This document shows positions 1 through 64,000 of a DNA stretch of 64,000 nt, in pieces. Position numbers and translations under genes: made by a program. The notes beneath the pieces are model-generated. The model did no database searches. It was given only the letters and a program-made list of their open reading frames with translations, and had not been told where the DNA came from. The DNA comes from Pedobacter nototheniae (lineage in GTDB: Bacteria; Bacteroidota; Bacteroidia; Sphingobacteriales; Sphingobacteriaceae). Location of the stretch: assembly GCF_004335085.1 (NCBI RefSeq), contig NZ_RQRS01000009.1, positions 1 to 64,000 on the forward strand, read 5' to 3'. Position 1 is the stretch's first letter, and every line of letters starts with the position of its first letter.

Positions 1-119
1 AGCAGAGGTCTGTTACAGGTTTTAGATCTTAAATCTGGATATGAACATAGTTCACCTCTGCTTTTAAGGTTTTCTTTATCAAATTTAAATCTTTGATAAT
101 CTTTCTCAAACCTAAGGGA

Positions 120-845
120 TGTGAGTGAATGCCACCTATTTTTTATCGTGGCAGTAATGGGAGCGGGGGCTGATGTTTCTTAAGTATTACTGTCTGTTCT
201 TTTCCAAATCAATTTACTTCAGTTTTAAGCAATAAGTAATTTCTGTAAAGCTAAGCCTGTGGTTCTTTTGAAACAGGGTTCCTGTTTTCCGCTGTATCCC
301 CAATAGAAAAAATCGGGGGATGCCGCTACACCCAGGTTTAAAAACTTAGGTTAAACGCAGATTAAGGTTATATAACCCCAACATTGGCGTTGTATAACCC
401 TTAATTATACGCTCCAGATATATGTCGCGGGGTTCCTAACTGATAATTATACGTTCAGGATACCAACGATAGGGTTGTATAACCCCAAAATATGCGTTTA
501 CAACCCCAAAATTGGGGTTATATACCCCGAATTATACGTTCCGAACCTTAGCGTTATGCTTATGTAACCCCAAATTATATATCCAGAACCTTAACCGAGT
601 ATTAAATTAACCTAACCAGGTAGTAAATTAAAAGAAGAGATATGCATTTAATAGCATCGGATTAGTTTAATAACCCAAATTATATGTGTACAACCTCAAA
701 TTAATTGTTAGATACCTATAATTATATATCTACAACCGTAACACAAGGGTTTTTCGAAAAGTAGCTTTAAAAAAGAGCAAAAAAATAGCCACGGAATCAC
801 GAAATGAACACGAAATATTTTCCGTGGTTTCAGTGTTTCCGTGGC
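120..845 (-). repeat. Non-coding dispersed repeat, copy 1
   Basis: This is a non-coding element of about 0.7 kb related to two other copies in the window. Strand is given so that the terminal hairpin comes first, which makes the element read away from the stop codon of the minus-strand DUF6263 gene at 900. Landmarks are a 58-nt hairpin at 788-845, iterated TATAATT/GGGGTTATA-type units at about 345-750, and a small distal hairpin near 295-325. By eye this copy differs from the other two at roughly 5-6% of core positions, so it is the most diverged. I see no believable reading frame in it and no recognised transposon ends. It could be a non-autonomous mobile element, a 3'-UTR-like element or a structured RNA. 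Bases 1-119 hold nothing I can identify. Confidence 0.85.
779..845 (-). terminator. Repeat-borne hairpin with T-run, copy 1
   Basis: On the minus strand a 58-nt segment (845 to 788) starts GCCACGGAAA and ends TTCCGTGGC and folds back on itself. A run of seven T follows (785 to 779). It lies 55 bases past the stop of the minus-strand DUF6263 gene and has the form of an intrinsic terminator. The same hairpin is present in the other two repeat copies. Confidence 0.6.
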
Positions 846-899
846 AAACAATTGCTAACGCAAGCAACGATGTATTTCTACCTTCTAAAGCTTAAACTT

Positions 900-1793
900 T
901 TAATTTAAAGCCTTACCAATAATTTTATTAATTCCTTGAATTTCGAAGTCAATATTCTGCCCCATAGTTTTAACAATACCAAACATTTCAATACGCAGGT
1001 GGCTGTTTAAAATCATTCCGGTTTTAACATCAAGCTGAACATCACCAGAATTTGTTCCTTTTAAATCAGTTTCCATATTATTTCCCATAGTTTCAAAATT
1101 ACCTTTAGAAACCAAGGTGCCTTTAACATTTAATGTTGCTATGCCATTACTAACTTCTTTAAGCACATAAGTTGTATTGGTTTCAATGGGCATGCTCATT
1201 TGCATTTTGGTATCAACATTCCAGGAATCGCCAATTTTCACAGGTTTATCTGGGTAAAGTTTAAAAGATGATTCCATGGTTTGCTTCATGGCTTCGGCAT
1301 TAAACTGCTTACTTAATGAAGTTTTAAGTTGTTTCAGCTGACTACTATCCGTCGTCATTTTAACAACCATTCCATCTAACATTTCACTAATTCCAGTAAC
1401 TGATTTGATTTCACCGTTAGCGCCAAAAATCATATTAAAAGTAGCTCCCTTTAAGCCTGAAAATGGATTTTGCTTATCGGCATTATCTTGCTCAGAATCC
1501 ATAACCATAGAATTGCCCATCGCTACAGATTTCATCGTAATGCGATTATAGATTACTTTAACATTTTTGTCGCCATTTTTACCGTCAGTAATATCAAATG
1601 TGTAATCGGTGCCAATGTTTTGAGTAAGATTTATTTCCTGTCCGCTTATTTTTTCTTTTATAATTTGATCGGATGTAATGTTATAATCATACTTTTTACC
1701 CACTGGGTAGTTTTGCTTAATTATATATGTTTTTTGAGCAAAGCTGCAGATCGAAATTAGCGAGCAGATTAAAGTAGCGGTTAAGAGTCTCAT
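900..1793 (-). CDS. Secreted DUF6263-like protein
   Basis: The 297-residue protein has a signal peptide at about residues 1-19 (hydrophobic, ending CSFAQ) and is probably periplasmic or outer-membrane associated. The rest is predicted beta-rich, with alternating short strands and no catalytic motif that I can see. Its composition and layout resemble the Bacteroidota DUF6263 family, whose function is unknown; that assignment is from memory of the family and is moderately sure. The gene is the last in a minus-strand run. Its stop codon is followed after 55 bases by the hairpin end of repeat copy 1, which probably terminates its transcript. Confidence 0.7.
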   Translation of the reverse strand: MRLLTATLICSLISICSFAQKTYIIKQNYPVGKKYDYNITSDQIIKEKISGQEINLTQNIGTDYTFDITDGKNGDKNVKVIYNRITMKSVAMGNSMVMDSEQDNADKQNPFSGLKGATFNMIFGANGEIKSVTGISEMLDGMVVKMTTDSSQLKQLKTSLSKQFNAEAMKQTMESSFKLYPDKPVKIGDSWNVDTKMQMSMPIETNTTYVLKEVSNGIATLNVKGTLVSKGNFETMGNNMETDLKGTNSGDVQLDVKTGMILNSHLRIEMFGIVKTMGQNIDFEIQGINKIIGKALN

Positions 1794-1820
1794 AGATTTT
1801 ATTGATATTTATTTTATAAT

Positions 1821-2597
1821 TTATGCAGCTGGGTTTTGAGCAAAAATGCGACTTAATTGCGCATATAAATCCGGATGTTTTTCTTTTAATAATTCTGGTT
1901 TTTCGAAAAAATATTCTGACACAACCGCAAAAAATTCTGCTTCATTTGTAATGGCGTAAGGATTAATATCCGATTTATTATCTTCTATTCGACCAATTTC
2001 TTCGTGTATCATTTTAATCCAGGGCAAGGTATATTCGTGTCCCATTAAATTCTCCGGAACGCCATCTGTTGCCCCATCAGATTTATCAAGCAAGTGCACA
2101 AACTCATGAATGGCGGTATTTTCTTTTCCTGCACTTTTAGAAAAACCATGTCTTAAAGCTGATTGTGATAAAATCATTTGCCCATTCATATACCCTGTTC
2201 CAACCATCCCCATTATATTTCTGTCGCCACCACCTTCAAATTGAAAATCCTTATTAAAAGTATCTGGGTAAAGCAAAACACTACTTAGGTTTTTATACTG
2301 CCAATCTTCGAAACCAAAAATTGGAATTACAGCGCTCGAAGCAATTAGAAGCTCATCTAAAGTAGTCATCTCAACACCAACACCTTCAATTTTAACTGAG
2401 CTAAAAAATGCTGCTACCTTTTGTTCAAACAGCAGCTTTTTTGTTGCATCTAATTTGTGGTAATAATCAACATAATCATCTAATATTTTTTTATCCGTTT
2501 CGGTTAAAGGCTCAATAGCTGGCTTTTTCTTGCGAAGAATAAAGTATAATGTAAGGATAAATATGGGTATGAGGTATGCAAATGGTAATGAATTCAT
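1821..2597 (-). CDS. MtfA-family zinc peptidase
   Basis: The 258-residue protein has one N-terminal membrane segment (about residues 7-22) followed by a basic KKK stretch, so the catalytic part probably faces the cytoplasm. HEFVH at residues 164-168 is an HExxH zinc site, and glutamates in the EAEFFAVVSEYF stretch (about 219-230) can supply the third ligand. This matches the M90/MtfA family. In E. coli MtfA (YeeI) modulates the glucose PTS through the repressor Mlc; no Mlc homologue is visible here, so the substrate is unknown. The start lies 5 bases after the upstream oxidoreductase gene, suggesting one operon. Confidence 0.85.
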   Translation of the reverse strand: MNSLPFAYLIPIFILTLYFILRKKKPAIEPLTETDKKILDDYVDYYHKLDATKKLLFEQKVAAFFSSVKIEGVGVEMTTLDELLIASSAVIPIFGFEDWQYKNLSSVLLYPDTFNKDFQFEGGGDRNIMGMVGTGYMNGQMILSQSALRHGFSKSAGKENTAIHEFVHLLDKSDGATDGVPENLMGHEYTLPWIKMIHEEIGRIEDNKSDINPYAITNEAEFFAVVSEYFFEKPELLKEKHPDLYAQLSRIFAQNPAA

Positions 2598-2602
2598 ATA
2601 AT

Positions 2603-3628
2603 TTAACTTTCTAAAATCTCGAGTTGTGTTAATACATTTTCTCTTGTAACTGGATAAGGCTTGTTATGTACTAAAGCCTGATAAGCGGCTTCAAACAGAG
2701 GTAAATAACTGCCTGTTTCTGAAACAATAAGCTCATTCTTTTTATGGCCTCCTTCATCAATTGTTGTTAATAAACCGGCTTTATCCTCGGCTTCCTTACC
2801 ATAAACATCATCGGTAATCTTTATTCCTGCTAACAGCTGTTCTTCCTGCACATCAGCACGTTGCTTAATGAAACTTCCATTTATACCGTGTAAAACAAAT
2901 GCTGCCTGGGGATTAACAACCAGCATGCTTGAGGTTACAAATACATTTACACTTTGTGGATAGGTAAGCTGAATTGTAAAATAATCATCAACCAATGTAT
3001 TTTCCCGATTTTTACTTAGTACTTTATGGAAGCTTAAAGGCTTGCCAAATAAACTAATTATCTGATCTAATAAATGAGGACCAAGATCGTACAATAAACC
3101 ACTGGCTTCACCAGGATTTTCCTTAAATGCTTTGGGCCCAATTACATTTCTATATCTATCGTAGCGAAAATGTGCTTCGATTAACTTACCAAGCTTACCG
3201 CTATTAATTACTTTTTTCACGGCTGTAAAATCACTATCCCAACGGCGATTTTGATAGAATATAATTTGTTTGCCTACGCTATCTGCCAGATCAAAAAGTT
3301 CTTTTGCCTGAGCACTTGTTGCAGTAAATGGCTTTTCAACTAAAATATTTTTGCCTTTTTGCAGGGCTGCTTTTGAATGTTGGTAATGTAAATTATTTGG
3401 TGTATTGATAACAACCAATTCAATTTCATCATCATTTAGCAACTCATCAATATTGTTGTAACTGGTAATATTGGGGTAATCAAGCTGCGCTTTTTTATGG
3501 TTTCGTTCTACTACAGCTTTTAAATTAAAACCTGTATGTGCATTTAAAAAAGGGGCATGAAAAACCTTGCCACTCATGCCATATGCCAATAAACCTGCGT
3601 TAATTATTTTATTTGAATTTGTATCCAT
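2603..3628 (-). CDS. Gfo/Idh/MocA-family oxidoreductase
   Basis: The 341-residue protein has an N-terminal Rossmann fold with a nucleotide-binding turn at about residues 13-21 (LLAYGMSGK) and the family EKP motif at 98-100, where the lysine contacts cofactor and substrate. The DLGPHLLDQ stretch contains the usual catalytic-face residues. The YGMSGKVFHAP opening resembles the YdgJ-type subgroup of NAD(P)-dependent sugar or inositol dehydrogenases; the exact substrate cannot be read from sequence. It is first in a two-gene operon with the MtfA-like peptidase. A -7 box TATTTTTG lies about 20 bases upstream of the start on the minus strand. Confidence 0.88.
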   Translation of the reverse strand: MDTNSNKIINAGLLAYGMSGKVFHAPFLNAHTGFNLKAVVERNHKKAQLDYPNITSYNNIDELLNDDEIELVVINTPNNLHYQHSKAALQKGKNILVEKPFTATSAQAKELFDLADSVGKQIIFYQNRRWDSDFTAVKKVINSGKLGKLIEAHFRYDRYRNVIGPKAFKENPGEASGLLYDLGPHLLDQIISLFGKPLSFHKVLSKNRENTLVDDYFTIQLTYPQSVNVFVTSSMLVVNPQAAFVLHGINGSFIKQRADVQEEQLLAGIKITDDVYGKEAEDKAGLLTTIDEGGHKKNELIVSETGSYLPLFEAAYQALVHNKPYPVTRENVLTQLEILES

Positions 3629-3719
3629 AACTAATAAATGTGATCAAAAATACAATTATGATTGATCTTTTATGTCAAACCATAAACCTTTTACCTTAAC
3701 GTCTATTCCTTTTTAACGC

Positions 3720-3727
3720 TATCTTTG
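3720..3727 (+). promoter_or_regulatory. TATCTTTG -7 box abutting a start codon
   Basis: This is a perfect TAnnTTTG Bacteroidota -7 box. It ends 4 bases before the ATG at 3732, so transcription would start at or just inside the start codon and give a leaderless mRNA. No convincing -33 TTTG is visible. Confidence 0.45.
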
Positions 3728-3731
3728 TTTC

Positions 3732-4076
3732 ATGAAACCGTCGGAGATTAATGCAAAGTGGAAAGTTTTACAGGAGAAAATTTCTCAAGAATTTGATTCA
3801 GATTTTCCTGACTTAAAGGTAATGTTATTTTTAATTGGAGTACAAGAATTAGGTAAGGGACCGAAAAAATACAGCAAGCGCCAAAAAGAGGAATTAATGC
3901 ACATTGCCACGTGCCGACTATTGAGTGAGATGGATTTTTATGAGCTGGAAGGTGTAGATCAGGATGGCTGGCCGCACTGGAAATTAATTAAAGCTATACC
4001 ACCTTACACTATGTTGGAGCAAGAAATGCTAATGAAATCATTAGTAATTGGTTATTTCGCAGATATTTATTCGTAA
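3732..4076 (+). CDS. Conserved hypothetical protein (114 aa)
   Basis: I do not recognise a named family for this small soluble protein. It has no signal peptide or membrane segment. It is helix-rich and includes a charged stretch, GPKKYSKRQKEELMHIATCRLL, written here in full only as 22 residues split by function: a basic GPKKYSKRQ and a following helix. A tryptophan pair lies near residues 76-80 (DGWPHW). The compact uncharacterised form is typical of Bacteroidota core genomes. It is the only plus-strand gene between two minus-strand operons, and its -7 box nearly touches the ATG, so the mRNA may be leaderless. The OmpA gene converges on it and they share a terminator zone at 4077-4108. Confidence 0.75.
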   Translation: MKPSEINAKWKVLQEKISQEFDSDFPDLKVMLFLIGVQELGKGPKKYSKRQKEELMHIATCRLLSEMDFYELEGVDQDGWPHWKLIKAIPPYTMLEQEMLMKSLVIGYFADIYS

Positions 4077-4110
4077 TAAAAAAGCCCTAATGCAAAAGCA
4101 TTAGGGCTGA
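4077..4110 (-). terminator. Intrinsic terminator
   Basis: The 11-bp arms AGCCCTAATGC (4083-4093) and GCATTAGGGCT (4098-4108) enclose an AAAA loop. Read on the minus strand the hairpin is followed by a T-run, so it ends the OmpA lipoprotein transcript. Confidence 0.85.
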
Positions 4111-4152
4111 AGGTATGTTGATCTTCCTAGGTAGAAGTATAGATCCTTGAAA

Positions 4153-4830
4153 TTATCCTTGTTTTTCTGCTGTTGCTTTTAATGCATCGTTTGCTACGAT
4201 TACAATCTCAACACGACGGTTGGCAGCACGGCCAGCATCTGTATCGTTATCAGCAATTGGTTCAGCAAAACCTTTACCAATGGTTACTAACCTTGAAGCT
4301 GGCACACCTTGAGAAACTGCATAAGCTTTAACTGCCGCTGCTCTTCTTTCTGATAAACCCATGTTATAAACTTCAGTTCCTTTATTATCAGTATGTCCAA
4401 TAATTTTAATATCAGTATCAGGATATTGGTTTAATGAAGCGGCTAAACTTTGTACGTTTGTTTTTGCTGCATCTTTTAAAGCTGTTTTATCGAAGTCGAA
4501 TAAAATACCACTATCAAACTTTACAATGATACCTTCTCCTTCACGAATTACTTCTGCATTAGGAATTGCTTTTTGAATTTCCGCTGCTTGTCTATCCATT
4601 CTACGACCAATAAAAGCACCAGCTGTACCACCAATAGCACCACCAATTAAAGCACCAACGGCTGTGTTACCTGCTTTTTTACCAATTAAAGCACCAAGTA
4701 CACCACCAGCTGCGGCACCAATACCTGCACCTTTTTGTGTTTTAGTTAAACTATCGCAACTTTGAAGTGCCATTGCACCAATTGCTAATCCTATACTTAG
4801 TGTTGCTACTCTTATTTTTGAAATACTCAT
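4153..4830 (-). CDS. OmpA-family lipoprotein with glycine zipper
   Basis: The 225-residue protein has a lipoprotein signal with lipobox LQSC (Cys25). A glycine-zipper region follows at about residues 33-77, made of repeated GAAAGG/GALIG/GAFIG segments that can associate with membrane. An OmpA C-terminal domain covers about 105-215. The NMGLSERRAAAVKAY stretch is the usual peptidoglycan-binding signature, so the protein should tether the outer membrane to the cell wall. It forms a single-gene unit with its own terminator. Confidence 0.9.
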   Translation of the reverse strand: MSISKIRVATLSIGLAIGAMALQSCDSLTKTQKGAGIGAAAGGVLGALIGKKAGNTAVGALIGGAIGGTAGAFIGRRMDRQAAEIQKAIPNAEVIREGEGIIVKFDSGILFDFDKTALKDAAKTNVQSLAASLNQYPDTDIKIIGHTDNKGTEVYNMGLSERRAAAVKAYAVSQGVPASRLVTIGKGFAEPIADNDTDAGRAANRRVEIVIVANDALKATAEKQG

Positions 4831-4935
4831 AATAATCTAGATTAATAATTCTATTCGTTCCTTATTCAAACACGATGCCAAAAATAATTTCTAGCTGTAT
4901 TTATTGGTTTTAGAGTGAAAAATAATCCCTAAAAA

Positions 4936-4973
4936 CAAAAACAGGGCACTTGCTGCTGCATATGCCCTGTTTA
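4936..4973 (-). terminator. Intrinsic terminator of the ABC exporter operon
   Basis: ACAGGGCA (4941-4948) pairs with TGCCCTGT (4963-4970). On the minus strand a T-rich tail follows, as expected for the end of the operon at 4997-7166. Confidence 0.75.
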
Positions 4974-4996
4974 AATGTATCATTCTTAGTACAATT

Positions 4997-5689
4997 TTAT
5001 GCTGAGAAATAACTTTCTAATTCTTTAAGTGTATTCTCATCTGTTTTAAAATCTTTAATAACCTGTCCTTTTTCTACCAGGATAATTCGGCTACACACAT
5101 CTGTAACATGATTTAAATCATGGCTGGAAATAAAAGTAGTCATATTGCCTGTATGTTCTTTCAGTAATTTCTTTAAACGGATTTGAGTAGTTGGATCTAA
5201 ATTAGCAAAGGGCTCATCCAGAATTAATATTTCAGGATTTTGCATTAAAGCAGCAGCTATACCTACTTTGTTTTGGTTTCCTTTACTAAAATCACGAATA
5301 TATTTGCCGCTATTTATAATCTCTCCATTAAAAAACTCAACATATTGTGTTAAATAATCGCTAACATCAGCAACACTTAAGTTATGTAAGCTACCAATAA
5401 AGGTAAAATATTCTTCGGGTGTAAGGTAATCTATCAAAAAACCTTCATCCAAAAATGATGCGGTATAGTTTTTCCATTCATCATTTTGCATTACATTTTT
5501 CCCTTTTGATAAAACTTCGCCTTGCGTTGGACGGATTAAATCAAGCAGCATTCGGAAAAATGTAGTTTTACCCGCTCCGTTATTTCCAACCAAGCCAACC
5601 GTTTCTCCAGCAGCAATTTGTAGATCTTGTATGTTTACAACGGTTTTATCGCCATAAACTTTCTGTAAATTTTTTACTTCTAAAATCAT
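4997..5689 (-). CDS. ABC transporter ATP-binding protein
   Basis: The 230-residue ATPase has Walker A GNNGAGKT at residues 35-42, signature FSKGNQNK at 134-141 (SKGNQ in place of LSGGQ), Walker B LILDEP at 155-160 and the H-loop SSH at 188-190. All residues needed for ATP hydrolysis are present. It has the length of ABC-2 type exporter ATPases. The start lies 4 bases after the DUF5687 permease gene, so the two form an exporter; the substrate is unknown. Confidence 0.93.
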   Translation of the reverse strand: MILEVKNLQKVYGDKTVVNIQDLQIAAGETVGLVGNNGAGKTTFFRMLLDLIRPTQGEVLSKGKNVMQNDEWKNYTASFLDEGFLIDYLTPEEYFTFIGSLHNLSVADVSDYLTQYVEFFNGEIINSGKYIRDFSKGNQNKVGIAAALMQNPEILILDEPFANLDPTTQIRLKKLLKEHTGNMTTFISSHDLNHVTDVCSRIILVEKGQVIKDFKTDENTLKELESYFSA

Positions 5690-5693
5690 AATA

Positions 5694-7166
5694 TTATTCT
5701 CTAAAGCCTTCGGCTATTTTATATCTTTTTAATTCGAATTGTTTTGTAATGAAATTTACCCAGAAGCCACGCATTAAAAGCATCGCCAAACCAAAAATAG
5801 AAACTGCAATTAAGCCCCAATATGGCTTATTAAGCATCCCAAATGGCACATAAATTAAAATTGGTGTAAGGGCATATGGAAACATTAAAAGCCATTGTGT
5901 AGCGCCAGTTCCTTGGTAATTAAAGCTTGCCGCTTTTTTAATATCAAGTCTTTTATAATTAAGGGTGGCCAAATAAAGTACCACAACTGTACCGAAACCA
6001 ATGTTGTATAAATATGCAGCTACATGGAGCAACAACAACTTAGGACTTAAAAAGCCGTAAAAGCTTGCCAACACGGTAATAAACGTACAGGAAATTGTAA
6101 AGAGCAGGAATTTAGCTTTAATAAAATCTTTAAAGTTTATTTTGCTACTTAATAGGCCATCAAAGTGAGCACTTTGCCAAGCAAACATAAATTGGCCGTA
6201 AATGATAACTGAAATACCCGTCATAAAAATTGCTCCAAACATCATTTGTCCAAAAGCATCGCTATTAATTGCTTTTTCTTTATAGAAAATGAATCCGTAA
6301 AAGAGGAAGAAAAAACCTAAAATGACAGCAGAACGTGGGCGTTTATGGCGAAGAATTAATTTTAATTCAAGTGCGGCAAGTTCTCCAACTTTACCAAAGC
6401 GATTTAGAAAAGCATAATCTGTACTTACTTTTTTCTCTTGCTTACCACTTAACTCTTCTATATAAAGGTTGCGGCGTAAAAAATTAGAATTAAAGGTAAA
6501 GATACCAAAGGCGAGTAATGTAAAAGCAAAGCCCAGGTATGGGTGTGTTGCAATGATCCTGAAAACATAATCAGAACCTTTCATAATGGAAATTACCTTA
6601 TAATATTCTAATCCGGCGAAGGCAGCAATAATTACTAAACCTACAAACGTATACATTACGTTGGTGATAGATTTGCGCTTAATATACAATACCAGATAGT
6701 TATTAAAAACCATGATGGAGAATATAGAAACAATGTACATTAAGGTTGTTAAAGCGCCATAAGTTGGTCCAATTTTAACAAAGCAGAAAGGTAGAAATAT
6801 AAAGAATGGCCAAAGATTAAAGGCTGAAAATAGTGCTTTAACATTTAGAAACTTAATAATTTGGTTTCTGCCAATTTTAAGGTGCAGGTAAGGAATTATG
6901 CTTAGAGTGGGCAATTCCTGAAGCTGTAACCTCATAACAAAATCAAGAGCAAAGTAATAAAGGATAATTCCATTAAAACTGGTTATCGCATCCTGATTGG
7001 GGAATATTTTTGGGAGCAAAGGTGCCATTCCAAAACCAACGCCAGCGGCGATAGCCAGAAAATAAAGCATAAAAAAGCCCAAAACAATTTGGCCGGCAAT
7101 ATTGCCACCTTTGCTTCGGGAGCGCCAAAATGATTTCCATTGATGATCTAAAAAGGTACTGAGCAT
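5694..7166 (-). CDS. DUF5687 ABC transporter permease
   Basis: The 490-residue polytopic protein has roughly ten or more hydrophobic segments spread over its length and no signal peptide. The N-terminus (FLDHQWKSFWRS) and overall layout match the Bacteroidota DUF5687 family, which pairs with an ABC ATPase and is presumed to be an ABC-2-like permease. The neighbouring ATPase gene, only 4 bases downstream, supports this. The transported substrate cannot be inferred. Confidence 0.85.
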   Translation of the reverse strand: MLSTFLDHQWKSFWRSRSKGGNIAGQIVLGFFMLYFLAIAAGVGFGMAPLLPKIFPNQDAITSFNGIILYYFALDFVMRLQLQELPTLSIIPYLHLKIGRNQIIKFLNVKALFSAFNLWPFFIFLPFCFVKIGPTYGALTTLMYIVSIFSIMVFNNYLVLYIKRKSITNVMYTFVGLVIIAAFAGLEYYKVISIMKGSDYVFRIIATHPYLGFAFTLLAFGIFTFNSNFLRRNLYIEELSGKQEKKVSTDYAFLNRFGKVGELAALELKLILRHKRPRSAVILGFFFLFYGFIFYKEKAINSDAFGQMMFGAIFMTGISVIIYGQFMFAWQSAHFDGLLSSKINFKDFIKAKFLLFTISCTFITVLASFYGFLSPKLLLLHVAAYLYNIGFGTVVVLYLATLNYKRLDIKKAASFNYQGTGATQWLLMFPYALTPILIYVPFGMLNKPYWGLIAVSIFGLAMLLMRGFWVNFITKQFELKRYKIAEGFRE

Positions 7167-7290
7167 ATTAGTTATTGGTTTGTTTGGTAAAATATTAAAA
7201 GCAATTATTTAATATTCGATTGATTAGTATGGGTAATGGGCAATATGTTACATCAATTGAAAAACTATTTTTATTTTTTCAAGTTAATCT

Positions 7291-8571
7291 TTAATAATTG
7301 TATTTATCCTTCCAGTTTTGTTTAAGCTTTTCTCTCAATTTTTCTTCGGCAGCATTTTTTCCAGGATCATAAAGTTTCGTTCCACTTAACTCTTCAGGGA
7401 AATATTCTTGTGGCGAAAAATTACCTTCATACCCATGAGAATACTGATAATCTTTACCGTAACCAATATTTTTCATCAGTTTAGTTGGGGCATTTCTAAT
7501 GTGAAGAGGCACAGGTAAATTTCCTGTTTGTTTTACTAAAGCCTGAGCCTTATTAATGGCTTCGTAAGATGCATTACTTTTTGCTGAACTTGCTAAATAA
7601 GTTACGCATTGCGATAAAATAATTCTTGCTTCAGGGTACCCGATTACATTAACAGCTGTAAAACAGTTATTGGCGAGCAATAATGCATTAGGATTCGCAT
7701 TTCCAATATCTTCAGAAGATAAAATCAATAATCTGCGGGCAATAAATAAAGGGTCTTCACCACCTTCAATCATTCTGGCAAGCCAATAAACCGCGGCATT
7801 GGGATCGCTACCACGAATAGATTTTATAAAAGCAGAAATAATATCATAATGTTGCTCGCCAGCTTTATCATACAGCGCCAGGTTTTGCTGTGCGTGTGCT
7901 AAAACATTGTCGTTAGTAAGTGTGATTTTATTCCCACCGATACCATTAATTGCAATTTCCAAAACATTAAGCAATTTCCGTGCATCACCTCCTGAAAGGC
8001 GAATTAATGCTTCATGCTCTTTTATGGTAATTTTCTTTTCCGCTAAAATTTGGTCTTTCTTAATCGCAGTTTGCAATAAACCCGCAAGTTCTTCTTCCGT
8101 TAGGGATTTTAAAATATAAACCTGACACCTGGAAAGTAAAGCGGAGATAACTTCGAAGGAAGGATTTTCTGTTGTAGCACCAATAAGCGTTACTAAACCT
8201 CGCTCTACAGCGCCAAGTAAACTATCTTGCTGTGATTTACTGAAGCGATGAATCTCATCGATAAACAAAATCGGCAGGCCCAAAAAGCTATCTTTAAGTT
8301 GTGCAGCTCTATCAATAACCTCCCTAATATCTTTCACGCCGCTATTAATGGCACTTAAATTGAAAAAAGGGCGATCCAAGGCTTGAGAAATAATATATGC
8401 CAGTGTGGTTTTACCTACACCTGGAGGGCCCCAAAAAATCATTGATGGAAGTTGACCGCTTTCTATTGCCTTACGCAAAACTGCACCCACACCCACCAAA
8501 TGTTGCTGACCTACATATTGATCGAGGTTTTGAGGGCGCATTCTTTCGGCTAACGGCGGTAAATTTTGCAT
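7291..8571 (-). CDS. rarA: Replication-associated recombination protein A
   Basis: This is an AAA+ ATPase of the RarA/MgsA/WRNIP1 family, a clamp-loader-like protein acting at stalled replication forks. I chose the ATG at 8571 because it begins MQNLPPLAERMRP, the usual family N-terminus; the frame stays open to 8628 but the extra 19 residues look non-native. Walker A GPPGVGKT is at residues 48-55 and Walker B ILFIDEIHRF at 101-110. The C-terminal half carries the tetramerisation and MgsA regions, ending with GYEGNFSPQEYFPEEL, a family hallmark. The length of 426 residues is normal. Confidence 0.95.
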   Translation of the reverse strand: MQNLPPLAERMRPQNLDQYVGQQHLVGVGAVLRKAIESGQLPSMIFWGPPGVGKTTLAYIISQALDRPFFNLSAINSGVKDIREVIDRAAQLKDSFLGLPILFIDEIHRFSKSQQDSLLGAVERGLVTLIGATTENPSFEVISALLSRCQVYILKSLTEEELAGLLQTAIKKDQILAEKKITIKEHEALIRLSGGDARKLLNVLEIAINGIGGNKITLTNDNVLAHAQQNLALYDKAGEQHYDIISAFIKSIRGSDPNAAVYWLARMIEGGEDPLFIARRLLILSSEDIGNANPNALLLANNCFTAVNVIGYPEARIILSQCVTYLASSAKSNASYEAINKAQALVKQTGNLPVPLHIRNAPTKLMKNIGYGKDYQYSHGYEGNFSPQEYFPEELSGTKLYDPGKNAAEEKLREKLKQNWKDKYNY

Positions 8572-8694
8572 AATGGTAAAGATATAAAATTCAGTTAATT
8601 TGTTACGGGGATTAAGGCCTTGAAACAAGACAATTACGTTAACTTTAACGTACTACCAAAAACAAAGTTTACACCATATTAGTTCTATTTTATT

Positions 8695-9075
8695 ATGGAA
8701 GTTAAAAATTTAGATCATCTTGTACTTACCGTTGCGAACGTAGAAAGTACCTGTAGATTTTACAATAATGCTTTAGGCATGGAAATCATTGAATTTGGTG
8801 ATGCCAGAAGGGCTTTAAAATTTGGCAACCAGAAAATCAATTTACACCAGTTTGGGAATGAATTTGAACCCAAGGCTTTTAAACCCACACCTGGCAGTGC
8901 CGATTTATGTTTTATTACAGATTTACCAATTGCGACAGTAATGGAAGAGTTGAAAGCTAAGTGTGTAGAAATAGAGGAAGGCCCGATGGAGCGGACGGGT
9001 GCCAATGGCAAAATTATTTCTGTTTACTTACGGGATCCTGATTTGAATTTAATCGAAATCAGTAATTACTTATAA
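8695..9075 (+). CDS. VOC-family (glyoxalase-like) protein
   Basis: The 126-residue protein is a single VOC module with paired beta-alpha-beta-beta-beta units. The opening LDHLVLTVANVESTCRFY supplies the first metal-ligand histidine, INLHQF a central one, and DPDLNLIEI near the end contains the usual acidic ligand. It probably binds a divalent metal and acts as a lyase, isomerase or binding protein; the substrate is unknown. It stands alone on the plus strand between rarA and the TerC gene and shares a bidirectional terminator with the latter. Confidence 0.88.
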   Translation: MEVKNLDHLVLTVANVESTCRFYNNALGMEIIEFGDARRALKFGNQKINLHQFGNEFEPKAFKPTPGSADLCFITDLPIATVMEELKAKCVEIEEGPMERTGANGKIISVYLRDPDLNLIEISNYL

Positions 9076-9089
9076 AAATTAATTGATAA

Positions 9090-9126
9090 AAAAATGTGCT
9101 TATCCATTACAGACAAGCACATTTTT
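9090..9126. terminator. Bidirectional intrinsic terminator
   Basis: AAAATGTGCTT (9091-9101) pairs with AAGCACATTTT (9115-9125), with an A-run on one side and a T-run on the other. It serves both the VOC gene and the converging TerC gene. Confidence 0.8.
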
Positions 9127-9147
9127 ACTTTCGACTTTTTACAAAGC

Positions 9148-9933
9148 CTATTTTTTATCTTCTATTTTAGGGTCATTTAATTCTACAATGCGTCCTTTTT
9201 GCTGGCGCTTTCTAAAGATCATATTTAAAACTTCTACACCAACTGAGAAAGCCATACCGAAATATATGTAGTTTTTAAGGTGCATTTCGTGTGCTGCTTT
9301 GGCATCCCAACCTTCGATAACAAGGCTTAAACCAATCATAACTAAAAATGATAGAGCCAACATTTTTAACGTTGGGTGTTTGTGAATAAAGCCTGCAATT
9401 TTAGGGCTAAACGTAAACATAATAATCATCGCAATCACTACTGCAATAATCATAACTTCTACATGTTTTGCTGTACCACCTGCCGTAATGATGCTATCAA
9501 AAGAGAAAACGGCATCAATTAACATGATTTGAAAAATAGCCTGACCGAAACTTAATGGTTTTTTATTTTCTGCATTTAACGCTGGATCTTCGCCTTCTAG
9601 TTTGTGGTGAATTTCCATTACCGATTTATAGATCAGAAATAAACCACCCAATAACATTACGATACTGGCTAAATCAAATCCTTTACCAAACCACGATTCA
9701 GGGATAATATATTTTCCTTTTTGAGATAGTAACCAACTTAATCCAAAAAGCATTAAGCAGCGAGAAATAATACCTGTAACCATCCAAACGATACGGGCCG
9801 TTTTTTGCGATTTCTCTTGAACTCGGTTTAAAATAATGCTCACAAAAATCACATTATCAATACCGAGCACAATTTCTAAAAGTGTTAGTGTAAAGAGTGA
9901 TATCCAGGCCTCAGGGCTTGTTAATAGTTCCAT
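9148..9933 (-). CDS. TerC-family integral membrane protein
   Basis: The 261-residue polytopic protein belongs to the TerC family: the start SLFTLTLLEIVLGIDNVIF contains the conserved acidic membrane motif GIDN, and LIDAVFSFDSI contains the second conserved membrane aspartates. I count about seven membrane segments. Family members are linked to tellurium resistance or to manganese export during protein secretion. No ter operon genes are nearby, so a metal-export role is more likely than tellurite resistance, but this is inference. Confidence 0.9.
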   Translation of the reverse strand: MELLTSPEAWISLFTLTLLEIVLGIDNVIFVSIILNRVQEKSQKTARIVWMVTGIISRCLMLFGLSWLLSQKGKYIIPESWFGKGFDLASIVMLLGGLFLIYKSVMEIHHKLEGEDPALNAENKKPLSFGQAIFQIMLIDAVFSFDSIITAGGTAKHVEVMIIAVVIAMIIMFTFSPKIAGFIHKHPTLKMLALSFLVMIGLSLVIEGWDAKAAHEMHLKNYIYFGMAFSVGVEVLNMIFRKRQQKGRIVELNDPKIEDKK

Positions 9934-10030
9934 AAATTTATTTATCTGATAAGGCGAAGATATAAAAAAGCAGATTGATTTATGAACAGATTTTCAAGGA
10001 TTTAGTTTGCTTGTGATTAAATTATAATTG

Positions 10031-10591
10031 CTATTTAGCTGTTTTGGCAAGTTCAGCTTGTAGTTTTTCTTCTAGCAAAACTGATTTGACTTTAAATGCT
10101 GGCATATCATCAGAGAAGGAAATATTTGCCGTTGCATAAATAATTTTCCCATCCTTACCGATTAAGATATTGGAAGGAAAACCATGATTAATATTCAGTT
10201 TTCTTATTTCATCCATGCTTAAAGAAACAATTTCATATTTATAACCACTTTTATTTTGAAATTTCCTGGCTGTGTTTGGTAAATCGTAGGTAATGCCTAT
10301 AAAACGAATCCCTTTTGCAGCGTAGCGCTCAACTAATTTATTCAATTCGGGCATTTCTTCAATACAAGGTGGGCACTTTTCAAACCAAAAGTTAATTAGT
10401 ACAATCTGATTTTTTAATGCAGAACTGTTAAAAGACTTTTTATTAACAGTTAAACCTTTAAAATCTGGCAAGGTTTTTCCTTGGAGTTCTTCAAAAAAAG
10501 TTTCCTGCGTTGCCCACTTTACAGGTTCATCCTGTGCCTGCACATAAAATGATAAACCTGCGAGGAGCAATAAAAGTAAATAAGTTTTCAT
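10031..10591 (-). CDS. TlpA-like periplasmic thioredoxin
   Basis: The 186-residue protein has a signal peptide (about 1-19) and a thioredoxin fold. The active site CPPC lies at residues 73-76 in the context FWFEKCPPCIEEMPEL. The following KGIRFIGITYD and a cis-proline region near GFPSNILIG are typical of TlpA/ResA redoxins. It probably reduces disulfides or heme-protein thioether precursors in the periplasm; no cytochrome maturation genes are adjacent. It follows the HEYVH peptidase gene on the same strand, but the terminator at 10606-10640 separates them. Confidence 0.88.
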   Translation of the reverse strand: MKTYLLLLLLAGLSFYVQAQDEPVKWATQETFFEELQGKTLPDFKGLTVNKKSFNSSALKNQIVLINFWFEKCPPCIEEMPELNKLVERYAAKGIRFIGITYDLPNTARKFQNKSGYKYEIVSLSMDEIRKLNINHGFPSNILIGKDGKIIYATANISFSDDMPAFKVKSVLLEEKLQAELAKTAK

Positions 10592-10605
10592 AACGGACTA
10601 TAAAG

Positions 10606-10640
10606 ATAAAAAAAGCCTCGTCAAAAATTGGCGAGGCTTA
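10606..10640 (-). terminator. Intrinsic terminator
   Basis: AAGCCTCG (10613-10620) pairs with CGAGGCTT (10632-10639). On the minus strand a T-run follows, ending the transcript of the 436-residue peptidase gene. Confidence 0.8.
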
Positions 10641-10661
10641 ATATTTGTAGTTTTTATCTTT

Positions 10662-11972
10662 TTACTTGGTTTTGAAGTTAACTGGATACTCCACAAGTGG
10701 AAAACCTTCTTCCGACTGAAAGCTTCGATCGGTAATTATAAAATCATAAGATTTTCCTGGTTTCAGGTCAATTTTGATGGTAAATGTCATTCTGTCTTCA
10801 GAGAAACCAACAACCTTACTCAACGGAAAAGTCTCTTTGCCACCTGGCCCATAATTTATGGAATACAATTTTTTCATTGGTTTTGAAAAATGAAACTGCA
10901 TTTCTTTCAAATCAGGATCAACCGTTGTGTCTCCGCTAGCAAATGGACTAATTTTGGTAACAACGGGTCTTTTACTTTCGTAAGCTTTTATTATTTCTTC
11001 CTTATTAAATCCTTCTTCAAAGTAATTTGTCTTTTTCAGAAAATTTTCAACCGCAACATCATCGCCATAATCCAACTCAATTAATTCTTTAATTGCGGCT
11101 TTTTTATCTTTAGTTTGATTATAATACGTTTTACATATAGAATAACCCATATAATAACCTAAATCGGCAATACCAAAATTATTTGAGGAGCCATTGTAAA
11201 GCCAATCGCCATAATTACTTAAAAACATTTGGGCTTTAAATTTTTGTTTCAGTTCAGTTTCGTTCTTTTTACCATAAGCCATATAAGGCATTCCGGGTAC
11301 TTTTCCTGTAATTAATTCGGCAACAAAATCTGCTGTACCTTCAAAAATAGTTTGTCCTAATAAATTATTTCCAGATCTTTTTTCTTGCGTGTGCACATAT
11401 TCATGCATATTCAACAATACAATATCCTTAAAAGGGTTAGTGCCAAAATAGGTGGTGAGCCAGGTTTTGATATTCTTTGGCAATTCAGAAATGTCAACAT
11501 CAGGATCGCCTGTTGCTAATTCTGCTCCAATTAATACTTTATCCCCTTGGGTGGTACCTCCAGAACGCATAGCGCCAATACAAAAGTAAATATTAGCAGG
11601 TTTTAGTTCAGGATAAAGCTGTTTAAACTTTTTAATGTATGGATCAAATTGTTTACTTAAGCTCTTAACCTGATACGTTTTTTGCCTTATGGATGCCCAA
11701 TATTTGGGATAACTACGAATACATTTTAACCACGCAGCTGTAGTGTAACCTTTTGCTTCCATAAAAGCCTTTAACCCCGGCGTTCCTTTATCTACATATT
11801 GGCGTTGTAAAATATCGAGTTGTTTTAAACTATCATTAGTGGTTTTTAGTTGATCAAAAGCCAACCAAAAGTTATCAATATCGGTTGTAATAATGGTTTG
11901 TTTCGATTTTTGCGCATAGGTAATCGAAATCATTAGTAAACTAAAAATTAGTAAAGTGAAGAGTCGTCGCAT
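10662..11972 (-). CDS. Secreted putative zinc peptidase with Ig-like tail
   Basis: The 436-residue protein has a signal peptide (about 1-20). HEYVH at residues 190-194 is an HExxH motif, followed at about 210 by EGTADFVAE, where the acidic residues could complete the zinc site as in gluzincin-like enzymes. The last 100 residues (about 335-436) look like a bacterial Ig-like SbsA-type domain (VTKISPFASGDTTVDPDLKEMQF). I infer an exported metallopeptidase related to DUF2268-type proteins; the substrate is unknown. It has its own terminator downstream. Confidence 0.7.
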   Translation of the reverse strand: MRRLFTLLIFSLLMISITYAQKSKQTIITTDIDNFWLAFDQLKTTNDSLKQLDILQRQYVDKGTPGLKAFMEAKGYTTAAWLKCIRSYPKYWASIRQKTYQVKSLSKQFDPYIKKFKQLYPELKPANIYFCIGAMRSGGTTQGDKVLIGAELATGDPDVDISELPKNIKTWLTTYFGTNPFKDIVLLNMHEYVHTQEKRSGNNLLGQTIFEGTADFVAELITGKVPGMPYMAYGKKNETELKQKFKAQMFLSNYGDWLYNGSSNNFGIADLGYYMGYSICKTYYNQTKDKKAAIKELIELDYGDDVAVENFLKKTNYFEEGFNKEEIIKAYESKRPVVTKISPFASGDTTVDPDLKEMQFHFSKPMKKLYSINYGPGGKETFPLSKVVGFSEDRMTFTIKIDLKPGKSYDFIITDRSFQSEEGFPLVEYPVNFKTK

Positions 11973-12027
11973 AATTATGTTTAGGTTTAGTTGAGGTAAT
12001 TATGATCTATTGAAGATAAATTTTAAT

Positions 12028-12062
12028 CATAAAAAAGTCCTGACTATAAAGTCAAGACTTAA
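12028..12062 (-). terminator. Intrinsic terminator of the sigma/DUF4097 operon
   Basis: AAGTCcTGAC (12035-12044) pairs with GTCAaGACTT (12051-12060). On the minus strand it is followed by a T-run and lies just past the DUF4097-like gene. Confidence 0.75.
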
Positions 12063-12081
12063 CTTGTTTGGTTTTAATTTT

Positions 12082-13371
12082 TTATTTAAAGACGATAGAA
12101 CCGTATTCAGATTTTATGGTAACGGTTGATGAGCCACCAGAACCGATTTTACCTGCATATCTTTTCACTTCATCATCATCGCCTGCTGATCTTGCAGTAA
12201 CATTTGATCCATACTTAAATCCTGCATAAGAGGTAGTAATATTAAAGTTAGCATTATAATTATTGCTAAATCCTAAACCAACACTCACATATTCACCATT
12301 AAAGGTAAATGTTTTACAGGCTGGGGTAATTTCAGTCACACTTAAGTGGTTATAATCCATATCTAGGTTGGCATCTCCATTTAAGGTGCCGAGCGTAACG
12401 TTTGTATATTCTGTTTTTAAGGTAAGTTTACCTACACTACCAATAGAAAGGCTACCATAACCTTGCTTAACAACCGTATTACCTTTAACACCACTGATAT
12501 TTACTTTTGCATATTCAGTATTCAATAATAAGTTACCACCAATATTGCCTACGGTTAAGCCACCACCATATTCTACTTTAAGATCGGCAGATTTTCTGAT
12601 TGTATTTACCGTTACGGCAACATATTGTGCATCTAAATCCAAAGTGCCAACAGCACCAATGGTTACACCGCCACCATATTCGTGTTTTACAACAGCAGCA
12701 TTTAAATCCTGAATATTAGCCTTGCCGTATTGTACGTTTATATAGTTGTTGCTGTTGCTTAAATTTCCGGCAGTAAGGTTACCATATTGCACTTTTAAAG
12801 AGGTTGGACCTGAGAAGTTACCTAAATCTACATTCCCATATTGTTGCTGAACAGTTAGGGCATTGTTTGCAGGCATATAAACAACATAGTTTACTTTAAT
12901 TTCTCTGCGCCATGTGGTAACGCCATTTCTAACGCCTCTACCATAACGCCCGTTTCTATCGCCCATTATTGTTTTAACGGAAATTAAATCGCCACTTTTA
13001 ACGGCATCAATGCTAACTTCATCCAACAATTTCTGCACATCGCTACTCGAATTGCTATACGCTTTAATGTCTACATCTACGCGAAATTCTTTTTTATCCC
13101 AGGTTTTAATAACGATAGAACCGTACTGATTATTCAAACTAATTTTATCGCCACCATCAACATTGAAGCTTTTACTAAATGCTTTCGTTTTTTCGGCATC
13201 GCCGCCAGCCTGTGTATCCTGATCCACTACTGTAGATGTGTTTACAGATGCTGAAGTAACCGTATTTACGGCATAACTTTCTGGTACAATGCTTGAAACA
13301 CTTACCTGTTGTGCATTCGTTTTTACGGCGATGAAAGCCATAATGGCTAAAAATATTTTAATTGTTTTCAT
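12082..13371 (-). CDS. Secreted DUF4097-like repeat protein (putative adhesin)
   Basis: The 429-residue protein has a signal peptide (about 1-20). From about residue 80 to the C-terminus it is built of around a dozen repeats of 16-20 residues with a recurring Tyr-Gly, for example NQYGSIVIKTW, VQYGNLTAGNL, VEYGGGLTVGNI, GYGSLSIGSV and, at the very end, SEYGSIVFK. This pattern suggests a beta-solenoid with a tyrosine ladder, as proposed for DUF4097/head-GIN proteins. It lies downstream of an ECF sigma factor and a membrane anti-sigma-like gene, so it is probably surface-exposed and controlled by that system. Confidence 0.78.
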   Translation of the reverse strand: MKTIKIFLAIMAFIAVKTNAQQVSVSSIVPESYAVNTVTSASVNTSTVVDQDTQAGGDAEKTKAFSKSFNVDGGDKISLNNQYGSIVIKTWDKKEFRVDVDIKAYSNSSSDVQKLLDEVSIDAVKSGDLISVKTIMGDRNGRYGRGVRNGVTTWRREIKVNYVVYMPANNALTVQQQYGNVDLGNFSGPTSLKVQYGNLTAGNLSNSNNYINVQYGKANIQDLNAAVVKHEYGGGVTIGAVGTLDLDAQYVAVTVNTIRKSADLKVEYGGGLTVGNIGGNLLLNTEYAKVNISGVKGNTVVKQGYGSLSIGSVGKLTLKTEYTNVTLGTLNGDANLDMDYNHLSVTEITPACKTFTFNGEYVSVGLGFSNNYNANFNITTSYAGFKYGSNVTARSAGDDDEVKRYAGKIGSGGSSTVTIKSEYGSIVFK

Positions 13372-13510
13372 GTTTCTAATTGTTAAACATTTAAAAACTC
13401 AAACCTGCCGGCTGGCTTAAGTTTATAAATTAGTGAGCGTATTTATTAGCAGATAATGTATTCAGGTATCAAGATTTTACCATCACTATCTTTTGCATCT
13501 ACTATAAAAA

Positions 13511-14038
13511 TTAAATTTGATTTACTTTTTTGTAATCATCAACCTGATTAATAATCATCAACTGTTGTTTTAATAATTGCAGCTGAAGCTCGCGGTTTTT
13601 TACCATTGCCTTAACAACAAAAAGTTGGTTTGGCGTGGTTGGTAATTCAGCTTTTAATCGTTCGTAATCTTCATCAAGCTTTTTTAAATCGCTGGTAAAT
13701 TTTTTATATAAATCAGGGTTTGCTGAGGCGAAAATTGCCAAACTATCGCGTTTTTCGGTAATTAAACCTGCAAAATGAATCTCTTTTTTTGCAATGGCAG
13801 CATTAACATCAGCAATTTCTATATCGCGATTTGTTGTTCTTCCTACGTATAGCCAGGTTAAACTTAAAACGATTACTATAGATGCCGCCGCACTGATCCA
13901 CAGATACAGGTTTATTGGCTTTTTTTTCTTTTTGCTATCCAGCTCCTGTTCTATCTTTGCCCAAAGACCTGCTGATGGCTCAAGCACATCAAATGATCTA
14001 CGGTTCTCTTTAACAAAGGTTTCTAATCTATTATTCAT
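13511..14038 (-). CDS. Putative membrane anti-sigma factor
   Basis: The 175-residue protein has a cytoplasmic N-terminus of about 43 residues, one membrane segment (about 44-65, LYLWISAAASIVIVLSLTWL) and a charged, probably coiled-coil periplasmic region (about 75-170). Its gene overlaps the ECF sigma gene by 8 bases. Position, size and single-span topology are those of an anti-sigma factor, although the N-terminus lacks an obvious zinc ZAS motif (HxxxCxxC). The role is therefore inferred from context. Confidence 0.7.
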   Translation of the reverse strand: MNNRLETFVKENRRSFDVLEPSAGLWAKIEQELDSKKKKKPINLYLWISAAASIVIVLSLTWLYVGRTTNRDIEIADVNAAIAKKEIHFAGLITEKRDSLAIFASANPDLYKKFTSDLKKLDEDYERLKAELPTTPNQLFVVKAMVKNRELQLQLLKQQLMIINQVDDYKKVNQI

Positions 14039-14588
14039 CTCTCATCCCTTTCGATTCTAAAATACTTTTTAACTTTTTCTTGGCTCGCATGTATTGGGTA
14101 CGACTTGTGTTTTCACTTATTTTTAAAATATGCGATATTTCTTCATGGTCGTAACCTTCCAGCAAATACAAACTTAATACCACTCTATATCCATCTGGCA
14201 GTTCGGTAATGGCTTTTCTAATTTCATCTGCCTGCAATTTAATATCGTAATCATCGGCACTTAATTCATCTGGCACCTCAGCAATTTCATCTGTACCTAC
14301 AAATTCAAATTTGCGTTTGCGTAGGTAATTGATGGATTTATTAATTACAATTTGCTTCAGCCACAATCCAAAAGTAGTTTCTTGCCTAAAATCAACAATT
14401 CTGGTAAATGCATCTAAAAAAGCCTCCTGTAAAACATCTTCAGCCTCTTCTTCATAATTTAAAATGCGCAGCGCCACATTATACATCGCCTTGGCATACA
14501 GTTTATACAATTCAAACTGCGCTGCCCGACTGCCCTGCATGCACTCTTTCACTAATTGAAGGTTCTTATCGAAGTATACGGCTTCCAA
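14031..14588 (-). CDS. ECF RNA polymerase sigma factor
   Basis: The 185-residue protein has sigma region 2 at about residues 20-90 (AEDVLQEAFLDAFTRI, RQETTFGLWLKQIVINKSINYLRKRK) and region 4 at about 125-175 (LPDGYRVVLSLYLLEGYDHEEI followed by a helix-turn-helix). It is a normal-length ECF sigma factor. It overlaps the anti-sigma-like gene, and the third gene of the operon encodes a surface repeat protein. A sequence resembling an ECF promoter lies 23 bases upstream, suggesting autoregulation. Confidence 0.93.
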   Translation of the reverse strand: MEAVYFDKNLQLVKECMQGSRAAQFELYKLYAKAMYNVALRILNYEEEAEDVLQEAFLDAFTRIVDFRQETTFGLWLKQIVINKSINYLRKRKFEFVGTDEIAEVPDELSADDYDIKLQADEIRKAITELPDGYRVVLSLYLLEGYDHEEISHILKISENTSRTQYMRAKKKLKSILESKGMRDE

Positions 14589-14610
14589 AATTTTGTTGAT
14601 TCTGTTTATA

Positions 14611-14637
14611 AGACATAGGGAAAATTAAAACGTTGCA
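14611..14637 (-). promoter_or_regulatory. Putative autoregulated ECF promoter
   Basis: On the minus strand TGCAACG (14637-14631) is followed by GTCT (14614-14611). The AAC and GTC cores are exactly 17 bases apart, the usual ECF -35/-10 arrangement. The site lies 23 bases upstream of the sigma gene start. Confidence 0.5.
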
Positions 14638-14761
14638 TCAAGGTATAAAAAAATTTATTAATTGCTTTAGGCTAAGCTTTATCGGCAATAGTTTTGTGGA
14701 AAATCATCTTCTTAATCATCGTAAATTTGAAATCACTGAAACAAACAATTAACTTCATGCC

Positions 14762-15166
14762 ATGGAAACCGATTTAATCATAAAAGTAATAGACGAAGCG
14801 CACAAAAACATCAACGAGGCGTTGATAAATAAATCTGCAGCGGCGTATTTGGGTTATTTTGATGAGAATTTAAGATATGTGGAGGCCAATGGCGAAATTC
14901 TAAATAAAAAGCAATTGGGTGCAGAAATTGATCGATATTTCAACAAAACTAATAAAATCGACACCACTCATTATCGCATTAAATTTTCATTTGAAGAAGG
15001 TACTTTTACAGAAAAAATTGCTAGAAAATCGGTTATTCAAGTGAAAAAGCTTTTGTTCTTTTCTAAAAAACAAACTATCCAAACAGAAGAAATTTATCAC
15101 TGGAAAAATATTAATGGTAATTGGAAAATTATCAGTGTCGAAATCCCACTAGAAGAAAAGTATTAA
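14762..15166 (+). CDS. NTF2-like (SnoaL/DUF4440) protein
   Basis: The 134-residue protein is predicted to form a single NTF2-like cone: an N-terminal helix pair (IIKVIDEAHKNINEALINKSAAAYLGYF), a second helix, then curved strands ending GNWKIISVEIP, a common DUF4440 ending. It has no signal peptide, so it is cytoplasmic. Such proteins are small binding proteins or enzymes of diverse function, and no substrate can be named. The stop codon overlaps the ATG of the next gene (TAATG), so the two are probably translationally coupled. Confidence 0.75.
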   Translation: METDLIIKVIDEAHKNINEALINKSAAAYLGYFDENLRYVEANGEILNKKQLGAEIDRYFNKTNKIDTTHYRIKFSFEEGTFTEKIARKSVIQVKKLLFFSKKQTIQTEEIYHWKNINGNWKIISVEIPLEEKY

Positions 15167-15624
15167 TGGAAGACGTTAGAATACTTTTTAAATTTTATAG
15201 TGACGCCCTGGAGGATTGGACAGTAGAGAGCTTGTGGGCACGAGTTTTTGACAAACAAAACGGATATTATATAATAAATAACATTCCTTTTTACGCACCC
15301 TTTTCTTTCGGCGACATCGTATCCGCAGCATATGATGAAAATGAGGAAATGCTAACTTATCAGAAAACTATTAAATATTCAGGTAACTCGACCATTCAGA
15401 TTATTATGATGAAAAAAGATGTTCATATAAATGAAATTAGAGAAATTTTTAATCAATTAAGTTGCGAAACCGAGAAGTTTAGCGCTGGTTATTTTGTAAT
15501 AAATGTTCCAAATGGCGTAAATTATAAAGCAATCAAAGCCAAATTAACAGAATTGGAAGATCAGGAAGTTATTGCCTACGCAGAATTATGCTTAGATGAT
15601 CAACACAACACCCAAACCTCTTAA
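15166..15624 (+). CDS. DUF4265-like protein
   Basis: I start this 152-residue protein at the ATG that overlaps the upstream stop (TAATG); an upstream TTG in frame would add 15 residues encoded inside the previous gene. The pattern VESLWARVFDKQNGYYIINNIPFYAPFSFGDIVSA resembles DUF4265, a small domain of unknown function, in which N-x-P-F and GD are conserved. The C-terminal half looks like a ferredoxin-like fold. No membrane or export signal is seen. The function is unknown. Confidence 0.7.
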   Translation: MEDVRILFKFYSDALEDWTVESLWARVFDKQNGYYIINNIPFYAPFSFGDIVSAAYDENEEMLTYQKTIKYSGNSTIQIIMMKKDVHINEIREIFNQLSCETEKFSAGYFVINVPNGVNYKAIKAKLTELEDQEVIAYAELCLDDQHNTQTS

Positions 15625-15723
15625 TTCTGGAATCTTCAACTTAAAATTATATTATATTCTTTATTGGTGCTTCCTATTAAAATTTCCTTAAATCTTCATT
15701 CCTAAACTTTAAAACAAAATCGG

Positions 15724-15731
15724 TATTTTTG
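15724..15731 (+). promoter_or_regulatory. aspS -7 box
   Basis: TATTTTTG fits TAnnTTTG and ends 23 bases upstream of the aspS ATG. No clear -33 TTTG is seen. Confidence 0.5.
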
Positions 15732-15754
15732 CCGCTCAAATTAGAATTATAATT

Positions 15755-17500
15755 ATGTTAAGAACAGTAACTTGTGGTGCATTAAGCCTTCAAAATTTAG
15801 GCGAAAGTGTAACCCTATGTGGTTGGGTACAAAAATCAAGAGATTTAGGCGGCATGACATTTATAGACATCCGCGATCGTTATGGTATTACTCAGTTGGT
15901 TTTTAACATGGATGATAACCGTGAGCTTTGCGAACAGGCCCGTACTTTAGGTCGTGAGTTTGTAATTAAAGCCGTTGGTACCGTTGTAGAAAGAAGCAAC
16001 AAAAACCCAAAAATGTCCACAGGTGATGTAGAGATCAAAATTACCGCTTTAGAAATTTTAAATCCGGCAAAATTACCCCCATTCCTTATTGATGATGAAA
16101 CGGATGGTGGTGATGAATTGCGCATGAAATATCGTTACCTGGATTTACGTCGTAATCCGGTTCGTAATAACTTGGTTTTACGTCATAAAATGGCTCAATC
16201 GGTTCGTCGTTATTTAGATGCCTTAGATTTTATTGAGGTAGAAACACCAGTTTTAATTAAATCCACACCAGAAGGTGCAAGAGATTTTGTGGTACCTAGC
16301 CGTATGAATGCAGGTGAGTTTTATGCCTTACCACAGTCGCCGCAAACTTTCAAACAGTTGTTAATGGTTTCGGGTTTTGATAGATATTTCCAAATTGTTA
16401 AATGTTTCAGAGATGAAGATTTACGGGCAGATCGTCAGCCAGAATTTACGCAAATTGACTGTGAAATGTCGTTCATTGAGCAAGAAGACATTTTAAATAC
16501 TTTCGAAGGTTTAATTCGTACCCTATTTAAAGAAGTTCGCAATTACGACTTACCGGAAGTACCTCGCATGCAATATGCAGATGCGATGCGTTTATATGGT
16601 TCTGATAAGCCAGATACTCGTTTTGCCATGCAATTTGTTGAGCTTAATGATTTGGTAAAAGGAAAAGGATTCCCTGTATTTGATAATGCCGAATTGGTTG
16701 TTGGTATTAACGCAAAAGGTGCAGCAAGCTACACACGTAAGCAATTAGATGAGTTAACAGATTTTATTAAACGCCCACAAATTGGTGCAACAGGATTAAT
16801 CTATGCTCGCCACAATGAAGACGGAACCATTAAATCTTCTGTAGATAAATTCTTCAACGAAGAAGATTTAAAGCAATGGAGCGAGGCATTCGAGACTGAA
16901 AAAGGGGATTTACTTTTAATTTTAGCAGGCACAACTGATAAAGTACGTAAACAGTTAAATGAGCTTCGTTTAGAAATGGGTAACCGCTTAGGCTTGCGTG
17001 ATAAAAATACATTTTCTGCTCTTTGGGTTTTAGATTTTCCACTTTTAGAATGGGATGAAGAAACTGAACGTTATCATGCCATGCACCACCCATTTACCTC
17101 GCCAAAACCTGAGGATATTGCTATGCTCGACACTAATCCTGGTGAAGTGCGTGCAAATGCCTATGATATGGTAATAAATGGAACTGAAATTGGTGGTGGT
17201 TCTATTCGTATTCACGATAGAGAATTACAGGCTTTAATGTTTAAGCATTTAGGTTTTAGCACAGAAGAAGCTCAAAAACAATTTGGTTTCTTAATGGATG
17301 CTTTCGAATTTGGTGCACCTCCCCATGGTGGTATTGCCTTTGGTTTCGATCGTTTAACATCAATTTTTGCCGGTTTAGATTCAATCCGCGATGTTATTGC
17401 GTTCCCTAAAAACAATTCAGGTCGTGATGTTATGATTGATAGTCCGAGCACAATTGATGATAAACAGTTAAAAGAGCTTAAAATTAAAACAGATTTATAG
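15755..17500 (+). CDS. aspS: Aspartate-tRNA ligase
   Basis: The 581-residue class II synthetase has an N-terminal OB-fold anticodon-binding domain (about 1-105), motif 2 around [16 protein letters not shown], a bacterial GAD insertion domain (about 290-420), and motif 3 [10 protein letters not shown] near the end. It attaches aspartate to tRNA-Asp. The length and bacterial-type insertion are normal. Whether it also charges tRNA-Asn depends on the presence of gatCAB and asnS elsewhere. It is transcribed alone and ends at a strong terminator. Confidence 0.97.
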
Positions 17501-17526
17501 CTGGTTATCTTTTTGATATAATTAAA

Positions 17527-17563
17527 ATCCTGATTTGCTAAAAACAAATCAGGATTTTTTTTT
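17527..17563 (+). terminator. aspS intrinsic terminator
   Basis: The 11-bp arms ATCCTGATTTG (17527-17537) and CAAATCAGGAT (17545-17555) are followed by eight or more T. Confidence 0.9.
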
Positions 17564-17594
17564 ATGATGTATGAACCTAATAATTCATATCAAC

Positions 17595-17631
17595 AAAAAA
17601 GGTTCTGTAAAATTTACAGAACCTTTTTTGT
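17595..17631 (-). terminator. SusC/SusD operon terminator
   Basis: GGTTCTGTAAA and TTTACAGAACC form an 11-bp stem flanked by an A-run on the left and a T-run on the right. On the minus strand it follows the susD-like stop codon. Confidence 0.85.
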
Positions 17632-17647
17632 TATTGAAAGCTAAATA

Positions 17648-19072
17648 TTAATAACCAGGGTTATTTGGTTTAATATTTGGATTAGCATCCACCTCTCTTT
17701 GAGGAATTGGATAAAGTTGTTTATTATCTGTTACGGCAATATTTGTACTTGCGTTATTGCTCAATGCGCCGCTAATTTGTGGACGTGCTATAGGCAAGCC
17801 ATTTCTGAAATTATCTGGCCATTGAAAACCTTCAAATGCAAACTCAAGATTTTTCTCTGCCAATACATTTGCTAAAGTTGGAGTTCCAGTGTATGCAGCT
17901 AAACCTCTCATAGTACGTACTGCAGATAAATCACTTGCAGGTGTAGCACCTGTTGACGTTCCTAATTTAACATTCGCTTCTGCACGAATAAAATACATTT
18001 CAGATAAACGTAAAAGCTTAGGGCTGTATAAGCCTGGTATGTTATCTTGTTTATAAAACTTAGTTGTAATATAGTTTCCAGCGGTTGCATCAACTTTAAT
18101 TACTTGTGTTTTACGAACATCAGCATCATCATAGCTATTTCTGAAAGCTGGGTTAACACGGATATCACCATAACCACCTAATTCTTTAACGTACAATTGA
18201 CCATAGTTATCTGAACCTAAATCTTGAAACTGAGATATTTTCGCAGTGAAAATTTCTTCACCCTGACCTGGGTTAGCCCAAAAAATAGTACCAGCATAAC
18301 TAGATGCAGTAGTCATTGTATACCCTGCCCCAATTACATTGGTTGCCTCAGTAATTGCTAAAGCATTGCTAGCAGCATCACCTTTATACAAGTATACACG
18401 AGCCAATAAAGCAGAAGCAGCAAATCTGGAAGCTCTAAATTTATCCGTTAAGTCTGTTGGTAGAGCTGGTTTAGCTTCAGTAAGATCCTTAATAATTTGA
18501 GCATAAACTTCGGCAACAGTATTTCTCTTAGGTTGAGTAATACTAGAAGTTAAAACGATAGGTACGCTTAAAGAACTTCCGTTACCAACGTAATATGGCT
18601 GACCAAAAACACGCGTCAAATCAAAATAAGCCATTGCTCTAACAAATTTTGCTTCAGCAATTAAACGAGCAACTTCAGTTGCATCACCATCTTTTACAAC
18701 ACTTGATCTTATAATTACATTATTTGCTCTTACAATAGCTTTGTATAAAGTATTCCAAGTTTCTGATACATCTGCATCAGCAACAGTGAAATTATATTGA
18801 TAAGCAGGTCTTAAACGGTTTGAGTTAGAAGCAGCAATAAACATATTTGAACCTCTTAACTCAAGCATAGTAGGATAGTTTCTTCCGTACCAGTTTAAAT
18901 CAGTTAATGAATTATAACAACCCATGGTAGCCGCCTGCAAAGTTTGGAAATCAGTAATGGCAGTTTCATCAAGTAATGAACCATCTGGTTGTTGATTAAG
19001 CTCTTTCTTACAAGAGCTCATGAACGCACTTCCTATAAGAAGAAAAAGTGCTACGATATATATTTTTTTCAT
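17648..19072 (-). CDS. RagB/SusD-family outer-membrane lipoprotein
   Basis: The 474-residue protein has a lipoprotein signal with lipobox SSC (Cys21). The TPR-rich N-terminal half and the C-terminal RagB/SusD features (EKNLEFAFEGFQWPDNFR, then a closing LYPIPQREVDANPNIKPNNPGY-type ending) are family hallmarks. SusD proteins cap the SusC channel and bind its ligand, often a glycan or peptide. The gene lies 21 bases downstream of the susC-like gene. No glycoside hydrolase, sulfatase or peptidase is adjacent, so the ligand is not evident. Confidence 0.95.
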   Translation of the reverse strand: MKKIYIVALFLLIGSAFMSSCKKELNQQPDGSLLDETAITDFQTLQAATMGCYNSLTDLNWYGRNYPTMLELRGSNMFIAASNSNRLRPAYQYNFTVADADVSETWNTLYKAIVRANNVIIRSSVVKDGDATEVARLIAEAKFVRAMAYFDLTRVFGQPYYVGNGSSLSVPIVLTSSITQPKRNTVAEVYAQIIKDLTEAKPALPTDLTDKFRASRFAASALLARVYLYKGDAASNALAITEATNVIGAGYTMTTASSYAGTIFWANPGQGEEIFTAKISQFQDLGSDNYGQLYVKELGGYGDIRVNPAFRNSYDDADVRKTQVIKVDATAGNYITTKFYKQDNIPGLYSPKLLRLSEMYFIRAEANVKLGTSTGATPASDLSAVRTMRGLAAYTGTPTLANVLAEKNLEFAFEGFQWPDNFRNGLPIARPQISGALSNNASTNIAVTDNKQLYPIPQREVDANPNIKPNNPGY

Positions 19073-19093
19073 GATTTTCTTATTTATAGGGCC

Positions 19094-22078
19094 TTAAAAT
19101 GTTGCATTTATACCGAAAGTATAGATTTTTCCTACTGGATATTTAAAGAACTCTGATCCTGTTGCATCAACTTCAGGATCTATACCAGTGTAACCAGTCC
19201 AAGTTAATAAGTTATCTCCTTGACCAAAGAATGTTACTTTCTTAATTCCAGTTTTACCTAAAATACTTGTTGGCAGTGAATATGAAAGTTTAACATTTTT
19301 CAAACGTAAATAATCTCCTTTTTCAAGGTATCTTGAAGAAGCAGATGATTCATTTTTATTTCCTCCAGCGATTGGTTTTGGTCTAGAAACGACATCGCCT
19401 GGCTTTTGCCAGAAATCTTCGCCTGCTTGTACAGAGTGATTAAATCCACTGTTAATATAAGCAGTATTTTCTACGTAGCTACGTGTTTGGTTATAAATTT
19501 TATTACCAGTAGCTCCGTAAAACAAGAATGATAAGTCAAATTGTTTATAGCTAATTTCGTTGGTTAAACCGAAAGTATATTTTGGTAAAGCCTGGCCAAT
19601 AATTCTACGTTCAGCTAAGTTATAATTATTTGTAGTAGTACCATCTGCTTTATACCAAAGTGGATCTCCATTTGCAGGATCAACACCAGCCCACTCTCTC
19701 ATATACCATGAACCAACAGGCAAACCAACTCTTGTAATGTTCAAACCACTTACTAAATCCTGACCGTCTTTAGTTTCGTTAACTTTGTTTTTGCTAAATG
19801 AAACGTTGAAATTAGTTTTCCATTTTACCTCTCCATCTAAATTAATTGTGTTCAACCCAAATTCAAAACCTTTATTTTGAACCTGACCTATGTTAACAGG
19901 CATTGTTGTAAATCCACTAGTTGAAGATATTGGTAAAGAAAATAACTGTTGGTTTGTTTTTTTGCTATAATAATCAGCTTCTACAGTAATTCTGTTGTTT
20001 AAAAATCCTAGTTCTAAACCTAAGTCAAAACTGCTAGTTTTTTCCCAACGTAAGTCATCATTACCTAATTGTGTTGGAACTAAACCTGGGTTATCATTAT
20101 AATTAACAGGACTCCACAAAGTATAAGACACAAAATCAAGTAATCCATTTAAATTTCCTGAAGTACCATAACTCGCACGAAGTTTAGCATTAGAAAAAAT
20201 CTTTTGATCTTTCATAAAGTCTTCACTGATAATTCTCCATGCACCACCTACAGCGTAAAAAGTTTCTGCTTTATTGTTTTTAAAGTTAGAAGCTTCATCA
20301 CGGCGTAAACTTACATTCAAGTTATATTTAGATTTGTAAGAGTAAGTAGCGTTACCAATGTAAGATAGAATTGCTTGTGTTGAAGAAGTACCACCCACAC
20401 TAACTGGTAAAATAGCAGCATTTAAAGATCTGAAACGATCGTTTGCGATAATTGATTTTCCGTTAGCATTAATACCTGCATTTTCTTTGAAAGAATACTC
20501 AAGCATTGCTAAATAAGTTAATGAATGATCCGAAGAAGGTGCGTAGCTACCAGATAATGATGTTTGAGTAGTATATAATTTGTTTTCGTTTGCCGAATCA
20601 AATAGAGAACCGTTCTGTCCTAAACCATCCGAAGTACGTGCATCTTGGTAAACTTTTTGCTTAGCACTAATCCAATCCACTGACAAGTTTTCTGATAGTT
20701 TTAACCAATCAAAGATTTTTAAATCTCCATATAAACGACCTAAAGTCCTGAAATTTTTATTGCTATTGAAGTTATACTGAGTATTGTATAAAAAGTTATC
20801 ACCTGTTAAACCATACCAGCCAGATTCTCTACCTGTATATAACGAACCATCAGCCTTGTAAGGCGATTGGATAGGAGCGGTGGCAATATAACCTAAAATT
20901 GGGCTACCATAACGACTACCATCAGCAGATGTTAAACCATCAGAATATGTTAAGTTTAAGTTTAAGCCTACAGTTAATCTATCACTTACCTTTGAATCGA
21001 TGTTAGAAAGTAAAGAATATTTTTTTAAACCTGATCCAATTAATGTTCCGTCAAGTTTGGCGATACCACTAGAAAAGTAATACTTAGTAATATCATTTCC
21101 ACCACGTGCAGAAACATCAAAATTTGACGAAGTCCCTGTTCTGAAAGCCGCGTCCATCCAGTTAAAATCACTATTGCCACCAGCAGCAGTTAAGTAATCA
21201 GGAATATCAGCTGCTGCCACGCCTGCATTAAGTAATCCAGTAGTTTCGTATTTTAGAAACTGATCAGCATTCATTAATTTAAAATCACCAAAGTTTGCTT
21301 TAGTTTTTCCATATTGAGCTCTTACATTAATTTCAGGAGCTCCTGTTTTACCTTTTTTTGTTGTAATTACAATTACCCCGTTTGCACCACGTGCACCATA
21401 TAAAGCAATTGCCGATGCATCTTTTAATACATCTAAACTTTCTATATCATTAGGGTTTAAATTTGTTAAGATATCAGTTGCAGTAACCTGAGTACCTTGG
21501 TTAAAGTCACCTCTAGCAACAACAACTCCATCAATTACATATAATGGACTGTTACCAGATGAGATAGAGTTTATACCACGAATACGAACTGACTGAACAG
21601 CACCTGGTTGACCAGAACCTGTTGTTACAACAACACCTGTTACACGACCTTTTAAAAGTTCGTTTGGATCGGCAACCGGAGTATCTTTAAATTGTTCCGC
21701 AGAAACTTTAGAGATAGCACTTGTAGCATCTTTTTTGTTTTGAACCGTATAACCAGTTACCACAACTTCATTTAAAGCTTTGGCATCAGAAACTAATACT
21801 ACATTAATTACACCAGCACCCATTACGGCTTTAGTTTGCTGTGCATAACCAATGTAAGAGAATTCTAAAATAGAAGAAGAAGAGGGTACACTGATAGTAA
21901 ATTTACCGTTCCCATCAGTACTAGTACCGATTTGCGTGCCTTTTACTTTTACATTTACACCAGGGATTGGCAGTTTGTCATCCTGTGAAGTAACCGTACC
22001 TGTGATTGTCCTGTCCTGCGCCATTGCGGTAAAAGCAATAAACATCAGAATGAACAAACTTTGTAGAAGTTTTTTCAT
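19094..22078 (-). CDS. SusC/RagA-family TonB-linked outer-membrane protein
   Basis: The 994-residue protein has a signal peptide (about 1-20), a carboxypeptidase-regulatory-like domain (about 23-100), a plug domain with the SusC signature around LNPNDIESLDVLKDASAIALYGARG (given here as LNPNDIESLDVLKDAS and AIALYGARG), and a 22-strand barrel ending in aromatic-rich strands (KYPVGKIYTFGINATF). It imports a substrate energised by TonB. It pairs with the SusD-like lipoprotein. At 994 residues it is of normal length. There is no FecR/ECF pair or hybrid two-component gene next to it, so its regulation is not visible here. Confidence 0.95.
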   Translation of the reverse strand: MKKLLQSLFILMFIAFTAMAQDRTITGTVTSQDDKLPIPGVNVKVKGTQIGTSTDGNGKFTISVPSSSSILEFSYIGYAQQTKAVMGAGVINVVLVSDAKALNEVVVTGYTVQNKKDATSAISKVSAEQFKDTPVADPNELLKGRVTGVVVTTGSGQPGAVQSVRIRGINSISSGNSPLYVIDGVVVARGDFNQGTQVTATDILTNLNPNDIESLDVLKDASAIALYGARGANGVIVITTKKGKTGAPEINVRAQYGKTKANFGDFKLMNADQFLKYETTGLLNAGVAAADIPDYLTAAGGNSDFNWMDAAFRTGTSSNFDVSARGGNDITKYYFSSGIAKLDGTLIGSGLKKYSLLSNIDSKVSDRLTVGLNLNLTYSDGLTSADGSRYGSPILGYIATAPIQSPYKADGSLYTGRESGWYGLTGDNFLYNTQYNFNSNKNFRTLGRLYGDLKIFDWLKLSENLSVDWISAKQKVYQDARTSDGLGQNGSLFDSANENKLYTTQTSLSGSYAPSSDHSLTYLAMLEYSFKENAGINANGKSIIANDRFRSLNAAILPVSVGGTSSTQAILSYIGNATYSYKSKYNLNVSLRRDEASNFKNNKAETFYAVGGAWRIISEDFMKDQKIFSNAKLRASYGTSGNLNGLLDFVSYTLWSPVNYNDNPGLVPTQLGNDDLRWEKTSSFDLGLELGFLNNRITVEADYYSKKTNQQLFSLPISSTSGFTTMPVNIGQVQNKGFEFGLNTINLDGEVKWKTNFNVSFSKNKVNETKDGQDLVSGLNITRVGLPVGSWYMREWAGVDPANGDPLWYKADGTTTNNYNLAERRIIGQALPKYTFGLTNEISYKQFDLSFLFYGATGNKIYNQTRSYVENTAYINSGFNHSVQAGEDFWQKPGDVVSRPKPIAGGNKNESSASSRYLEKGDYLRLKNVKLSYSLPTSILGKTGIKKVTFFGQGDNLLTWTGYTGIDPEVDATGSEFFKYPVGKIYTFGINATF

Positions 22079-22364
22079 TGAAATTTAAGTTAGTAGATTA
22101 ATGTTTTATTAATTAAAGAATAAATATAGGCTGTCCATTAATTTTATTAACGAAATTTAACATTTGAGAAAAATATTATGTCTTTCAAATGACACAAGAA
22201 ACGTATGATTATAGAATCATTATACCACTAATTAACCTATATCTCATTGATAGATAAATGGTAAGAATCTAAATTGGGGCCCAAGCTATTCAAATAAAAT
22301 ATTAGCCGTTTTTTCGTAACAAATTACACACACAACTGTGACATTATATTTCAAGAGGAAACAA
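22079..22364. other. Intergenic region upstream of the susC-like gene
   Basis: About 290 bases without a gene. On the minus strand a weak -7-like TATATTTA lies at 22128-22121, with no good -33 box. Further upstream the inverted pair CATTTGA (22161-22167) and TCAAATG (22185-22191) has perfect 7-bp arms and could be an operator. Nothing else is recognised. Confidence 0.35.
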
Positions 22365-22393
22365 AAAAGCCCTAACATAATGCTAGGGCTTTT
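22365..22393 (-). terminator. Intrinsic terminator
   Basis: AAAAGCCCTA (22365-22374) pairs with TAGGGCTTTT (22384-22393). It lies just past the stop of the 145-residue gene on the minus strand. Confidence 0.85.
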
Positions 22394-22397
22394 CAAT

Positions 22398-22835
22398 TTA
22401 ATAAGTTTCACTATCTGGCGGAATGCCGTAATCAATAAACTTCTTGTCTTTCTTTTTCTTGCCAAACCAACCTTTAACTGAATTAAAGATGGCTGATAAA
22501 TGTTCAGCATCTAATGATTTTCCAAGTTTACCTGATACAAGACCAACAGCGGCTTTTGTTAAAAGGCCTGAGCCCCTAAAAATCGTCTTATTCATAAACA
22601 TCGGCAGCAATAATGACATTATTGTTCCGCTGATGTTAAATTTGTCATCAACCTTAAATAGATTACTTGGGGTAGCGTATTTTTTTATAAGAGAACCTAA
22701 AGTAAATCTATTAATAAAAGCTTTGCCATCCGATTTTAGCATGCTTTGCTTTAAAGTATATTCTACTTTAAGTTCAAGTTTCTTTGCCTGAAGATCTTCC
22801 AGATTTCTGATGGTTTTATAACTTCTCATCTTCAT
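22398..22835 (-). CDS. Hypothetical protein of the YtxH/holin-X cluster
   Basis: I do not recognise a named family for this 145-residue protein. It begins with a charged helix (YKTIRNLEDLQAKKLELKVEY), has a moderately hydrophobic, glycine-containing middle region (about 60-105, SLLLPMFMNKTIF and LTKAAVGLVSGKLG), and ends in a lysine-rich stretch. It overlaps the upstream holin-X-like gene by 20 bases (14 if the second ATG is used), so both are probably made together. The cluster context suggests an envelope-associated role; this is inference. Confidence 0.7.
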   Translation of the reverse strand: MKMRSYKTIRNLEDLQAKKLELKVEYTLKQSMLKSDGKAFINRFTLGSLIKKYATPSNLFKVDDKFNISGTIMSLLLPMFMNKTIFRGSGLLTKAAVGLVSGKLGKSLDAEHLSAIFNSVKGWFGKKKKDKKFIDYGIPPDSETY

Positions 22836-23199
22836 CCTCCTCTTTATCAGCCAATTTATCGAAGTACTTTCTGATGGCTACATTGATAATGGCTTTCTCA
22901 ATATATTTATCCTTAGTAAGATAAACGATTATAGCCAGTGCAATATAAATTAAAGATACACAACCAAAACCACCGGCATAACTGTGTAAAACCGACGATA
23001 GGTATAAGGCTAGCGTTACAGAACCAAATAAAAATGCAAGGATAAAACACACAATAACTGCCGTGCTTGTAACCAAGTCTGCAAATACTTTCGAAGCTTT
23101 TTCTACAAGATACAGTCTTGTATACTCAATTCTTGCCTCTACATAGCCTTTGGCATCTTCTACCAGATCTTCAATACCTTTCTCTTTATTTTCTTGCAT
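22816..23199 (-). CDS. Holin-X/DUF1469-like membrane protein
   Basis: The 127-residue protein has an amphipathic N-terminus (VEDAKGYVEARIEYTRLYL), two membrane segments (about 40-62 and 68-90), and a charged C-terminal tail. This layout matches the Phage_holin_3_6/DUF1469 family, which in most bacteria is a chromosomal envelope protein and not a phage lysis gene. It lies between the YtxH gene and the 145-residue gene. No phage genes occur nearby, so I do not read it as prophage. Confidence 0.8.
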   Translation of the reverse strand: MQENKEKGIEDLVEDAKGYVEARIEYTRLYLVEKASKVFADLVTSTAVIVCFILAFLFGSVTLALYLSSVLHSYAGGFGCVSLIYIALAIIVYLTKDKYIEKAIINVAIRKYFDKLADKEEDEDEKL

Positions 23200-23250
23200 A
23201 GTTTAGATGTATTTAAACCGGGCAGTTATACCCGGTTTATATTTTATAGA

Positions 23251-23517
23251 TTAAGCGTGCTCTACATCATCGCTATATTCTTCTTCAACACTTCTCAATT
23301 TAGTTTTTATTGAGCTAACTACCTTATCTTTTAAGTTAGATAGGTTATTGATTTCATCAGCTGCTTTATCTTTAATAGAATCTCCTAGATCTTTTAATGA
23401 TTGGCTTAATTTATCGCGTGTTTCTTCACCTTTATCTGGCGCAAATAAGATACCTAGAGCAGCACCGGCTGCTAAACCAGCTAAAAGAGCAACTACAACT
23501 TTTGAGTTATCATTCAT
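23251..23517 (-). CDS. YtxH-domain protein
   Basis: The 88-residue protein opens with a glycine/alanine-rich membrane segment (about 8-28, VVALLAGLAAGAALGILFAP) followed by a conserved DKGEETR, the YtxH-family hallmark, and a long amphipathic helix. YtxH proteins are often part of general stress or envelope regulons; the biochemical role is unknown. It is the first small gene of the minus-strand cluster with the holin-X-like and 145-residue proteins. Confidence 0.85.
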   Translation of the reverse strand: MNDNSKVVVALLAGLAAGAALGILFAPDKGEETRDKLSQSLKDLGDSIKDKAADEINNLSNLKDKVVSSIKTKLRSVEEEYSDDVEHA

Positions 23518-23592
23518 AATAATGTATTTTAAGGGTTAACAATTCATGTACAATATACTTATTACTATATTATTTTATTGTTAAGCTATAAT

Positions 23593-24642
23593 TTATAACT
23601 CATTTAGCTCATTATTTGTTTTAATTCTTTCTAATCTTTCTGATGCCAGCGTACTGGTTTCATAAATTTTAACGAGCAATATAAAATAAGATAGTAACAG
23701 AGGACCAAAAACTAGTCCTAATATACCAAACAATGGTATACCAATAATTACGCCAATTACAGTTATTATGGGATGAATGTTACCAACTTTTTTCGCAATT
23801 ATAAATCTTAGTACGTTATCGATATTAATAATCACCACAAAACCAAAAATGAGCATTGCCCAACCTTCGAAATTATGTCCGTTAGCAATTTGCAAAATGG
23901 CAGCTGGCACAAATACCACCGGTGGGCCCAAAACTGGCACAAAAGATATAAATGTAGTAACTACGCCCCAAAATACGGCATCTTCATATCCTAGCACATA
24001 AAATGACAGGCTGACTAATGAGCCTTGCACCAAACAAATAAGCCCCTGCCCAAGTACGTTTGCATAAGTGGTATTGCGCATTTCATCTCCAAAACGTAAA
24101 GCATTCTGCTCTCTTAACGGTGCATACTTTATTAATGATCTTTCAAACTTTTTACGCTCAATAAGCATAAAGTAGAGTAAAAAATACATCACCAATAAAC
24201 TCAAAATAATATTTACTGCACTAGATATTAAAGATGGAAAAAGCTGGGTAGCCCAGTTTCCCAATCTATTTAATCCTTCCTGAATAAGATCTTGATTAAT
24301 TTTAAACGGAATTAAATGCTGAAGTTTAATCAGAATATTTTTAAAAAAAACTTCGTTGTTTCTTAATTCAGAAATTTTACTAATTACCATGCTGCTTAAG
24401 CCATAAAATGGAAGAATTATAACCACTACACTAATAGCAATTAATGTTATGGCTGCAAGTCTTCTATTCCAGTTCTTTTTTTCTGCAAGATAGATGTAAG
24501 CAGGGCGCATTATGGTGTAAAGTACAAGTGTACTCAATATTGCACTGAATATACTTTGCAAAGAATATGCAATTAATATTCCAAGTGCTATTATAATAAC
24601 TAGGTTTATATTATTGCGCTGCTTATAAGAGAATACCGACAT
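23593..24642 (-). CDS. AI-2E-family transporter
   Basis: The 349-residue protein has about eight membrane segments in the PerM/AI-2E arrangement: two hairpins at the N-terminus, a long loop, then the conserved region GYEDAVFWGVVTTFISFVPVLG and PLFGILGLVFGPLLL. Members export small metabolites or act as Na+/H+ antiporters; the autoinducer-2 link is established only for TqsA. No quorum-sensing genes are adjacent, so the substrate is unknown. It lies between the NtrC-type regulator and the YtxH cluster on the same strand. Confidence 0.9.
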   Translation of the reverse strand: MSVFSYKQRNNINLVIIIALGILIAYSLQSIFSAILSTLVLYTIMRPAYIYLAEKKNWNRRLAAITLIAISVVVIILPFYGLSSMVISKISELRNNEVFFKNILIKLQHLIPFKINQDLIQEGLNRLGNWATQLFPSLISSAVNIILSLLVMYFLLYFMLIERKKFERSLIKYAPLREQNALRFGDEMRNTTYANVLGQGLICLVQGSLVSLSFYVLGYEDAVFWGVVTTFISFVPVLGPPVVFVPAAILQIANGHNFEGWAMLIFGFVVIINIDNVLRFIIAKKVGNIHPIITVIGVIIGIPLFGILGLVFGPLLLSYFILLVKIYETSTLASERLERIKTNNELNEL

Positions 24643-24711
24643 AATTAATTTGGGATGATTTGGTATTCTTTAAAATGCTAAAACAGGTAATTTTGTTTTA
24701 TTCAAGGCTAT

Positions 24712-26124
24712 TTATTCTATGTCTTCTATTTTAATCCCTTTAATTTTATTGTAGAGTGTTTTTCTATCGATTTTTAAAATTTTAGCGGCTTTCGTTTTAT
24801 TGAAGTTAACTTCCTTAAGCACACTCAAAATAGTATCATATTCTGCTTCTTGGGCGGCATTCTTTAAATCTTTAGGTTTATCAGCAGATTTAACTTTTGT
24901 TTGAACAAGTTTTTTGTCGGCCTCATAAAACTTAGCATTATTAGCCAACTCGAGCGGCAATACATCAACCTGAATGATGTTTGTATCTGTTAATAGTGCA
25001 ACACGCCGTATTACATTTTTAAGCTCTCTAACGTTACCTGGCCAGCTATAGTTTAAAAAACAATTTTTTACACCTTCAGAAAAACCTTTAATGTTTTTAT
25101 TTAATTCCTGATTTGCTATAGCGAGAAATTTATCCGCAAAAATAAGAATATCGTTTCCGCGTTTTTTTAACGATGGCAAATGAATAGAAAATTCATTAAA
25201 GCGGTGGTATAAATCTTCTCTAAAAGTTCCTTTGAGGATATTCTCTGCCAAATTTTCGTTCGTTGCCACGATAATACGCACATCAAGATCGATTTCTTTT
25301 GTACTACCTATACGTTTAACCTTACGCTCTTGTACAGTTCTCAACAGTGTTGCCTGGATTTCATAAGACAGATTTCCAATTTCATCTAAAAATAATGTGC
25401 CACCATTTGCTTGTTCAAAGTGACCTATTTTAGTATACAATGCACCTGTAAATGAGCCTTTTTCATGACCAAAAAATTCACTTCCTGCAAGTTCTTTTGT
25501 TAAGGATCCACAATCCATAGCAACAAAAGGCTTATCTTTTCTTAAACTATTTAAGTGGATGGTTTTGGCTACAGCCTCTTTACCAGTTCCGCTTTTTCCA
25601 GTTAAAATAATACTATAGGATGTGGGGGCAATTAATTGAATTTGCTTTAATAAGTTTGCTGATACTTCACTTTTACCATCAATATATTCGGTATTGTTTA
25701 TGTATTCGGGATCGCTATTATTATTTGTTTGACTAGAACTTTTGGTTTCATTAAGTGCTCTTTGTGTTTCAAGCGCCTTGTTAATGGTATTCAGTATCTC
25801 GTCAGGATATAGTGGCTTGGTAATATAATCATAGGCACCAAGCTTAATTAGCTCTACCGCTAATTTAATATCCGAATAACCAGTTATAATAATTACACCT
25901 GTTGTTGGGTAGTTATCCTTAATTTTTATAAGAATTTCCTTGCCATCAGTATCGTCTAATCGATAGTCGCAAAGAACCAGATCGAATGTTTCTTTTGTTA
26001 AAATCTCCAACGCAGAACTACCTGTTATTGCATTGGAAACTTCAAATCCATTTCTCGCTAAAAATTTTGAAAGTAAAAGTCCAATATTTACCTCATCATC
26101 TATTATCAGTATCTTTTTTTTCAT
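24712..26124 (-). CDS. Sigma-54-dependent NtrC-type response regulator
   Basis: The 470-residue protein has a receiver domain (about 4-118) with phospho-acceptor Asp53 and acidic pair Asp9/Asp10, a sigma-54 AAA+ domain (about 150-380) with Walker A GKSGTGKE at 175-182, and a C-terminal Fis-type helix-turn-helix (about 425-465, NKTKAAKILKIDRKTLYNKI). The sigma-54 contact loop reads GSFTGA (222-227), the common variant of GAFTGA. It activates sigma-54 promoters when phosphorylated. No cognate histidine kinase is next to it. It could control the adjacent envelope cluster, but this is inference. Confidence 0.93.
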   Translation of the reverse strand: MKKKILIIDDEVNIGLLLSKFLARNGFEVSNAITGSSALEILTKETFDLVLCDYRLDDTDGKEILIKIKDNYPTTGVIIITGYSDIKLAVELIKLGAYDYITKPLYPDEILNTINKALETQRALNETKSSSQTNNNSDPEYINNTEYIDGKSEVSANLLKQIQLIAPTSYSIILTGKSGTGKEAVAKTIHLNSLRKDKPFVAMDCGSLTKELAGSEFFGHEKGSFTGALYTKIGHFEQANGGTLFLDEIGNLSYEIQATLLRTVQERKVKRIGSTKEIDLDVRIIVATNENLAENILKGTFREDLYHRFNEFSIHLPSLKKRGNDILIFADKFLAIANQELNKNIKGFSEGVKNCFLNYSWPGNVRELKNVIRRVALLTDTNIIQVDVLPLELANNAKFYEADKKLVQTKVKSADKPKDLKNAAQEAEYDTILSVLKEVNFNKTKAAKILKIDRKTLYNKIKGIKIEDIE

Positions 26125-26286
26125 TAGGAGGAGACCTTCTTTTATAATCTAAAAAGGCTTTAGTTATATAAATTACTCTATATAGGCCAAAAGTTAGCTT
26201 TTAGATTTGACTGCACATAATTACTTAAAAAAAATGGTAGTGGGAAATTTTCTCTACACAAAAAATCGAACTAATCAGACAAAAAT

Positions 26287-27066
26287 TCAATTTCCTGTAA
26301 AAACCGCCTTTCTTTTCTCTACAAAGGCAGTAACACCTTCTTTAAAATCTTCTGTCTCAAAACATTTACCAAACTCTGAAATTTCTATTTGATAGCCATC
26401 GTTTCCATTTACAGATGAAATTATAGATTTTATTGCAGCAGCAACAGCAAGTGGTGCTCTTTGTTTTATAACGTTTAAAATTTCTTCTGCTTTACCAATT
26501 AAATCTGCTTGAGGTACAACATAATTTACCAAGCCAATTTTTTCCGCGTCTATAGCGGTAATCATGTTTGCAGTGGTAATCATTTCTATTGCCTTTCCTT
26601 TTCCTACCAATTGAGTTAACCGTTGGGTGCCGCCGTAACCTGGTATTAAGCCTAAAGTTACCTCAGGCAAGCCAAGCTTAGCATTATCAGATGCGATACG
26701 CATATGGCAGGCCATTGCTAATTCTAATCCACCGCCCAGTGCAAAACCATTTATGGCTGCAATAAATGGTTTTGGAGAATTTTCTATTGCATTAAATACT
26801 GCGTTTTGTCCCCGTTGGGCTAATTCTTCACCTTGTTGCCCCGTATAATCAGAAAACTCTTTAATATCGGCACCAGCTACGAAAGCTTTTTCTCCTGCAC
26901 CGGTTAAAATTACACCTCTTACCTTATCTGTTTTACCGGCAAAAGTAATCGCTTCTGCAAGCTCAGCTAAGGTTTCTCTATTGAGTGCATTTAATGCTTT
27001 TTCACGGTTTATGGTGATGTATAAAATGCCTTCTTTAATTTCTGATAATAAATTCTGATATGCCAT
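26287..27066 (-). CDS. Enoyl-CoA hydratase/isomerase-family protein
   Basis: The 259-residue crotonase-fold protein has the oxyanion-hole segments AFVAGADIKEF and NGFALGGGLELAMACHMR, and the catalytic glutamates in LPEVTLGLIPGYGGTQRL, matching short-chain enoyl-CoA hydratases (3-hydroxybutyryl-CoA dehydratase type). It hydrates enoyl-CoA in beta-oxidation or butanoate-type pathways. It starts 2 bases after the B12-binding gene, so the two form a tight operon that suggests acyl-CoA metabolism linked to a coenzyme B12 mutase. Confidence 0.92.
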   Translation of the reverse strand: MAYQNLLSEIKEGILYITINREKALNALNRETLAELAEAITFAGKTDKVRGVILTGAGEKAFVAGADIKEFSDYTGQQGEELAQRGQNAVFNAIENSPKPFIAAINGFALGGGLELAMACHMRIASDNAKLGLPEVTLGLIPGYGGTQRLTQLVGKGKAIEMITTANMITAIDAEKIGLVNYVVPQADLIGKAEEILNVIKQRAPLAVAAAIKSIISSVNGNDGYQIEISEFGKCFETEDFKEGVTAFVEKRKAVFTGN

Positions 27067-27068
27067 AA

Positions 27069-27488
27069 TTAAAAATTTCTATGCTCAGTAACCCAATTTT
27101 GTATGTACTCTACAATACTCGCCATTGTTGTTCCCGGAGGAAATAGTTCTCCCACTCCAAGATCTGCAAGTTTAACTCTATCTGCCTCGGGTATAATTCC
27201 ACCGCCTGTTAAAAGAACGTCGTCCAGCTTCTTTTCTTTCATAAAGTGAATAATTTTAGGAAAAACGGTCATATGCGCACCAGATAGTATTGAAATTCCA
27301 ATTGCATCTACATCTTCCTGCAAGGCCGTATTTACCACCATTTCTGGCGTTTGCCTTAATCCGGTATAAATTACTTCCATACCAGCATCCCTAAGGGAAG
27401 TAGCGATTACTTTAGCACCACGATCATGACCATCAAGACCAACTTTTGCTACCAAAACGCGTATTGGGCGGTTTAATATTTTGCTCAT
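27069..27488 (-). CDS. Stand-alone coenzyme B12-binding mutase subunit
   Basis: The 139-residue protein is a single B12-binding domain. The DGHDRG motif at residues 19-24 provides the base-off/His-on histidine ligand (DxHxxG), followed by SILSGAH and TGGGIIP. It is homologous to the C-terminal domain of methylmalonyl-CoA mutase and resembles the separate small subunits of isobutyryl-CoA or 2-hydroxyisobutyryl-CoA type mutases. The catalytic large subunit is not in this window, so the substrate is not settled. The adjacent enoyl-CoA hydratase supports acyl-CoA metabolism. Confidence 0.88.
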
Positions 27489-27575
27489 ATTGAATATTAA
27501 GTTAGTGTAAATGTATATATTTTGATTCTGAAATTAATCATTAACTAAAACAAGAAGAAATACGCTCAATCTTTT

Positions 27576-27583
27576 TAACTTTG
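27576..27583 (+). promoter_or_regulatory. glnS -7 box
   Basis: TAACTTTG fits TAnnTTTG and ends 22 bases upstream of the glnS ATG. Confidence 0.5.
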
Positions 27584-27605
27584 CATCCTTAATTTACAGG
27601 TTTTT

Positions 27606-29264
27606 ATGAGTGAAGAAAAGTCATTGAACTTTATAGAAGAGATTGTTGAGAACGACTTAAATAGTGGTAAGTATAAAACATTGGTTACGCGTTTCCCGCC
27701 TGAGCCTAACGGTTATTTACACATCGGCCACGCTAAAGCTATATGCTTAAACTTTGGTTTAACACAAAAATATGGCGGTTATACTAACTTACGCTTTGAT
27801 GATACCAACCCGGTAACTGAAAAAACTGAATACGTTAACAGTCAGCAGGAAGATATAAAATGGCTTGGATTTAGCTGGAAAAACGAATTATATGCATCAA
27901 ATTATTTTGATGAATTATATGCTTTTGCCGTAAAACTGATTGAGAAAGGCTTAGCTTATGTTGACGAGAGCAGTGCTGATGAAATTGCAGCTTTAAAAGG
28001 TACACCAACCGAGCCAGGAAAAGATAGTCCTTACCGCAGCCGCAGTATTGAAGAAAACCTTGACCTTTTTACCAGAATGAAAAATGGTGAATTTGGTGAC
28101 GGTGCATATATTTTAAGGGCTAAAATTGATATGGAAAGCCCGAACATGCTAATGCGTGATCCTATTATTTATCGTATTAAACATGCAGAACATCACCGTA
28201 CAGGCAATAAATGGTGCATTTATCCAATGTATGATTTTGCGCACGGGCAGAGCGATAGTATAGAAAATATTACGCATTCTATTTGTACTTTGGAATATGT
28301 TTCGCACCGCGAATTGTATGATTGGTTTATAGAGAAACTGGAGATTTTCCCGTCAAAACAGTATGAGTTTGCCCGTTTAAACCTTACTTCAACAGTAATG
28401 AGTAAGCGCAAGCTGCTTCAACTGGTAAACGAAAACCTAGTAAATGGATGGGATGATCCACGCATGCCTACAATTTCTGGTTTACGCAGACGTGGTTTTA
28501 CACCAAAGAGTATTCGCGAATTTTGCGAGCGTATTGGTATTGCGAAACGTGAAAACTTAATTGAATTAAGCTTACTTGAATTTTGTATTCGCGAGGATTT
28601 AAATAAAACGGCTAGCCGTGTAATGGCAGTTTTAGATCCTATTAAACTGGTTATTACAAACTATCCGGAAGGACAAAGTGAAGATTTAATTGGCGAAAAC
28701 AACCCGGAAGCAGAAGATGGTGGTGGCACCCGCGTAATTCCTTTCAGCAATGAATTATGGATTGAGCGTGAGGATTTCATGGAAGTTCCTGCAAAAAAAT
28801 GGTTCCGTTTGGCTCCAGGTGCAATGGTACGTTTAAAGTTTGCTTATATTGTTAAGTGCGAAGATTTTATAAAAGACGAGAATGGCAATGTAACCGAAAT
28901 TCGTTGTACTTATTTCCCTGATTCGAAAAGTGGAAATGATAATAGTGGTTTAAATGTTAAAGGTACTATCCATTGGGTGAGTGCTGCACATGCAAAAACT
29001 GCTGAAATCCGTTTATATGATCGCTTGTTTACTTCTGAAACGCCTGACGCTGAAGAAGGAGATTTTAAAGATTATTTAAATCCTGAAAGTTTAACGGTTT
29101 TACCGAACGCTTATATAGAGCCGGCCCTGGCTGATGCAGATTTAGATGGCCGTTATCAGTTTATCCGTAAAGGTTATTTCTGCTTAGATAAAGAATCTAC
29201 TGCTGATAAATTGGTATTTAACAGAACGGTTACCCTGAAAGATACTTTTAAGAAACCTAATTAA
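27606..29264 (+). CDS. glnS: Glutamine-tRNA ligase
   Basis: The 552-residue class I synthetase has the signature [14 protein letters not shown] with HIGH at residues 39-42 and the second signature VMSKRK near residue 265. The C-terminal beta-barrel anticodon domain is of normal length. It charges tRNA-Gln directly, so this organism does not need to make Gln-tRNA by transamidation. Repeat copy 2 begins 4 bases after its stop codon, and the repeat hairpin at 29286-29352 appears to be its terminator. Confidence 0.97.
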
Positions 29265-29268
29265 GGGC

Positions 29269-29942
29269 ATTTCTTTAAGGCATATGCCACGGAAACACTG
29301 AAACCACGGAAAATATTTCGTGTTAATTTCGTGATTCCGTGGCTATTTTTTTGCTCTTTTTTGGAGCTACTTTTCGAAAAACCCTTGTGCTAAGGTTGCA
29401 GATATATAATTATGGGTGTTTAACCATTAATTTGAGGTTGTATAGGTATAATTTGATTTATTAAACTAATCCGAAGCTGTTAAATACATATCACTTCTTT
29501 TAATTTACTACTCGGTTGAGTTAATTTACTACTCGGTTGGGGTTCTGGATATATAATTTGGGGTTACACAAGCATAACGCTAAGGTTCGGAACGTATAAT
29601 TCGGGGTCCATAACCCCAATTTTGGGGTTATAAGCGTATATTTTTGGGTTATACAACCCTATCGTTGGTATCCTGAACGTATAATTATCAGTTAGGAACC
29701 CCGCGACATATATCTGGAGGGTATAATTAAGGGTTATACAACGCCAATGTTGGGGTTATATAACCTTAATCTGCGTTTAACCTAAGTTTTTAAACCTGGG
29801 TGTAGCGGCATCCCCGATTTTTCTATCGGGATATAGCGGAAAACAGGAATCATGTTTCAAAAGAACCACAGGCTTTGCTTTACAAATAATTAATGTGTTT
29901 GATTTGGAAATGAACGGACAGCATTAACTGGCAATTGCAGTC
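29269..29942 (+). repeat. Non-coding dispersed repeat, copy 2
   Basis: This is a 674-base non-coding copy that begins 4 bases after the glnS stop. In glnS sense it contains a 58-nt hairpin (29286-29343), a T-run, about seven units around TATAATT and GGGGTTATA, and a small distal hairpin near 29810-29835 (ATCCCCGAT, loop, ATCGGGAT). A further near-palindrome at 29610-29631 has 10-base arms ATAACCCCAA and TTGGGGTTAT. Compared with the reverse complement of copy 3, I count about 15 substitutions and no net length change, which implies recent duplication or gene conversion. Confidence 0.9.
29286..29352 (+). terminator. Repeat-borne terminator of glnS
   Basis: The 58-nt segment runs from GCCACGGAAA to TTCCGTGGC and is followed by seven T (29346-29352). 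It is 21 bases past the glnS stop and belongs to the repeat element. Confidence 0.65.
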
Positions 29943-30125
29943 TCTATGCTACCGCAAGCGTCTTGCTTGTAGCCGCATGCTAATTAAATTATAACCTTTT
30001 ACCAGTTCAGGCACCTGTAATTATGGCTCATTGCTTTAAATCTATTATGGCATGTTACTACTACCTTTGTTTGTTGCCTACCTGATTGCCACATGCGAAA
30101 CGCTTGCGGTAGCGTTGGATTGTTT
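29943..30125. other. Intergenic region after repeat copy 2
   Basis: This stretch lies between repeat copy 2 and the amidase gene. It contains the 14-base inverted pair GCTACCGCAAGCGT (29948-29961) and ACGCTTGCGGTAGC (30100-30113), 138 bases apart. The left arm also sits in a local hairpin ending near 29973. No gene is seen in it. Confidence 0.6.
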
Positions 30126-30962
30126 TTAATACTTTGTATAAACATTATACAATACTAAAATATCAACTGGCGTAAGTTTTGGCGTTAAATCACTCTGTAT
30201 AAAGTGGCGTTTAAAGGCAGTAATAGCTGCACCCAAATCGCTAGTATCATAACCAATAAGTTTAAGGGCATTTGTGGTATCAAAATCAGCTGGTGGATTT
30301 TTCAATACATCATCATACCAATATCCAAAACCTTTATCGGCAAGTTTTTTCCAAGGAAAATTATTAGGATCTGGTTTACGTTTTGGCGCAATATCTGCAT
30401 GGCCAATAAAGTTAGCTGTAGGAATATTGTATTTCTTTTTTAGTGTAGCTAAAAGTTTAAGAAGGCTGTTAATTTGTGCATCCGTCCAAATATCGGTTGT
30501 ACCATTATTATCCATTTCTATCCCTATAGATGAAGAATTTAAATCGGTATCTTTTCCCCATTTGCTAATGCCTGCATGGTTTGCTCTTAAATAATCATTA
30601 ACCATTTGTACCACTTTACCATCACGCCCTACCACATAATGGGCACTGGTACCGGTTCTGGCAATGGTAAAGGTTTTTATGGTTTGCGCTAAACTATCTT
30701 GAGCAGTATGATGAATAATTACAAAATTGGGCTTACGGATTCCAAAATTAACGGAACCTATCCATTGCTGGTTGCTCGCCATTAACGAATCGTACAACTG
30801 CCCAACGGGTGGAGTTGCAGTAATAATTTTAGCAAAATCTTTAGTTTTTTCTTTATAAACCTTTTCTGATGCTGCATATTTACTTGTGGTACAGGCCGAA
30901 AGTAATGCAATGCTACCGATTGAAAAATAAGACAGAAGTTTTGATGAAATTATAGTTGCCAT
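30126..30962 (-). CDS. N-acetylmuramoyl-L-alanine amidase lipoprotein
   Basis: The 278-residue protein has a lipoprotein signal with lipobox LSAC (Cys24). The amidase_2 domain shows the zinc-ligand motifs IHHTAQD, SAHYVVGRDG and GHADIAPKRKPDP, plus EMDNNG. It cleaves the stem peptide from peptidoglycan and may act in cell-wall recycling or separation. The distal end of repeat copy 2 faces its 3' end (tail-to-tail). It is divergent from the downstream M49-like peptidase gene. Confidence 0.92.
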   Translation of the reverse strand: MATIISSKLLSYFSIGSIALLSACTTSKYAASEKVYKEKTKDFAKIITATPPVGQLYDSLMASNQQWIGSVNFGIRKPNFVIIHHTAQDSLAQTIKTFTIARTGTSAHYVVGRDGKVVQMVNDYLRANHAGISKWGKDTDLNSSSIGIEMDNNGTTDIWTDAQINSLLKLLATLKKKYNIPTANFIGHADIAPKRKPDPNNFPWKKLADKGFGYWYDDVLKNPPADFDTTNALKLIGYDTSDLGAAITAFKRHFIQSDLTPKLTPVDILVLYNVYTKY

Positions 30963-31061
30963 AGTCGCAATATTAAAAAATGATTTACAAAGTTAGGCTA
31001 AACTTCATCCTTTCCATCAAACTTTATACAAAGCTTTCAAATTTTACTAATTTAGCGGCGA

Positions 31062-31069
31062 TATATTTT
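31062..31069 (+). promoter_or_regulatory. TATATTTT box abutting a start codon
   Basis: This -7-like box lacks the final G and ends 4 bases before the ATG at 31074, the same spacing as at 3720, 44960 and 51876. It is weaker support than the exact boxes. Confidence 0.3.
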
Positions 31070-31073
31070 AAGA

Positions 31074-32753
31074 ATGAAAAATTTATACAAACCAACCATA
31101 ATTTTATCGGCATTAGCCATCTCTGCGAGTCTTTTTTCGGCCTGCACAAGCAATACAAAATCTACGGATAATAAAGGTGGAACTGAACAAAGAGATAGTT
31201 TGGTTGATTATGTAGCGCATCGTTTACCCATTTACGAAAGGGTTAAATTAACCACCAACATTAACCAATTAAGTGTTAACGACCGTAAAATGTTGCCTTT
31301 ATTGATTCAGGCTGCAGAAATTATGGACGAACTTTATTGGAAACAGGCTTATCCGCAACGCGATAGTTTACTTGCGACCATTAAGGATGAAAAAACCCGC
31401 GATTTTGTAAACATTAATTATGGCCCATGGGATAGATTAAACAATGATAAACCCTTTGTTACAGGTGTTGGTGTTAAGCCAGAGGGTGCTTCTTTTTATC
31501 CATATGGAATGAGCAAGGAGGCGATTGAAAAATCTGATTTGGCGGATAAATTTGGTGCTTATTCTGTTGTTAAAAAAGATAGCACAGGCAAATTAAGCAC
31601 GGTTCCTTACCATATTCTTTTTGCATCTGAATTACAAAAAGCTTCTTCTTTGCTAAAACAAGCCGCATTAATTACAGAAGATGCTGGATTAAAAAAATAC
31701 TTAAACCTTAGGGCTGATGCCTTGGTAACCGATAATTTTACTGCAAGTGATTATGCTTGGTTGGACATGAAAACCAATGGATTGGATATTATTATTGGCC
31801 CAATAGAAAACTATGAAGATAAACTGTTTAATGCCCGCACCAGTTATGAGGCTTATGTTTTAATTAAAGATAAAGAGTGGAGCAAACGTTTGGCAAAATA
31901 TGTTAAAATGCTTCCTGATTTACAAAAAGGATTACCTGTTGCTGCAAAATATAAAACAGAAACACCAGGTACAGATTCTGAATTAAATGCCTACGATGTT
32001 GTTTATTATGCCGGAGATTGCAATGCGGGTTCTAAAACTATTGCCGTAAACTTACCTAATGATGAAAAGATTCAGCAGGAAAAAGGTACTCGTCGTTCTC
32101 AGCTTAAAAATGCAATGAAAGCCAAGTTTGATAAGATTCTTGTACCTATTGCTAAAGAATTAATTGATGCCGACCAACAACAGTACATTAAATTTGATGC
32201 ATTTTTTGCCAATGTAATGTTTCATGAAGTAGCTCATGGCTTAGGTATTAAAAAAACCGTTACTGGAAAAGGCTTTGTTCGTGAGGCCTTAAAAGAGCAA
32301 TTTAGCTGGCTTGAAGAAGGTAAAGCAGATATTTTAGGCTTATATATGGTAACTGGCTTACTTAAAAAAGGTGAGTTAACTGGTGATATTAAGGATTATT
32401 ATACCACATTTATGGCTGGCATACTTCGTTCGGTACGCTTTGGCGTATCAGAGGCGCATGGTAAAGCCAATATGCAATGCTTTAATTATTTTAAAGAAAA
32501 AGGTGCTTTTGAACGTACCGCCAAAGGGACATATAAAGTAAACTTTGATAAGTTTGCTACCGCAATGAATGATTTAAGTGCCTTTATAATCACTCTACAA
32601 GGAAATGGCGACAAAGCTGCTGTTGAAAAAACTCAAAAAACAATGGCTATGGTTCCTGCAGAATTACAAACTGATTTAGATCGCTTAACTAAGAAAAATA
32701 TTCCGGTTGATGTTGTGTTTGAGCAAGGTGTAGATGTACTGGGTGTAAAATAA
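31074..32753 (+). CDS. M49-like zinc peptidase lipoprotein (DPP III family)
   Basis: The 559-residue protein has a lipoprotein signal (lipobox FSAC, Cys24). HEVAH at about residues 384-388 and EEGKAD at about 413-418 correspond to the zinc motifs of dipeptidyl peptidase III (M49), where the second motif is EECRAE-like. Classical M49 enzymes have a six-residue HExxGH; here the motif is a plain five-residue HExxH, as reported for some bacterial DPP III relatives. It probably trims peptides in the periplasm. A strong terminator follows. Confidence 0.8.
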   Translation: MKNLYKPTIILSALAISASLFSACTSNTKSTDNKGGTEQRDSLVDYVAHRLPIYERVKLTTNINQLSVNDRKMLPLLIQAAEIMDELYWKQAYPQRDSLLATIKDEKTRDFVNINYGPWDRLNNDKPFVTGVGVKPEGASFYPYGMSKEAIEKSDLADKFGAYSVVKKDSTGKLSTVPYHILFASELQKASSLLKQAALITEDAGLKKYLNLRADALVTDNFTASDYAWLDMKTNGLDIIIGPIENYEDKLFNARTSYEAYVLIKDKEWSKRLAKYVKMLPDLQKGLPVAAKYKTETPGTDSELNAYDVVYYAGDCNAGSKTIAVNLPNDEKIQQEKGTRRSQLKNAMKAKFDKILVPIAKELIDADQQQYIKFDAFFANVMFHEVAHGLGIKKTVTGKGFVREALKEQFSWLEEGKADILGLYMVTGLLKKGELTGDIKDYYTTFMAGILRSVRFGVSEAHGKANMQCFNYFKEKGAFERTAKGTYKVNFDKFATAMNDLSAFIITLQGNGDKAAVEKTQKTMAMVPAELQTDLDRLTKKNIPVDVVFEQGVDVLGVK

Positions 32754-32771
32754 TTTCAAATTTATTTAGGG

Positions 32772-32817
32772 TAAAAGCCCGGCTAACTGTATATAGTTAG
32801 TCGGGCTTTTACTTTTT
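32772..32817 (+). terminator. Intrinsic terminator
   Basis: AAAAGCCCGgCTAACT pairs with AGTTAGtCGGGCTTTT, and a T-rich tail follows. It ends the M49-like peptidase gene. Confidence 0.88.
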
Positions 32818-33014
32818 ATGATGATTTGGCTTTTTATATTTTTTAAAAAAACTTGTAACCTTTTAAAAAAGCCACCGTCTTAATAATAACTAAAACAAAA
32901 GGGAGAGTTTTCATTTCCCGAAATAAACTTTAAATAGGTCGGCAAATTAAACTTGCGTAGTTAACCCTGCGCTGAACTGTTTTTGCTATAATATTAAACT
33001 AACGAAGATCCTCA

Positions 33015-35462
33015 ATGAAAATTTTTTACAAACTAATATTAACTACACTTACCGTTTTTGGTGTTAACTGCGCTTACGCACAAACGGGTACTAAATCAAA
33101 TGTTACTGGTGTAATTTTAGATGAACATAATAAACCTGCGGATTATGTTACAGTGGTTCTTTTTAAGGCTGCAGATTCTAGCATTGTTAAAACTGCATTT
33201 ACAGATCAAACCGGAAATTTTAGCTTTTTAGTTGCTGCCAAAGGCGATTACTATTATAAAGCGAGCATGATGGGGTATAAAACCCTTAAAAGTAAAACGA
33301 TAAAACTATCAGATGTAGATCAGAAAGTAGATTTTGGATCAGCTCAATTAGTTTCTACTACTCAAAACCTAAAAGAAGTTACTGTTGCCTTTACAAAGCC
33401 TTTGATAGAGCGCAAAACAGACAAATTAGTTATGAATGTTGAGAACAGTAGTATCGCTACGGGCTCTACCGCATTAGAACTTTTACAAAAAGCACCAGGC
33501 GTTTCGGTAGATCAGAACGATAATATTTCTATGCAGGGCAAACAAGGTGTTTTAATTATGCTTGATGGTAAACAAACGTATATGAGCAGCGCTGATGTAG
33601 CAAATTTACTCCGCAATATGCAAAGTTCGCAAATAGAAACCATAGAGTTAATTACCAATCCATCATCAAAATATGATGCAGCAGGTAACTCTGGAATTAT
33701 TAACATTAAAACGAAAAAGAATAAAAGTGCTGGTACAAACGGCAGCATTAATGTAGGCGCTGGGCATGGTAAAAACTTTAGAGGAAACGCTGGAATAGAT
33801 TTAAACCACCGCGATAAAAAGTTTAATCTATATGGTAATTACAATTATTTCTACAACAAAAATAGTCGCAACATATATATAGATCGTATTTCAAATGGCC
33901 TAAATGGCAGTCCTGACACCTATTTTTCTCAGGGGGGCGGTAATCTGCGTCATAACAATAGCAATGGTTATAAGGCAGGTTTGGATATATTTTTAAATAA
34001 AAATAATACGCTTGGCTTTTTAGTTAACGGTTACTCAAATAACAGTAACCAGGACGAACAGAACAGAACTTTAATTGGCCCATCTTATACCAAATTAGAT
34101 TCTATAACTACATCTACCAGTTATACCAAAAACAGTTATAAAAACATTGCTTACAACATTAACTACAAATCTACTTTAGATACCGCAGGACAAGAAATTA
34201 CTTTTGATGCAGATTATTCAAAATATAAAGGTAACAGCGATATTAACTATATAAACAACTATTATTTTGCTACTGGCGAAATGATAAGACCTACATTTTT
34301 TACCAGAAATGCTACCCCGACTAATATTAAAATTAAAGCACTTAAAGCAGATTACACTTTGCCTTTAAATAAGACAATGAAATTTGAAGCTGGATTAAAA
34401 AGCAGTTGGGTTACTACTGATAATAATTTTTCAGCAGAGCAGCTTGTAAACGATTTTTGGAAGAACGACGTAAGTAGAAGCAATCAATTTATTTATGATG
34501 AGAATGTTAATGCCGCATACGTTAATTTAAACAAACAGTTTAAATCTACAAGTGTACAATTGGGTTTAAGGGCTGAACAAACTAATTCAAAAGGGAACTC
34601 CATAACAGAGAACAAAATTGTAAAAAGAAATTATCTTGATTTCTTCCCAAGTGTATTTATAAACCAAACCTTGGATAAAAACAATGATTTAGGACTTTCT
34701 TACAGTCGTAGAATTGACAGACCGAGCTATGACGATTTAAATCCTTTTATTTACTTTTTAGATCAATACACATATCAAAAGGGTAATCCATTTTTAAACC
34801 CTCAGTACACAAATAATTTTGAAGTAAACTATACTTTTATGAAAAAGTATATCGCTTCTTTAAGTTACAGTAGAACAAATGATTTAATTACTGAAGCTAT
34901 TCTTCCGGATGAAGAACGAAAAGCACTTTTTCAAACCAATGCAAATTTGGCAAAGCAAGAAGTTTGGGGCTTAAACATAAATGTGCCAGTACAAATATTT
35001 AAATGGTGGCAAACTAATAACAACCTAAATGTTTTTAACCTTAAATATAATTCTCCACTTGCCGGAAGAGAGATAAACACAAATAAAACATCTTTTCAGT
35101 TTAAATCACAACAAACATTTACCATTATTAAAAGCTTTACCGGAGAGATTAATGCCAGTTACGAATCGCCTTTGGATGCTGGAACAATTGCAATTAAAGA
35201 GCGCTACGGGTTTGATATTGGTTTGAGCAAATCGTTTATGGAGAAAAAGATGAACCTTAAATTCTCACTAAGTGATGTTTTACACACGCAAAGATTTAAT
35301 GCAACAAGTACTTATCCAAACTTGTTTTATACTATCCGCCAAGATTACGACAGTAGAGTTGCACGGATAAGCTTTACTTACCGTTTCGGGCAAAATGAAA
35401 TTAAACCAGCCAGAAGAAGAAGCACAGGATTAGAATCTGAGCAAGGAAGGATGAAAAATTAA
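33015..35462 (+). CDS. Outer-membrane beta-barrel family protein
   Basis: The 815-residue protein has a signal peptide (about 1-22), a carboxypeptidase-regulatory-like domain (about 28-110), a plug-like region (about 120-235, including LDGKQTYMSSADVANLLRNM and YDAAGNSGIINIKTK), and a large barrel. The closing region ARISFTYRFGQNEIKPARRR is typical of the OMP_b-brl_3 group, TonB-receptor-like proteins of Bacteroidota with unknown ligand. It is transcribed alone. It is not preceded by a SusD partner. Confidence 0.88.
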   Translation: MKIFYKLILTTLTVFGVNCAYAQTGTKSNVTGVILDEHNKPADYVTVVLFKAADSSIVKTAFTDQTGNFSFLVAAKGDYYYKASMMGYKTLKSKTIKLSDVDQKVDFGSAQLVSTTQNLKEVTVAFTKPLIERKTDKLVMNVENSSIATGSTALELLQKAPGVSVDQNDNISMQGKQGVLIMLDGKQTYMSSADVANLLRNMQSSQIETIELITNPSSKYDAAGNSGIINIKTKKNKSAGTNGSINVGAGHGKNFRGNAGIDLNHRDKKFNLYGNYNYFYNKNSRNIYIDRISNGLNGSPDTYFSQGGGNLRHNNSNGYKAGLDIFLNKNNTLGFLVNGYSNNSNQDEQNRTLIGPSYTKLDSITTSTSYTKNSYKNIAYNINYKSTLDTAGQEITFDADYSKYKGNSDINYINNYYFATGEMIRPTFFTRNATPTNIKIKALKADYTLPLNKTMKFEAGLKSSWVTTDNNFSAEQLVNDFWKNDVSRSNQFIYDENVNAAYVNLNKQFKSTSVQLGLRAEQTNSKGNSITENKIVKRNYLDFFPSVFINQTLDKNNDLGLSYSRRIDRPSYDDLNPFIYFLDQYTYQKGNPFLNPQYTNNFEVNYTFMKKYIASLSYSRTNDLITEAILPDEERKALFQTNANLAKQEVWGLNINVPVQIFKWWQTNNNLNVFNLKYNSPLAGREINTNKTSFQFKSQQTFTIIKSFTGEINASYESPLDAGTIAIKERYGFDIGLSKSFMEKKMNLKFSLSDVLHTQRFNATSTYPNLFYTIRQDYDSRVARISFTYRFGQNEIKPARRRSTGLESEQGRMKN

Positions 35463-35474
35463 GTTTTAAACCAA

Positions 35475-35512
35475 AACAAAGGTCTGGCTACAATAGTAAT
35501 CAGACCTTTGTT
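35475..35512. terminator. Bidirectional intrinsic terminator
   Basis: The 12-bp arms AACAAAGGTCTG (35475-35486) and CAGACCTTTGTT (35501-35512) lie between the converging barrel gene and the aldehyde dehydrogenase gene. Confidence 0.85.
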
Positions 35513-35526
35513 TATTTAAGCCGATA

Positions 35527-37068
35527 TTATAAATCGAATTTTATTCCTTGTGCCAAAGGCAAAGTATTTGAATAGTTAATGGTATTTGTTTGTCTGCGCA
35601 TGTAAGCTCTCCACGCATCTGATCCACTTTCTCTACCACCTCCAGTTTCTTTCTCGCCACCAAAAGCGCCACCAATTTCGGCACCTGATGTACCAATATT
35701 TACGTTAGCTATACCACAATCAGAACCCTGTGCAGATAGAAACTGTTCTGCCTCTCGCAAATTTAGGGTCATTATTGCAGATGATAATCCTTGTGGCACA
35801 CCATTTTGCAAGGCAATAGCTTCATCTAAGGTTTTATATTTAATCAGGTATAAAATAGGTGCAAAAGTTTCGTGCTGTACAATTTTATAATCGTTCTTTA
35901 CTTCGGCAATGCAAGGTTTTACATAGCAACCACTGCTATAGGTATCGCCAGATAAAACGCCACCCTCTACAACAAAATTCCCGCCTTCAGCTTTACATTT
36001 CTCTATAGAATCCAGATAAGCCGCAACAGCATCAGTATCAATAAGTGGCCCTACATGATTGTTTTGATCTAATGGATCGCCAATTCTAATTTGTCCGTAT
36101 GCCTTAACCAGTTTCTCCTTAAAAGCATCATATACACTTCCTTGAATAATTAATCGCCTGGTAGAAGTACAACGTTGACCGGCTGTGCCTACTGCGCCAA
36201 AAACAGCACCAATTAAGCTCATATCCAAATCAGCATGTTCAGAAATAATGATTGCATTATTTCCACCCAACTCCAATAAGCTTTTGCCTAATCGGGCGCC
36301 AACCGCAGCTGCAACCGCTTTACCCATACGAGTAGATCCTGTAGCAGAAACTAAAGGTACACGACTATCATTTGTCATTAATTCACCAACCTCACGATCA
36401 CCAATAATTAAACTCGAAACACCTTCTGGGATGCTATTTTCTTTTAAAACTTTGGCTAAAATATACTGGCAAGCAATTCCTGTTAAAGGAGTTTTTTCTG
36501 AAGGTTTCCAAATACAAACATTGCCACAAACTAAAGCTAATGCAGCGTTCCAGCTCCAAACGGCAACAGGAAAATTGAAGGCCGAAATAATACCCACAAT
36601 ACCCAGTGGGTGCCATTGCTCGTACATTCTGTGGCTTGGGCGTTCGCTATGCATGGTTAAACCATATAACTGGCGTGATAAGCCTACTGCAAAATCGCAG
36701 ATATCAATCATTTCCTGCACCTCACCAAAGCCTTCTTGCAAGCTTTTCCCCATCTCATAAGATACTAAAGTGCCTAAAGCCTCCTTATTTGATCTAAGGG
36801 CATCACCAAGTTGCCTTACAATATCTCCTCTTTTTGGTGCTGGAATAGTACGCCAATAAACAAATGCCTCTTGCGCTTTAGCAACAACGGCTTCATAATC
36901 TGCTGGTGCAGCAATTTTTGCCGTTGCAATTAATTTACCATCAACAGGAGAAAAACTTTCTACAGATTTTGAATTTGATGCGCCACCCCAATCACTGCCT
37001 GTACTAAAAGCAGCATTTTCGGCCTGGATACCTAACTTGTTTAAAATTGATTTAATATCTGCTTGCAT
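35527..37068 (-). CDS. amaB: ALDH7-type aldehyde dehydrogenase
   Basis: The 513-residue NAD(P)-dependent dehydrogenase has catalytic Cys300 (GQRCTSTRR), general base Glu266 (LELGGNN) and the cofactor loop SATGSTRMG. The stretch SERPSHRMYEQWHPLGIVG followed by FNFPVAVWSWN is characteristic of the antiquitin/ALDH7 group, which oxidises alpha-aminoadipate semialdehyde in lysine breakdown. The specific substrate is inferred from subfamily similarity. The gene stands alone, divergent from the M1 peptidase gene. Confidence 0.85.
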   Translation of the reverse strand: MQADIKSILNKLGIQAENAAFSTGSDWGGASNSKSVESFSPVDGKLIATAKIAAPADYEAVVAKAQEAFVYWRTIPAPKRGDIVRQLGDALRSNKEALGTLVSYEMGKSLQEGFGEVQEMIDICDFAVGLSRQLYGLTMHSERPSHRMYEQWHPLGIVGIISAFNFPVAVWSWNAALALVCGNVCIWKPSEKTPLTGIACQYILAKVLKENSIPEGVSSLIIGDREVGELMTNDSRVPLVSATGSTRMGKAVAAAVGARLGKSLLELGGNNAIIISEHADLDMSLIGAVFGAVGTAGQRCTSTRRLIIQGSVYDAFKEKLVKAYGQIRIGDPLDQNNHVGPLIDTDAVAAYLDSIEKCKAEGGNFVVEGGVLSGDTYSSGCYVKPCIAEVKNDYKIVQHETFAPILYLIKYKTLDEAIALQNGVPQGLSSAIMTLNLREAEQFLSAQGSDCGIANVNIGTSGAEIGGAFGGEKETGGGRESGSDAWRAYMRRQTNTINYSNTLPLAQGIKFDL

Positions 37069-37152
37069 AATTTTTATATATGTGGTTTATACAAAAAAAC
37101 AAAAAATTAATAGAACCCCATCCATATTAAATTTTTAGTTTCTGATAAATTG

Positions 37153-37160
37153 TAACTTTG
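37153..37160 (+). promoter_or_regulatory. -7 box of the M1 peptidase gene
   Basis: TAACTTTG fits TAnnTTTG and ends 44 bases upstream of the ATG at 37205. Confidence 0.45.
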
Positions 37161-37204
37161 AGTGGTTCTCCTTATCCAATAAACATTTAAATAAATAATA
37201 AGAT

Positions 37205-39712
37205 ATGAAAAAGCATTTTATGCTGTACGGCTTAATTGCCCTCAGTTTATCATATGCTACGGGCTTGCAAGCACAAACACAGCCCAATGCAAAAGATAAT
37301 TTAAAAATTTATCGGGTTACTGCAACCAAAGTAAATGATTTGGTACATACTAAACTTGATGTATCTTTTGATTATGCAAAACGGTATTTATATGGCAAGG
37401 AATGGGTTACTTTGAAGCCCCATTTTTATGCAACGGATTCTTTAACGCTTGATGCGCAAGGCATGGATATTAAAGAAGTTTCTTTAGTTGGCCTAAAAGG
37501 GAATATGCCTTTAAAATATGTTTACAATGATAACAAGTTGTACATTACTTTAAATAAAAAGTATACTAATACCGAAAAATATACCGTTTACATTGCTTAC
37601 ACAGCAAAGCCTGATGAGCTTAAAGTAAAAGGTAGCGCTGCAATTACGGATGCAAAAGGATTGTACTTTATTAATCCAGATGGTAATGAAAAAAATAAGC
37701 CTACACAAATTTGGACGCAGGGTGAAACTGAATCTTCATCGGCTTGGTTTCCAACAATAGATAAACCAGATCAAAAAACAACGGCAGAAATTTCGATGAC
37801 GGTACAATCGAAATACGTAACACTATCCAACGGTAAATTAGTTACGCAAAAAGCAAATGCTAATGGAACCCGTACTGATACCTGGAAAATGGATTTACCA
37901 CACTCACCTTATTTGTTTATGATGGCTGTTGGCGATTTCAAAATCACTAAAGACACTTGGAAAGGAAAAGAAGTTAACTATTATCTGGAGCCAAAATATG
38001 CGCCTTACGCAAAACAGATTTTTGGCAAAACACCAGATATGATGCAGTTTTACAGCACAACTTTAGGACTGGATTACCCGTGGAATAAATATTCGCAAAT
38101 TGTTGCACGTGATTATGTTTCTGGTGCAATGGAAAATACTACCGCAACTTTGCACGGCGAACATGTTCAAAAAACAGACCGCGAATTATTGGATGGAAAC
38201 GAAGAAGGTACTATCGCTCACGAGCTTTTTCACCAATGGTTTGGTGATTATGTTACGGCAGAATCCTGGTCTAATTTAACCATGAACGAATCTTTTGCAA
38301 CCTTTGGCGAGGTAATTTGGCATGGGCACGATGCTGGGAAAGATGCTGAAGATCAATCACGCTATGAGAAATTGCAATCTTATTTAGGCTCAACAGAAAA
38401 TGGCGAAAGCCCAGTTTTAGCTCGTTTCCATTACAACGATAAAGAAGATATGTTTGATAACATCAGCTATGCTAAAGGATCAATCATTTTATATGCACTT
38501 AAAAACCAAATGGGTGATGCTGCATTCTTTAAATCTTTAAACCGTTATTTAACTACAAACGCATTCAAAAATGGAGAAACACATCAATTGCGTTTAGCTA
38601 TGGAAGATGTAACAGGCAAGGATTGGAGCCCATATTTTAATCAATGGTATTATAATGGAGGCCACCCGATTTTAAATGTTGAATATGGTTATGATAACGG
38701 TAAAGCAACAATAAAAGTTAAACAAGCTCAGGATAGCTCCGTTCAGGTTTTTAGTTTGCCTTTAAAAGTTGATATTTATGCTGGTGGCAAAAAAATAAGT
38801 AAAGATATTTTGATTGATAGCCGCGAGCAAAACTTCAGTTTTGATGTAAGCACTAAGCCTGATTTAATTGACCTTGACGTTGATAAAATCCTTGTTGGAG
38901 AAATTAAAGACAATAAAACTGCTGAAAATTATTACTTCCAATATAAAAATGCACCAAGCTATGCCAACAGAATAAAAGCTTTAGGCTTTGCAATGAAAAG
39001 TAAAGATGCTAAAGCACAAGAGGTGTTGCTAAGCGGATTGAAAGATCAGGCTGCAAACCTACGCGTACTTAGTATTCGTGGTCTTAACCTGGCAGATGCA
39101 CAAGTGAAAAATTCTGCTTTACCAATCTTACTTCAATTGGCAAAAACCGATAAAAATACAGATGCAAGATCTGCTGCAATTGCAAAATTAGCTGCAACAG
39201 GTGATGTAACTTATAAAACTTTGTTAACGGATGGGCTTAAAGATAAATCGTACAAAGTAATTGCTGCTTCAATTAGCGGTTTGGCTAAACTTGCACCACA
39301 AGAAAGCATTGCTGCTTTGGCACAGATGGATCAGGATACTAAAGATCATATTGCACCATCAATTGCTGCCGTATATGTTGGCGATCCTGTTGATGCACAC
39401 CAGCCATTTTTCGAAAACATTATGGCTACAGGAGATAGAAATAAGGTTTATGCTACAATTGGTGCTTATTTCCAGTACCTTTCAAGAAACACAAACCCAG
39501 CGGTAACAGAAAAAGGAATCAAAAACATAAGCGATGCGATTGATCGTTTAAAACTATCAGGTGGTTTATCAAAACAACTAGCAACCGCTTATGATTCTAC
39601 TGTTCAAGCAAAAACGAAACAGGCTGCCGCAGCAACTGGAGATGCAAAAGCAAACCTGGAAAAACAAGCAGATTTATTTAAAAAAGCTGCTACAGATTTA
39701 AACAATAAATAA
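37205..39712 (+). CDS. M1-family metallopeptidase
   Basis: The 835-residue protein has a signal peptide (about 1-24). The M1 core has GAMEN at about 307-311 and the zinc motif HELFH at about 339-343, with the third ligand Glu in NLTMNESF 18 residues on. The C-terminal third (about 580-800) is made of HEAT-like helical repeats. It should be a periplasmic aminopeptidase acting on peptides. It is transcribed alone, and a short dispersed hairpin lies past its stop. Confidence 0.93.
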   Translation: MKKHFMLYGLIALSLSYATGLQAQTQPNAKDNLKIYRVTATKVNDLVHTKLDVSFDYAKRYLYGKEWVTLKPHFYATDSLTLDAQGMDIKEVSLVGLKGNMPLKYVYNDNKLYITLNKKYTNTEKYTVYIAYTAKPDELKVKGSAAITDAKGLYFINPDGNEKNKPTQIWTQGETESSSAWFPTIDKPDQKTTAEISMTVQSKYVTLSNGKLVTQKANANGTRTDTWKMDLPHSPYLFMMAVGDFKITKDTWKGKEVNYYLEPKYAPYAKQIFGKTPDMMQFYSTTLGLDYPWNKYSQIVARDYVSGAMENTTATLHGEHVQKTDRELLDGNEEGTIAHELFHQWFGDYVTAESWSNLTMNESFATFGEVIWHGHDAGKDAEDQSRYEKLQSYLGSTENGESPVLARFHYNDKEDMFDNISYAKGSIILYALKNQMGDAAFFKSLNRYLTTNAFKNGETHQLRLAMEDVTGKDWSPYFNQWYYNGGHPILNVEYGYDNGKATIKVKQAQDSSVQVFSLPLKVDIYAGGKKISKDILIDSREQNFSFDVSTKPDLIDLDVDKILVGEIKDNKTAENYYFQYKNAPSYANRIKALGFAMKSKDAKAQEVLLSGLKDQAANLRVLSIRGLNLADAQVKNSALPILLQLAKTDKNTDARSAAIAKLAATGDVTYKTLLTDGLKDKSYKVIAASISGLAKLAPQESIAALAQMDQDTKDHIAPSIAAVYVGDPVDAHQPFFENIMATGDRNKVYATIGAYFQYLSRNTNPAVTEKGIKNISDAIDRLKLSGGLSKQLATAYDSTVQAKTKQAAAATGDAKANLEKQADLFKKAATDLNNK

Positions 39713-39730
39713 TTTCAAATAAATTTGTCC

Positions 39731-39780
39731 CATTGAGCCTGCTGAAATACTTCAGTCAAAGTCTTCGGCAGGCTCATAAT
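39731..39780. repeat. Short palindromic element
   Basis: CATTGAGCCTGC (39731-39742) faces GCAGGCTCATAATG (39768-39781), giving perfect 9-bp inner arms TGAGCCTGC and GCAGGCTCA. It has the appearance of a small dispersed intergenic palindrome. It may also act as a weak terminator between two converging genes. Confidence 0.55.
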
Positions 39781-39795
39781 GGCAAATAAATAACG

Positions 39796-40251
39796 CTAAT
39801 TACAGCTATCTTTTCTTCTGGTATCAATTACATAAACAATTTGCCAGCCTTCTTCTCCCTTTACTAATTGAAAAGAATTAACGCCGCAATGGCTAAACTT
39901 ATCGTCTACGTAAAACTTATAATCCGTCCATACGCTAGCCAAAGAACCATCAATTAATATCTTCGTAAAAACGATTCTTTCATCGTACTTTCCCTTATGC
40001 GGTGTACCTATAATTTTTAAAAAAGCATTCACAGATTCTGTCCTAACCAAAACTTTTCCATCTTTATTAACAATTGTTTGCATTAGGCTTTCCTTTGCAA
40101 AAGCACTTCGAGCAACAGTACTATCACCAGTTCTCATCCCGGTAAAGAGTTTGTTAACAACGCTTTTAACTAAGTCTTGCTCGGTAGATTGGGCAAATAA
40201 TTTGGAGGCAAAAAGTACCAAAAACAAGGCAAAAATGACTAATCTTTTCAT
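39796..40251 (-). CDS. Secreted NTF2-like protein
   Basis: The 151-residue protein has a signal peptide (about 1-20, ending LFAQ). An N-terminal helix pair (DLVKSVVNKLFTGMRTGDST) is followed by curved strands and EEGWQIVYVIDTRRK, the common ending of Bacteroidota NTF2-like/DUF4440 proteins. It is probably a periplasmic binding protein or enzyme of unknown substrate. A cysteine in the last two residues is notable (RRKDSCN) but its role is not clear. Confidence 0.8.
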   Translation of the reverse strand: MKRLVIFALFLVLFASKLFAQSTEQDLVKSVVNKLFTGMRTGDSTVARSAFAKESLMQTIVNKDGKVLVRTESVNAFLKIIGTPHKGKYDERIVFTKILIDGSLASVWTDYKFYVDDKFSHCGVNSFQLVKGEEGWQIVYVIDTRRKDSCN

Positions 40252-40500
40252 GACTTCTTAATTACTGATTTTAGAATAAATTTATGTTACTTTTGTAAAA
40301 GTAGGGAAATGGAACCGCGATGCTGCAAAAATCATTTGATTATTCACACATCTTAATCACAATCAATACAGTTTATATTCAGGTATTTACATCTGCCGTG
40401 AAGGCTAATGTTAGTAATTATTTTTAAAACGAATAATTAAATATTGTAAACTTATAATGTTGTTTTTCTGCAATTGGCACGGTTCTTTAATGATAACGAT

Positions 40501-41904
40501 ATGGAAGAAGAATTCTTTTTTGAATCCAACGAAGATGCGCAACGTTCGGTAGAGCGTTACGAAGAAATGATCCGAAATAAGGACCAGTATTTTTTTGATG
40601 CGCATGCTTTTGAATATATAGTAGATTTTTACATTGAGAAAAACGATCCAGTTAAAGCTTTACAGGTAGTTGATTACGCCGTAAGCCAGCATCCGTATGC
40701 AACTGTTTTCTTAATTAAGCAGGCTCACCTTTATATTTTAACCAATAACCACGAACAGGCATTTATGGCTTTGCAAAAAGCTGAATTGCTTGAACCATCA
40801 GAACCTGATATTTATTTGCTGCGTGGTAATATTTTTCAAAATACCGAACGTTATGCCGAAGCGCTTGAAAATTATGAAAAAGCACTTGGTCTTGCCGAAA
40901 GTACAGACGAAATTTTATTGCAAATGGCTTATGTTTACCAAAGCATGTCTGATTATGAAAGTGCTATAACTTACATTAAACTAAGTTTAGAACAGAATAT
41001 GGAAAATCAGGACGGTTTATATGAGCTGGCCTTTTGTTATGATGTTTTAGATAAACAAGAAGAAAGCATTAAATTTTATCAGCAATATATTGATACTGAT
41101 CCATATTCTTATGCCGCATGGTATAATTTAGGCAACAGCTACCATAAACTTAGTCTGTGGGAAAAAGCAATTGATGCTTATGATTACGCCATTTTGATTA
41201 AAGAAGATTTTAGCTCAGCTTATTTTAACAAAGGTAATGCATTGGTTCAGCTAGATAAATATGATGAAGCCATTACGGTTTATAAACATACTTTTGAGTA
41301 CGAGCAACCAAATGCCGATACCTATTGCGCCATTGGAGAGTGTTACGAGAAATTGGAGCAAATGGACGAAGCCCGTTCTTACTACAAGAAATCGGTTAAA
41401 ATGGACCCTAAAATGGCCGATGCCTGGTTTGGTATTGGTGTTACCTTAAACCACGAAGAACGCTATTTCGAATCTTTACATTTTTATAAAAAAGCAATAG
41501 AACTGGAAGCCGAAAATCCTGATTTTTGGTTTGCCATGGCTGATGCCTACTATAAACTTGGGCAAATTGAAGAATCTATCATCGCTTATGAAAAAGTGTT
41601 AGAATATAATCCACTTGATATTGAAGCATGGCTTGATTTTAGTACTGTTTTATACGAGCAAGGCAAACTGCGTGAAGCATCAGAAACCATGTCTGAAGCT
41701 ATAAAAAACAACCCTGAAGCCGCAGAATTATACTACCGTATGGTGGCTTATCTTTTTGCTTTAGGTAATTATAGCGATGCCCTTGAGTACCTGGAAACAG
41801 CTTTAACCACCGACCCGGAAAAACATTATATTTTATTTGAATATTTGCCACAATTGCAAGATAACAGTGCAATTTTGAACGTTATAAACCGATATATCCG
41901 CTAA
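40501..41904 (+). CDS. Tetratricopeptide-repeat protein
   Basis: I start this 467-residue protein at the ATG (MEEEFFFESN); an upstream TTG at 40474 in the same frame would add nine residues. It is made almost entirely of about eleven to twelve TPR units, for example EPDIYLLRGNIFQNTERYAEAL and AWYNLGNSYHKLSLWEKAIDAY (each shown only in part). No signal peptide or membrane segment is seen, so it is a cytoplasmic scaffold or partner protein. It heads a plus-strand run of metabolic and envelope genes. Confidence 0.88.
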   Translation: MEEEFFFESNEDAQRSVERYEEMIRNKDQYFFDAHAFEYIVDFYIEKNDPVKALQVVDYAVSQHPYATVFLIKQAHLYILTNNHEQAFMALQKAELLEPSEPDIYLLRGNIFQNTERYAEALENYEKALGLAESTDEILLQMAYVYQSMSDYESAITYIKLSLEQNMENQDGLYELAFCYDVLDKQEESIKFYQQYIDTDPYSYAAWYNLGNSYHKLSLWEKAIDAYDYAILIKEDFSSAYFNKGNALVQLDKYDEAITVYKHTFEYEQPNADTYCAIGECYEKLEQMDEARSYYKKSVKMDPKMADAWFGIGVTLNHEERYFESLHFYKKAIELEAENPDFWFAMADAYYKLGQIEESIIAYEKVLEYNPLDIEAWLDFSTVLYEQGKLREASETMSEAIKNNPEAAELYYRMVAYLFALGNYSDALEYLETALTTDPEKHYILFEYLPQLQDNSAILNVINRYIR

Positions 41905-41964
41905 TAAGCATGTTAAAAAAAATTGACAATTAATCTCGATTTTTTTTTCACTTTTGTACACTAT

Positions 41965-42732
41965 ATGAATTACCCATTATTAAACGTCCCTGAACGTCCA
42001 ACAAAACCACGCCAAAAAGGCCTAACAATGGTTATGGATAAGGGATTAAGCCTGCGCCAGGTAGAAGATTTTATCGAAGTTGCTGGTGTACATACAGATA
42101 TTGTTAAACTGGGCTGGGCTACATCTCATGTTACCCCAAACCTTAAAGAGAAATTAGCTTTATATAAAAGCGCAGGAATACCCACTTATTTTGGAGGTAC
42201 ATTATTCGAAGCATTTATTATCCGTAATCAGTTTGACGATTATCAACGTGTTTTAGACCAATATGGAATGGAATATGCAGAAGTATCTGACGGTTCTATT
42301 ATTATTGAGCACGATCTTAAATGTGAATTTATTAGCAAACTTGCCAAACAGGTAACTGTAATTTCAGAAGTTGGAAGTAAAGATGCTGCCAAAATATTTG
42401 CGCCATACAAATGGATTAAATTAATGAAAGCTGAAATGGAAGCCGGTTCGTGGAAAGTAATTGCCGAAGCCCGAGAAGGTGGAAATGTTGGTATTTATAG
42501 AGGTAGCGGAGAGGTTAGAGAGGGATTAGTGGATGAGATTTTAACACAAATCCCTGAAGAAAGCATCATTTGGGAAGCCCCTCAAAAAGAACAACAAGTT
42601 TGGTTTATTAAACTTATCGGCACAAACGTAAACCTAGGCAACATTGCACCAGCAGAAGTTATTCCTTTAGAAACTATCCGTTTGGGGTTACGCGGAGATA
42701 CATTTGACCATTTCCTTAACTTAGGAAAATAA
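41965..42732 (+). CDS. Phosphosulfolactate synthase (ComA-like)
   Basis: The 255-residue protein is taken from the ATG at 41965 (MNYPLLNVPERP); an upstream TTG in frame would add 14 poorly supported residues. It matches ComA-type phosphosulfolactate synthases: KGLTMVMDKGLSLRQVEDFI, DIVKLGWATSHV, YFGGTLFEAF and EVSDGSI are family segments. The reaction adds sulfite to phosphoenolpyruvate. In archaea this begins coenzyme M synthesis; in Bacteroidota the product could feed sulfonate or sulfonolipid formation, but that is inference. It lies directly upstream of aroE. Confidence 0.85.
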   Translation: MNYPLLNVPERPTKPRQKGLTMVMDKGLSLRQVEDFIEVAGVHTDIVKLGWATSHVTPNLKEKLALYKSAGIPTYFGGTLFEAFIIRNQFDDYQRVLDQYGMEYAEVSDGSIIIEHDLKCEFISKLAKQVTVISEVGSKDAAKIFAPYKWIKLMKAEMEAGSWKVIAEAREGGNVGIYRGSGEVREGLVDEILTQIPEESIIWEAPQKEQQVWFIKLIGTNVNLGNIAPAEVIPLETIRLGLRGDTFDHFLNLGK

Positions 42733-42742
42733 TAGTACTACC

Positions 42743-42815
42743 CGTCATTGCAAGGAACGAAGCAATCATAAGTATTGTCTTTAAAGAAATTGCTTCGCTC
42801 TTTGTAATAACGAAA
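42743..42815. repeat. Dispersed palindromic repeat, copy A
   Basis: CATTGCAAGGAACGAAGCAATC is followed by an arm running back, with the exact 9-bp pair CGAAGCAAT (42758-42766) and ATTGCTTCG (42789-42797). A related element lies at 58594-58660. It is located between the ComA-like gene and aroE. Confidence 0.6.
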
Positions 42816-42825
42816 TTTTTACGAC

Positions 42826-43569
42826 ATGAAAACCTACGGTTTAATCGGATATCCGCTTTCACATTCCTTCTCAAAAAAATATTTTACCGAAAAGTTTTTA
42901 AACGAAGGCCTTAACGATCATCAATACGAGCTTTACCCGATAGAAAATATCAATTCTATTACCGATTTATTAGCAAATGACCCTACACTTTGTGGATTAA
43001 ACGTAACCATTCCGCACAAGGTAAATGTAATGCCTTTTTTAAACGAAGTAGATGCAGTTGCTGAAGAAATTGGTGCAGTGAATTGTATCTGCATTAAAAA
43101 CCACGATGGAGAAACTTATCTTAAAGGCCACAATACCGATGCCTACGGCTTTGAAGAATCTTTAAAATCTCTGCTCGAAACACATCACAACAAAGCATTA
43201 GTTTTTGGTGATGGCGGTGCTACAAAAGCTATAAAATATGTGTTGAATAAATTAAACATAGAGTTTATTACGGTTGTACGGAGAGCACTTCCAGGTACAA
43301 TTTTATATCAGGATTTAACGCCAGAGATTATAAAATCTCATACTTTATTGATTAACACAACCCCTTTGGGCATGTCGCCAAATGTAGATACTTATCCAGA
43401 AATAGATTATTCATTATTAAGCCCAAAACATTTAGCTTACGATATCGTATACAATCCATTAGAAACTGCTTTTTTAGGCAAGGCAGCGGCTCAAGGTGCT
43501 AAAATTAAAAATGGATTAGAGATGTTGTATCATCAAGCAGAAAAGGCTTGGGAAATTTGGAGTAGTTAA
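42826..43569 (+). CDS. aroE: Shikimate dehydrogenase
   Basis: The 247-residue enzyme has the substrate site GYPLSHSFSKKYF and NVTIPHK (catalytic Lys) with Asp in NTDAYGF, and a Rossmann NADPH site around FGDGGATKAIKY. It reduces 3-dehydroshikimate in aromatic amino acid synthesis. The glycine-rich loop reads GDGGATKA, a slight variation on GAGGAS/TRA that is common in Bacteroidota. It is the second gene after the ComA-like gene, with a dispersed palindrome between them. Confidence 0.94.
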   Translation: MKTYGLIGYPLSHSFSKKYFTEKFLNEGLNDHQYELYPIENINSITDLLANDPTLCGLNVTIPHKVNVMPFLNEVDAVAEEIGAVNCICIKNHDGETYLKGHNTDAYGFEESLKSLLETHHNKALVFGDGGATKAIKYVLNKLNIEFITVVRRALPGTILYQDLTPEIIKSHTLLINTTPLGMSPNVDTYPEIDYSLLSPKHLAYDIVYNPLETAFLGKAAAQGAKIKNGLEMLYHQAEKAWEIWSS

Positions 43570-43640
43570 ACTTATATTTATTCTTTAATAACTACATTAC
43601 AGCTTCAAAAATCTGTTAACAGTCTATAATTCGATAAAGT

Positions 43641-44240
43641 ATGATTAAAATAATTAAAATAAGAGATCTATTTTTTCCCTCAATCATACTTCTTCTATTT
43701 TTGGGTTCGTGCCAAAATAATTCTTATTCGCCAAAACCAAAGGCATATTTTAGAATTGTATACCCTGAAAAGAAATATCAGCAATTTAATTCCACCGCAC
43801 CTTACACTTTTGATTACCCGGTATATGCTGCGATGGAAAATGACAAAAGTAAAAACGCCGAAAAATATTGGTATAATTTACATTTTAAGCAATTTAATGG
43901 CTTTTTACACCTTACTTATTATGATGTAGCAAACAAAGCAGCATATGATGAAATGGTAGAAGATGCAAGAAAACTAGCCTTTAAACACACCATTAAAGCA
44001 CGTGCTATTGATCAGAAAATGATCAATTACCCTGAAAATAAAGTGTACGGAATTTATTATGCCATAGAAGGTAATACAGCTTCATCTGTTCAGTTTTTTT
44101 TAACAGATAGTGCCAAACATTACTTTAGAGGTGCCCTATATTTTAATGAACGCCCACAATATGATTCGATTGAACCGGTTGTTAAATTTATTAAAAAGGA
44201 TATTGATAAAATGATTTCTACGTTTAGGTGGAAGAATTAA
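43641..44240 (+). CDS. gldD: Gliding motility lipoprotein GldD
   Basis: The 199-residue lipoprotein has lipobox LGSC (Cys24). The segments PKPKAYFRIVYPEKKYQ and YDSIEPVVKFIKKDIDKMI are typical of GldD, an essential outer-membrane or periplasmic partner of the type IX secretion/gliding machinery. Pedobacter relatives often keep gldD without visible gliding. It lies 6 bases upstream of the MBL hydrolase gene. Confidence 0.9.
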   Translation: MIKIIKIRDLFFPSIILLLFLGSCQNNSYSPKPKAYFRIVYPEKKYQQFNSTAPYTFDYPVYAAMENDKSKNAEKYWYNLHFKQFNGFLHLTYYDVANKAAYDEMVEDARKLAFKHTIKARAIDQKMINYPENKVYGIYYAIEGNTASSVQFFLTDSAKHYFRGALYFNERPQYDSIEPVVKFIKKDIDKMISTFRWKN

Positions 44241-44246
44241 GCAATT

Positions 44247-44885
44247 ATGATTAGTATTAAAATATTTACGTTTAACGCTTACAGCGAAAATACTTATGTT
44301 TTATATGATGAAACGAAAGAATGTGTTATCATTGATCCTGGTATGTATGATGGAGCCGAACAAAACGAATTGGCAACATTTATTAAAGCTGAAGCCCTTA
44401 AACCTGTTTTATTATTAAATACGCATTGCCATTTAGATCATATATTTGGCAACAAATTTGTTTTTGATACTTGGGGATTAAAGCCTCAGTTTCATCCTGG
44501 AGAATTACCTATTTTACAAGCAGTACCTGGCTATGCACCACAAATGGGCTTTACCCGTTACGAGCTTTCTCCTGAACCAGATACCTTTTTATCAGAAAAA
44601 GGAACAATTAGCTTTGGCAACAGCACATTACAACTTATTTTTGTACCCGGCCATTCGCCTGCACACCTTTGCTTTTACAACAAGGCCGACCGCTTTTTAA
44701 TTGGTGGCGATGTGTTGTTTTACGGAAGTATTGGTCGTACTGATTTGCCTGGAGGAAATCATCAGCAACTTATTCAAAACATTAAAGAAAAACTTTTTGT
44801 GCTGCCTGACGATTGCAAAGTATATCCTGGACATGGCCCTGCAACAACCATAGGATTTGAAAAACAACATAATCCATTTTTTTAG
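44247..44885 (+). CDS. MBL-fold (glyoxalase II-like) hydrolase
   Basis: The 212-residue metallo-beta-lactamase-fold protein has the zinc motif THCHLDH at residues 59-65, then GHSPAHLCFY, GGDVLFYGSIGRTD and a C-terminal GHGPATT. This is the glyoxalase II-like hydrolase arrangement with two metal sites. The substrate is probably a thioester such as a glutathione-type or persulfide compound, but is not certain. It is 6 bases after gldD and probably cotranscribed with it. Confidence 0.9.
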   Translation: MISIKIFTFNAYSENTYVLYDETKECVIIDPGMYDGAEQNELATFIKAEALKPVLLLNTHCHLDHIFGNKFVFDTWGLKPQFHPGELPILQAVPGYAPQMGFTRYELSPEPDTFLSEKGTISFGNSTLQLIFVPGHSPAHLCFYNKADRFLIGGDVLFYGSIGRTDLPGGNHQQLIQNIKEKLFVLPDDCKVYPGHGPATTIGFEKQHNPFF

Positions 44886-44959
44886 CCGGATTAAAGGTTT
44901 ATAATTGTGAATAGGTTTACTCCCTAAGCCTTTTACCTTTAAACCCTCAACCTTTTATT

Positions 44960-44967
44960 TATCTTTA
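44960..44967 (+). promoter_or_regulatory. TATCTTTA box abutting a start codon
   Basis: This -7-like box ends 4 bases before the GTG at 44972, with TTTA 18 bases upstream as a possible -33. Transcription from it would give a leaderless mRNA. It matches the arrangement at 3720 and 51876. Confidence 0.4.
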
Positions 44968-44971
44968 CCCC

Positions 44972-46207
44972 GTGAATACGCCATTATACATAGCCAAAAG
45001 GTATTTGCTTGCAAAGAAATCAACCAATGCAATCAACTTGATATCAGGCATATCAATGGTTGGGGTAATGGTTGGTAGTGCAGCACTGCTAATTATTCTT
45101 TCCGTATTTAATGGTTTTGAAACGGTTGTATTGAATATGTTTAATACAATTACCCCTCAAATTGCTATAACACCGGCAAAAGGCAAAACGTTTAATCCCA
45201 ACACAGCCTATTTCAGTCAGCTTAGAAACCATAAAGATGTTTACTCCTTTACAGAAGTTTTGCAAGAAAACGCCTTGTTAAAATACAATAGTAAACAAGC
45301 TGTTGGTATGGTAAAAGGAGTAAGTTTTGATTACCTTAAAAATGATAAGCTTGATAGCACCATTAAGGAAGGGCGATTTGTTTTACATAACCAAAGTGGA
45401 TTTAATGCTGTAATCGGATCTGCATTGCAAAGTTATTTAGCTGTTAATACTGTTGATCCATTTACAGAGTTAGAAATTTATTCACCCAAAAAAAATATAT
45501 CAGCAAGCAACATTAATCCAGCAGATGATTTTATTATAAAAAGCATTCGGGTAAGTGGTGTTTTTGAGGTACAACAAGAGTTTGATAATGGCATTATCGT
45601 TCCACTTGAGTTTGCCCGAGAACTTTTAGGCGAAGAAAAAGATGTTTCAGCAATAGAAATAAATCTCCAGCCGGGTACAAATGTAGATCAGTTTCAAGAA
45701 GAAGTGGCTTCAAAAATCGGTAAAAATTTTGATGTCAGAAATCGGGCAGAGCAAAACCGATCACTTTATCATATTCTTAATACCGAAAAATGGGCAATTT
45801 ATGTTATCCTTACTTTTATATTAATTATTGCTATATTTAATATAATAGGGTCGTTAACCATGCTGGTGATAGATAAGCTTAAGGATATTGCCATTTTGAG
45901 CAGTTTGGGTGCGGAAAAAAGATTAATTAAAAGAATTTTCCTTTTTGAAGGAATGATGATAACCATGTCTGGCTGTATATTTGGTTTAGTTATCGGATTA
46001 ATTTTCTGCCTTTTCCAACACTATACAGGTATTATAAAAATGGGGGCAGAAGAAAACACAACATTAGTAAGTGCCTATCCTATAGCATTAAAATGGAAAG
46101 ATTTTGTTTTAGTGTTTGTTACTGTAGGTATTTTTTCATTTTTGGCATCTGCTTTGTCAGCTAATTTAAGCGTAAAGAAGATTGGCCAAATTAATCAAAC
46201 TATTTAA
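44972..46207 (+). CDS. LolC/FtsX-like ABC permease
   Basis: The 411-residue protein starts at GTG; the N-terminus (MNTPLYIAKRYLLAKKS) fits LolC/E-type proteins of Bacteroidota, so the start is well supported. It has four membrane segments (about 22-45, 275-300, 325-350 and 378-400) with a large periplasmic domain between the first two. This is the lipoprotein-release or MacB-like permease topology. The ATPase is not adjacent. It is followed 2 bases later by a lipoprotein gene. Confidence 0.88.
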   Translation: MNTPLYIAKRYLLAKKSTNAINLISGISMVGVMVGSAALLIILSVFNGFETVVLNMFNTITPQIAITPAKGKTFNPNTAYFSQLRNHKDVYSFTEVLQENALLKYNSKQAVGMVKGVSFDYLKNDKLDSTIKEGRFVLHNQSGFNAVIGSALQSYLAVNTVDPFTELEIYSPKKNISASNINPADDFIIKSIRVSGVFEVQQEFDNGIIVPLEFARELLGEEKDVSAIEINLQPGTNVDQFQEEVASKIGKNFDVRNRAEQNRSLYHILNTEKWAIYVILTFILIIAIFNIIGSLTMLVIDKLKDIAILSSLGAEKRLIKRIFLFEGMMITMSGCIFGLVIGLIFCLFQHYTGIIKMGAEENTTLVSAYPIALKWKDFVLVFVTVGIFSFLASALSANLSVKKIGQINQTI

Positions 46208-46209
46208 CC

Positions 46210-46593
46210 ATGAAATTATTTAAACAAGCAACTGTATTTGTTATGCTTATTGGTGTGGCTGTTACCGCTTGTAATAGAACAGATAAATCAGCTACAGGAA
46301 AAAGTAATATTAAAACCGTTAAAGGCCTTTATACTTTTGGCCCTGAAATGAAATCTTTTACATTGTGTGAAGATGGCCGCGAATATTGGGTTGCAGACAG
46401 TGTTAAAAACCTGGAACTTTCTTACAGCAATTTAAATTTCGAAAAGCCTTACGAGCCCGTTTATGTAGAGCTACAGGGCTATTTTGCTAAATCGGATACT
46501 GCAACCGTTTCTGATGATTTTGATTCTACCTTGGTTGTAACCAAAGTGCTTAAAATTAGCAAGGAAATTCCTGATGGACCTTGTTCTCAATAA
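46210..46593 (+). CDS. Small lipoprotein, NlpE OB-like
   Basis: The 127-residue protein has a lipoprotein signal with Cys21 (VTAC). The rest is beta-rich and includes YTFGPEMKSFTLCEDGREYWV and PYEPVYVELQGYF, a pattern seen in NlpE/CutF C-terminal OB-type domains of Bacteroidota lipoproteins. Two further cysteines (in TLCEDG and GPCSQ) might form a disulfide. The role is unknown; the gene lies 2 bases after the LolC-like permease and is presumably coexpressed with it. Confidence 0.75.
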   Translation: MKLFKQATVFVMLIGVAVTACNRTDKSATGKSNIKTVKGLYTFGPEMKSFTLCEDGREYWVADSVKNLELSYSNLNFEKPYEPVYVELQGYFAKSDTATVSDDFDSTLVVTKVLKISKEIPDGPCSQ

Positions 46594-46608
46594 AAATTGT
46601 TCTTTATA

Positions 46609-46640
46609 AAAAAAGTCCCGATTTTGATCGGGACTTTTTT
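46609..46640. terminator. Bidirectional intrinsic terminator
   Basis: The 14-bp arms AAAAAAGTCCCGAT (46609-46622) and ATCGGGACTTTTTT (46627-46640) end both the plus-strand run and the minus-strand xylose operon. Confidence 0.92.
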
Positions 46641-46665
46641 ATTTTGTAATTAACTCAATTACCCC

Positions 46666-48366
46666 TTACCAGTAAATAGTGTAAAGCGCAGTAATTAAGA
46701 TAATGATGATTAGCGCACCAATGGTAAAACCAGGTGTGGTTTTGAACATTTTCTTATCAATTTCAAGCCCTTTAGGAATAACACCTCTTCTGTTTTCAAT
46801 ATTTGTGATAATACTCATTCCTATAATACATAACACAAAAACAAATCCCATTCTATCTATAAAAGGAATTTCATAAACACCATTATTATCAAAGTTTGGT
46901 TGGTAGAAACCATAAGGAGTTAAAAATTTAAGATCAACCCACATTGGTAAAAATTTAAGAATTACAGAGAAAATGAAACCCCCAATAGTTGCAAATAAGG
47001 CTGCATTAGAAGTTGTTCTTTTCCAGAAAAAACCTAAAATAAACATTGCGAAAATCCCAGGAGAAACAAAACCAGTATATTCTTGAATATAATTAAACCC
47101 TTGTTTTCCTTCGCCCATTAATTGTTCACCAATAATTAATGATAAAATCACGGCTAAGAAAACAGAAACAATTACAGTAATTTTTCCAACGTTTACCATA
47201 TTTGATTCAGACGCATTCGAATTAATAGCCTTTTTATAAATATCAAGCGTAAAAATAGTTGCGATACTATTGGCCTTACCTGCAAGTGAGGCAACAATTG
47301 CAGCTGTTAATGCGGCAAAAGCTAATCCTTTAAAACCAATTGGAAGCAAGTTTAATAAGTTTGGATATGCTTTATTTACATCTACAATTCCTTTTGAATC
47401 CAGCATTTCTGTGTGAAACATGCCGTATTTAGTATAAAGTACATAAGCAGCAATACCAGGAAGAACCACGATAACGGGCATTAATAGTTTCAAAAACGCA
47501 GCAAATAAAATACCGCTTCGTGCTGTTTTTAAATCTGCACCTAACGCTCTTTGGGTAATGTATTGGTTACAGCCCCAGTAGTTTAGGTTCACAATCCACA
47601 TACCGCCAATTAGAACTGATAAGCCTGGTAAGCTGATGTAGTTACGGTTTTCCTTATTAAATATCATATGGAAATGATCGTTGGCTTCGCTTTTTAATAA
47701 ACTTAAACCACTCAGCACTCCTGTTTGACCGGATTTCTCTGCAAGTAAATTAAGTGCGATATAAGTAGCAACCAAACCGCCCAAAACAAGGAAAAAAACC
47801 TGAATAACATCTGTATAACCAATTACTTTCATGCCGCCCAGCGTAATAAAAATTGCAAAAACAGCCAAGAGCACAATACATGCAACAATACTTAAACCAG
47901 AGATGTTGCTAATTGCCAGGGCACCTAAATAAAGTATCGACATTAGGTTTACTACAATATACAGCATTAGCCAAAATATCGCCATAATCATTGCTACGGT
48001 ACCATTGTAGCGTTGATTAAGAAATTGTGGCATGGTAGATATCTTATTTTTAAGATATACGGGAATAAAAAATACGGCAACAACAATTAAAGTTGCAGCA
48101 GCCATCCATTCGTAAGTTGCAATTGCAATTCCAAGCTTAAAGCCTGAGCCACTCATCCCAATAAACTGTTCGGCAGAAATATTGGAAGCGATTAACGATG
48201 CGCCAATGGCCCACCATGTTAAGGAACCTTCGGCCAAAAAATAGTCTTTTGAGCCTGTAGATTCAGATTTCTTTTTTTTGTAAATGTAAAAGCCATAGGC
48301 TGCCACAATAACGAAGTAGATTAAGAATACAATGTAATCCTTTATATCAAGGAGGTTGTGTTTCAT
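46666..48366 (-). CDS. Sodium/sugar symporter (xylose operon)
   Basis: The 566-residue protein has about 14 membrane segments in the SSS/SGLT arrangement. ASNISAEQFIGMSGSGF and the LAGKANSIATIFTLDIYKK region are typical sodium-binding and substrate-path segments. It is the last gene of an operon with xylB and xylA, so it probably imports xylose with Na+. The gap from xylA is 133 bases and contains a 13-bp inverted repeat, which may adjust its expression. Confidence 0.92.
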   Translation of the reverse strand: MKHNLLDIKDYIVFLIYFVIVAAYGFYIYKKKKSESTGSKDYFLAEGSLTWWAIGASLIASNISAEQFIGMSGSGFKLGIAIATYEWMAAATLIVVAVFFIPVYLKNKISTMPQFLNQRYNGTVAMIMAIFWLMLYIVVNLMSILYLGALAISNISGLSIVACIVLLAVFAIFITLGGMKVIGYTDVIQVFFLVLGGLVATYIALNLLAEKSGQTGVLSGLSLLKSEANDHFHMIFNKENRNYISLPGLSVLIGGMWIVNLNYWGCNQYITQRALGADLKTARSGILFAAFLKLLMPVIVVLPGIAAYVLYTKYGMFHTEMLDSKGIVDVNKAYPNLLNLLPIGFKGLAFAALTAAIVASLAGKANSIATIFTLDIYKKAINSNASESNMVNVGKITVIVSVFLAVILSLIIGEQLMGEGKQGFNYIQEYTGFVSPGIFAMFILGFFWKRTTSNAALFATIGGFIFSVILKFLPMWVDLKFLTPYGFYQPNFDNNGVYEIPFIDRMGFVFVLCIIGMSIITNIENRRGVIPKGLEIDKKMFKTTPGFTIGALIIIILITALYTIYW

Positions 48367-48420
48367 TTTTTGGTTAGGAGTTATTTGGTTTCGAATTCTA
48401 AATGTAATAAATTCATAAAA

Positions 48421-48466
48421 TAATATTCGTTTTTAACATAAAATTTATGCTATAAAACGAATATTA
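48421..48466 (-). promoter_or_regulatory. Long inverted repeat between xylA and symporter
   Basis: TAATATTCGTTTT (48421-48433) and AAAACGAATATTA (48454-48466) are perfect 13-bp arms, with a 20-base loop that itself contains CATAAA and TTTATG. It could be an operator, an attenuator or an RNA-stability hairpin setting symporter expression relative to xylAB. Confidence 0.6.
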
Positions 48467-48499
48467 AATGTCTTCTATCCCATTAGGCAGTTTTTATAG

Positions 48500-49831
48500 T
48501 TAGATATATCTGTTTACAATATTCTCCAGATACTCTTGTTTTCCACTTATTACTTCAGGTTCACCATTTTCTGCAGCATAGTTTCTTAAATCTTCCAAGC
48601 TTAACTTGCCTTCTTCAAACTCAGCTCCTTTTCCACTATCGAATGATGCGTATCTGTTCGATCTGATTTTCTTGTAATCAGATTTCTGAAGAATTGCATC
48701 TGCAGTAATTAAAGCACGTGCAAAAATATCCATACCACCAATGTGTGCATAAAACAAATCTTTAGGATCAGTAGAATTACGACGGATTTTAGCATCAAAA
48801 TTCACACCTCCACCTTGTAAGCCGCCACCTTCTAAAATAATCAACATCGCTTCAGTTAATTCATTAATATCATTTGGAAATTGATCCGTATCCCATCCAT
48901 TTTGATAATCGCCACGATTTGCATCGATTGAACCCAATAAACCACTATCTACAGCAACCTGTAATTCGTGTTGAAAAGTATGCCCAGCCAATGTTGCATG
49001 GTTTACTTCTAGGTTTAATTTAAAATCACCAAGCAAATTGTATTGTTGTAAAAATCCTTTAACCGTTGCGGCATCATAATCGTACTGATGTTTAGACGGT
49101 TCGCAGGGTTTTGGCTCTATAAAAAAGGTCCCTTTAAATCCTTGCTTTCTGGCATAATCCTTTGCAGTATGTAAAAACTTAGCTAAATGCTCTTGCTCGC
49201 GCTTCATATTGGTATTTAGCAAAGTCATATAGCCTTCTCTACCGCCCCAGAAAACATAATTTTCGCCATCTAAAGCAATTGTTGCATCCAAAGCCGCTTT
49301 CACCTGTGCAGCGCCATGCGCCAATACATTAAAATCAGGATTGGTTGCTGCACCATTCATATATCTTTTATGACTAAATAGATTTGCTGTTCCCCAAAGT
49401 AATTTTACGCCGCTATCAGCTTGTTTTTGCTTGGCATATTCTACCAAAGTTTGCAATCGTCGTTCATTTTCAGCAACATTATCGCCATAATCCACTACAT
49501 CAACATCATGAAAGCAATAATAAGGCAATTGCATTTTGGTTATAAATTCAAAGGCAGCATCCATTTTATCTTTTGCTCTTTCAATAACGTCTTTTTTTTC
49601 ATCCCATGGAAACATGTGGGTTGCACCACCAAAAGGATCGCCACCGTTGCCATTAAACGAATGCCAATAAGCACATGCAAACTTAAAATGTGCTGCCATA
49701 GTTTTGCCAGCGACTATTTTATTAGCATCGTACCATCTAAATGCTAAAGGATTATCGCTTTGTAAGCCTTCAAATTGAATTTGATCAATATCTTTAAAAA
49801 AGGTTGTTGCTCCTGTTACTACTTTTGTCAT
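48500..49831 (-). CDS. xylA: Xylose isomerase
   Basis: The 443-residue enzyme has the metal and substrate segments [40 protein letters not shown] and WDTDQFP, the normal set for class II xylose isomerases. It converts D-xylose to D-xylulose. It starts 12 bases after xylB and precedes the Na+/sugar symporter gene. At 443 residues it is of the usual length. Confidence 0.97.
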
Positions 49832-49843
49832 GCTGTTGTGATT

Positions 49844-51331
49844 CTATTTATTTAAGGTTCTGTTTAAAATTTCTTTCCAGTTTTGATAAACCTGCTCGTA
49901 GGTTTCTTGATTTTGTGGTTCTAAATATTTTTTAATCTCATGATCTGTAAAAGCATCTTCTGCACTATTAAAAATTTTAGCGCCAATGCCAGCACCAAGT
50001 GCTGCACCCACACTTCCATCATTTTCATGCAACTCCAGCGGAATACCGGTAACATCAACAAAGGTTTGTGCAAATACATCACTTAAAAAAAGATTGGCTC
50101 TGCCTGCACGAATCACTTTTGGTTTCATTCCATTTTCTCGCATTATGTCCAATCCATATCTAAAAGCAAATGCAATACCCTCTTGTACCGCTCTAAAAAT
50201 ATCAGCTTGTTTATGCGTATTTAAATCTATCCCAATGAGTTGGGCACCTGTATATTGGTTATTTAGCATCCGCTCTGCTCCATTTCCGAAAGGCAAAACC
50301 ATTAGTCCTTTACTGCCTATGGGAGATTTTGAGACCAATTGATTTAATTCTGAATACGAAGTTTTAGGTGCAAATTGATCTTTTGCCCATCGATACATGC
50401 TTCCAGTGCCGTTAATACATAATAAAACGCCTGTATGTTTTTTCTCTTTAGAATAGGTTACATGCGCAAAGGTGTTAACTCTCGATTGGGGGTCGTAAGT
50501 CAATTCATCGCTAACGCCATAAATTACACCTGATGTACCTGCTGTGGCTGCAACTTCTCCAGGCTTTAGCACATTTAAAGATAAAGCGTTATTGGGTTGA
50601 TCGCCAGCTTTATAAGAAACCGGAATACCTGCCGATAGCCCCAATAAACGAGCAATACCTGCTTTTAAGTACCCATGTTCGGAGAATAGCGGCCTCACCT
50701 CAGGAATAAGACTTCTGCTTAAACCATAGTAATTCATCACATCTGCGGAAAGTTCGTCATTCTTAAAATCCCAAAAAATACCTTCAGATAAGGATGAAAT
50801 GCTAGAGGTAATTTCTCCTGTAAGTTTCATGGCAATAAAATCACCTGGAAGCATTATTTTATCAATGCGACTATAAATACTGGGTTCATTATTTTTAACC
50901 CATGCCAATTTGGATGCTGTAAAATTACCTGGCGAATTAAGCAAATGTTGTAAACATTCTTTTTGCCCTATTGTATTAAATGCTGTATTGCCTAAATCAA
51001 CAGCACGGCTATCACACCAAATAATGCTATCACGCAGTACATTTTGATCTCGATCTACTACAACCAATCCATGCATTTGATAGGCAATTCCAATAGCCTT
51101 TATATCTTTTGGATTAAATAAATTGCTTGTATTTAATTTTAATATGGCTTGTTGTGTATTGTGCCACCAATCTGAAGGGGATTGCTCAGCCCAACCGGCT
51201 TGAATAGATTTTATTTCAGTTTCTTCTTCAGGAAATTGAACTGAGGCCACACTTTTACGTGTTTCCGCATTAACAACTGAAACTTTTATAGACGAGGTGC
51301 CTATATCAATACCTAATAAATACATGGGCAT
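49844..51331 (-). CDS. xylB: Xylulokinase
   Basis: The 495-residue FGGY kinase opens LLGIDIGTSSIKVSV (phosphate-binding motif) and carries GDQPNNALSLNVLKPGEVAATAGTSG in its second half (shown in part). It phosphorylates D-xylulose to enter the pentose phosphate pathway. The start could also be the third-residue ATG. It is first in the xylB-xylA-symporter operon, with a full promoter and LacI-type operator immediately upstream. Confidence 0.95.
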   Translation of the reverse strand: MPMYLLGIDIGTSSIKVSVVNAETRKSVASVQFPEEETEIKSIQAGWAEQSPSDWWHNTQQAILKLNTSNLFNPKDIKAIGIAYQMHGLVVVDRDQNVLRDSIIWCDSRAVDLGNTAFNTIGQKECLQHLLNSPGNFTASKLAWVKNNEPSIYSRIDKIMLPGDFIAMKLTGEITSSISSLSEGIFWDFKNDELSADVMNYYGLSRSLIPEVRPLFSEHGYLKAGIARLLGLSAGIPVSYKAGDQPNNALSLNVLKPGEVAATAGTSGVIYGVSDELTYDPQSRVNTFAHVTYSKEKKHTGVLLCINGTGSMYRWAKDQFAPKTSYSELNQLVSKSPIGSKGLMVLPFGNGAERMLNNQYTGAQLIGIDLNTHKQADIFRAVQEGIAFAFRYGLDIMRENGMKPKVIRAGRANLFLSDVFAQTFVDVTGIPLELHENDGSVGAALGAGIGAKIFNSAEDAFTDHEIKKYLEPQNQETYEQVYQNWKEILNRTLNK

Positions 51332-51351
51332 TAAAGGATTTTATATTTGGT

Positions 51352-51369
51352 TATGCAAACGGTTGCATA
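51352..51369 (-). promoter_or_regulatory. LacI-type operator of the xylose operon
   Basis: TATGCAAACGGTTGCATA has perfect 7-bp arms (TATGCAA/TTGCATA) around a central CG step, the usual form of LacI-family operators. It overlaps the promoter -7 box by 2 bases and covers the expected transcription start, so binding would repress. No LacI-family gene is in the window. Confidence 0.65.
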
Positions 51370-51398
51370 AATATAGATGTTAAATATTTAATTGCAAA
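51368..51398 (-). promoter_or_regulatory. xylB promoter (TTTG-N19-TATATTTA)
   Basis: On the minus strand TTTG (51398-51395) is followed by exactly 19 bases and then TATATTTA (51375-51368). This is a full Bacteroidota promoter apart from A in place of the last G, 36 bases upstream of the xylB ATG. Confidence 0.7.
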
Positions 51399-51493
51399 TT
51401 TTTTGTTAACTATTTGAATATGGATGCATTAGTAACGCTTAAAGAAGAACGATGCACTTGAAGGCTAAAAAATCAATTTTATCTATTAATTTA

Positions 51494-51501
51494 TATTTTT
51501 G
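51494..51501 (+). promoter_or_regulatory. csaA -7 box
   Basis: TATTTTTG fits TAnnTTTG and ends 24 bases upstream of the ATG at 51526. Confidence 0.5.
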
Positions 51502-51525
51502 TAATCGACTAATTAAATATCATTT

Positions 51526-51861
51526 ATGGAAGCAATTAACTGGGCAGATTTTGAAAAAGTAGAATTACGTGCCGGAACAATATTAGAAGTTTTTGATTTT
51601 CCTGAAGCCCGGAAGCCTGCGTACAAATTAAAAGTTGATTTTGGTGAGTTTGGGATTAAAACGAGCAGCGCACAAATTACAAAGCATTACACCAAAGAAG
51701 AATTGCCAGGGAAACAAATAATTGGTATTATTAATTTCCCTAAAAAGCAAATTGGCAAATTTATGTCGGAGTTTTTAGTAACTGGTTTTGCCGATGAAAA
51801 TGGAGATATTGTTTTAACCAGTTTAAGGGGAGAAGTTCCTAACGGAAGTAAAATGATTTAA
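51526..51861 (+). CDS. csaA: tRNA-binding protein CsaA
   Basis: The 111-residue protein is a single tRNA-binding OB domain. The pattern VELRAGTILEV, KLKVDFGEFGIKTSSAQI and VLTSLRGEVPNGSKM matches CsaA, a chaperone-like protein that can assist protein export and binds tRNA. The length is normal. It is followed after 26 bases by tadA on the same strand, and both may share the upstream promoter. Confidence 0.92.
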   Translation: MEAINWADFEKVELRAGTILEVFDFPEARKPAYKLKVDFGEFGIKTSSAQITKHYTKEELPGKQIIGIINFPKKQIGKFMSEFLVTGFADENGDIVLTSLRGEVPNGSKMI

Positions 51862-51875
51862 GATTTTTCTATTCC

Positions 51876-51883
51876 TATCTTTG
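51876..51883 (+). promoter_or_regulatory. TATCTTTG -7 box abutting the tadA start
   Basis: This exact TAnnTTTG box ends 4 bases before the ATG at 51888, identical in sequence and spacing to the one at 3720. A leaderless transcript is implied if it is used. Confidence 0.45.
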
Positions 51884-51887
51884 CACT

Positions 51888-52355
51888 ATGAGTTTTTATA
51901 ATTTCGAAAATAACAATCAAGACGAAGAGGATATTCACTACATGAAATTTGCACTAGCGGAAGCACAAAAAGCTTTTGCTGAAGATGAGATTCCTATAGG
52001 CGCCATTGTAGTTTGTAAAAACCGAATTGTTGGTAGAGGTTATAATTTAACGGAGCGTTTTAATGATGTTACCGCACATGCAGAAATGCAAGCTTTTACA
52101 TCAGCAGCACAAACTGTTGGCGGTAAATACCTAACAGATTGCACTTTGTACGTAACCATAGAGCCTTGCGTGATGTGCGCTGGCGCAAGTTACTGGACCC
52201 AAATAAGCAGGATTGTTTATGGTGCCCGGGAAGAAAAACGTGGTTTCTTATCAAAAAACGCTGATATTTTACATCCTAAAACACAACTAAAGGGTGGTAT
52301 TTTAGCGGATGAATGTGCTACTTTGATGAAAAGTTTTTTTGCAAGAAAGCGTTAA
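51888..52355 (+). CDS. tadA: tRNA adenosine deaminase (TadA family)
   Basis: The 155-residue deaminase has the zinc motifs HAE (64-66) and PCVMC (93-97), with catalytic glutamate in HAEMQ. It converts adenosine-34 of tRNA-Arg to inosine. The first 18 residues (FENNNQDEED) are a little longer than in many homologues; an internal ATG at 51942 is a possible alternative start. It lies 26 bases after csaA. Confidence 0.9.
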   Translation: MSFYNFENNNQDEEDIHYMKFALAEAQKAFAEDEIPIGAIVVCKNRIVGRGYNLTERFNDVTAHAEMQAFTSAAQTVGGKYLTDCTLYVTIEPCVMCAGASYWTQISRIVYGAREEKRGFLSKNADILHPKTQLKGGILADECATLMKSFFARKR

Positions 52356-52678
52356 TAAACGTTTGATTAATAGAGCCTAAAGCTAGTTTATCATTATTAA
52401 ATAAACCCGACAGAAACGGCAGCTCCCGATTCTTTTATCGGGACTATAGTGAATGGCGGGGCTGAAAAAGCCAGCAATTGCTAACGATCATTTCCAAAAC
52501 CACTTATTTTTAAAACACTGTTGAGTACATAATCTTTGTTGAAAGTGATTGGTTACAGAAACTAAGCACTTAAGCATGAGCAAAAAACACAATGATGATA
52601 ATAACATGAACAAATCTTAACCTTTGAATGTTATATTTGCTACAAGAAACATTTTTAAATCTTTAAACATAAAACATT
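52356..52678. other. Intergenic region with a degenerate repeat fragment
   Basis: Between tadA and sodA there is no gene. Bases 52405-52500 resemble the distal end of the 0.7 kb repeat: a CCCGATTCTTTTATCGGG hairpin (compare 54291), then GCAATTGCTAA and CATTTCCAAAA. The core units and the terminal hairpin are missing, so it looks like a decayed or partial copy. The sodA promoter lies near the right end. Confidence 0.5.
52632..52639 (+). promoter_or_regulatory. sodA -7 box
   Basis: TATATTTG fits TAnnTTTG and ends 39 bases upstream of the sodA ATG. Confidence 0.5.
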
Positions 52679-53287
52679 ATGGCTTTTGAATTACCTGCGT
52701 TACATTACGCAACCGATGCATTAGAACCGCATATTGATAAAACTACCATGGAAATCCACCATGATAAACACCATCAAGCTTACGTAACTAATTTAAACAA
52801 AGCTGTTGAAGGTAAGCCTGAGGCAAGTTTAAGCATCGAGGAAATTGTAAAAAACATTTCTAAATATCCTGCAGCTGTTAGAAACAATGGTGGCGGTCAT
52901 TATAATCACTCTTTATTTTGGAATGTTTTAGGTCCAAACAAAGGTGGCGAGCCTACTGGCGATTTAGCTAAAGCAATTAACGAAGCTTTTGGTTCATTTG
53001 CTGAGTTAAAAACTAAATTACAAGATGCTGGTGCAACTCGTTTTGGTTCTGGATGGGCTTGGTTATCTGTTGGTGCTGATAAAAAACTTCAGGTTTCTTC
53101 TACTCCAAACCAAGACAATCCATTAATGGATGTTGCTGAAGTAAAAGGTACTCCAATTTTCGGTATCGATGTTTGGGAGCATGCTTATTACTTAAAATAT
53201 CAAAACAAACGCCCTGATTATTTAGCTGCAATTTGGAATGTAGTAAACTGGGATGCTGTTGCTGAGCTTTACAAAAAAGCATTGTAA
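52679..53287 (+). CDS. sodA: Superoxide dismutase (Mn type)
   Basis: The 202-residue enzyme has the metal ligands in HHDKHHQAY (His), [11 protein letters not shown] (His), and [12 protein letters not shown] (Asp, His). Gln in TPNQDNPLM and Gly-Gly in NNGGGH point to the manganese form or a cambialistic one, and not the classic iron type. It removes superoxide in the cytoplasm. A terminator follows. It is about 1.7 kb from oxyR, but they are not in one operon. Confidence 0.94.
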
Positions 53288-53304
53288 TACAACTCATTAT
53301 ATTT

Positions 53305-53340
53305 AAAAAAGCCTCGTTAAGAATATTAACGGGGCTTTCT
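53305..53340 (+). terminator. sodA intrinsic terminator
   Basis: AAAGCCtCGTTAA pairs with TTAACGgGGCTTT, and T-rich sequence follows. Confidence 0.8.
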
Positions 53341-53387
53341 TATTTTAAGATTAATTGATAACTTCGTGTTTTATTAAATTATCAAAG

Positions 53388-53840
53388 ATGAAGAGGTTTA
53401 TATTTCTATTATTTATCGTGGTTGGAATCAGCAATATCTCAAGGGCACAACAGAATAAAATGCCTACGCCTTCAGAAATTGCTCAAAAGAATGTAGAAGA
53501 TTTAGATAAAAGGCTTAAACTAAATGGCACTCAAAAAAGCGTAATTTATAGCTTTACATATAATCAGGCAAAAGAGCAGGCAGATTTAATAAAAAGACAA
53601 CAGGCAGGTAATTCTCGTGAAGAAGATGTAGATAAATTTTATAAACTACAGAACGAAACTTCTAAAAATATCCGTAACGTTTTAAGACCAGAGCAACAGC
53701 CTGAATATGATAAAATTATTGAGGAGCGTTTAAGCGGAAAGGCAAATAAAAGCAAAAAGAAGAAAAAAGGTGAGGAGGAAGAAGTAGAAAGTGATATTAA
53801 AGGACTTCTTTCTGGACCAAAACCAGAGAAGCAGAACTAA
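53388..53840 (+). CDS. Secreted hypothetical protein with a coiled region
   Basis: I start this 150-residue protein at the ATG at 53388 (MKRFIFLLFIVVG), because that gives a proper signal peptide; an upstream ATG at 53355 would add 11 residues. The rest is a charged helical region containing PSEIAQKNVEDLDKRLKLNG, a lysine-rich KSKKKKKGEEEEVE tail and QPEYDKIIEER. The helical form recalls small Bacteroidota Spy-like periplasmic proteins, but I do not see the LTxxQ motifs clearly. The function is unknown. Confidence 0.7.
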   Translation: MKRFIFLLFIVVGISNISRAQQNKMPTPSEIAQKNVEDLDKRLKLNGTQKSVIYSFTYNQAKEQADLIKRQQAGNSREEDVDKFYKLQNETSKNIRNVLRPEQQPEYDKIIEERLSGKANKSKKKKKGEEEEVESDIKGLLSGPKPEKQN

Positions 53841-53857
53841 GTTAACTTTAAGTATAG

Positions 53858-54115
53858 ATGCCTGAAATAATTCTTGGATCTTTAGTTCTGGCTTTATTAT
53901 TATCTCCACAACTATTGGCAGGTTTTTTAGCCAGAAGAACAGGGAGAAATTTTTGGTTTTGGTTTTTAATATCTTTTCTTATTCCAATTGTATCGCTTAT
54001 TATTCTAATCTTTTTAGAAGATAAGAACCCTACAACTGAAGGATATAAACTTGCAGATCATTTACAGGATCGGGATTTAAAAGCCAATTCAGCAAAACAA
54101 TCAGATAAAATATAA
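53858..54115 (+). CDS. Small membrane protein (85 aa)
   Basis: I do not recognise a family for this 85-residue protein. It has two hydrophobic segments (about 3-20 and 33-53) around a short basic turn RRTGRNFW, and a charged C-terminal tail. It is 17 bases after the secreted hypothetical gene and probably cotranscribed. Its 3' end faces the distal end of repeat copy 3. Confidence 0.65.
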   Translation: MPEIILGSLVLALLLSPQLLAGFLARRTGRNFWFWFLISFLIPIVSLIILIFLEDKNPTTEGYKLADHLQDRDLKANSAKQSDKI

Positions 54116-54278
54116 GTTATTGTTGCAACAATAATTATCATTTGGTGTTATCACCAATCACTTAAAAATTCATCAATAAAACTTTGCTAAGGAATTAAAT
54201 AATCGCAGATACTAATGTGGTACGGTAATAACACCAACCACAGGTTTAATCTTATCCTTTGTTTCTAAACCTGACTTG
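54116..54278. other. Intergenic region before repeat copy 3
   Basis: No gene or recognised site is seen in this AT-rich stretch between the 85-residue gene and repeat copy 3. Confidence 0.6.
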
Positions 54279-54995
54279 AGTAAATGCCACCGATTCTTTA
54301 TCGGGGCAGCAACGGGAGCAGGACTGCAATTGCTAAGTAATGCTGTCCGTTCATTTCCAAATCAAACACATTAATTATTTGTAAAGCAAGGCCTGTGGTT
54401 CTTTTGAAACATGATTCCTGTTTTCCGCTATATCCCGATAGAAAAATCGGGGATGCCGCTACACCCAGGTTTAAAAACTTAGGTTAAACGCAGATTAAGG
54501 TTATATAACCCCAAAATTGGCGTTGTATAACCCTTAATTATACCCTCCAGATATATGTCGCGGGGTTCCTAACTGATAATTATACGTTCAGGAGACCAAC
54601 GATACGGTTGTATAACCCAAAAATATACGCTTACAACCCCAAAATTGGGGTTATATACCCCGAATTATACGTTCCGAACCTTAGCGTTATGCTTGTGTAA
54701 CCCCAAATTATATATCCAGAACCCCAACCGAGTAGTAAATTAACTCAACCGAGTAGTAAATTAAAAGAAGTGATATGTATTTAACAGCTTCGGATTAGTT
54801 TAATAAATCAAATTATACCTATACAACCTCAAATTAATGGTTAAACACCCATAATTATATATCTGCAACCTTAGCACAAGGGTTCTTCGAAAAGTAGCTT
54901 CAAAAAAGAGCAAAAAAATAGCCACGGAATCACGAAATTAACACGAAATATTTTCCGTGGTTTCAGTGTTTCCGAGGCATATAGCTTAAAGAAAT
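54279..54995 (-). repeat. Non-coding dispersed repeat, copy 3
   Basis: This non-coding copy matches copy 2 over 54322-54995 (674 bases in each) and matches copy 1 further out to about 54279. Strand is given so that the hairpin end comes first, reading away from oxyR (minus strand), whose stop at 55030 is 34 bases away. The layout is the same as in the other copies: a 58-nt hairpin (54921-54978), iterated units, a palindrome AACCCCAAAATTGGGGTT, and a distal hairpin near 54441-54462 (TCCCGAT, loop, ATCGGGGA). Confidence 0.9.
54912..54978 (-). terminator. Repeat-borne terminator of oxyR
   Basis: On the minus strand the 58-nt hairpin (54978 to 54921, one arm mismatch GCCTCGGAAA) is followed by seven T (54918-54912). 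It lies 52 bases past the oxyR stop. Confidence 0.6.
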
Positions 54996-55029
54996 CGCAA
55001 TGGCGACCGCCTCTAATAATATACAGAAA

Positions 55030-55962
55030 CTAAATCCCCACAATATCTTTCTTTTTACGCTGTTTCATTGCCTTTGGAATTATCTCTAAAATTTCATCCT
55101 TCAAGGCATTTAGCATGCGCTTTTTAATGAAGTTTTTATGTGTAACCAAGCTAATCTCTCTTACTGGCTCAGGAGATTTGAAATGACGGATTTTGCTGGT
55201 TTGTTTAGTGCTTAATTCTGCAATGGCCAATTCGGGCAGCAATGTTGCGCCACCATTTAAATCCACCATTCTAACAAGTGTTTCTACACTTCCAGTATTA
55301 TATTCTAAACCTTGTAATCTATTATTTTTTGTTGATCGGCAAATATTTAAAACCTGATTACGCATACAATGTCCTTCATTTAAAAGCCAAATATTCTCAT
55401 CATTTAAATCCTCGGCATCAACTGCCTTCTTTTTATATAGCTTACTATTTTTACTGATATAGCTTACAAAGTTTTCGTAATAAAGAGGTAGTTCAGTAAT
55501 GTTAGCATCAGTTAAAGGCGTAGCTAAAATACCGCAATCTAATACGCCAGTTTTAAGGTGATGAATAATATCTTCGGTCGTATATTCCCAAATCAACAAT
55601 TTTAAATCTGGGTATTTCTCTAACATTGCCGAAATTACTTCGGGTAATAAATATGGCGCTACCGTTGGAATTACTCCAATTCTTAATTCACCTAAAACAT
55701 CTTGCTGTTGACTGCTAATTAATTCTTTAATCTTCCCGCTCTCTTGTAAAATTATCCTGGCTTGGGCTATAACCTGAGCTCCAATTTCTGTTGGTGTAAC
55801 GGGCTGCTTACTCCTATCGAATATTTTAACACTAATTAATTCTTCCAGCTTTTGAACTTGCATACTTAGCGTTGGCTGGGTTACAAAACATTTATCAGCA
55901 GCAGTTACAAAACTTCTGTAAGTATCTACTGCAACAATATATTCAAGCTGAACTAAAGTCAT
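55030..55962 (-). CDS. oxyR: Hydrogen peroxide-responsive LysR-type regulator
   Basis: The 310-residue regulator has an N-terminal winged helix-turn-helix (about 1-60, FVTAADKCFVTQPTLSMQVQKLEE) and a LysR substrate domain. Cys199 and Cys208 in NEGHCMRNQVLNIC match the positions and spacing of the peroxide-sensing disulfide of E. coli OxyR. It should activate antioxidant genes on oxidation. No catalase or Dps gene is adjacent; sodA lies about 1.7 kb away. Repeat copy 3 begins past its stop. Confidence 0.93.
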   Translation of the reverse strand: MTLVQLEYIVAVDTYRSFVTAADKCFVTQPTLSMQVQKLEELISVKIFDRSKQPVTPTEIGAQVIAQARIILQESGKIKELISSQQQDVLGELRIGVIPTVAPYLLPEVISAMLEKYPDLKLLIWEYTTEDIIHHLKTGVLDCGILATPLTDANITELPLYYENFVSYISKNSKLYKKKAVDAEDLNDENIWLLNEGHCMRNQVLNICRSTKNNRLQGLEYNTGSVETLVRMVDLNGGATLLPELAIAELSTKQTSKIRHFKSPEPVREISLVTHKNFIKKRMLNALKDEILEIIPKAMKQRKKKDIVGI

Positions 55963-56083
55963 ATAGTTAAAATTTATTAATTACTTCAAATATATCGATT
56001 TTAATTATGATAAATTGAATGAGATAATGCCAAGTTTCATAAAATATACAATCATTTTATCACTCACTCATTCCATCATTATT

Positions 56084-57010
56084 TTAATATCTGCTTTCAA
56101 AATCTTGGTAAGCTAAAGCAATTCCTTCAGGGAGTTCTATTTTATGCTTCCAGCCTAAAGCATGTAATTTACTTACATCCATCAATTTACGGGGCGTACC
56201 ATCTGGTTTAGTGGCATCAAAAACTAATTTACCTTCAAAACCTAAAACATCCTTAATTAATAAGGCTAAATCTTTAATCGTTAAATCATGGCCGGTGCCA
56301 ATATTGATTAGATTTGGCTCATTATAGTTCTGCATTAAAAAATAACAGGCATCAGCTAAATCATCGGCAAATAAAAATTCACGCATAGGTGAGCCTGATC
56401 CCCAAACCACGATTTCTTGATCACCATTAATCTTTGCTTCATGCACCTTACGAATTAACGCAGGTAAAACATGAGAATTTTGCGGATGATAATTATCATT
56501 ATAACCATAAAGGTTTGTTGGCATTACCGAAATAAAATTACAGCCATATTGGGCACGATACGCATCGCACATTTTAATACCTGCAATTTTAGCAATAGCG
56601 TAAGGTTCGTTAGTTTCCTCTAAAGTTCCTGTTAAAAGGTAATCTTCCTTTAAGGGTTGAGCAGCCATTTTAGGGTAAATACAACTCGAGCCTAAAAACA
56701 TTAGTTTTGTTACCTCATTTACATAAGCACTATGAATAACATTATTTTGAATGGCTAAATTTTCATAAAGGAAATCAGCCCGGTAAGTATTATTGGCAAC
56801 AATACCACCAACTTTTGCCGCAGCTAAAAAAACATATTCAGGTTTTTCAGCTGCAAAAAAATCTGCTACAGCTTGCTGATTGCGAAGATCAAGCTCAGCC
56901 GATGTTCTTGTTAACAAATTAGTAAATCCTTCTTTTTGTAGTTTACGATAAATAGCAGAACCTACCATTCCGCGGTGACCTGCAACGTATATTTTAGCCG
57001 ATTTTTCCAA
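56084..57010 (-). CDS. fcl: GDP-L-fucose synthase
   Basis: The 308-residue enzyme has the NADP-binding loop GHRGMVGS (11-18), GSSCIYP (107-113) with catalytic Ser, and catalytic Tyr137 and Lys141 (EPYAIAK). It makes GDP-L-fucose from GDP-4-keto-6-deoxymannose. The start is TTG; the N-terminus [14 protein letters not shown] agrees with homologues, so I accept it. A -7 box TATTTTTG lies about 22 bases upstream on the minus strand. The partner gmd gene is not in this window. Confidence 0.93.
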
Positions 57011-57126
57011 AACTTATTCTTTTTAATGCACGCAAAAATACAAAATAACCACCAACAGATGGCTTTGCGCATTGGCAAATAAATTATACCCACAGTGCTT
57101 TTTGTAATTAAGTAAGCAATTAATAT

Positions 57127-57134
57127 TAAATTTG
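57127..57134 (+). promoter_or_regulatory. trmB -7 box
   Basis: TAAATTTG fits TAnnTTTG and ends 17 bases upstream of the trmB GTG. Confidence 0.45.
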
Positions 57135-57151
57135 CAGCTTAAATTTTAATA

Positions 57152-57802
57152 GTGGGTAAAGATAAACTTAGACGTTTTGCCGAAATAGAAACATTTGCAA
57201 ACGTATATCAATTAGATCAAGGAAAGGTTTTAAAAGGCAACTGGGCAAAAGATCATTTTAAAAATAGCAATCCAATTGTATTGGAACTTGCTTGTGGTAA
57301 AGGCGAATATTCGGTTAACCTGGCATCCTTATTTCCTGAAAAAAACTTTATAGGTGTGGATTATAAAGGCAATAGAATTTGGAGAGGTGCAAAAACTGCC
57401 CTTGAGGACGGAATCAATAATGTTGCTTTTTTACGCATTCAGATAGAGAATTTATTGGATTATTTTGAAGCTGGTGAGATTGACGAAATTTGGATTACAT
57501 TTCCTGATCCGCAGCCTCAGGATAGCAGAGAGAAAAAGCGCCTTACTTTCCCTGCATTTTTAGATCGTTATAAAGTTATTTTAAAACCAGGTGGAAAGGT
57601 AAATCTAAAAACTGATAATGATGGTTTATATGCTTACACTTGCGAGAAAGTTAATGAGCTATGCTTACCTGTGCATAAAAATACAGATCATTTGTATACT
57701 TCAGATTTGGTTGATAACGTTTTATCCATAAAAACCTACTACGAAAAGAAATACTTGCTACACGATAAAAACATTAACTATATTCAATTCTCATTTGAAT
57801 AA
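57152..57802 (+). CDS. trmB: tRNA (guanine-N7)-methyltransferase
   Basis: The 216-residue methyltransferase starts at GTG. The SAM-binding motif LELACGKGEYSV and the family motif TFPDPQPQDSREKKRL identify TrmB, which methylates G46 of tRNAs. The length is normal. It lies 3 bases upstream of the alkyltransferase-like gene, so the two are probably an operon. Confidence 0.95.
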   Translation: MGKDKLRRFAEIETFANVYQLDQGKVLKGNWAKDHFKNSNPIVLELACGKGEYSVNLASLFPEKNFIGVDYKGNRIWRGAKTALEDGINNVAFLRIQIENLLDYFEAGEIDEIWITFPDPQPQDSREKKRLTFPAFLDRYKVILKPGGKVNLKTDNDGLYAYTCEKVNELCLPVHKNTDHLYTSDLVDNVLSIKTYYEKKYLLHDKNINYIQFSFE

Positions 57803-57805
57803 AAT

Positions 57806-58141
57806 ATGGATACAAACTTTTACGAACAGGTTTTTGAAATAGCCCGCTTAATCCCAAAGGGAAGGGTTACTTCTTACGGTGCAATCGCTAAAAGTTTGGG
57901 CGCAGCAAAATCTTCCAGAATGGTTGGTCATGCCATGAGGTATTCGGGCTTGGCACATCCAAAAGTTCCGGCACATAGAGTGGTTAACAGCAGTGGTTTG
58001 CTTACTGGTAAATTTCACTTTGAAGATCCTAATATGATGCAGGAACTATTAGAAAAGGAAGGCGTAGCGGTTAAAAACGACAAAGTGGTCAATTTCAAAA
58101 AGATATTTTGGGATCCTTTGGAAGAAGTTAACCTCGATTAA
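57806..58141 (+). CDS. Alkyltransferase-like (ATL) protein
   Basis: The 111-residue protein has the DNA-binding and active-site fold of O6-alkylguanine-DNA alkyltransferases, with GRVTSYGAIAKSLG and the arginine finger SRMVGHAMR. The active-site PCHRV is PAHRV here (Ala56), so it cannot accept the alkyl group. Such ATL proteins bind O6-alkylguanine and hand it to nucleotide excision repair. It follows trmB by 3 bases. Confidence 0.92.
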   Translation: MDTNFYEQVFEIARLIPKGRVTSYGAIAKSLGAAKSSRMVGHAMRYSGLAHPKVPAHRVVNSSGLLTGKFHFEDPNMMQELLEKEGVAVKNDKVVNFKKIFWDPLEEVNLD

Positions 58142-58201
58142 TTTTAGTTAAAAATTAACACCATTCTCTCAATTTAAAAATCATTAACTCAATAATTAAA
58201 C

Positions 58202-58543
58202 ATGGGAAAGCTTGTAGAAGAATTTAATGGCTATCGTGAAAAAATGAACGATAGAATAATGGAAACGGCCAACACAAATATTAAAAGGTTTTTTGCGCTT
58301 GATACAACTTCATATGCCGATGGCGCTTTAAATGTTAAAACTAAAGAAATGCTAGGTTTAGTTGCTTCTATGGTTTTGCGTTGCGATGATTGTATTAAAT
58401 ATCACTTAGGTAAATGTTATGATGCTGGCGTAAATACCGATGAAATGAACGAGATATTTATGATTGCCAATTTAGTTGGTGGCAGCATTGTTATTCCGCA
58501 TTACAGAAGAGCTGTAGAGTATTGGGATGAGCTTAATGCCTAA
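58202..58543 (+). CDS. Carboxymuconolactone decarboxylase-family protein
   Basis: The 113-residue protein is a CMD/AhpD-like domain. Cys61 and Cys64 with His68 in LRCDDCIKYHLGKCY form the redox CxxC...H site of the AhpD-like branch, so it is likely a peroxidase-type or thiol oxidoreductase protein and not a true decarboxylase. It lies 60 bases after the ATL gene. Confidence 0.88.
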   Translation: MGKLVEEFNGYREKMNDRIMETANTNIKRFFALDTTSYADGALNVKTKEMLGLVASMVLRCDDCIKYHLGKCYDAGVNTDEMNEIFMIANLVGGSIVIPHYRRAVEYWDELNA

Positions 58544-58593
58544 TTTGTATCAGCAAAACTTGCGGTTTAAAGCAAAATAATTAAAAAAGTCTT

Positions 58594-58660
58594 CATTGCG
58601 AGGTACGAAGTGATCTTTTGGGTTTTTCTAATATCGTTTAAGGTTGATCCGTGCTTCGCA
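58594..58660. repeat. Dispersed palindromic repeat, copy B
   Basis: CATTGCGAGGTACGAAGTGATC is followed by an arm GATCCGTGCTTCGCA. The first arm matches copy A at 42743 in pattern (CATTGCnAGGnACGAAG). It lies between the CMD-family gene and tag. Confidence 0.55.
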
Positions 58661-58712
58661 AAAATATTTTGAAAATACTTCAGTCTAATAAATTACCTAA
58701 CAACACTTTTAA

Positions 58713-59282
58713 ATGACAACTACAAGCTTAATAAGATGTTCTTGGGCTACATCAGATCCGCTTTACATAAAATATCATGATGAAGAATGGGGCAAACCAA
58801 CTTACGATGATAAAACGCTATTTGAATTCTTGATTCTGGAAGGTGCACAAGCGGGTTTAAGCTGGATTACCATTTTACGGAGACGAGAAAATTACAGAAA
58901 AGCTTTTGCTGATTTTGATGTAGAAAATGTGGCGGCTTTTAATGAAAATGATTTAGAAAGATTAATGCAGGATACAGGAATTATTCGCAACAGGTTAAAG
59001 GTAAATAGCGCAATAACCAACGCAAAATTGTTTATTGAGGTTCAAAAAGAATTTGGTAGTTTTTCCAATTACATCTGGGCATATTTACCGGATGGAAAAC
59101 CAATTGAAAATCAAGTTGAGAAAATGAGTGATGTGCCCCCAAGAACAGAATTATCTGACAAAATTAGTAATGACATGAAAAAACGTGGCTTTAAATTTTT
59201 TGGCACTACCATTTGTTATGCATATATGCAAGCTACCGGAATGGTAAACGATCACTTGATAAATTGCTGCGCTAGAAATTAA
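58713..59282 (+). CDS. tag: DNA-3-methyladenine glycosylase I
   Basis: The 189-residue enzyme has the Tag motifs RCSW and YHDEEWG near the N-terminus, LEGAQAGLSWITILRRRE in the middle, and NDHLINCC at the end; Cys9, His and the terminal His/Cys residues make the zinc site. It removes 3-methyladenine from DNA. Its stop overlaps that of the next, converging gene by 4 bases. Confidence 0.95.
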   Translation: MTTTSLIRCSWATSDPLYIKYHDEEWGKPTYDDKTLFEFLILEGAQAGLSWITILRRRENYRKAFADFDVENVAAFNENDLERLMQDTGIIRNRLKVNSAITNAKLFIEVQKEFGSFSNYIWAYLPDGKPIENQVEKMSDVPPRTELSDKISNDMKKRGFKFFGTTICYAYMQATGMVNDHLINCCARN

Positions 59283-59971
59283 TTCTTTTTTTCATTATAA
59301 GCTTTCACCAACTCTATAACATCTCTACTATTCAGCTCAGTATTTGCTTCAACTTTTTCTAATAATTCAGGTTGATCTCCTAACTTTTGCAATAAAATAC
59401 TTTTTACTGCAGATTTTTTATCGGCCTCTGTTATGGCTTTAATTGGCAATTCCTGCATGGGTCCTGTACCTGGTTTTTCAATAAAATATCTAACTGCCGG
59501 GCTGCCTGCAAGTTTTTCAGATCGATCATTTCTTCCACCAATACCGCCCCCAATACTAATGCCACCGCCCAAACCCATGCCGCTATAACCGCCTGTGCCG
59601 GCGCCAATGCCAACTGATGGACTAAACCTTACTTTTCGTTGTTTTTGAGCAGGCACCAACGTACCACCGCCAAAAGCATATAAGTTTACCGCACCCATTT
59701 CTATTACCTTAACAAAACGATATTCGAAATTTTTGCCGTTTGCAAAACCCTTGCTTAAATAAGTATCGCCATTCCAAAAGAAACTTTTTACATTTCCTGC
59801 AGAAAGTACCACATCGGTTTCATCATTTTGACTAATAAACACGGCAAAATAATCAGTTCCTTTAATGGTACCGCGTATAACTTCATCATCACTTCTAACC
59901 ACAAAATCCTGTGCTAAAACCACAGTTACGCTTAAGAAAAATAATACCGTAAATATTTTAAGAATCTTCAT
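59279..59971 (-). CDS. Secreted protein with glycine-rich linker
   Basis: I do not recognise a family for this 230-residue protein. It has a signal peptide (about 1-20), a beta-rich N-terminal half (about 22-110), a glycine-rich stretch (about 118-150, including GGISIGGGIGG), and a helical C-terminal region (ADKKSAVKSILLQKL). Its 3' end overlaps tag by 4 bases. The role is unknown. Confidence 0.75.
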   Translation of the reverse strand: MKILKIFTVLFFLSVTVVLAQDFVVRSDDEVIRGTIKGTDYFAVFISQNDETDVVLSAGNVKSFFWNGDTYLSKGFANGKNFEYRFVKVIEMGAVNLYAFGGGTLVPAQKQRKVRFSPSVGIGAGTGGYSGMGLGGGISIGGGIGGRNDRSEKLAGSPAVRYFIEKPGTGPMQELPIKAITEADKKSAVKSILLQKLGDQPELLEKVEANTELNSRDVIELVKAYNEKKN

Positions 59972-60206
59972 ATGTTAGCTATCTAAACCAATAACGTCAG
60001 TTTTAAATAAAAGTATAAATAATGCACCAAACGCTTATCAATTTTTGAGAATTCCTCAAATTATTCCCATAAGCAAAGATAGAAAATCTCTTTATAGAGT
60101 AACTGACTAACGTATTTAATGTTACCTCATGCCAGTTTCAATTTAATTTATATTTCGCTCTAATTACTTTTCAGTTAAATTATCCTTTAATCTTTTTCTA
60201 AACCTT

Positions 60207-60214
60207 TAACTTTG
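60207..60214 (+). promoter_or_regulatory. polA -7 box
   Basis: TAACTTTG fits TAnnTTTG and ends 50 bases upstream of the polA ATG. Confidence 0.4.
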
Positions 60215-60264
60215 GTTACTTTTAATCCAAATCTGTGAAATCACATTTTTGAAATCAATATTTT

Positions 60265-63069
60265 ATGAAAAAACTCTTTCTTTTAGATGGAATGGCGCTG
60301 ATGTATCGGGCGCATTTTGCGTTAAGTAAAAACCCTCGATTTACCTCTACAGGGATAAATACTTCGGCAGTTATGGGATTTACCAATACATTACTTGATG
60401 TACTAAAGAAAGAAAAACCAACACATATTGCCGTAGTTTTCGATACTGAAGCACCAACAGAAAGACATACTTCTTTTGAAGCATATAAAGCACACCGCCA
60501 GGCAATGCCTGAAGATCTGGCTGCTGCAATGCCATATGTGATCAAATTAATAACAGGTTTTAATATTCCTGTAATCACATCTGACGGTTACGAAGCGGAT
60601 GACATTATTGGAACATTAGCCAAAAAGGCGGAGCAAAAAGGTTATCAGGTTTATTGTATGACGCCTGATAAGGATTTTGCGCAACTGGTTTCTGAAAATA
60701 TTTTTATTTATAAACCTGCCCGCATGGGTAACGATATGGAAATACTTGGCGTTAAAGAGATTTTAGCCAAGTGGGAAATAGAAAATGTATTACAAGTTAT
60801 TGATATTTTAGGTTTATGGGGAGATGCTGTTGATAATATTCCAGGTATACCAGGGATTGGCGAAAAAACCGCAAAACTATTAATTAAGCAATATGGCTCA
60901 ATGGAAAATATTATCGCCAACAGCCACGAATTGAAAGGTAAACAACGCGAAAATATTGAAAATTTTGCCGAACAAGGGTTAATTTCAAAAAAGCTAGCGA
61001 CTATTTTATTGGATGTTCCTGTTGAGCTTAATGAGCAAGAACTAGAATTGTGCGATCCTAGCCGCGATTTATTGGAGCCCCTTTTTACTGAGTTAGAATT
61101 TAGAACACTTGGAAAAAGAGTTTTTGGTGATGGATTTTCAGTAACCACTGCCAAATTTCAGGAAGGTACACAAACAGATCTTTTTGGAAACCAGCCAGGC
61201 GAAGCCATTCAGTATACCAATACTATTGAAGAAGAACCTGTAGAAAAACTGCCAGCTAAAACTATAGAAAATACTGAACACAACTATCAATTAGTTGATA
61301 CGGCAGAGAAACGTGCCGATTTAATTAAACTTCTTTTAGCACAGAGCCGGATTTCCTTTGATACAGAAACCACTGGAACAGACGCTAATATGGCCGACTT
61401 AGTTGGTTTATCATTCTCTATAAAACCAGGAGAGGGTTATTACATTCCTGTTTCTGCAGTTAGAGAAGAAGCACAAGCCATTGTTGATGAATTTAGAGTG
61501 GTGCTTGAAAATGATAAGATTGAAAAGATTGGACAAAATACAAAATACGATATTTTAGTATTGAAATGGTACGGTGTACAGGTTGCAGGTAAACTTTTCG
61601 ATACTATGCTTGCCCATTATTTAATTGATCCGGATACACGCCATGGAATGGATGTTTTATCGGAAAATTATCTTGGTTATTCGCCAATTTCAATTACCAC
61701 TTTAATTGGTCCTAAAGGAAAAAACCAAGGCACCATGCGTGATGTTCCTGTAGAAAATGTGGTTGATTATGCCGCAGAAGATGCTGACGTAACCTTGCAA
61801 CTGGCACATATTTTTGAGCCTAAACTTAAAGAACTTAATGCAGCAAAACTAGCAGAGGAAATTGAAAACCCTTTAGTTTACGTTTTAGCTGATATAGAAA
61901 AAGAAGGGGTAAGAATTGATATCGAAACTTTAAAAACATATTCTGCCGAGCTTGAAAAAGACATCATCAGGTTTGAGCAAAATGTATATGATAAGGCTGG
62001 CATCAAATTCAATTTAGCTTCACCAAAGCAATTGGGAGAGGTTTTATTCGATAAACTACAGCTTGATCCTAAAGCAAAAAAGACTAAAACTGGCCAATAC
62101 CAAACAGGAGAAGATGTTTTAACGGCTTTGGCTAGTAAAAGCGATATTGTTCAGGATATTCTGGATTTCCGTCAGCTACAAAAGCTAAAATCTACTTATG
62201 TGGATGCTTTACCCCTAATGGTTAACTCAAAAACGGGCCGTGTACATACATCATATAACCAAGCTGTGGCTGCCACAGGAAGACTAAGTTCTAACAATCC
62301 AAATCTACAAAACATTCCAATTCGTACCGAAAGAGGAAGGGAAGTACGCAAGGCTTTTATCGCCAGAGATGAAAATCATATTCTATTATCTGCCGATTAC
62401 TCGCAAATTGAGTTACGTATAATCGCCCACATCAGTCAGGAAGAAAATATGATTGATGCTTTTAATAAAGGAATTGATATCCACACCGCAACCGCTGCCA
62501 AAGTTTATGGTATTGGTATTGATGAGGTAGATGGCACACAACGCCGCAATGCTAAGGCGGTAAATTTTGGGATTATTTATGGTCAATCTGCTTTCGGATT
62601 ATCTCAAAATCTAGGTATACCACGTAAAGAAGCGGCAGAAATTATTGAGCAATATTTTGCACAATACCCGGGTATTAAGCGTTACATGAGCGATACGATG
62701 AACTTTGCAAGAGAGAATGGCTTTGTAGAAACCATTATGGGTCGTAGGCGCTACTTGAGAGACATTAACTCGGCTAACCAGACTGTAAGAGGCTTTGCAG
62801 AGCGAAATGCGATTAACGCACCTATACAAGGCTCAGCCGCTGATATGATTAAAATAGCGATGATTAATATCCATAAAGATATGAAAGCGCAAAATTTACA
62901 ATCTACCATGACCATGCAAGTTCATGATGAGTTGGTTTTTGATGTATTAAAATCAGAAAAGGAAATCATGAAAGCTATTATTCAGGATAGAATGAAAAAT
63001 GCCATAAAAACAACCGTTCCAATTGTGGTAGAAATTGGTGAGGGAGATAACTGGTTAGCAGCACATTAA
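60265..63069 (+). CDS. polA: DNA polymerase I
   Basis: The 934-residue enzyme has a 5'-3' exonuclease domain (about 1-290), a 3'-5' exonuclease domain with DTETTGTD, IGQNTKYD and DYAAEDAD all intact, and a family A polymerase domain with LLSADYSQIELRIIAH, RRNAKAVNFGIIYG and QVHDELVFDV. Proofreading therefore looks active. It fills gaps in repair and removes RNA primers. The stop codon overlaps the ATG of the TonB/MORN gene (TAATG). Confidence 0.97.
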   Translation: MKKLFLLDGMALMYRAHFALSKNPRFTSTGINTSAVMGFTNTLLDVLKKEKPTHIAVVFDTEAPTERHTSFEAYKAHRQAMPEDLAAAMPYVIKLITGFNIPVITSDGYEADDIIGTLAKKAEQKGYQVYCMTPDKDFAQLVSENIFIYKPARMGNDMEILGVKEILAKWEIENVLQVIDILGLWGDAVDNIPGIPGIGEKTAKLLIKQYGSMENIIANSHELKGKQRENIENFAEQGLISKKLATILLDVPVELNEQELELCDPSRDLLEPLFTELEFRTLGKRVFGDGFSVTTAKFQEGTQTDLFGNQPGEAIQYTNTIEEEPVEKLPAKTIENTEHNYQLVDTAEKRADLIKLLLAQSRISFDTETTGTDANMADLVGLSFSIKPGEGYYIPVSAVREEAQAIVDEFRVVLENDKIEKIGQNTKYDILVLKWYGVQVAGKLFDTMLAHYLIDPDTRHGMDVLSENYLGYSPISITTLIGPKGKNQGTMRDVPVENVVDYAAEDADVTLQLAHIFEPKLKELNAAKLAEEIENPLVYVLADIEKEGVRIDIETLKTYSAELEKDIIRFEQNVYDKAGIKFNLASPKQLGEVLFDKLQLDPKAKKTKTGQYQTGEDVLTALASKSDIVQDILDFRQLQKLKSTYVDALPLMVNSKTGRVHTSYNQAVAATGRLSSNNPNLQNIPIRTERGREVRKAFIARDENHILLSADYSQIELRIIAHISQEENMIDAFNKGIDIHTATAAKVYGIGIDEVDGTQRRNAKAVNFGIIYGQSAFGLSQNLGIPRKEAAEIIEQYFAQYPGIKRYMSDTMNFARENGFVETIMGRRRYLRDINSANQTVRGFAERNAINAPIQGSAADMIKIAMINIHKDMKAQNLQSTMTMQVHDELVFDVLKSEKEIMKAIIQDRMKNAIKTTVPIVVEIGEGDNWLAAH

Positions 63070-63944
63070 TGAAAAAGCAGATTTTATTAATCGCCTTGCT
63101 TTATTGCGTTGGCAATTTTGCTTTTGCTCAACAAGATACGACTACAATTTACCAAAGCCCCAAAGGGTATTTTCTTGATCCTATCAGATCCAAATGGATA
63201 ATGAAAAAGGATAAGGAAGATAACTTATGGGTAGTTAGGCTTTCTAATAAAAAAGGTGTATTGCAGGAAAAGGTCAGTTTTGCTGATGAAGAATTATCTA
63301 TTAGAAAAGGCGCTTACGAACGTTATGAAAAAGGCGTGCTACTAGAAGAAGGTAATTATGAAATGGGTTATAAAACAGGAACCTGGTCTAGATTTTACAT
63401 AAGTAAACAATTAAAAGAAAGAGTAGGCTACAAATGGGACAAGGCCGATGGCCCTATAATTTCTTATTGGGATAATAAACAGATAAAAACTGAGGGTGAG
63501 TTTAAACTTGGAAAAAAGGTTGGCCATTGGAAAATGTTTTTTAAAGATGGAAAGATAAATCTTGATGAAACTTATAATGGCAATGGCGAATTATTGAATG
63601 CTAGTTATTTTGACAACGATGGCGGTCGATTACCTTTTCCATTTATTATGGTAGCACCCAACCAACGTGGGGAAATACCTAGTCTTTATCAAACAATATC
63701 TAGAGAGACGAGATACCCACCTGAAGCACAAAAGAATAATACACAAGGCAAAGTTTTAATAGGGTTTACAATTATACCAACTGGTGGTATTGAAGATATT
63801 AGAGTTATAGCTAGCCCTTCTGATGAGCTGAGTACGGAAGCGATAAGGGTATTAAAACTCGTTAGAAATTGGAACCTTGGAGAAGAAAGCGGAAATCCTG
63901 TTAAAACCCGTTATACAATATCAGTTAACTTTTGGCTTAATTAA
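63069..63944 (+). CDS. MORN-repeat TonB C-terminal protein
   Basis: The 291-residue protein has a signal peptide (about 1-20), MORN-like repeats (about 85-180, e.g. EEGNYEMGYKTGTWSRF and TEGEFKLGKKVGHWKMF), and a TonB C-terminal domain (about 210-291, YPPEAQKNNTQGKVLIGFTI). It is the TonB-like energy transducer type found widely in Bacteroidota, here without the usual membrane anchor; it may be periplasmic. Its start overlaps the polA stop. The last 56 bases of the window hold nothing recognised. Confidence 0.85.
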   Translation: MKKQILLIALLYCVGNFAFAQQDTTTIYQSPKGYFLDPIRSKWIMKKDKEDNLWVVRLSNKKGVLQEKVSFADEELSIRKGAYERYEKGVLLEEGNYEMGYKTGTWSRFYISKQLKERVGYKWDKADGPIISYWDNKQIKTEGEFKLGKKVGHWKMFFKDGKINLDETYNGNGELLNASYFDNDGGRLPFPFIMVAPNQRGEIPSLYQTISRETRYPPEAQKNNTQGKVLIGFTIIPTGGIEDIRVIASPSDELSTEAIRVLKLVRNWNLGEESGNPVKTRYTISVNFWLN

Positions 63945-64000
63945 AAATCATTTTCTTATCTTCATAGAATCTTCATTCCTAATAACCAATTTTATATCAA

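Follow-up and report, generated by a model that had tools for sequence, protein, structure and literature searches.

Iteron arrays of plasmid origins and partition sites are built from units of about 10 to 22 bp held in helical register, and a REPIN is a pair of REP hairpins in inverted orientation, which a RAYT (Y1) transposase mobilises. Judged by analogy, the system that appears closest to the locus described here is the family of BrickBuilt/PgRS minisatellite MITEs of Porphyromonas gingivalis, a member of the Bacteroidota in which minisatellites lie in dispersed blocks (BrickBuilt, MITE464/PgRS) and for which the part of the published account considered here gives unit lengths of 23 nt and 41 nt, with 22 nt noted too (PMC4596501). 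As far as that part goes, BrickBuilt/PgRS resembles the block in our window (the whole stretch of 64,000 nucleotides that was analysed) in its degenerate tandem units, its dispersal between genes, its flanking leader and tail, and a unit number that varies between loci (PMC4596501). The two differ in that the BrickBuilt leader and tail bear IS5-type terminal inverted repeats whereas the window copies have ragged ends, in that BrickBuilt units share one common sequence whereas the 21-bp period found here recurs in unrelated sequences, and in unit length, 23 nt against 21.25 bp, which is a comparison by length alone (PMC4596501, same part). The BrickBuilt-type order of leader, units, and tail in several dispersed copies is found in three blocks of the window, with a fourth, partial copy on contig C26. 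Prokaryotic satellites share with the window core the character of short non-coding tandem repeats that are patchy between species; the survey describing them demands regular repeats and stresses multiples of three in coding DNA, and the portion considered here contains no 21-bp rule (PMC6749651). The likeness to REP/REPIN elements, as dispersed intergenic repeats with hairpins in the portions of the reports considered (PMC3733652, PMC3116915), covers the right flank of the block (29801-29943), and the array core is not part of this repeat. Unlike iterons, the arrays had no replication or partition gene that we noticed among the gene neighbours looked at. A literature search that took in few of the subscription journals revealed no class of unrelated 21-bp arrays that we recognised.

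The window covers the opening 64 kb of a contig of 184 kb in a genome of 5.26 Mb and 106 contigs, which from its gene content we take to be that of a Pedobacter-like member of the Sphingobacteriaceae, and the array core sits in the window between glnS and an N-acetylmuramoyl-L-alanine amidase gene. We are highly confident that this core is a degenerate, 21-bp phased minisatellite within a lineage-specific duplicated block, and we read it as a helically phased minisatellite that was spread by segmental copying, dispersed together with the glnS terminator and a REPIN-like repeat. The features are as follows.

27606-29264, + strand: glnS, named from a reading of its translation
29281-29943, + strand: copy A of the block, beside glnS
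29281 to 29373, + strand: terminator-type hairpin after glnS, with a short lead-in
29374 to 29800: array core, 13 scored degenerate units of 21 or 22 bp, no open frame
29500 to 29539: two identical 19-mers TTAATTTACTACTCGGTTG, 21 bp apart, within the core
29610 to 29631: palindrome ATAACCCCAATTTTGGGGTTAT (ATAACCCC..GGGGTTAT) inside the core
29801 to 29943: dispersed REPIN-like repeat at the right end of the core
30126-30962, - strand: N-acetylmuramoyl-L-alanine amidase gene (Pfam Amidase_2)
54320 to 54985, - strand: copy B of the block, 98% identical over a 531-bp query, outer ends approximate
180 to 850, - strand: copy C of the block, near the contig start, 93% identical over the 531-bp query, outer ends approximate

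Autocorrelation of positions 29375-29800 peaks at lags 42, 21, and 85 (match 0.44, 0.42, and 0.41), with z values of 6.8, 6.7, and 5.5 against 500 dinucleotide shuffles, and the lesser peaks at lags 106-107, 127-128, 148, 170, and 190-191 lie near multiples of 21.25. The fitted unit is 21.25 bp long, and the 42-43 and 85 spacings are multiples of it. The mean match at lags 21, 42, and 85 is 0.42, against a maximum of 0.33 elsewhere in the window, so that none of the 1207 other 426-bp stretches compared (the three block copies being excluded) reaches the core. The self-similarity beyond that expected of AT-rich sequence, on which the original prediction depended, is thus present. A unit model places 13 degenerate units between 29391 and 29772, spaced 21 or 22 bp apart except for two gaps of 105 and 42, where we take the units to be too worn to score; wear also explains why Tandem Repeats Finder reports no more than the two-unit stretch 29500-29539 in the glnS-side copy. 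The units alternate between GGTTCTGAACGTATAATTT-like and GGGGTTATACAACCCTAAT-like versions, with a higher-order periodicity of 42 and 85 bp, and TATAATT occurs six times in 426 bp (about 14 per kb, compared to 0.5 per kb and strand in the window). A promoter reading of these boxes was set aside, as most of the sister arrays looked at are without them. The boxes that had been picked out by eye and the palindrome at 29610-29631 are indeed in the sequence, and the repeats are real, but the supposed seven or so units become 13 under the unit model, the separate box types amount to a single 21-bp unit in two versions that alternate, and the spacing is 21-22 bp rather than the 40-60 bases proposed, which spanned two units. 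The core hence consists of head-to-tail units of 10-60 bp repeated beyond chance, as a minisatellite does.

A block of about 660 bp, with hairpin, array, and REPIN-like repeat in the same order, occurs three times in the window, each time between genes. The arms of the hairpin, GCCACGGAAACAC at 29286-29298 and GTGATTCCGTGGC at 29331-29343, are followed by T runs, and the hairpin part is present in the genome in three near-full copies, all joined to the array, plus one 29-bp match. Copy B lies between an upstream + strand ORF and a LysR-type gene (55030-55962). Its left edge contains about 17 bp of the sequence found between glnS and the hairpin, while the left edge of copy C is the hairpin itself, such that copy B starts about 17 bp further left. 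The right ends differ too and, on comparison by eye and BLAST, the ragged block ends show no clear terminal inverted repeats. To judge by these ends, the block does not resemble a fixed-end transposon. The partial copy of the core on contig C26 (81% identical in its main piece, and without the hairpin and the right repeat) contains tandem units of 84/85 bp (4 x 21) and differs from copy A by a net 63 bp (3 x 21). The number of units therefore varies between copies by whole units, in agreement with the proposal that the array was amplified internally. The C26 copy is also without 21 columns at the position of the 19-mer pair at 29500-29539, a pair that is probably a whole-unit duplication, and some of the pairs of the palindrome at 29610-29631 are broken in it. 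When 145 genus genomes (own included) were searched by BLAST, the core was found in its own genome only, and it had no match in 72,556 plasmid records, nor in phages.

The right flank has a different distribution. The 531-bp query has 58 matches in the own genome, of which 52 fall in the 29801-29943 part only, and in this set the core and the REPIN-like repeat are joined solely in the three window blocks. In a search of 99 genomes, own included, the flank was matched in 25 others, 24 of which are among the 59 congeners searched while one belongs to another family. The repeat has CCGAT..ATCGG hairpins, with own-genome examples at L005-L007, L009-L015, and L017-L030, and the sole Y1_Tnp transposase match in the genome is short with a stop inside. 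To the right of the block, there is an inverted pair (29948-29973 and 30088-30113) that is 85% complementary (GCTACCGCAAGCG...). At this site (29948-30113), the other two block copies run on into the outer REPIN part, and similar sequence is located on contig C18 near 312 kb (L027).

What the core might encode or specify as RNA can be evaluated from these copies. A transcribed series of RNA hairpins, serving in 3' end protection, in attenuation, or as a repeat RNA, was one of the two readings in the original prediction, and we now consider it very improbable. The window core folds better than its shuffles on each strand (z -3.4), as does the minus strand of the C26 copy (z -2.65), and a terminator hairpin precedes the array in the block. 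Against this, the plus strand of the C26 copy folds no better than its shuffles (z -1.45), and the four-copy alignment has no net covariation (term +0.75, with double changes in 3 of 89 pairs), although with four rows, three of them close, it makes for a weak test. Folding of both strands combined with compensatory changes had been suggested as the way to decide; the folding came out in favour of the RNA reading for the window core and the covariation did not. In addition, there is no Rfam match at the gathering threshold, and an RNA role would leave the 21-bp period without a reason. Barely credible, and already contradicted, is a decayed gene for a protein of seven-residue (heptad) repeats. 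Such a gene would agree with 21 bp being seven codons and with the long open stretches in sister arrays (C16, which is stop-free for 166-174 aa, and G139), but each of the six frames of the window block contains stops (7 to 20 per frame), the 22-bp units in the window, in G139, and in others shift, and hence break, the reading frame, and we noticed no intact relative of such a gene.

The origin of the block was approached through the glnS site in related species. A search of 60 genus genomes gave a GlnS in every one, and the 30 best-matching loci, that of the own genome among them, were extracted. In none of the 29 congeners so examined does a 21-bp array follow glnS (maximum score 0.092, compared to 0.196 in the own genome), which makes the array dispensable at this site. 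The congener with the most similar GlnS (97%), G050, has the same terminator hairpin after glnS, followed by about 49 bp and then the amidase gene. These 49 bp resemble two array units when compared with the C26 copy (score 30, p 0.0015); with the window copy the score is 25 (p 0.019), three further targets gave no significant result, and the whole 146-bp spacer of G050 against the window copy has a p of 0.07. The 49 bp could represent a two-unit relic or seed of the array, which these similarity scores can only suggest. Copy B begins in sequence that G050 also carries downstream of glnS. Because G050 has the terminator at glnS, and because copy B includes sequence from the left of the terminator, glnS is the likely source: the block probably formed next to the terminator there, with later copies made at two other sites within 55 kb. 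On the simplest reading, the array would have grown beside the native glnS terminator, and terminator, array, and REPIN would then have been copied to the two other sites with ragged ends.

The 21-bp period is not confined to this block. A profile of the core was used to find further arrays and, since the profile itself favours a 21-bp period, sampling without the profile was added. With the profile, more arrays are found in the same genome (C22, C9, and C106:147k) and in congeners (G183, G049, and G139), where three of the 19 loci from the congener search (L059-L077) score at least 0.11 for period 21. Among other families of the class, 38 of 395 genomes match at E up to 0.05. Eight of the 29 loci inspected from that search have their best period at 21 with a score of at least 0.12 (L135, one of the eight, seems to be coding), and at two the period is 22. 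The profile-free sample amounts to 2.27 Mb from 19 genomes, with 400 kb each from the own genome, G052, and G420, 200 kb each from G389 and G276, and the remainder in 34 stretches from 14 further genomes picked for having few contigs. Because G420, G389, and G276 were chosen for a strong profile match, and six of the 14 further genomes have a weak one (G087, G209, G217, G222, G281, and G503), the array densities are biased, but the periods of the other arrays are not biased thereby. Arrays counted as non-coding unless an ORF of at least 150 aa spanned half of their length. The period count skipped matches containing a run of N and left out G389:15.6k and G276:179.7k, which had been found by the similarity search.

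In this sample, 19 of 30 non-coding arrays have a period of 20-22 bp (16 at 21, two at 20, and one at 22), no other period is represented by more than two arrays, and p is 6e-12 against a uniform null over 13-40 bp. For coding arrays the figure is three of 16, all at 21 (non-coding versus coding, p 0.005). It should be noted that G276 gives 12 of the 19 arrays: without it, 7/17 non-coding arrays are at 20-22 bp, which still departs from the uniform null (p 0.001), whereas the contrast with coding arrays is not significant (7/17 versus 3/16, p 0.26). The C18:312k array was known (L027) before C18 was sampled, so counts are given with and without it; dropping it leaves 18/29, and dropping G276 as well leaves 6/16 (p 0.005). 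The 19 arrays lie in five of the 19 genomes, from five families (own, G420, G389, G276, and G091), and none of period 20-22 was seen in the other 14 genomes sampled, among them G052 with its 400 kb. The unit sequences are unrelated between arrays, for example CGCAATTGACTTGGTAACGGT, AAACTGTCAACTGCAAGTTCT, GTTCGGAACGAGGTCATCGGG, and TTGGTGTTAAAGTTTGAAACT, and this is so even among arrays of one genome. The arrays are not concentrated between convergent genes (6/29 compared to a background of 44/322, p 0.28), and a rule restricting them to such positions was dropped on these orientation counts.

Searches with patterns of the unit extended further afield. In Galbibacter mesophilus, a weaker 21-bp array (score 0.117) lies between two converging ORFs and has 28 of 29 letters in common with window copy C, about 19 of which were fixed by the window-unit pattern that found it. 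An Actinomycetota pattern match was dismissed as chance, as there is no 21-bp array there. One unit pattern matched no viral contig, and a second matched 17, with a period 20-22 array, away from the match, at two of the 17 loci. Outside the Bacteroidia, 50 kb of E. coli K-12 was scanned and gave one period-21 array, inside the coding region of gfcA; we do not claim that 21-bp arrays are specific to the phylum.

Several individual arrays have features of their own. The first 200 kb of contig C4 of G276 (G276:C4:1-200000, L189-L198) contains 13 non-coding arrays of 20-21 bp, one of them a profile match, mostly with a unit sequence of their own, and would be a good model for studying how arrays are born. 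A near-perfect 42-bp (2 x 21) array in G049 (L083:3000-3272, contig C11) runs off the contig end, which shows that arrays of this kind can interrupt assemblies and that counts of them may be too low. The array at L089:2416-2860 (G139, contig C18) is GC-richer, with 22 units, two of them of 22 bp, whose differences look like mostly A/G and T/C changes. In two species a protein of 158-159 aa adjoins a 21-bp array (L078:3126-3605, - strand, and L081:2351-2827, + strand). The L078 copy has no Pfam match, relatives are found in 11 of 99 genus genomes (own included), some with several, and an apparent remnant of the 3' end of the gene is present in the C9 array copy.

B-DNA has 10.5 bp per turn, so that no whole number of base pairs below 21 makes up complete turns. 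Any 21-bp tandem repeat, being two full turns, puts each bend and groove pattern on one face of the helix. Among 333 spacings in 33 arrays, which were picked for a 21-bp period, 256 are at 21, 30 at 22, 19 at 20 (11 of these from two arrays of 41-bp dimers), and one each at 19 and 23. Predicted curvature, calculated from wedge values, lies above that of 95% of letter shuffles in 26 of the 33 arrays. When the units were instead compared with 21-bp repeats of units made by shuffling their own letters, p for curvature fell below 0.05 in only two of the 33. In this model it is the period, not the letters, that makes the predicted bend, and as unit content adds little, selection for curvature is not supported. 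Dyad centres every 10.5 bp were dropped as evidence, as any 21-bp direct repeat yields them.

Insertions and deletions give a second view of the register. Over the 426 bp of the core, 31 substitutions but no indel separate copies A and C, compared to nine substitutions and eight gaps in their REPIN flank (Fisher p 6e-5), although the flank is a poor yardstick for indels because 15 REPIN copies elsewhere are also gap-rich (228 substitutions and 132 gaps). The C22 and C9 arrays differ by 11 substitutions and no gap. Of 11 aligned array pairs only four, each made up of close copies, have no gaps. Gaps of lengths other than multiples of 21 occur in C106:147k-C14, between the two G183 arrays, in two G049-G139 pairs, and between the two C18 arrays, and copies A and C show small gaps against the C26 copy besides the 63 bp; some of these out-of-register gaps in diverged pairs may be alignment noise.

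Two readings of the period have to be weighed here. In the first, selection would have acted on the phase because of what it does to DNA shape or wrapping, which we hold to be quite possible, if somewhat short of probable. In the second, the arrays are neutral minisatellites that do nothing and decay, and it is the step making the duplications that prefers 21 bp, for example by slippage or looping past a protein or by end-joining at sites on the same side of the helix; this we regard as very nearly as likely as the first. A neutral origin is consistent with an array that is lineage-specific and dispensable at glnS, with unit sequences that differ by locus and contribute little to curvature, with the out-of-register gaps in diverged pairs, with the possible two-unit relic or seed in G050, and with the lack of a clear orientation preference. 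It accounts less well for the scarcity of 19s and 23s even in worn arrays, bearing in mind that these were picked for their period, and for the fact that there is no indel among copies A, B, and C nor between C22 and C9, something that a bias confined to the birth of the arrays would not guarantee.

The other reading in the original prediction, a protein-binding array, bears on the symmetry of the units. In 16 of the 33 arrays, and in 6 of the 18 located by means other than likeness to the window, the units exceed column shuffles in self-complementarity (combined p 7e-6). Dimeric proteins may lie behind the excess, as may duplication assisted by hairpins, or the two together. An array of palindromic 21-bp sites bound by a putative sequence-specific dimeric protein would explain this excess, would fit the helical phasing through binding on the same face, and would gain from the letters shared by copy C and the Galbibacter array, subject to the pattern by which the latter was found. 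We nevertheless consider it improbable, as unrelated units occur within one genome, where one protein with one site cannot serve all of them, about half of the arrays are without excess self-complementarity, and no gene for an array-specific protein was seen beside the window blocks.

The essence of the mechanism that we put forward under selection for phase is that units would multiply through slippage or unequal exchange, and that arrays whose consecutive units keep to the same helix face would be retained, since a 21-bp repeat adds up small bends and presents identical faces. The arrays would then act, independently of their sequence, as bent or wrapped DNA between genes, for example as a seat for an abundant architectural protein of low specificity such as those of the HU type. 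The occurrence of arrays of quite different sequence between genes in several related bacteria suggests that spacing may matter more than sequence in them. More broadly, we offer as a speculative and, on balance, doubtful proposal that a subset of the Bacteroidia has a general process that builds or keeps arbitrary intergenic DNA in a two-turn (21-bp) register, which would yield an element that is free of sequence and defined by phase. Such an element would perhaps be a site of nucleoprotein wrapping or of supercoil buffering, of which the window core would be one example. Minisatellites are usually classed by sequence. If many unrelated arrays in a group of bacteria share one period, and this is the smallest whole length that keeps step with the helix, then helical phase would itself be a trait under control and, if that is true, the purpose and the unit length of degenerate intergenic repeats would become testable with designed arrays.
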